The notes under the pieces: generated by a model
Told to the model about the DNA's origin: nothing
Database searches by the model: none
Seen by the model: only the letters and a program-made list of their open reading frames with translations
Shown here: one piece after another, positions 1-20,239 of the stretch
Numbering within the stretch: the stretch's first letter is position 1
How the letters are laid out: each line of letters starts with the position of its first letter
IMG/VR virus record: IMGVR_UViG_3300000117_000041
Coordinates: 28,725 to 48,963 of that record
Source: a virus
Direction: 5' to 3' (one strand)
DNA: 20,239 nucleotides
Position numbers and translations under genes: made by a program

Positions 1-3000
1 CTGTATAGATTGAACCAGAAACATAACTAACATTTTGAAATCCTGCCGATAAGTTTCCAACCGAACCATAGTACAGCCATGGCACTCTTGATTTTGGTGT
101 TAATAAATTTCCTTGATGTTCAATCCATTGTTGTGGATAAACTGAATATTTACTAACAACTGCATTAAGATCTTCACTAAAAGCTATTGTTGTTGAAGTA
201 AAAAACTTTTCAGCATAACCGCCACTACCTTTACCATCTGGATATTGCGCATTAATATTTCCAACATTTGACAAATCTAATGGATTTCTTCCTACTACTT
301 CATATGTTGTAACGCCTGTAGATTGGTTAACATTTCTTCTATTTAAAACATAGTTTCCTTCAGGATATTTTGTTCTATCATATTGATCTATTCTCAATCT
401 ATCGTTAAATGTAAGATATAATGTATTATTTTGATAGTCAAAACCTCCGTGTATTCCAATGAAATATAGAGGCATATCAGCTAAATTAACCCTAGGAGCT
501 TTATGATATTTATCTTTTATATTTAATCTACCATATTCTATTGCTTTTTTAAATAAATCTCTACAACCTATTTCATCTGACAATACTGTAAATTGTTTTG
601 ATGTATCAAACTTTAGTAGCTTAGCATATCTAGAGTCAAAAAAGTACAAACCTGATTCACTAGCTATAACACTATGCATATGTTGTGTACCATACTTTAC
701 AGATATATATTGATGCGACTCAATTGTATCTCCCGATCCAGTAAATAATGTTTGCCCACCCGTGGCATCTGACAAAAATGTTCTTGGATTAACAAGTAAT
801 TGTCCAAATGCATTTTCTTGTACAAAATATATTTCATTATTAAAATTAATCAGTCTATTTATAGATCCGTGTATAGCCTCTACATCATAAAAGTTAAATA
901 TAGGAAACACTCTAAATGCATCGCTTTCTTCTCCAGCTAATTTAGTTTTTGAATAAGCTACTTCATATGGTAAGTCAGTAAATTCACAATCTCTTTTTTT
1001 GACGCTTAAATAGCTTTTTGTATTATTTTCTTGTGAGTATACTGGATTGTAAAACCAATCGTTTGAGAAAGGTGGAGCAGTTTGATCAAATCCTTCTACA
1101 TGATCATTATTACCTAAATTTAAACCACTTCTCATTTCTGTATTAACAAAAGACTCACAAGGAAAAACAATCCATTTAGAATAGCTTTTATCTGGATATG
1201 GTGATGTTGTCATTTGATGAGAGTATATACCTACAAATGTATCTCCGCCAAAAACAGTTGATAAATGATGAATATCATTCCTACCATGTCCCTGTCTAAG
1301 CTGATGTTTATTACCTGCTGCAACCCATCTTGTATTTTCTAATGCGTCAACACTATTACCGCCATATTGATTATTATTTGTTCTGTAAATATTTCCATAA
1401 TAATAATATGGTAAATGTACCTCTCCATGATTACAATCTTCACCATGAGCATTTATGGTTGGTCTTGATGCTTTAGATGCTTTCCAATCTTGATTCATTG
1501 CGCAATATGATGGATCTTTCATTGGCAAATAATCCCACGAACCTTTCCAATCTGTTTGCAGAAGTATTGCTCTTGTTCCCATTTGCAAAGTACTAATAGT
1601 ATCATAGTTAACGTCAGCAGCTTCTAAATCAGCATCTATTTTTCCATACTTCATATAACTTCTCCAAGCTCCAGTATCTATTTTTGCATGTCCTAATGTA
1701 AAATTTGAAAATCCTGGTCTACTCCAAATGTACTGATTATTATTTGAAGTGTATGTTTGTTTAAAAAAACCAGAAGCAACTATTTCACCGTCTACTATCT
1801 CTTTACCTCTAACTATTTGTCTTTCGTACCAAGGAACAAAACTACTTATATTGCCACTCCACCCAGTAGCTAAGGATATTGTTGTACTTCCGTTTGGATT
1901 TATAGGTGACGTATAGTTAGCAGTCACGCCATCAACCGTACCTTTTGCCGAATCTATTGAACCTGGATTATGAACATACTGGGCATGACCATTGTACTTA
2001 TTATAATGTTGGTCGCCATTAAAATGACCATGATCTGTATACAAAGCAAAATATGGATCAAAAACATAAAGTTTTCCCACTAAAGCTCCTGCTTTTTTAT
2101 CTGTCAACGTTGTTTTCTTTGAAGAAAAAAACAATGTGTCATGTTGATTTTTTGAAGCATAATCGGTAAAAGGATTGTAAGAAGTATTAGCATGACCTAT
2201 AGATATATCGTTAATCGTGTTTCCATCATTCATGTCCGCATGATGATCGTACCTCCTTTGATCGTACAGTTTCATTACAGAAACTATTTTTAATTTGTCT
2301 TCTGCTCTTGATAAATAAGGTCTTATTCCAAAAGTGCTATCTGGAGAATACATAAGATGTATATTTCCTATAGTATTTACATTTAATGCAGGGCCTGCTG
2401 GACTACCAGAACCGCCACCATTTCTCCTTCCCATACTAAAACTTCCAAAATATCCTGATCCAGCATGAAAATTATCACCAACAGAACTATCGCCTTCATT
2501 AAGATATAAAGGTTCTTTGTCGTCAGTAAACCCAACACATCTTGTACTTAATTCTGCTAACCCTACATAACCATTTAAAACTTGATCATATATTTGATCT
2601 ACATTATCATCTATTATATTTTCTGTATCATTAGCATTTACTGTACCGTAATAGCCACCGCTACCACCAGCCGCAGGGCCATAGTTTATTGTTTGATTTA
2701 ATAAACCTGATTGAACAATTGTTCTATCTGTTTCTGTTCTTTCTGCTCGTACAACTTGAAATCCAGAAATTCTTTTTAATACATGTAAAGGTATTTTAAA
2801 ACTAAAATCTAAAGCTAAATCAAATGTAAGATGCTGACCTTCTCTATTTTCAGGAAGAAAACCAAAACGTTTTGCATTACCATGTGAATTTATATCTGTT
2901 CCATTTATACATGCAGTATCATCATATTTTAAACCAGCCGCAGGAACAGGGCCACTTCCATTTGCAGATATTCTATAATCTTGACAATCAGAATTTTCTT

Positions 3001-5026
3001 TAAATCTTGTTGCACCAGATCCATAATTTCTTCCAATACCTGTTATAGTCCCATCGTTATCTGGACCAAAATTTAAATCTAACTCCCATGCTTTATCGTG
3101 ATGTTCTGGCATTTGTATATCTCCTATCCATAAAACATTTCCAGGATCACCATTTAAATCATAAACTAAAACTCCAAATCTATATGTTTCTCCTCTTTGA
3201 TAACCTCTTTTACTACCAGCAGCCATAGGATCTTTGTTTGAACCTATATTTAATGTTGCAGTAAACTCTGTTGATGTATTATCTTCTGATGATTCATAAT
3301 CAGGAGGACCACCTGCCTTCCATATGTTATCAGTTTGGAAGCTATCATTTTTTATATTAGTAGATATAAATGCAGAATTACCATCATTTTTTCCTCCCCT
3401 GTTATCTATTGTGTCTGATACTTTAGGCACCTGTCTAAATGAAACCATACAACCACCCAGACCATTTGTACCACCTTCATTTTGATAATAACCATAGCTT
3501 TCTGCACCTAACACTCTTCTTTCTCCATTGCCACCCATATTTGAAAAAACATCATTGCTGTATAAACAGCTATGCGTGCCCCTAAGGTATCTATGTGCTG
3601 TATCATAATTAAAACCTTTACCATCTAAAGGAACATAGTTTGATCCACCCGATACTTCAGTTACAAGTGTTTCATCTAAAACCTCAGCGGATAATTGTGC
3701 AGCTGGTGCATAATATTCTTTTACTTCTGGATCATTTGTTGTCAACGAACCATGTCCAATTACGGTAGGATTATCTTTACTATCCTGATTAAATCTTCTA
3801 ACTTTAACATTCCATTCTTTTTCAGAAATATAATTTCTTTTTTGTCTCAAGTTAGCAGCAAATAATACATTGTCTTTTATTGCAATATCTTTACATATAT
3901 CCCAAGTATTAGAAGGTATAAGTATTTTTTCTAAACCATCTGCAATAACATCAAGCAATGTTGTGTGTTTAAAATTAACTACACCTGAGTTAGGTATAGA
4001 TTTTTTAACCACCTCTGTAACTTGTGGAGGAACATTTAAATTGTTATAAAATAATGCGTAAATCTGCACTTGATCAAAATCAGTATCTAAATCTTTAATA
4101 CTTAGTTCGAATCCATCAGCAGATATAGATCCTGGAGCTCCACCTTGATATGTGCTATATGAAGTACTGTCTGCGTCTGATATATGGTATAAATTACTTG
4201 TTGGAGATATTCCCGTTTCTGCTCCTGCGTCTGTCAAATATTTATAACAGTATTGATATACACCTACTGGTAAGCTACCAGATATAACATTGCTTAAAAC
4301 TATTTGTGAGTGATCGCATTTAGGTGTAATATCTAATTCATCAGGATTTAAAGTTTCTAATCTTTTACCTCTTATATTTAAAGTTCTAAGTGGGTTTTTA
4401 TTATCAGTCCAATAAATTCTAGAAATACAATCATTTTCTGTAATACCCTCAACTCTACACTTAATTAAAGGATCCATGTTTAGATTAGGAAATTCATTGC
4501 CTAAAAAATCATAACAAACTCTAAGCTCAGTTGTTTTAATAACGTTGTTGTCATTATCAAAATCTAATAAAAAGAAAAGTGTTTTAAAATCATCAATAGA
4601 TGGTGATGTACCTATAAGACCACACACAATAAGAACTAATTGATTTTTAAATGAAAAATGCCCTACAATATTTACAGCATCTTTCAAAGACTTATTTTCA
4701 GTAGTTGTGCCGTCACCATCACCTACACCGTATGGTTTAATTGGATCTCCATTCGCATCAGTAGCTCCTACAAAATAGTCATAACTAAAAGGACTTGTTA
4801 CTGGATCTCCATTATATAAATAGTCTGCCTTGCTTACTATATTGGTATCTGTTAAATCAATAACCTTTTTATTACCGTTTATGTTTTCAATAGTAAAAGT
4901 CGATCCATCTGTATTGATCACTTTTATATTCATTGCATCACGATACGTCCCGTCCAATTGCATTCTTGGATCAGAATCAGTAACTAAGCCTTTACTAAAT
5001 CCTTTTAATTTGCTTTTCTCTGCCAT
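1..5026 (-). CDS. Giant tail stabilisation / muzzle-like protein, 3' end outside window
   Basis: One frame stays open from the ATG at 5026 to the left edge: 1,675 codons checked line by line without an in-frame stop. The N terminus is a Lys-rich stretch followed by a segment of the type DSDPRMQ..DGTYRDAMNI (about residues 17-34) and then IENINGN (46-52). This resembles the start of the very large tail stabilisation proteins of crAss-like phages, which form the distal 'muzzle' of the tail. The rest is rich in Asn, Gly, Tyr, Asp and Thr, as expected for a beta-structured virion protein, with no membrane segment or obvious coiled coil. The start codon shares one base with the stop of the upstream ring-type gene (TAATG), so the two are probably translationally coupled. 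Function is inferred from position, size and the N-terminal motif. A tail fibre or tailspike is the main alternative. Confidence 0.75.
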   Translation of the reverse strand, partial: MAEKSKLKGFSKGLVTDSDPRMQLDGTYRDAMNIKVINTDGSTFTIENINGNKKVIDLTDTNIVSKADYLYNGDPVTSPFSYDYFVGATDANGDPIKPYGVGDGDGTTTENKSLKDAVNIVGHFSFKNQLVLIVCGLIGTSPSIDDFKTLFFLLDFDNDNNVIKTTELRVCYDFLGNEFPNLNMDPLIKCRVEGITENDCISRIYWTDNKNPLRTLNIRGKRLETLNPDELDITPKCDHSQIVLSNVISGSLPVGVYQYCYKYLTDAGAETGISPTSNLYHISDADSTSYSTYQGGAPGSISADGFELSIKDLDTDFDQVQIYALFYNNLNVPPQVTEVVKKSIPNSGVVNFKHTTLLDVIADGLEKILIPSNTWDICKDIAIKDNVLFAANLRQKRNYISEKEWNVKVRRFNQDSKDNPTVIGHGSLTTNDPEVKEYYAPAAQLSAEVLDETLVTEVSGGSNYVPLDGKGFNYDTAHRYLRGTHSCLYSNDVFSNMGGNGERRVLGAESYGYYQNEGGTNGLGGCMVSFRQVPKVSDTIDNRGGKNDGNSAFISTNIKNDSFQTDNIWKAGGPPDYESSEDNTSTEFTATLNIGSNKDPMAAGSKRGYQRGETYRFGVLVYDLNGDPGNVLWIGDIQMPEHHDKAWELDLNFGPDNDGTITGIGRNYGSGATRFKENSDCQDYRISANGSGPVPAAGLKYDDTACINGTDINSHGNAKRFGFLPENREGQHLTFDLALDFSFKIPLHVLKRISGFQVVRAERTETDRTIVQSGLLNQTINYGPAAGGSGGYYGTVNANDTENIIDDNVDQIYDQVLNGYVGLAELSTRCVGFTDDKEPLYLNEGDSSVGDNFHAGSGYFGSFSMGRRNGGGSGSPAGPALNVNTIGNIHLMYSPDSTFGIRPYLSRAEDKLKIVSVMKLYDQRRYDHHADMNDGNTINDISIGHANTSYNPFTDYASKNQHDTLFFSSKKTTLTDKKAGALVGKLYVFDPYFALYTDHGHFNGDQHYNKYNGHAQYVHNPGSIDSAKGTVDGVTANYTSPINPNGSTTISLATGWSGNISSFVPWYERQIVRGKEIVDGEIVASGFFKQTYTSNNNQYIWSRPGFSNFTLGHAKIDTGAWRSYMKYGKIDADLEAADVNYDTISTLQMGTRAILLQTDWKGSWDYLPMKDPSYCAMNQDWKASKASRPTINAHGEDCNHGEVHLPYYYYGNIYRTNNNQYGGNSVDALENTRWVAAGNKHQLRQGHGRNDIHHLSTVFGGDTFVGIYSHQMTTSPYPDKSYSKWIVFPCESFVNTEMRSGLNLGNNDHVEGFDQTAPPFSNDWFYNPVYSQENNTKSYLSVKKRDCEFTDLPYEVAYSKTKLAGEESDAFRVFPIFNFYDVEAIHGSINRLINFNNEIYFVQENAFGQLLVNPRTFLSDATGGQTLFTGSGDTIESHQYISVKYGTQHMHSVIASESGLYFFDSRYAKLLKFDTSKQFTVLSDEIGCRDLFKKAIEYGRLNIKDKYHKAPRVNLADMPLYFIGIHGGFDYQNNTLYLTFNDRLRIDQYDRTKYPEGNYVLNRRNVNQSTGVTTYEVVGRNPLDLSNVGNINAQYPDGKGSGGYAEKFFTSTTIAFSEDLNAVVSKYSVYPQQWIEHQGNLLTPKSRVPWLYYGSVGNLSAGFQNVSYVSGSIYT

Positions 5027-6039
5027 TAATAACTATTTAATCCATCATACAACGGTGGGTTGTGCGATGTGATTGGAACTTTTGCGTTCCATATTTTACC
5101 TATTTTTAATAATTCTAATGAAGAAGGCATGTTATCATCACCTCTTACTTTAGCGCAAAGATGATACCATCTTCTCTCTAAATCTTTTATTATGTATTGT
5201 GGTGCATTACCAGCATAGTAATCTATAGACTTGTGTTTCCACATAATGTAAAACGCTACAGCCTCTTCGTGCCCCTGTCTTACTGTTGGGTATCCATTCT
5301 CGTCCGTGTGCGCGCGCAGGTAAGATATTACTACATCTTTACTATATTTTCTTGAAAAATTTAACCTATTACCTTCTACATAATATCTATCCTGTTGATC
5401 GCTTATCTTGCTTCTAAACTGCGAACTAGATGGCTCAATAATATTATCGCCAACTCTGACATTTAACAACTTGACTAAATCGTTAGGTAGCGTGATTTGT
5501 TTGTTTTGTATTCTGTTTTTAGCACCTGTAAATCTTTGTGTTATTTCAGGAGCGTCAGAAACATCCAACTCTATAATAATAGGATTAGCTTGAAATCCAG
5601 CACTAATAGTAAGTTCTAAAATATTAGTACCAGTTGTGTATGACGCATTTATACCTTTTGCATTTTTTAAATACGATCCATCTATAACCGATACTGCATT
5701 ATCAAGCGTAGTGTCTAGATCAGCACCTATGGGTATTTCATGTGTTTCTGCTGTTGTTCCTACATAAGCAGAGCTACTTAGAAGCCTAAATACAAACTTA
5801 GTTCCATTAATTGTTATAGATTGTTTGTCTAAGGAATTATCAGTAAATTTTATTTTAGCAACTTGTGAGGCTGCTTCTGTAGCATAGGTTCTTTCAGCTC
5901 TTTCAAACGTATCTTTACTACCAATATATTGTTCTGCCTCAAACACCCATTCAGCCCAAGAATCTACATGTTTATTGTATTCTCTTAAGCCTAAGTTTCT
6001 AGAAACATTGTTAAATACTCTAAATGCGGATACTCTCAT
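5026..6039 (-). CDS. Ring / tail-tubular-type neck protein with inserted domain
   Basis: A 337-aa protein. The N terminus is helical, with DSWAEWVFEAEQYIGS near residues 26-41. The C-terminal part has a beta segment (ITLPNDLVKLLNVRVGDN, about 182-199), then YYVEGNRLNFS (about 219-229) and a helix beginning GHEEAVAFYIMWK (about 256-268). This split resembles crAss-like ring proteins that stack below the portal, related to P22 gp4-type tail accessory factors. Between the halves, residues about 55-172 form a Thr/Ala/Ile-rich beta-type segment with ITINGTKFVF, which looks like an extra domain. The gene begins just after the TAG stop of the 162-aa gene and its own stop overlaps the ATG of the giant tail protein. 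The structural role is fairly secure; the exact ring position cannot be told from sequence. Confidence 0.7.
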   Translation of the reverse strand: MRVSAFRVFNNVSRNLGLREYNKHVDSWAEWVFEAEQYIGSKDTFERAERTYATEAASQVAKIKFTDNSLDKQSITINGTKFVFRLLSSSAYVGTTAETHEIPIGADLDTTLDNAVSVIDGSYLKNAKGINASYTTGTNILELTISAGFQANPIIIELDVSDAPEITQRFTGAKNRIQNKQITLPNDLVKLLNVRVGDNIIEPSSSQFRSKISDQQDRYYVEGNRLNFSRKYSKDVVISYLRAHTDENGYPTVRQGHEEAVAFYIMWKHKSIDYYAGNAPQYIIKDLERRWYHLCAKVRGDDNMPSSLELLKIGKIWNAKVPITSHNPPLYDGLNSY

Positions 6040-6040
6040 A

Positions 6041-6529
6041 CTATGCTGTTGTTGCTATTAATACTTCTACTTGTACGTTTGCTGAATCTGCTCTTAAAAA
6101 TATTTCATCTATAGCCCCACCTCTTGCAGTAACTGCTGTACCACCAGCGTTTGCTTCAATATCTGTAGATGTTAAAATAAAACTTGCATCTGGATCTACA
6201 GTAATACCTGCAACATCACCGCCTGTGTCCTCTAAGATAACTCCTACCGCATTAGTATCATCAAGATTGGTTATTCTAATGTATTCTACAGCAGATCTTT
6301 TAAAAGCTCCAGGAGCTCCAGCTTCACTACCATTATCTACTAAATCAACAATCTTTACTTGATTTGTATTTGGTAAATTCAAGATACGAACATCAATATT
6401 ATCTATGCTTGCAAAAGTTTTAGTTAATGTCTGTGCGTGTGATCTATTGTCAGCAGAAGTGTTGTGTGTTACAGACAATGCCTCTGTGATGGTTACTGTT
6501 AATGTTCCTGCTGTTAATCTACTTGCCAT
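6041..6529 (-). CDS. Beta-rich virion-like protein, unknown function
   Basis: A 162-aa protein with short alternating hydrophobic segments rich in Thr, Val, Ala and Asp. Lys and aromatic residues are scarce, and there is no signal peptide or membrane helix. The C-terminal half (about residues 75-160) reads like a beta-sandwich: VEYIRITNLDDTNAVGVI, then SFILTSTDIEA, then EIFLRADSANVQVEVLIA. That pattern is common in small phage head-fibre, decoration and neck proteins. It lies between the HU/IHF-like gene and a ring-type gene; the ATG is one base past the upstream TAA, and the TAG stop is one base before the next ATG. The position suggests a tail or neck component, but I cannot place it in a named family. 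Confidence 0.6.
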   Translation of the reverse strand: MASRLTAGTLTVTITEALSVTHNTSADNRSHAQTLTKTFASIDNIDVRILNLPNTNQVKIVDLVDNGSEAGAPGAFKRSAVEYIRITNLDDTNAVGVILEDTGGDVAGITVDPDASFILTSTDIEANAGGTAVTARGGAIDEIFLRADSANVQVEVLIATTA

Positions 6530-6530
6530 T

Positions 6531-6977
6531 TTATGTAGTTTTTAATTTTTTAATTTCTTCTCTAAATATACCTAACGGCATAATTTTACATTTACTATAT
6601 TTTTTTGGTCGTTTCCAAACAACCTTGTAATAATAATCATCTAGTATGGGTACTTTGTATTTAACAAGCTCTCCCTTAGCGTTAGACTCATTTATATCTA
6701 CACGATAATGAAAAGCTCTTCTGTGATGTTTCTTGTCTAAATACAAGTAACCCATATCTCCAGGCAAATGAATTAGATCATTTTTTTGTACTAAATCTCT
6801 TGCCAGTATTTCAAAAAACTTTTTGATTACAGCATAATATGTTTTGTAATCAAGTTGTTTTTCCCTAAACTTTTTTTGTCCCTTCAACCAATCTCCCTTG
6901 ACTGTTACAACTTTTTTTATATTGTTGTATATATCTCTAGCCGTTTCGTATTTATCTCTGTGCTTGCGGCTGAACAT
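6531..6977 (-). CDS. Small basic HU/IHF-like protein of the structural module
   Basis: A 148-aa basic protein. A helix (YAVIKKFFEILARDLVQKND, about 48-67) leads into a beta segment with LIHLPGDMGYLYL (68-80). This order resembles the helix-then-hairpin start of HU/IHF proteins, where an LPG-type turn precedes a Gly-containing strand. The C-terminal part YYYKVVWKRPKKY (about 115-127) followed by FREEIKKL (138-145) is typical of a small protein that recurs between tail genes in crAss-like and other Bacteroidota phages, some annotated as IHF subunits. It may bind DNA or be a neck component; the sequence does not decide. The ATG lies 26 bp inside the end of the 299-aa gene in another frame, and no later Met could serve as an alternative start. 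Confidence 0.6.
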   Translation of the reverse strand: MFSRKHRDKYETARDIYNNIKKVVTVKGDWLKGQKKFREKQLDYKTYYAVIKKFFEILARDLVQKNDLIHLPGDMGYLYLDKKHHRRAFHYRVDINESNAKGELVKYKVPILDDYYYKVVWKRPKKYSKCKIMPLGIFREEIKKLKTT

Positions 6978-7851
6978 TCTTTGTCGTATCTGCGTTATCA
7001 GTTATTGGATCATTTATTGATGTTAGTGACGCTTGCATTTCTGCTCCCAATATTCTTCTATTTAAATCACTAACCATTTCTTGTGGTAGAGGATACTCTA
7101 AATCATCATTTGTCCAACTATTATTTTCAGTTGGATTTTTTAATAAAGCACTAACAACAATAGCGTATGATTTAGGTGTCGAATCATAACTTCCTACAGT
7201 TCCTCTGTTTACAGATAATAAATTATCTATTTGTAATATACATTGACCAGAGCTGTATATAGACATACTTGCTGTTGGCGTACTATGTGTAAATCTATTA
7301 TGCTGTTTGAAAGTTGCTTCGTCTCTTGTTACTATAGAAACATTGGTAGATCCACGTCTTGTTTCTGAATCCTCTACACTTACAACACTAATCCTGCCTA
7401 AACCATGTTTAGAATTATTTGTAACTAAATGAGGTATTCTTAATCTTATAATACCGTAATCATTTGGTTCTTCAAAAAAATAAGAATGAGTGAGATCTAA
7501 TGCGTTAACATCTTTTGCACCAGCTACAACACCATGAAACTTATTCAATCCAGCGTCATCTGCTGTTCTCCCAGAAAAAGGGATTATGTATGAAGGGCTG
7601 GTTGTATATGTATCATGATAAGTAGACCATACAGTATCTTTTTGATGATCATCTTCCTGTGTAATACCTAATATTTGATAACAATCAATAGGCACACCTC
7701 TGCCGTCAGCAATCAATTCACCTATTATCTGAGCCCTGTAGTAATGTATCCAAAACTTAATTTGTTGTGTAGATACATTTTGTTCAGTATTAGTATTACC
7801 GCCATAAGCGATATTTTTAATATTATATGCTAGTTCATTTAAAGTTGCCAT
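6952..7851 (-). CDS. Ring / neck structural protein (crAss-like type)
   Basis: A 299-aa protein. The first 50 residues are helical (LNELAYNIKNIAYGG, then TQQIKFWIHYYRAQIIGELI), a layout seen at the N terminus of crAss-like and other podovirus neck proteins. The middle is mostly beta, with SYFFEEPNDYGIIRLRIPHL near residues 122-141 and CILQIDNL near 204-211. The C terminus is a helix (MVSDLNRRILGAEMQASL, about 259-276) and a polar tail. It is the first gene after a strong stem-loop and has the best promoter in the window directly upstream, so it may start its own transcript for tail assembly. Its end overlaps the next gene by 26 bp. A ring role is inferred from fold pattern and gene order. Confidence 0.65.
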   Translation of the reverse strand: MATLNELAYNIKNIAYGGNTNTEQNVSTQQIKFWIHYYRAQIIGELIADGRGVPIDCYQILGITQEDDHQKDTVWSTYHDTYTTSPSYIIPFSGRTADDAGLNKFHGVVAGAKDVNALDLTHSYFFEEPNDYGIIRLRIPHLVTNNSKHGLGRISVVSVEDSETRRGSTNVSIVTRDEATFKQHNRFTHSTPTASMSIYSSGQCILQIDNLLSVNRGTVGSYDSTPKSYAIVVSALLKNPTENNSWTNDDLEYPLPQEMVSDLNRRILGAEMQASLTSINDPITDNADTTKNVQPQAQR

Positions 7852-7858
7852 ACCACTT

Positions 7859-7890
7859 ACAAAAATACTTTAATTTATTCGTATAAACAA
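7859..7890 (-). promoter_or_regulatory. Bacteroidota-type promoter for the 299-aa gene
   Basis: On the minus strand TTG (7890-7888), a 20-nt spacer, then TATTTTTGT (7867-7859). This fits the Bacteroidota consensus of a -33 TTG/TTTG element and a -7 TAnnTTTG element about 19-21 nt apart. The box ends 7 nt before the ATG at 7851, so the transcript would be leaderless or nearly so. It is the only candidate here with both elements at normal spacing. Confidence 0.6.
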
Positions 7891-7930
7891 CAATAGGCCC
7901 TCTGCCCTAAAGCATGCAGACCTATTATTG
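7888..7930 (-). terminator. Long stem-loop, probable terminator or processing site
   Basis: An outer 10-bp stem pairs 7888-7897 with 7921-7930 (CAACAATAGG/CCTATTATTG on the plus strand; one pair becomes G:U in the minus transcript). An inner 5-bp stem TCTGC/GCAGA (7901-7905 with 7916-7920) closes a 10-nt loop. In the minus transcript it follows the 222-aa gene and is followed by a short U-rich stretch. The U-tract is weak, so termination may be partial, or the hairpin may be an RNA-stability element. It overlaps the -33 element of the next promoter. Confidence 0.55.
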
Positions 7931-7949
7931 CGCAGGGAGCAAAAAGCTC

Positions 7950-8618
7950 TTATATTGATTTGCTCTGCTCTGTCTCTATAGATTGTGATTGAACGTTCAT
8001 ACTTTCAATATTCACAACCATTTTTCTTACAGTTAAATCTAATATCTCTCGTTGATATATTTCCTTAACTCTATTGTTATCGTCATCATTAAAAACCTCA
8101 TCTCTATCTCGAAATATAAGTTGTACTGCTTGCGATTCACCTGTTGTACTTGTAGGTCTAAAATAAACTTTTGCAATATTATTCATTCCGTGCCTAACAT
8201 AACAATATGGATTTATATCAGAAGGTTTCTTAAAAGGATCAGACGTATGCTCGTGATCCCAAAAATCTTTTGTACCTATAATTTTATGATTTCTTCTTCT
8301 ATAAGGCACATTCTCAGAGTCAAGCAAAAATGTTCTAAAATGAATTAAATGAATATAATTTTTATGTAAATCCATTCCAAAGCCACTCCAAACAGTTTCA
8401 TCTTCTGTATCATCACTAGATCCTATTTGTTCTGTATGAACAAAAAACATCAATGCATCACGAGATATTTGTTCTTGATCGTAGAACTCATAGTGATGAT
8501 TTATAAAAGCCATGATAGCTTGATCTAAGAATTTGTTTTTTTCTTCATCTGTAAAATAAGGCTGGTCAGCTTTATCTAACAAAAGATCAATCATATCATA
8601 TGCTTCTTGTAAATTCAC
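7950..8618 (-). CDS. Ring-type head-tail connector protein
   Basis: A 222-aa protein. The N terminus MNLQEAYDMIDLLLDKAD followed by YFTDEEKNKFLDQAIMAF (about 21-38) is the two-helix start typical of ring and tail-tubular proteins in crAss-like phages, which attach beneath the portal. The middle is beta-rich and the C terminus returns to a helix (YQREILDLTVRKMVVNIES). The start is GTG at 8618, sharing its G with the TAG stop of the 228-aa gene (TAGTG), which implies coupling. The first ATG in frame lies at codon 9, which would remove part of helix 1, so GTG is preferred. A 4-bp hairpin (7937-7949) lies directly after the stop. Confidence 0.65.
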   Translation of the reverse strand: MNLQEAYDMIDLLLDKADQPYFTDEEKNKFLDQAIMAFINHHYEFYDQEQISRDALMFFVHTEQIGSSDDTEDETVWSGFGMDLHKNYIHLIHFRTFLLDSENVPYRRRNHKIIGTKDFWDHEHTSDPFKKPSDINPYCYVRHGMNNIAKVYFRPTSTTGESQAVQLIFRDRDEVFNDDDNNRVKEIYQREILDLTVRKMVVNIESMNVQSQSIETEQSKSI

Positions 8619-9304
8619 TATTTTTTAGCTTTAACTGTTTTAACTGGTTCTGCTTCAACCACCTCTTGTGGTGCATTACCTCTTAACTGATTCTTTAGTA
8701 AAGCATAAATATCAGAATTATCTTTTAACCACATGATAGCTTGATCTTCTGATAATCCTATGTTTGTAGATCCATATTTATATGTACCGTTTACAAACGT
8801 AAATATTTGCTTTTCTAAACATACTTTAATAAATACTTTGTATGGTGCATCAGCATCATTTAAGTACTCTATAAACTTTAATGGGTTGTCACTTGCGTAG
8901 CCAATAATCTTAGCTTTGCGAATGTTATCGTCCCAGTCTCCATTAAGACCTATAAGTCTACATAAGTTTTCTATTTCTTTTTTAGATAACGATGCGGCAG
9001 CTGTAACTGAATCGGCCTTAGCTAATGCTACTTCTGCTGCTTTGTTTTCTTGTTCAGATATATCTTCCATGATGTACTTTCCGCTCATCATAGGATGATC
9101 TTTTAAAAACTCATATATTCTTCTATCGTCTTCATCGTTAATGTCCAAAGGAACTACAGCTTGGAACATTTCCCAGCCAGTTGTTTCTAATCCATTTGGA
9201 TCAATAAGTGTGATTAGCTTCCCTTTTCTGTTTTTGTAAGTGCCAAACTTAGCATAGTTAAACTTGCCTGGATTAGCTGCTTTTATTAATACTACGTGTT
9301 TCAT
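8618..9304 (-). CDS. Structural protein, unknown function
   Basis: A 228-aa protein. The N-terminal part (about 1-80) is beta-like and contains ETTGWEMFQAVVP and RRIYEFLKDHPMMSGKY. The middle is an Ala/Lys helix (about 84-130). The C-terminal part resembles a small repeat-like domain with FTFVNGTYKYGSTNIGLSED and AIMWLKDNSDIYALLKNQL (about 170-207). I recall this arrangement (residues F/YLK-HP near the N terminus and a final W-L-helix) from small proteins beside capsid genes in Bacteroidota phages, but no function is known to me. The Lys-rich tail ends at a TAG overlapping the GTG of the next gene. Its position between head and ring genes suggests a head-completion or neck role. Confidence 0.6.
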   Translation of the reverse strand: MKHVVLIKAANPGKFNYAKFGTYKNRKGKLITLIDPNGLETTGWEMFQAVVPLDINDEDDRRIYEFLKDHPMMSGKYIMEDISEQENKAAEVALAKADSVTAAASLSKKEIENLCRLIGLNGDWDDNIRKAKIIGYASDNPLKFIEYLNDADAPYKVFIKVCLEKQIFTFVNGTYKYGSTNIGLSEDQAIMWLKDNSDIYALLKNQLRGNAPQEVVEAEPVKTVKAKK

Positions 9305-9331
9305 TTCATTTAGTTTTAGTTAATTACTCCC

Positions 9332-9535
9332 TTACTTTAAATTTGTTGGATCACCTTGTTTAGTTCTTACGACTCTATTTTTACCAGTTATCCAAGTTTT
9401 GTTTGCGGATGTATTAAGCCATTTAAGACCTCCACTACCTTTTACATTGATGTGGAAAGCTCTTGACTCTACTTCTTGTGGTTCGTTTGTAATATCTACA
9501 ACCTTACCATCTCTTACCGCTAGAATTGTTTTCAT
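9332..9535 (-). CDS. Small protein between head and neck genes, unknown
   Basis: A 67-aa protein starting at the ATG at 9535. A longer reading from a TTG at 9583 was rejected because it would run through a clear stem-loop and a promoter motif. The sequence starts MKTILAVRDGKVVDI, a beta-hairpin-like turn, and ends with a basic segment (ITGKNRVVRTKQGDP). It has two Trp and no Cys, no signal peptide and no membrane helix. Upstream is a TAnnTTTG box only 3 nt away, so expression may be leaderless. I do not recognise a family. Confidence 0.6.
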   Translation of the reverse strand: MKTILAVRDGKVVDITNEPQEVESRAFHINVKGSGGLKWLNTSANKTWITGKNRVVRTKQGDPTNLK

Positions 9536-9538
9536 ATT

Positions 9539-9547
9539 GCAAATATA
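9539..9547 (-). promoter_or_regulatory. TAnnTTTG promoter box, 3 nt before the ATG
   Basis: Minus strand TATATTTGC, a full match to the Bacteroidota -7 consensus TAnnTTTGY. It lies directly downstream of the stem-loop at 9556-9574, so one unit ends and the next begins within about 40 nt. No TTG sits at the normal 19-21 nt distance. Confidence 0.5.
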
Positions 9548-9555
9548 AGAATAAT

Positions 9556-9574
9556 GGAGGGGACAAGCCCCTCC
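9556..9574 (-). terminator. Stem-loop terminator after the 172-aa gene
   Basis: A perfect 7-bp GC-rich stem, GGAGGGG (9556-9562) with CCCCTCC (9568-9574), and a 5-nt loop. In the minus transcript it is followed by ATTATTCTTATATTT, a U-rich but interrupted tail. It lies 17 nt after the stop of the 172-aa gene. Confidence 0.65.
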
Positions 9575-9591
9575 GTTACTCAAATTGTTAA

Positions 9592-10110
9592 TTACGATGT
9601 AGTAATAGCTCCACTAATAGAAGAACCACCACCCATTATAACATAAAATCCGCCAACAAAAACTAGCTCAACAAAATCACCAACTTCTGCAGAAGTACCG
9701 AAAAGAATGTTAGAGACTTCTGTACCAGCAGTACCAGCACCTACATCACCACCAGCATCCTTTAAAGGACCAGCAATAATAGCAGATCCAGCAGCAATAG
9801 TAATTACCTCAGCTGGAGTTACTTCTGTGTTCACAAATCTAAACCACATTCCCTCCTCTGCTTGAGCAGCGGTTGGTAATGTAATTGTATACGCTGCCGC
9901 AGAAGAATCACTCAAAAGAAAAATCTTTCCTGAATCTTCAGCAGTTAACGTTTTTGCAGCATTCGCTGTTTCTACAATATATGCTTGACGCATTTTTGGA
10001 ATGTGTACTGATTCAAAACCAGCAGCATTCGCTGTTCCGTCAAATTTTGTAGGAGTTAAGAAACCACCGATAGCAGTTCTTAACTTATTAAAATCAAATT
10101 TTAAAGCCAT
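9592..10110 (-). CDS. Probable head decoration or head-fibre-type protein
   Basis: A 172-aa protein rich in Ala, Gly, Thr and Val. After an N-terminal helix (about 1-20), residues 54-110 have the form TLTAEDSGKIFLLSDSS, YTITLPTA and GMWFRFVNTEV. This resembles a beta domain found in phage fibres, spikes and decoration proteins (a pattern of 'adsGk..ll....tvtLP.a..G..f.f'). The Gly-rich remainder ends with FVELVFVGGFYVIMGGG. The gene sits between two stem-loop regions, downstream of the capsid gene, as expected for an abundant surface protein. Assignment to head rather than tail rests on position alone. Confidence 0.55.
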   Translation of the reverse strand: MALKFDFNKLRTAIGGFLTPTKFDGTANAAGFESVHIPKMRQAYIVETANAAKTLTAEDSGKIFLLSDSSAAAYTITLPTAAQAEEGMWFRFVNTEVTPAEVITIAAGSAIIAGPLKDAGGDVGAGTAGTEVSNILFGTSAEVGDFVELVFVGGFYVIMGGGSSISGAITTS

Positions 10111-10139
10111 TTCTATTTATTTTAAATATTAAAAATTAA

Positions 10140-10216
10140 GGTATTGCCGTTAAAGCTTCTCTTCCGTCAATACCAGTTAAGTGATTATTGAGGGGTTACT
10201 CTGTACTTCACCCCTC
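10140..10216 (-). other. Intergenic region with two stem-loops
   Basis: The 127-nt gap between the 100-aa and 172-aa genes holds two hairpins. The first in the minus transcript is GAGGGGT/ACCCCTC (10190-10196 with 10210-10216, 13-nt loop), 22 nt after the 100-aa stop, with no real U-tract. The second is GGTATTG/CAATACC (10140-10146 with 10168-10174, 21-nt loop) in the leader of the 172-aa gene. The first may be a weak terminator or a 3' stabiliser; the second may be a 5' structure. No TAnnTTTG box was found in the gap. Confidence 0.45.
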
Positions 10217-10237
10217 TTTAATCGTTAAATTCAGTTA

Positions 10238-10540
10238 TTAAGCAGATTTGCTATAGTTTGCTACAGCAGAAACATCTGCAATTGCAAAATTACTATTCAA
10301 ACTATCTGCAACTGTGATAACACCTTGTCCTTGAACAACCAAACGAGCTAACTCTTTAGCTACTTCGTCTGCTTTATTCGCAGTACAAGTAAGTTCAGCA
10401 CTACCAGCAGCGCCATCATCACCTTTAAAGTGAACATCAATAGCTGTGGTGCTTAATAATTCAATGTGGTGAATATTATCAACATTTACAAAGCCGCCAT
10501 CATTAGCGTCTACTATAAAACCTAACATACATCTTGCCAT
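10238..10540 (-). CDS. Small capsid-associated protein, unknown
   Basis: A 100-aa protein 18 nt after the capsid gene and presumably co-transcribed with it. The first 55 residues alternate as beta strands (MLGFIVDAN, IHHIELLSTTAIDVHFK, AELTCTA). A helix KADEVAKELARLVV (about 56-69) and a short polar tail follow. No signal peptide or membrane segment is seen. A small beta-plus-helix protein directly after the major capsid gene is often a decoration or cement protein, but I do not recognise this one. Confidence 0.6.
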   Translation of the reverse strand: MARCMLGFIVDANDGGFVNVDNIHHIELLSTTAIDVHFKGDDGAAGSAELTCTANKADEVAKELARLVVQGQGVITVADSLNSNFAIADVSAVANYSKSA

Positions 10541-10558
10541 AATTTCTATATATTTATA

Positions 10559-12121
10559 TTATGATGCGGATAAAATTCCACAAGATAATGGGTTACGAAC
10601 TATAATTCCAGACTCTGACATAACGTGACACTCAAACTTGTCATCAGCGTTAGCAGACATCATTGATTTTTGATCATAAGGATTGATCATACCAGCAACG
10701 TACTTTTTAATAAAAGAACGGTTAGTACCTTCAGCACCTTTAGTAATCAATTCAATGTTAGATACACCTGAAGTCTTACCGAAATCAAGGAATACCATTT
10801 TAGCAGATTCTTTCAATCGGTTATCACCGAAAGCGTTAGTACCTGAAGCAGCGCTGTGAATGTTTTGATCATCGAATACAGGACAGTAAGCCATTGTAAG
10901 CTTGTTTCCTAATGCTTCGTAAGATACAAAGTTAGCACCTAAAGATACATCTCCACTAACACCAGACATTGATCCACCTGTGAACGATCCAGAAGGAGCG
11001 ATCAATAAGTCTTTCATTGCCTTGTGGAATGCTAAACGTCCTTCAGTACCTGTGAATACAACCCACTCGTTACCTTCAGCGTTAGTAGCATTTAAAGATA
11101 GTTTAGCTAAAAACTCAGTAATAATGTCTTCAGTCAAAGCGCCTAATGTATAAGAAGCTTGGTTAGAAGAATCGATTTGAGCCAATAGACCATCACCTGT
11201 TACAATACTTGATGCTTGAGTACCTGAAGTACCTAAAGAAGAAGTAGAGTAAGCGCCTGGTCTTTGAGCTGTAGTATCAGTAACTGATCTACGACCATAC
11301 CATCTTTGAAGCTCTTGCTGATACATGAACTCATCCATCATCATTTGCTCTTTAGTAAAGTACCATAGACGGTGACCATTGTTCTCGATCCAAGTTACAT
11401 CAGTAAGGTCTTTACCTGTTACTGAACACTTCTTACGCATTGTAGTTAAGAAGTTAGTGTAAGTATCTGGATACACGTAGTTTTCACCTACATCAGCTCC
11501 ATTAGAACCGTTAGGGAAAGCTGAACCAATAGAAGCAACAATTGCTTCGTCAGCAACGTCAGATCTTTTAAGACCAGCTACTACAGATGAACCATCATGA
11601 GCACCAACCATTTCAAACTTAACAATAAAGTCAGTTGCTGCACCTGATGCAGATGTGTTTGCAATAGGATCTTCCAATACTAAAGCTGTAGCTCCAGACT
11701 GGAAACGAACCATGTCAAACTTGTTTAAGAAATCTCCAGTTCTAGCAGCGTCAGTTCCTGCGCCAGTAGTACCATCAACGATTAAGTAGAATACATCTCC
11801 GTTAGCATCTGCAGCTGTGATGAAACCTGCTGTTTCGCCTACTGATCCTGATGCTGTAAATGTAGTTCCATTAGTTGAGAAGTGTCCAGTCATAAAAGAA
11901 GGAGCGTTGTAACGTCCCATTACTTTCCACTCGAAGGAGTTATCTCCTAACACTTTCTCACTTGCATGACGACCTGTCTTCTCTAGAAGATAAGTTGCCG
12001 AATAACGAGGATACTGTTGAATCAACGTTTTTGCAATCTCTGGGTATTGTAAAAGCGCTGTGTTCAAAGCATTCTCAGGTGAAGTTCCAGAACCATAGGT
12101 TCCTTTATAAATTCTTGCCAT
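10559..12121 (-). CDS. Major capsid protein (HK97 fold, crAss-like type)
   Basis: A 520-aa protein, slightly longer than the roughly 490-500 aa usual for crAss-like capsid proteins. The N terminus has a helical arm with TSPENALNTALLQYPEIA and YLLEKTGRHASEKV (about 13-57), then SFEWKVMGRYNAPSF (62-76), a Phe-Glu-Trp then Gly-Arg pattern I associate with crAss-like capsid proteins. Residues about 85-180 form a Gly/Thr-rich beta insertion that may project outward. Next come YPDTYTNFLTTMRKKCSV (217-234) and a long helix with KEQMMMDEFMYQQELQRWYG (257-276). The C terminus contains ECHVMSESGIIVRNPLSCG. It follows a scaffold-like gene, the usual order, and is preceded by an intergenic hairpin. No promoter box was found directly upstream, so it probably depends on the promoter before the scaffold gene. 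Confidence 0.85.
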   Translation of the reverse strand: MARIYKGTYGSGTSPENALNTALLQYPEIAKTLIQQYPRYSATYLLEKTGRHASEKVLGDNSFEWKVMGRYNAPSFMTGHFSTNGTTFTASGSVGETAGFITAADANGDVFYLIVDGTTGAGTDAARTGDFLNKFDMVRFQSGATALVLEDPIANTSASGAATDFIVKFEMVGAHDGSSVVAGLKRSDVADEAIVASIGSAFPNGSNGADVGENYVYPDTYTNFLTTMRKKCSVTGKDLTDVTWIENNGHRLWYFTKEQMMMDEFMYQQELQRWYGRRSVTDTTAQRPGAYSTSSLGTSGTQASSIVTGDGLLAQIDSSNQASYTLGALTEDIITEFLAKLSLNATNAEGNEWVVFTGTEGRLAFHKAMKDLLIAPSGSFTGGSMSGVSGDVSLGANFVSYEALGNKLTMAYCPVFDDQNIHSAASGTNAFGDNRLKESAKMVFLDFGKTSGVSNIELITKGAEGTNRSFIKKYVAGMINPYDQKSMMSANADDKFECHVMSESGIIVRNPLSCGILSAS

Positions 12122-12179
12122 TTTAAATTACTTTTAAAAAATTAATAAACACTTGTTTTTATAATCCAGAGTATTCTAC

Positions 12180-12217
12180 GTAACTTTTGGGCATCGCCCT
12201 TTCGTATTGTAAGTTAC
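12180..12217 (-). other. Scaffold-capsid intergenic stem-loop
   Basis: Outer stem GTAACTT/AAGTTAC (12180-12186 with 12211-12217) and inner stem GGGC/GCCC (12189-12192 with 12196-12199, 3-nt loop). The outer right arm includes the stop codon of the scaffold gene. No U-tract follows in the minus transcript, so it is not a classic terminator. It could protect or mark the 5' side of the capsid message. Confidence 0.45.
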
Positions 12218-13290
12218 TCTCTCATAAATGCAGATGGATCAAAACCGCTTCCTTTTACTTTAGTACGAGGTCTTGATTTACTGCTTAAACTTGGAGCGGT
12301 AATCTCATTTAATATTTTAGCTTTACCATCTTCCAAGCCTTGCGAACGAAGGATCTTAGCAAACTTGTCTTTAAATAGCATAAACATCGCTACCTCCGAA
12401 GCATTGTCGTGAGATTTCCAGATGTCCTCAGCCATTTTACCTGACGTAATATAGTTGTAAGCCTCTTTCGATTGCGTTTTTGTTACAGCTCCACCCATAA
12501 AGGATTTCATTTCCTTTAGAGTTCCCTGTAATTCTTTTTTATTTCTTGCTACTTTTTCTTTATTAGAAAGCTCCTCTTGTTGCTTTTCTTTAAAGAACTT
12601 AGTTTTTTCTTGTTCTATAGCATTATTAAGTTGTCGTCTGATTCTGTAAGCTTCACGCTTCATAACACCAGAGTCTTCCATCTTATCTAACGCTTCTTCT
12701 ATTTCAAAGTCTTCCATTCCATCAACCTTCATTTCAGCAGATATAAGCTCTCTGTCGCTATAGCTAAGGTATTCATTTAACTTATCTATAGTTTCATTTT
12801 TAGGTTGTTCTATAAATGGTGAATTAAGAGCTTTAATAATATCTTCTTTTGTTGCTCCCTCTAATCCGAGTTCATTTGCAAATGCTGACCAGTCTAGCTC
12901 TCCTGCTTCTTCTTCATTTTCCACTTCTTGATCAGGCTGGGCTTCAACAACGGCTTCTGGCTCGCTGTCCCAATCTTCTTCAATTTCTTCCTCGACTTCT
13001 TCTTCTTGTTCTGGCTGATCGACTTCAATTTCATCCCAAGCAAAATTGCCTTCTCTTTCAATAGGCTCTTCAGCTTCTTCAGAAGATTGAATTTCGTCAG
13101 CTTTGTCTGCTGCTTCTTCATTATATTTTCCTTGAAATTCCTCCATCAATTGATCGCTAGCAAAAGCTGCTGGATCAAATGCTGAACTATCTGTTGATTC
13201 TTCTGTAGCTGACGTATCAGCTGCACTTTCTTGTGTTGTAGTTTCTACAGCCTCAGCTGCTTCTACCAAATTTGTTTCTTTTTCTGACAT
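12214..13290 (-). CDS. Probable capsid scaffold (acidic assembly protein)
   Basis: A 358-aa protein. The N-terminal half is very acidic and low in complexity: Ser/Thr/Ala-rich at about 10-40, then Glu/Asp-rich at about 55-130. The C-terminal half is charged and helical, with a coiled-coil-like EQEKTKFFKEKQQEEL near 225-240. The end is basic (SRPRTKVKG), as in scaffolding proteins that bind capsid protein through a basic C terminus. The motif FDPAAF near residue 38 recurs as FDPSAF six residues from the end, with LDWSAF near 131. Position between portal and capsid genes fits a scaffold; no protease motif was seen. A TAnnTTTG promoter lies 28 nt upstream. Confidence 0.7.
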   Translation of the reverse strand: MSEKETNLVEAAEAVETTTQESAADTSATEESTDSSAFDPAAFASDQLMEEFQGKYNEEAADKADEIQSSEEAEEPIEREGNFAWDEIEVDQPEQEEEVEEEIEEDWDSEPEAVVEAQPDQEVENEEEAGELDWSAFANELGLEGATKEDIIKALNSPFIEQPKNETIDKLNEYLSYSDRELISAEMKVDGMEDFEIEEALDKMEDSGVMKREAYRIRRQLNNAIEQEKTKFFKEKQQEELSNKEKVARNKKELQGTLKEMKSFMGGAVTKTQSKEAYNYITSGKMAEDIWKSHDNASEVAMFMLFKDKFAKILRSQGLEDGKAKILNEITAPSLSSKSRPRTKVKGSGFDPSAFMRE

Positions 13291-13318
13291 ATGTTTAGTT
13301 TTTTTTGTTCCCTAATTT

Positions 13319-13327
13319 GCAAATATA
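13319..13327 (-). promoter_or_regulatory. TAnnTTTG promoter box before the scaffold gene
   Basis: Minus strand TATATTTGC immediately follows the portal TAG stop (13330-13328) and lies 28 nt before the scaffold ATG, leaving room for a short A-rich leader. It would start transcripts for scaffold, capsid and the 100-aa protein. No TTG was found at the -33 position. Confidence 0.55.
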
Positions 13328-15646
13328 CTAAGAATTTTTTATTGTTTCCTGTATCTGTTGTTTTCTCTCTCTAGATACACCGCCCTCAGAAGCTTCTTTA
13401 TTTGCTTGACTGTCCATGTTTTCAGCCTTTTCATCTTTTCGATCTTGTTGATCTAAAGCTTTCTGTAAGTACATTTGTTTGTTTTTAACTAAATGCGCCA
13501 CATCAGCCATTTCTCTTTGATCGTCTGATTTCATATCAGCAATCTTAAGATCTGTTTCAGATTGTATTTGCGCAACTTGTACTTTACCTTCATTTTTAAT
13601 TTGCTCAAGCTGTAAACTTTGTTCATGTTCAGCAGCAGCAGCTTCTTGTTGTGCTTGTGCTAAAGCTTGTTGTTGCTCTTGTTGAGCTTGTTGCTGTTTC
13701 TTCATTTCATCTAAAGCTCTTTCAAGTATATGCTCTGCTTCAGTCATAGTATCAGCTTTCATTACTTTAATAATATCAAGTAATTCAACTTGACCGCTTT
13801 GTAATGCTGATTGTGCAATTTGCTGTACAACTTGTTTAACAGATTCGTCTTTACCACTATCACCAATAAATATACCATAGTCTTGTAAAGCAATGTCTGG
13901 CATTACATCTAAAAACTTGTAAGCACCATCACCAAGAACAATACTAGCTTTTTTTCCACCAGCCCAACAAACCTTCATTAGATTAGTAACTCTTTCAAAC
14001 ACACGTTTCTTAACCATTGCATGCGAATAGAACCAGCTTTCTGTAATAGTAGCAGATTGTACTACACTACGCTGAACATTACCAACATATTCGTATTGAC
14101 CTACAGCTCCTTCACGCTGAGGTGATACACCAGATATTTGACCTGCTGTTTGCTCTAGCATCATCTTTAAGTTAATTAGCTGTTGTACAGACTGTGATAA
14201 AGTAAAGTCAATTTGTTGGAATTGATTAAATGATTGTAACTGTCCACCTTCATCTTTAGAGTTGATCGGTATAATACCATCAGTTTTTAAATGATAAAGG
14301 ACAGATTGTATATCCATACCTATATTAGTAGGTAGTTGTGATACATCATATACTACCGCCTTACCACCAGATCTTGCTAGTGCTAATTCAATTTGATACA
14401 TTACAACATTATACAACATCTGTACGTTCTTAAGTAAAGACACCATAGATACGCTACGACCAGTTGTGTTATTTCTAACTACACCTACATATGACAAAGG
14501 AGTAGAACCTACGTCATCCACCGATCTAACTTGGTTAGGTCTACGTCTTGCTCTTACTAATATCTTGCCACCTATTTTTGTAGCTTCCCAAATATCATCA
14601 ACGTACTTTGTTTGTACAGTTTCATTTTTACGTGCTTTGTAATCATCTGGAACTTGCTTCATAAATGGCCTAGACTCATCATGTTTGTTTTCAGAAATCT
14701 TAAACTTTAAAGCTTTGATTGATTTCCATTCTACATATACAACTCTAATTTTTACTTCGTGACCATCTTCATAATCTAACCAATCAAATGGATCATTATA
14801 AGACGATAGCTCATCCTGCGATCCTACTTGATACATGTCAGAAAGCTCTTGCAGCTGTTCTGCATCAAGCTCATCTCTAAACTCATCAAGTATTTCATTG
14901 TAGTTTAACCATCTTTCTTCACCTACCCAGCTTGATGTATCTAAGTAATCACTATTACCACTTATATCATATACAATAGATCTTGGATCTACTCTACGCA
15001 CAAATGGATTATTATCTCTTACTTCAACACGATAGAACTCTTTACCAGTAATTAAAAGATCTCTAAACCCTTCTTTGAATATATCTCTATAGTTGTATCT
15101 GCTAATCAAATATTCCAAACCATCTTGAGCTGTTTCTTCTACCATCTCACGATAGTTGTATCGCATATACACCTCTATGTCATCAGGAAGCTCCATGTCT
15201 GTTGGTTGAGGTATTTCAAAGCCAACGCTTTTTTGAAAGTCTTTTTGTATATCACCAACAAGCTCTTTCATAATTAGTGATACCTTAACATCTTGCTTTC
15301 TAATTACAGCTTCTTTGTTTACTGTATTAACTTTGATGTCCATAGGTCTTCTAAGATCTTCACCAACTAATAAATCGATCTTAGGCGATATAATAGGATA
15401 GTTAACTAATCTAGCTGGATAAGCCATACCGTATTGTTCGGTAATATATTTGAAGTCATTAAGCTCAATGTGTCCATTGTAAATGTTGTAGTTTTGTATG
15501 TCATGTACTCTTGAGTTTTTGTATGGAGACTCCGAGTATGACATATACCCTACTACTGCATTTATCCATTGATCACACCATTCTTCTGTTTTTTCTTTTT
15601 CTGATATAAAGTGTTGTGGGAATGATGAATACTTCTTATTATCCAT
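13328..15646 (-). CDS. Portal protein (crAss-like type)
   Basis: A 772-aa protein that would form the dodecameric DNA entry ring at the capsid vertex and dock the terminase. The N-terminal region includes PIISPKIDLLVGEDLRRP (about 84-101). The core has DPRSIVYDISGNSDYLD near 220-236. A conserved-looking segment GVSPQREGAVGQYEYVGN, then RSVVQSATITESWF, lies at about 510-545; this pattern is one I associate with crAss-like portals. The length also fits that family. The C-terminal ~130 residues are a Gln/Ala/Lys-rich coiled coil with runs such as QQQAQQEQQQALAQAQQ, probably forming the barrel or crown. The start is 2 nt after the TerL stop. The gene ends in TAG, directly against the next promoter. 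Confidence 0.85.
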   Translation of the reverse strand: MDNKKYSSFPQHFISEKEKTEEWCDQWINAVVGYMSYSESPYKNSRVHDIQNYNIYNGHIELNDFKYITEQYGMAYPARLVNYPIISPKIDLLVGEDLRRPMDIKVNTVNKEAVIRKQDVKVSLIMKELVGDIQKDFQKSVGFEIPQPTDMELPDDIEVYMRYNYREMVEETAQDGLEYLISRYNYRDIFKEGFRDLLITGKEFYRVEVRDNNPFVRRVDPRSIVYDISGNSDYLDTSSWVGEERWLNYNEILDEFRDELDAEQLQELSDMYQVGSQDELSSYNDPFDWLDYEDGHEVKIRVVYVEWKSIKALKFKISENKHDESRPFMKQVPDDYKARKNETVQTKYVDDIWEATKIGGKILVRARRRPNQVRSVDDVGSTPLSYVGVVRNNTTGRSVSMVSLLKNVQMLYNVVMYQIELALARSGGKAVVYDVSQLPTNIGMDIQSVLYHLKTDGIIPINSKDEGGQLQSFNQFQQIDFTLSQSVQQLINLKMMLEQTAGQISGVSPQREGAVGQYEYVGNVQRSVVQSATITESWFYSHAMVKKRVFERVTNLMKVCWAGGKKASIVLGDGAYKFLDVMPDIALQDYGIFIGDSGKDESVKQVVQQIAQSALQSGQVELLDIIKVMKADTMTEAEHILERALDEMKKQQQAQQEQQQALAQAQQEAAAAEHEQSLQLEQIKNEGKVQVAQIQSETDLKIADMKSDDQREMADVAHLVKNKQMYLQKALDQQDRKDEKAENMDSQANKEASEGGVSRERKQQIQETIKNS

Positions 15647-15648
15647 GA

Positions 15649-17469
15649 TTAATCTTTTATTTGTGGTACTCCGTTTCTATCTAATTCGTAATATTTAAAT
15701 CCCCAGTCTTCTACTGGTTCTTCTTTTTCCGATGCTTGCACTCTATAGTTGTCTACATTGTGTATTAAACATAAACCAAAAGCTATAGCTCGGTCAGTAT
15801 TTCTTGTTCCGTATACAGACAATTCTTCTATTAAATCTAAGAACCAAATGTCATCTACGCTTTCTCTTATGTAGTCATCCATTAGATCTTCCATAAGAGC
15901 TTTTACCTGCTTATTCATATGCACACCATATCTATTTCTTGTTTTTGTACCAGGGTTGTGTGCAGACTCTGGTTTTTCTTTTAAATACTTTAACGCATTC
16001 ATACGTTTAAAGTAATCCAATATACCTATCTTGGTATATTCTACTAGCATCTTTGAATTGTAATATATTGCTAGTTTTAAACATCCGTCCCAAAAGTCTT
16101 CTTTTTTATCAGGTCTATCTGTATACTCTGCAATGACTAAGTCATGCGCATGATCAGTATCAAGAAACCTTCTGTATATTATTGCTGATCCCAAAGAATC
16201 AGATGCTCCTGCTTTATCTTGATCGTATGAGTCAATCCCACCTATATCTAAATGGTTGTATTGTGTTTCTGGGTGATGTAGTATTTTATAAGGTCCTTCT
16301 GGATGTGGTCTCCATCTAACTACAAACTCTTCGTTTTCATCAAACTCCCAATCTAAAAATCCTGATTGTATTTGACTTCTGTAATCTTTACTGCCAAGTA
16401 TTCTAGATCTCTGAGCGTTTAACAAAGAGTTATCAAATCTTGCAGTCTTTGTATTTAAGAATGCTTCTTGTACAGTTAGTGGGTAGTTTTGAATATGAAG
16501 GTTGTAAGCTTCTCTATCTCCTGATGCAGAAATATTATCTCTTTCTTCTATAAGTTCTTCCTCTGCTGCGGTAACGTGCTCTTCGCCTGTATCCACGTCA
16601 AAGAATCCATAATAAGCTCTAGACGCTGGGATAAACATAGGCACAAGATTATAAGCATCTGACTCATAATACATGTCCATAAAATCTTTGGAGGCTTTCG
16701 TAATGTCACCACCAGTACCTCCAACTACAGGAACGCCAAACTGTAAGTTCCCGTCCATGAAGCAAGCCTTAGAAGACATATACGCATTCTTTAAATGCTT
16801 GAACTCTCCAGCCTCTTCAAATATCATAAGAGATACACGCTCACCTTTAAATACTTCTGGATTATCCATTGTTCTGCATATTATCGTAGATTGATAACCT
16901 CCTATCTCCCACTTACCATCTTTGTTCTTTTGCTTGTATCCAGATCGTAATATACCGTCTGTATCTTTAAGAACAGAGTGCTTGAAGTTGGAGTGTAGTC
17001 CATTCAAACCTTTTTTAGTTTTATCAAAGAACGCATCTGCTGTAGCTTGCAGACCAGCTGCTATACCTACATCATTAAATGGAAAGAACGTATACTCATG
17101 CGCAATCATCCCAGAGTTCATGTAACTAAAACCTTTATCACGGGCTTTGATCACAATCATACCTGTTCCATCTTCTTTACATTGCTCAAACGTATCAAAG
17201 TATTCATGATCCATTTGACGATACCAGGGACTTATTAAAGTTTTACGTGATCCTGTTGAACCATCGTTTCCGAGTATCTTGTAATAATTCAAGTAAAAAT
17301 AATATTTACCTGATATTTTATTCATTCCTTTGGGTTTAAAGCCATTGATACATCTATCAAGCTCTTGTTCCCAATATTCTTGGTAAGCTACAGAGTCAGG
17401 GCTAAGATCAGGATGACCATGATTTGCAACTGGCCTATACCTTTGTGGATCTTTTTTTGCTCTACCCAT
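15649..17469 (-). CDS. Terminase large subunit (TerL)
   Basis: A 606-aa ATP-driven DNA packaging motor with headful or site-specific nuclease. The ATPase domain has a deviant Walker A, KARDKGFS (108-115), in place of GKS/T; KAR-type loops are known in crAss-like terminases. Walker B is SLMIFEEA (213-220) with the catalytic Glu at 218 or 219, and VPVVGGTGG (247-255) is the probable motif III. The nuclease domain shows the acidic set of an RNase H fold: GIDSYD (411-416), LVEYTK (475-480) and NTDRAIA (557-563). It is shorter than the roughly 700 aa of many gut crAss-like TerLs. Its start overlaps the stop of the 72-aa gene by 8 bp, and the portal follows after 2 nt. No small terminase subunit is recognisable nearby, which is common in this group. 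Confidence 0.9.
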   Translation of the reverse strand: MGRAKKDPQRYRPVANHGHPDLSPDSVAYQEYWEQELDRCINGFKPKGMNKISGKYYFYLNYYKILGNDGSTGSRKTLISPWYRQMDHEYFDTFEQCKEDGTGMIVIKARDKGFSYMNSGMIAHEYTFFPFNDVGIAAGLQATADAFFDKTKKGLNGLHSNFKHSVLKDTDGILRSGYKQKNKDGKWEIGGYQSTIICRTMDNPEVFKGERVSLMIFEEAGEFKHLKNAYMSSKACFMDGNLQFGVPVVGGTGGDITKASKDFMDMYYESDAYNLVPMFIPASRAYYGFFDVDTGEEHVTAAEEELIEERDNISASGDREAYNLHIQNYPLTVQEAFLNTKTARFDNSLLNAQRSRILGSKDYRSQIQSGFLDWEFDENEEFVVRWRPHPEGPYKILHHPETQYNHLDIGGIDSYDQDKAGASDSLGSAIIYRRFLDTDHAHDLVIAEYTDRPDKKEDFWDGCLKLAIYYNSKMLVEYTKIGILDYFKRMNALKYLKEKPESAHNPGTKTRNRYGVHMNKQVKALMEDLMDDYIRESVDDIWFLDLIEELSVYGTRNTDRAIAFGLCLIHNVDNYRVQASEKEEPVEDWGFKYYELDRNGVPQIKD

Positions 17470-17680
17470 ACTTTATTCTCTTTGTTTTACCTATACCAAA
17501 AGGATCACGTGGATCCTGTTTTGTTTCTAGGTTAGAGTGAAACGCCTCGTCTATATCAAATCCATGTATAGACTTGGCGTAATCACTTACCTGTTTTGCC
17601 TTTCGATAATCACCCTTCTTGTATAGTTTATTATACCTATATCTAAGGTTGTTTAAATCGGGCTTTTTATTTTTAGACAT
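17462..17680 (-). CDS. Small basic protein before TerL, unknown
   Basis: A 72-aa protein rich in Lys, Tyr, Asn and Asp. Residues about 8-38 look helical (NLRYRYNKLYKKGDYRKAKQ), and the C terminus is polar (DPRDPFGIGKTKRIKYG). Its ATG overlaps the stop of the 197-aa gene (TAATG), and its TAG stop lies inside the TerL start region, so all three are probably translated as a coupled set. The position directly before TerL is where a small terminase subunit is often found, but the length is short for one and no helix-turn-helix is evident. No function assigned. Confidence 0.65.
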   Translation of the reverse strand: MSKNKKPDLNNLRYRYNKLYKKGDYRKAKQVSDYAKSIHGFDIDEAFHSNLETKQDPRDPFGIGKTKRIKYG

Positions 17681-18273
17681 TAGTCTAATTGACGATAGCT
17701 TCCGCCTGACTTGTTTTTACCACCGTGTCCGTATGATTTTTTCATCATACCTCCACCCATAAAATCTTTGTCAGCACTACCCATACGGCCTCCGCCATAC
17801 ATCTTTTGATCGTAACGACCACCAGCATCAAACCCAAAACGTTTTTTAAGTCTACGTCTAACGCCACCAAATAATTTTCTTCTTACTTTTTTTTGTGCGC
17901 CAGTAACCTTTTTAACTACGTTTTTAGTTCTTTTAACGTTTCCTTTTATAGCTTTTTTAGCAATTCCTTTAACGCCTCTTACAGCGCTAGCTGCAGTTTT
18001 ACCTGGTCGTCTTAATGGCTTTTTAACCATTTTACCAGCAGTAGCTGCAGCCTTTCCAATTGCACCAGCCCTAAGACGAGCTTTTGCAGCTCTTCGTTTT
18101 GCAATAGCAGCAGCGCTTAATCCACGATCAGCTGTTTTTTTAACTCCTCTAGCTACTTTTTTTACTAATGAACTTGCAGCTGCTTTAGATCCTCTACGGG
18201 AAGCTCTAGCTAATTTAGCGGCTCCTAATTTACTGCCTCTACGTCTTAGCTTACGTCTTAATTTTCTAAACAT
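17680..18273 (-). CDS. Highly basic histone/protamine-like protein
   Basis: A 197-aa protein with 63 Lys/Arg against 6 Asp and no Glu, Cys or Trp. Residues 1-150 are Ala/Lys/Arg-rich with short repeats such as AKKAIKG, VKKVARGVKK and RRRLKKRFG, like histone H1 or bacterial Hc1-type tails and protamine-like viral core proteins. The C-terminal 45 residues differ: Gly/Tyr/Met-rich, with KMYGGGR, MGGGMMKK and YGHGGKNKSGGS. This tail resembles that of the adjacent 52-aa protein. It probably binds nucleic acid; packaging-related condensation or neutralisation of DNA is inference. A membrane-active or internal virion protein is an alternative. The base composition, including an AAA/CGT/AGA mixture, looks like that of its neighbours, so recent transfer is not indicated. 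Confidence 0.65.
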   Translation of the reverse strand: MFRKLRRKLRRRGSKLGAAKLARASRRGSKAAASSLVKKVARGVKKTADRGLSAAAIAKRRAAKARLRAGAIGKAAATAGKMVKKPLRRPGKTAASAVRGVKGIAKKAIKGNVKRTKNVVKKVTGAQKKVRRKLFGGVRRRLKKRFGFDAGGRYDQKMYGGGRMGSADKDFMGGGMMKKSYGHGGKNKSGGSYRQLD

Positions 18274-18294
18274 GTCTAATTTATTTATTTAATG

Positions 18295-18453
18295 TTAACG
18301 ATGCTGGTTTAGGCGGCCACCAGATTTCATCTTTGTTTTGAGTTTACCTCCGCCATACATTTTGCTTCCCCTAAGCATTTTAAAATCTTGAGCGTCTATA
18401 CGCCCATTTTTATTTTTGTCTAACTTTCGTTGTTTACCTTTTAACTTTGCCAT
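18295..18453 (-). CDS. 52-aa peptide with EF-hand-like calcium-binding loop
   Basis: An intact ORF from ATG at 18453 to TAA at 18297-18295. The ATG shares a base with the upstream stop (TAATG), as at two other junctions in this window. The first half contains LDKNKNGRIDAQDF (residues 11-24), which fits an EF-hand or dockerin-like loop: Asp12, Asn14, Asn16, Gly17, Ile19, Asp20 and Asp23 occupy positions 1, 3, 5, 6, 8, 9 and 12. The second half is basic and Gly-rich: KMYGGGK (31-37) and SGGR (44-47), echoing the end of the neighbouring 197-aa protein. There are 17 Lys/Arg in 52 residues. Similar single-loop peptides occur in some marine phages, to my recollection, without known function. Calcium binding is inferred from the loop alone; a lone loop would probably have to dimerise. 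Confidence 0.7.
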   Translation of the reverse strand: MAKLKGKQRKLDKNKNGRIDAQDFKMLRGSKMYGGGKLKTKMKSGGRLNQHR

Positions 18454-18989
18454 TATTTAATATTTTCTTGTATTTCTTTTTTATTCTCTAAAAATGATAG
18501 CTTTTTATCACCTGCTATTTTTTGTCTTTCTCCCCTTCTTTCAATTGCATCTACAAGAGTCTGTCTGGTTTTGTATATCTTTTCAATACCAATCATTATC
18601 TTCTGCAATCCTTCAGCCGTTTCCTCATCTATATGCATATTGTTCATATAGGTCGTAAACTGACTTATCTTTTTATTAAAAGCAATTAGCTGTTCGTCCA
18701 ATGGATCAAACTGTAATTGTTTGTACTTATCTATTGCTGCAAGTACTTCTGAACGTTTCTCACCATACCAGTCATACTTGTCGTACAAATCCTTGCTAAC
18801 AGCTTTCTTTCTCTCTTCCTCAACAAAGTGTCTGTAAGGACTATCATAGTCACATACAAGTGCTACCCACTTCATTGCTGTTGATCCAAGCTTATCAGCC
18901 TTCAGGACTTTTAAAAACTCTGGAATCCCCGTAACCCCATCGTCATCTTTGAATATGTCCCCCTGCCTATTTAGTTTTAATAAATACAT
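18453..18989 (-). CDS. Conserved pre-terminase protein of Bacteroidota phages, unknown function
   Basis: A 178-aa protein starting at the ATG at 18989. An upstream ATG at 19022 was rejected because it would overlap the previous gene and place a promoter box inside the coding sequence. Residues about 20-75 include GIPEFLKVLKADKLG and KWVALVCDYDSPYRHFVEEE; this 'IPEF ... DY-SPY' arrangement recurs in proteins encoded near the terminase in Bacteroidota phages. The C-terminal half is helical and charged (KKISQFTTYMNNM, GIEKIYKTRQTLVDAIERR), probably a coiled coil. No catalytic motif is visible. A TAnnTTTG box lies 7 nt before the ATG. Confidence 0.65.
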   Translation of the reverse strand: MYLLKLNRQGDIFKDDDGVTGIPEFLKVLKADKLGSTAMKWVALVCDYDSPYRHFVEEERKKAVSKDLYDKYDWYGEKRSEVLAAIDKYKQLQFDPLDEQLIAFNKKISQFTTYMNNMHIDEETAEGLQKIMIGIEKIYKTRQTLVDAIERRGERQKIAGDKKLSFLENKKEIQENIK

Positions 18990-18996
18990 ACTCTGT

Positions 18997-19005
18997 GCAA
19001 AAATA
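18997..19005 (-). promoter_or_regulatory. TAnnTTTG promoter box, 7 nt before the ATG
   Basis: Minus strand TATTTTTGC, matching TAnnTTTGY, placed between the stop of the 95-aa gene and the ATG at 18989. The same core and the same 7-nt distance occur at the 299-aa gene. No TTG at proper -33 spacing; the nearest is only 14 nt upstream of the box. Confidence 0.45.
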
Positions 19006-19009
19006 GTAA

Positions 19010-19297
19010 TTATTCTCCACAATATTCTAAATGCATCTCATATAACCAAATCCATCGCCCTCCGTTAGGTTGGGACAATGTATAGTTACCATCAAAACTA
19101 ATACAATAATTAGGATTTTCTACTTGAAATATCTTAGTGTCGGAAACGTCAAACTCCATTTTTTTACATTGATCTAACAAGAACTCCTCACTATTCATAA
19201 GGTCTTCTAATTCATCAAAGTATTTCTTAAGTAAGTATAGATTATCATCAAACACCCATATCTCCCCATCATCACTATATAATTTTTCTAAAAGCAT
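19010..19297 (-). CDS. Acidic 95-aa protein, unknown
   Basis: A 95-aa protein rich in Asp, Glu, Leu and aromatic residues, starting MLLEKLYSDDGEIWVFDD. The middle is an acidic helix (LKKYFDELEDLMNSEEFLL, about 23-41), and the C-terminal part looks beta-like (NYCISFDGNYTLSQ, GGRWIWLYEMHLEYCGE). It has three Cys but no metal-site spacing. The size, net negative charge and position at the head of the block could suit a small regulator or inhibitor, but that is a guess. It begins directly after a strong terminator and a promoter box 4 nt before its ATG. Confidence 0.6.
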   Translation of the reverse strand: MLLEKLYSDDGEIWVFDDNLYLLKKYFDELEDLMNSEEFLLDQCKKMEFDVSDTKIFQVENPNYCISFDGNYTLSQPNGGRWIWLYEMHLEYCGE

Positions 19298-19301
19298 ATA
19301 T

Positions 19302-19310
19302 ACAAATATA
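19302..19310 (-). promoter_or_regulatory. TAnnTTTG promoter box, 4 nt before the ATG
   Basis: Minus strand TATATTTGT between the terminator (19314-19344) and the ATG at 19297. It is placed to start the long minus-strand block. The distance to the start codon implies a leaderless message. No -33 TTG was seen; the terminator hairpin occupies that position. Confidence 0.5.
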
Positions 19311-19313
19311 AAT

Positions 19314-19344
19314 AAAAAAGAGGCCGAAAGGCCTCGATTTTTTT
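19314..19344 (-). terminator. Strong bidirectional intrinsic terminator
   Basis: A perfect 6-bp GC-rich stem GAGGCC/GGCCTC (19320-19325 with 19330-19335) with a GAAA tetraloop on the plus strand (TTTC on the minus). Six A (19314-19319) give a T6 tail on the minus strand, and seven T (19338-19344) give a tail on the plus. It ends the 150-aa gene unit 23 nt after its stop and could also stop any plus-strand transcript entering the block. Confidence 0.9.
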
Positions 19345-19367
19345 CAATACTAAAATCAAAGATTTTA

Positions 19368-19820
19368 TTATCTCATTAAAAGTCTGTTAGCAAAAGCTAA
19401 TCGATTCTGGCCCATTCCTTCTAAAGGTTGCATAGGCTGCATGTATGGATTCATGAATGGACTGCCCATTGATTGCTGGACATAAGGATTAGCGTAAGGT
19501 AACGCAAAAGGTGCATTAGGAGCCATAGGCATCATCGGATTCATATTCGCACCCATCATAGGTTGACGCATCATAGCTTCCTCATTAGCTCTATTCTGCA
19601 AGGCAGCTTGACCAGGAACTCTACGTTGTGGTCTAAAAACTGGAGCATTAGGATCTCTCTGCTTCATTTCCTGCTCATCAAGATCTTCCTCTTCCTCATT
19701 TCGTACTGGTTCATCCATTCTCATTGATACAGGTTGCCCCATTCTATTGTTTTGATATGGACTTCTTTGCAATCTAACATTGTCTCGTTGTTGTTGCTCA
19801 TAAAAATTCTGTCTTGCCAT
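19368..19820 (-). CDS. Met/Pro/Gln-rich low-complexity protein, own transcription unit
   Basis: A 150-aa protein read from ATG at 19820 (MARQNFYEQQQ). A TTG seven codons upstream was rejected because it lies in the promoter box. Residues 1-45 are Gln/Arg/Asn-rich, followed by a short acidic patch (NEEEEDLDEQE, about 42-52). Residues 75-140 are Met/Pro/Asn-rich with MNPMMPMAPNAP and MNPYMQPMQP, and the C terminus is a short helix (QNRLAFANRLLMR). It is probably disordered. It stands alone between its own promoter and a strong terminator, next to the divergent region, so it may be expressed at a time or level different from the structural genes. Function unknown; an internal virion or capsid-associated protein is possible. 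Confidence 0.6.
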   Translation of the reverse strand: MARQNFYEQQQRDNVRLQRSPYQNNRMGQPVSMRMDEPVRNEEEEDLDEQEMKQRDPNAPVFRPQRRVPGQAALQNRANEEAMMRQPMMGANMNPMMPMAPNAPFALPYANPYVQQSMGSPFMNPYMQPMQPLEGMGQNRLAFANRLLMR

Positions 19821-19837
19821 TGTATTATCTCTTTTAT

Positions 19838-19846
19838 GCAAATATA
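19838..19846 (-). promoter_or_regulatory. TAnnTTTG promoter box for the 150-aa gene
   Basis: Minus strand TATATTTGC followed by 17 nt and the ATG at 19820. It is a full match to the -7 consensus and shares the 12-base TATATTTGC-containing context (AGTATATTTGCA) with the scaffold promoter. It is the rightmost minus-strand promoter in the window. Confidence 0.55.
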
Positions 19847-19847
19847 C

Positions 19848-20029
19848 TATAAAAAAATTTTATTTCTATTTTTCAGGGAGGGATACTTTATGCTAAGTAG
19901 CCCCTACCATGTCCCAAACTTTTACATACCCCTGTAACTTGTATTGGACATTCATAGCATTTTTGCGTAATGCCTGCACGCAATCGTGCTATCTATCTAA
20001 TAGCGGGCTCACTTAATACATTTATAATT
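19848..20029. promoter_or_regulatory. Divergent control region between the two gene arms
   Basis: An AT-rich start is followed by a GC-richer part with two small adjacent plus-strand stem-loops: GCATT/AATGC (19957-19961 with 19969-19973) and GCACG/CGTGC (19976-19980 with 19985-19989). A near-match to TAnnTTTG on the plus strand is CATTTTTG at 19958-19965, with a TTG at 19939-19941. This could promote the plus-strand gene but is weak. The spacer between the arms is the usual place for divergent promoters and operators. Confidence 0.4.
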
Positions 20030-20239
20030 ATGTCATTCATTAAAGACGTTAAAGTTGGCTACCAAGCCTTAGGTTCATTACTAAAAGAAAGCGGAGAGTT
20101 CCGTAAAGACTATGCAATGGGTATCATTGACATTCCAATTGCTGTAACTAAAGCAGCTGTTGATATAATAGATACTAAAGTTGGCTCTACACAACGTAGA
20201 TATAACATAGCTAATGCAGTAAATGAGCGTATGTTAGAG
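20030..20239 (+). CDS. Plus-strand protein, 5' part only, unknown
   Basis: ATG at 20030 and an open frame of 70 codons to the right edge. The visible part starts MSFIKDVKVGYQALGSLL, then EFRKDYAMGIIDIPIAVTKA and VGSTQRRYNIANAVNERM. It is mixed alpha-helical with moderately hydrophobic segments but no signal peptide or clear membrane helix. It is the only plus-strand gene seen and is oriented away from the structural block, so it probably heads the other arm. The family is not recognisable from this fragment. Confidence 0.6.
   Translation, partial: MSFIKDVKVGYQALGSLLKESGEFRKDYAMGIIDIPIAVTKAAVDIIDTKVGSTQRRYNIANAVNERMLE

Follow-up and report, generated by a model that had tools for sequence, protein, structure and literature searches.

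Gene content of the locus

The analyzed DNA (the window) is a stretch of 20,239 nucleotides from a viral record (IMG/VR IMGVR_UViG_3300000117_000041, positions 28,725 to 48,963). It contains a packaging/head block, as recognized in an earlier note made from the letters alone; genes for the terminase large subunit (TerL), the portal protein, and the major capsid protein (MCP) lie there. A short gene, whose product is referred to as EF52, lies upstream of TerL in a cassette of small genes. The following features were assigned.

10559..12121 (-): major capsid protein, crassvirus type (PF23898, 3e-38)
13328..15646 (-): portal protein (phrog_6547, 1e-116; PF16510)
15649..17469 (-): terminase large subunit, crAss-like (phrog_6681, 5e-89; best phage matches Crassvirales)
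17462..17680 (-): conserved gene of 72 aa that follows the cassette
17680..18273 (-): 197-aa Lys/Arg/Ala-rich protein, net charge +57, with a Gly-rich tail ending in GGSYRQLD, the same tag as in EF52
18295..18453 (-): EF52 gene including stop, 52 aa, net charge +14; orthologs in contigs L001-L007
18298..18321 (-): C-terminal tag GGRLNQHR, residues 45-52 of EF52, shared with cassette proteins
18364..18453 (-): loop module MAKLKGKQRKLDKNKNGRIDAQDFKMLRGS, residues 1-30, family-specific; predicted helix-loop-helix (pLDDT about 83-89)
18385..18420 (-): Ca2+-type loop DKNKNGRIDAQD, 12 residues (12-23), matching PS00018, with invariant ligands
18453..18989 (-): conserved gene of crAss type preceding the cassette; 178 aa when counted from the conserved ATG (189 aa in the ORF list, with a TTG start at 19022)

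By its TerL the phage is near Crassvirales (about 28-29% identity), and the 178-aa gene showed 26% identity (E = 8e-6) to the crassvirus cr1_1 gene that precedes TerL with one small ORF between. The TTG start of the listed ORF (18453-19022) adds 11 residues; because the relatives begin at the ATG of MYLL (18989), the upstream gene is probably 178 aa long.

EF52 is encoded by an ATG-initiated ORF (18295..18453, minus strand) with the product MAKLKGKQRKLDKNKNGRIDAQDFKMLRGSKMYGGGKLKTKMKSGGRLNQHR. The earlier note had placed the gene at 18382-18453; it is indeed there, but this span covers only codons 1-24 and the gene reaches to 18295 on the minus strand. The proposed translational coupling was borne out: the ATG of EF52 overlaps by one base the TAA that ends the preceding ORF (18453..19022), giving TAATG, and this overlap is kept in the relatives. 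EF52 occupied the same position in seven contigs of the lineage (L001-L007), and its ORF was unbroken in all syntenic relatives where it was seen. The comparison of synonymous and nonsynonymous change suggested in the earlier note was carried out with L003, the most divergent of the syntenic contigs (15 differences, 51 codons), giving an amino acid identity of 0.90, dN of 0.059, and dS of 0.331 (w = 0.18). The closer contigs L004-L006 differed at only about five sites, which puts a firm ratio out of reach. Against L003, dN/dS was 0.64 for the 197-aa protein; TerL, portal, and the 189-aa ORF gave 0.05-0.07. Thus, intact in syntenic contigs and with a dN/dS of 0.18, EF52 is, as the earlier note had supposed, a real gene, and it is under purifying selection. 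PHROG searches with EF52 and the 197-aa protein matched no family, an Rfam search gave no match, and the 197-aa protein had no match among phage records.

Comparison of 80 close relatives by TerL showed a varying set of small genes in the slot that the conserved 178-aa and 72-aa genes flank. They encode EF modules, DUF6321, DUF5872, Gly-rich proteins, the ACY..RYGPKTSAYRSGAMAKCRKVGAANWG module, or the GLYANIHAKRKRG module; in L174, an EF module is fused to the tail of the 197-aa protein of the window. The slot upstream of TerL in this lineage is a variable module cassette, which is described here for the first time. An EF ORF before TerL was sought in Crassvirales, Flavobacterium, and Cellulophaga relatives and was found in none; the sole PS00018 match among them, in FpV4, falls in the portal gene and was discarded.

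Sequence, conservation, and predicted fold of the loop module

The segment DKNKNGRIDAQDF satisfies PROSITE PS00018 exactly and is the sole match in the six frames of the window. Dinucleotide shuffles gave an expectation of 0.01 matches per window, and the shuffled 52 residues matched at a frequency of 2e-5. Homologues follow the family-specific pattern LxGxQxK[LI]DxNx[ND]...I...DFxxL. To avoid circularity, conservation was counted solely at positions outside the search pattern that had retrieved each sequence. At such unforced positions, L4 and Q8 were found in 27/27 sequences each, loop D1, N3, and N/D5 in 14/14 each, and D12 in 20/20. Loop position 8 was I or L, position 9 was D, S, or E, and the first post-loop residue was F or L; position 12 was Asp, not Glu, in every homologue examined. 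The earlier note had made its claim depend on conserved loop acids in homologues and an unbroken ORF in close relatives, and both were observed. Residues outside the loop are conserved along with the ligands (L.G.Q.K[LI]D.N.[ND]..I...DF), and the L, Q, and K that precede the loop vary no more than the ligands do, so that by its sequence the module forms a separate family and is not simply any EF loop.

Profile comparisons placed the module close to two known families. Pfam EF-hand_1 scored 20.3 bits with EF52 (cut-off 25.4) and Pfam dockerin (PF00404) 16.3 bits (gathering score 22.9), which is passed by the relative L127 (28.2 bits); PF00404 was matched at E ≤ 0.01 by 34/67 EF proteins. A profile search of the PDB matched dockerin 2vn5 and secretagogin (EF loops). 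AlphaFold predicted a short helix (6-10) and a long one (21-32) flanking the loop, followed by a tail that looks disordered (mean pLDDT 71, pTM 0.42). All 38 of the 38 Foldseek matches inspected were EF-hand or dockerin entries, or complexes containing such domains. Dockerins gave the lowest rmsd (2vn5, 0.5 Å over 21 columns, 43% identity), with E-values that all exceeded 1 (best 2.7) because the module is short (30 residues). The loop very probably folds as predicted.

EF52 shares with type I dockerins (PF00404) a loop with Asp12 followed by an F-type (exit) helix. It differs in having one loop instead of two tandem repeats, in the additional conserved L..Q.K, and in not belonging to a secreted cellulosome enzyme; the phage module is not known to have a cohesin. 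With EF-hands (PF00036/PF13202, PS00018) it has in common the loop pattern and a predicted helix on either side, and it departs from them in its unpaired loop, Asp12, short predicted entering helix, and a score under the Pfam cut-offs. EF52 thus resembles the dockerin/EF-hand loop but falls outside both families (single loop, Asp12, subthreshold scores). Where the earlier note saw a single EF-hand, a half-dockerin or F-hand loop fits at least as well (Asp12, long exit helix, L..Q.K). The EF-type loop itself agrees with that note, in both the PS00018 match and the conserved ligand positions. Binding of a divalent metal in nature is slightly favored over its absence, and it is predicted to be weak because of the Asp at loop position 12 and the lack of a partner loop.

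Tandem modules occurred in L130 only (4875-6635), where two copies lie 33 residues apart, a distance similar to that between the repeats of a complete dockerin. The EF proteins of L127 and L029 also hold a different Ca2+-type loop module, FPDLTGDGKVT.ADILKGRGV; DLDKDGNKKESMKSA, carried by L031 and L036, was noted alongside this second module. A GxGLQDExxxPGK motif follows the EF module in L015, L017, L056, L083, L098, L114, and L138, which represent two otherwise different phage lineages.

Occurrence and gene context of the module

A scan with the 52-aa query gave 53 viral loci, and an alignment-based scan of viral contigs confirmed the module in at least 465 stretches (465/600 candidates); the earlier note's view that such a peptide would be unusual in a phage does not hold. 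In 84,980 prokaryotic genomes, scanned with a slightly different pattern, it was confirmed in 4/181 candidates. All four were MAG contigs, one of which equals viral contig L144 in length and match. In metagenomic phages, the module was found alone (35-60 aa) or within larger proteins. Among cultured phages, P-SCSP2 cyanophage has a 41-aa homologue, annotated as hypothetical, between its scaffold and capsid genes, and in pelagiphage HTVC023P the module forms the start of a 121-aa protein. P-SCSP1 cyanophages carry a 35-aa module ORF that lacks annotation; it is conserved yet unannotated in 17 matching P-SCSP1 records (e.g. OM416766.1, 32296-32367). The earlier suggestion that such genes are too short for gene calling therefore does not apply to the annotated 41-aa homologue, though the 35-aa one was indeed passed over. 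The P-SCSP1u virion structure paper, in which the module ORF is unannotated, mentions neither this ORF nor calcium, and the crAss001 structure paper mentions neither calcium nor an EF52-like protein. Literature searches yielded no account of the loop module or the C-terminal tag, and a single paper in which DUF5872 or DUF6321 is named.

The module is hosted by T4-like, T7-like, P22-like, and crAss-like phages, and its usual neighbors are genes for terminase, portal, protease, scaffold, or capsid. The gene order is portal-EF-head protease-scaffold-MCP in T4-like phages, TerL-portal-EF-x-MCP in T7-like phages, and TerL-EF-x-portal or EF-TerL-portal in others; in L052, a head-maturation-protease fusion contains the module in its second part. 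At 36/77 loci, the EF gene was at most two genes from TerL, portal, MCP, protease, or scaffold, and it was closer to head/packaging genes than random genes of the same loci (p about 0.002). Of the 22 loci with a gene for one of the mini-modules DUF5872, DUF6321, or LCARG, 19 had it at most two genes from the EF gene, again nearer than random genes. These p-values are indicative only, since loci share lineages, and gene labels are phmmer matches to references named by PHROGs. In L048-L051, a 45-aa module gene points away from the adjoining capsid and tail genes, unlike at other loci. Tape-measure PHROG matches of some larger EF proteins were weak and outside the module (L120, residues 285-385) and were not taken as evidence of function.

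EF proteins that stand alone have a basic composition (median charge +0.25 per residue). Counting against a head association, certain of the larger EF proteins are acidic or map outside recognized head blocks (18/77 loci had no recognized neighbor), four tagged proteins of the window phage (see below) are encoded far from the head genes, and the P-SCSP1u virion structure is silent on the module ORF. On balance, EF52 is probably associated with the particle or prohead.

A C-terminal tag shared by unrelated small proteins

The earlier note had missed that EF52 and its small neighbors have a C-terminal tag in common. In this lineage, every distinct cassette protein (43/43, from at least five module types) has Q-x-[DRA] as its last three residues (22 QLD, 11 QHD, 3 QHR, and others), typically preceded by GG and an aromatic residue. 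The wider pattern Q[HLNFKY][DRAS] was found in 45/528 other ORFs of the cassette loci, 43 of which encode mini-module proteins (with flanks not both recognized, or alternative starts) and two TerL. The pattern was drawn up after viewing the sequences and hence describes this lineage; ORFs of unrelated loci, 3/690 of which had it, serve as a fair control. The tag codons are mixed (CAA/CAG, TTA/CTT/CTA, GAT/GAC; stops TAA/TAG), and this synonymous variation indicates that the tag is selected at the protein level.

The genome of the window encodes six tagged proteins. Two belong to the cassette, EF52 (QHR) and the 197-aa protein (QLD); the remaining four, encoded at the opposite end of the record, are DUF5872 (QHA), a CRKVGAANW module (QLD), a 58-aa protein (QLS), and DUF6321 (QLS). 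The genes for DUF6321, the 58-aa protein, the CRKVGAANW module, and DUF5872 are adjacent and tagged in L234 (1584-2607; equal to G000 1584-2607, minus strand). L234 also encodes (2979-5231) a 750-aa protein with an N-terminal signal-like stretch and many degenerate GCTDSTAFNYxxxANTDDGSC repeats. The same modules carried no tag in P-SCSP2, HTVC023P, and L047. In the pelagiphage-type contigs L083, L098, L114, L138, L143, and L056, small proteins of different families share other endings (YYKGMID, YYGGMIDI, or DYYKDIM; GGGAAIRGKGFKGVF), which may be the tags of that lineage.

Proposed role of EF52 and alternatives

The most likely reading, at about even odds, is that EF52 is a small basic head-associated protein made of a Ca2+-loop module, a basic Gly/Lys linker, and a C-terminal sorting tag. 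Residues 1-30 would form a virus-specific half-dockerin/EF-type Ca2+-loop module; the tag, ending in Q-[HL]-[DRAS], is one that other, unrelated small basic module proteins of the same phage also bear. During prohead assembly, the tag would bring these proteins together at a shared docking site, most likely on a component of the inner head or the portal, and the basic linker of EF52 would touch DNA. A sorting or docking function of the tag is slightly more likely than not. The loop would fold around Ca2+ (or Mg2+), making the module rigid in the particle and looser in the cell. Both ions are plentiful in seawater and free Ca2+ is scarce in the bacterial cytoplasm. A weak site of this kind (Asp12, unpaired) would therefore be occupied in the particle but vacant in the cell.

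Several known systems resemble parts of this scheme. Encapsulins load cargo into an HK97-fold shell by C-terminal cargo peptides; they are a cellular system, likened to the EF52 tag by the C-terminal position and the proposed loading, not by sequence. DUF5872 (PF19197) and DUF6321 (PF19846) are small basic modules found in the gene clusters of EF52 and bearing the same tag in the lineage; they differ from EF52 in sequence family, and DUF6321 has conserved cysteines whereas EF52 has none. In phage T4, the capsid targeting sequence is a short terminal peptide that can be transferred to unrelated proteins, which it then guides to the core of the head (PMC10229621). The tag of T4 internal proteins is N-terminal and cleaved by gp21, whereas that of the EF52 lineage is C-terminal and has a putative sorting role. 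The small ejected T7 proteins gp6.7 and gp7.3 reside inside the head or tail and link core or tail parts and DNA (PMC11784390); they are like EF52 in size and setting only, and no sequence similarity is claimed.

The strongest alternative, which we consider rather unlikely, is that the small tagged proteins exert their effect in the cell during late infection, for instance in chaperoning, packaging, or regulation through binding to TerL, portal, or DNA, with the tag targeting a cellular or phage enzyme and not the particle. The position of the EF52 slot immediately upstream of TerL and the location of the other tagged cluster outside the head block would agree with this, whereas the module within the head-maturation-protease fusion and its place between the portal and head protease genes of T4-like phages point to the prohead. 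An improbable second alternative takes the loop as a rigid, metal-independent, dockerin-like turn for protein-protein docking. The strictly conserved L..Q.K before the loop is not a set of metal ligands and hence likely provides a partner surface, the lowest rmsd was to dockerins, and L130 has two copies like a full dockerin. Against metal independence, loop positions 1, 3, 5, 9, and 12 are oxygen-bearing in nearly all homologues while 2, 4, 10, and 11 drift, and dockerins themselves bind Ca2+. Modules do swap within one slot, as in the L174 fusion, and the tag could be a functionless remnant of such shuffling by recombination at gene 3' ends; its retention as protein with mixed synonymous codons and its presence on unlinked genes of one genome make this highly improbable. 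A chance or spurious ORF, as its shortness and weak Pfam score might suggest, is refuted by the conserved loci, the w value, the PS00018 match, and the invariant loop ligands.

Returning to the proposed tagged head protein, a broader and rather unlikely extension is that aquatic phages own a toolbox of tiny interchangeable basic modules (Ca2+-loop, DUF5872, DUF6321, and others) and that a given lineage marks all of its modules by one C-terminal docking peptide particular to it. Mini-proteins without structural relationship would in this way enter one and the same particle, and such peptides would constitute a C-terminal cargo-loading code of tailed phages, with the Ca2+ loop as a seawater/cytoplasm switch.

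With this analysis, an overlooked small ORF becomes one of a recurrent class of portable mini-modules in the head blocks of abundant aquatic phages (cyanophages, pelagiphages, and crAss-like phages), nearly all of them unannotated or hypothetical. The tag shared by unrelated proteins makes it testable whether tailed phages use C-terminal sorting peptides for loading small proteins, and it offers a natural short tag with a defined cargo panel for capsid loading.
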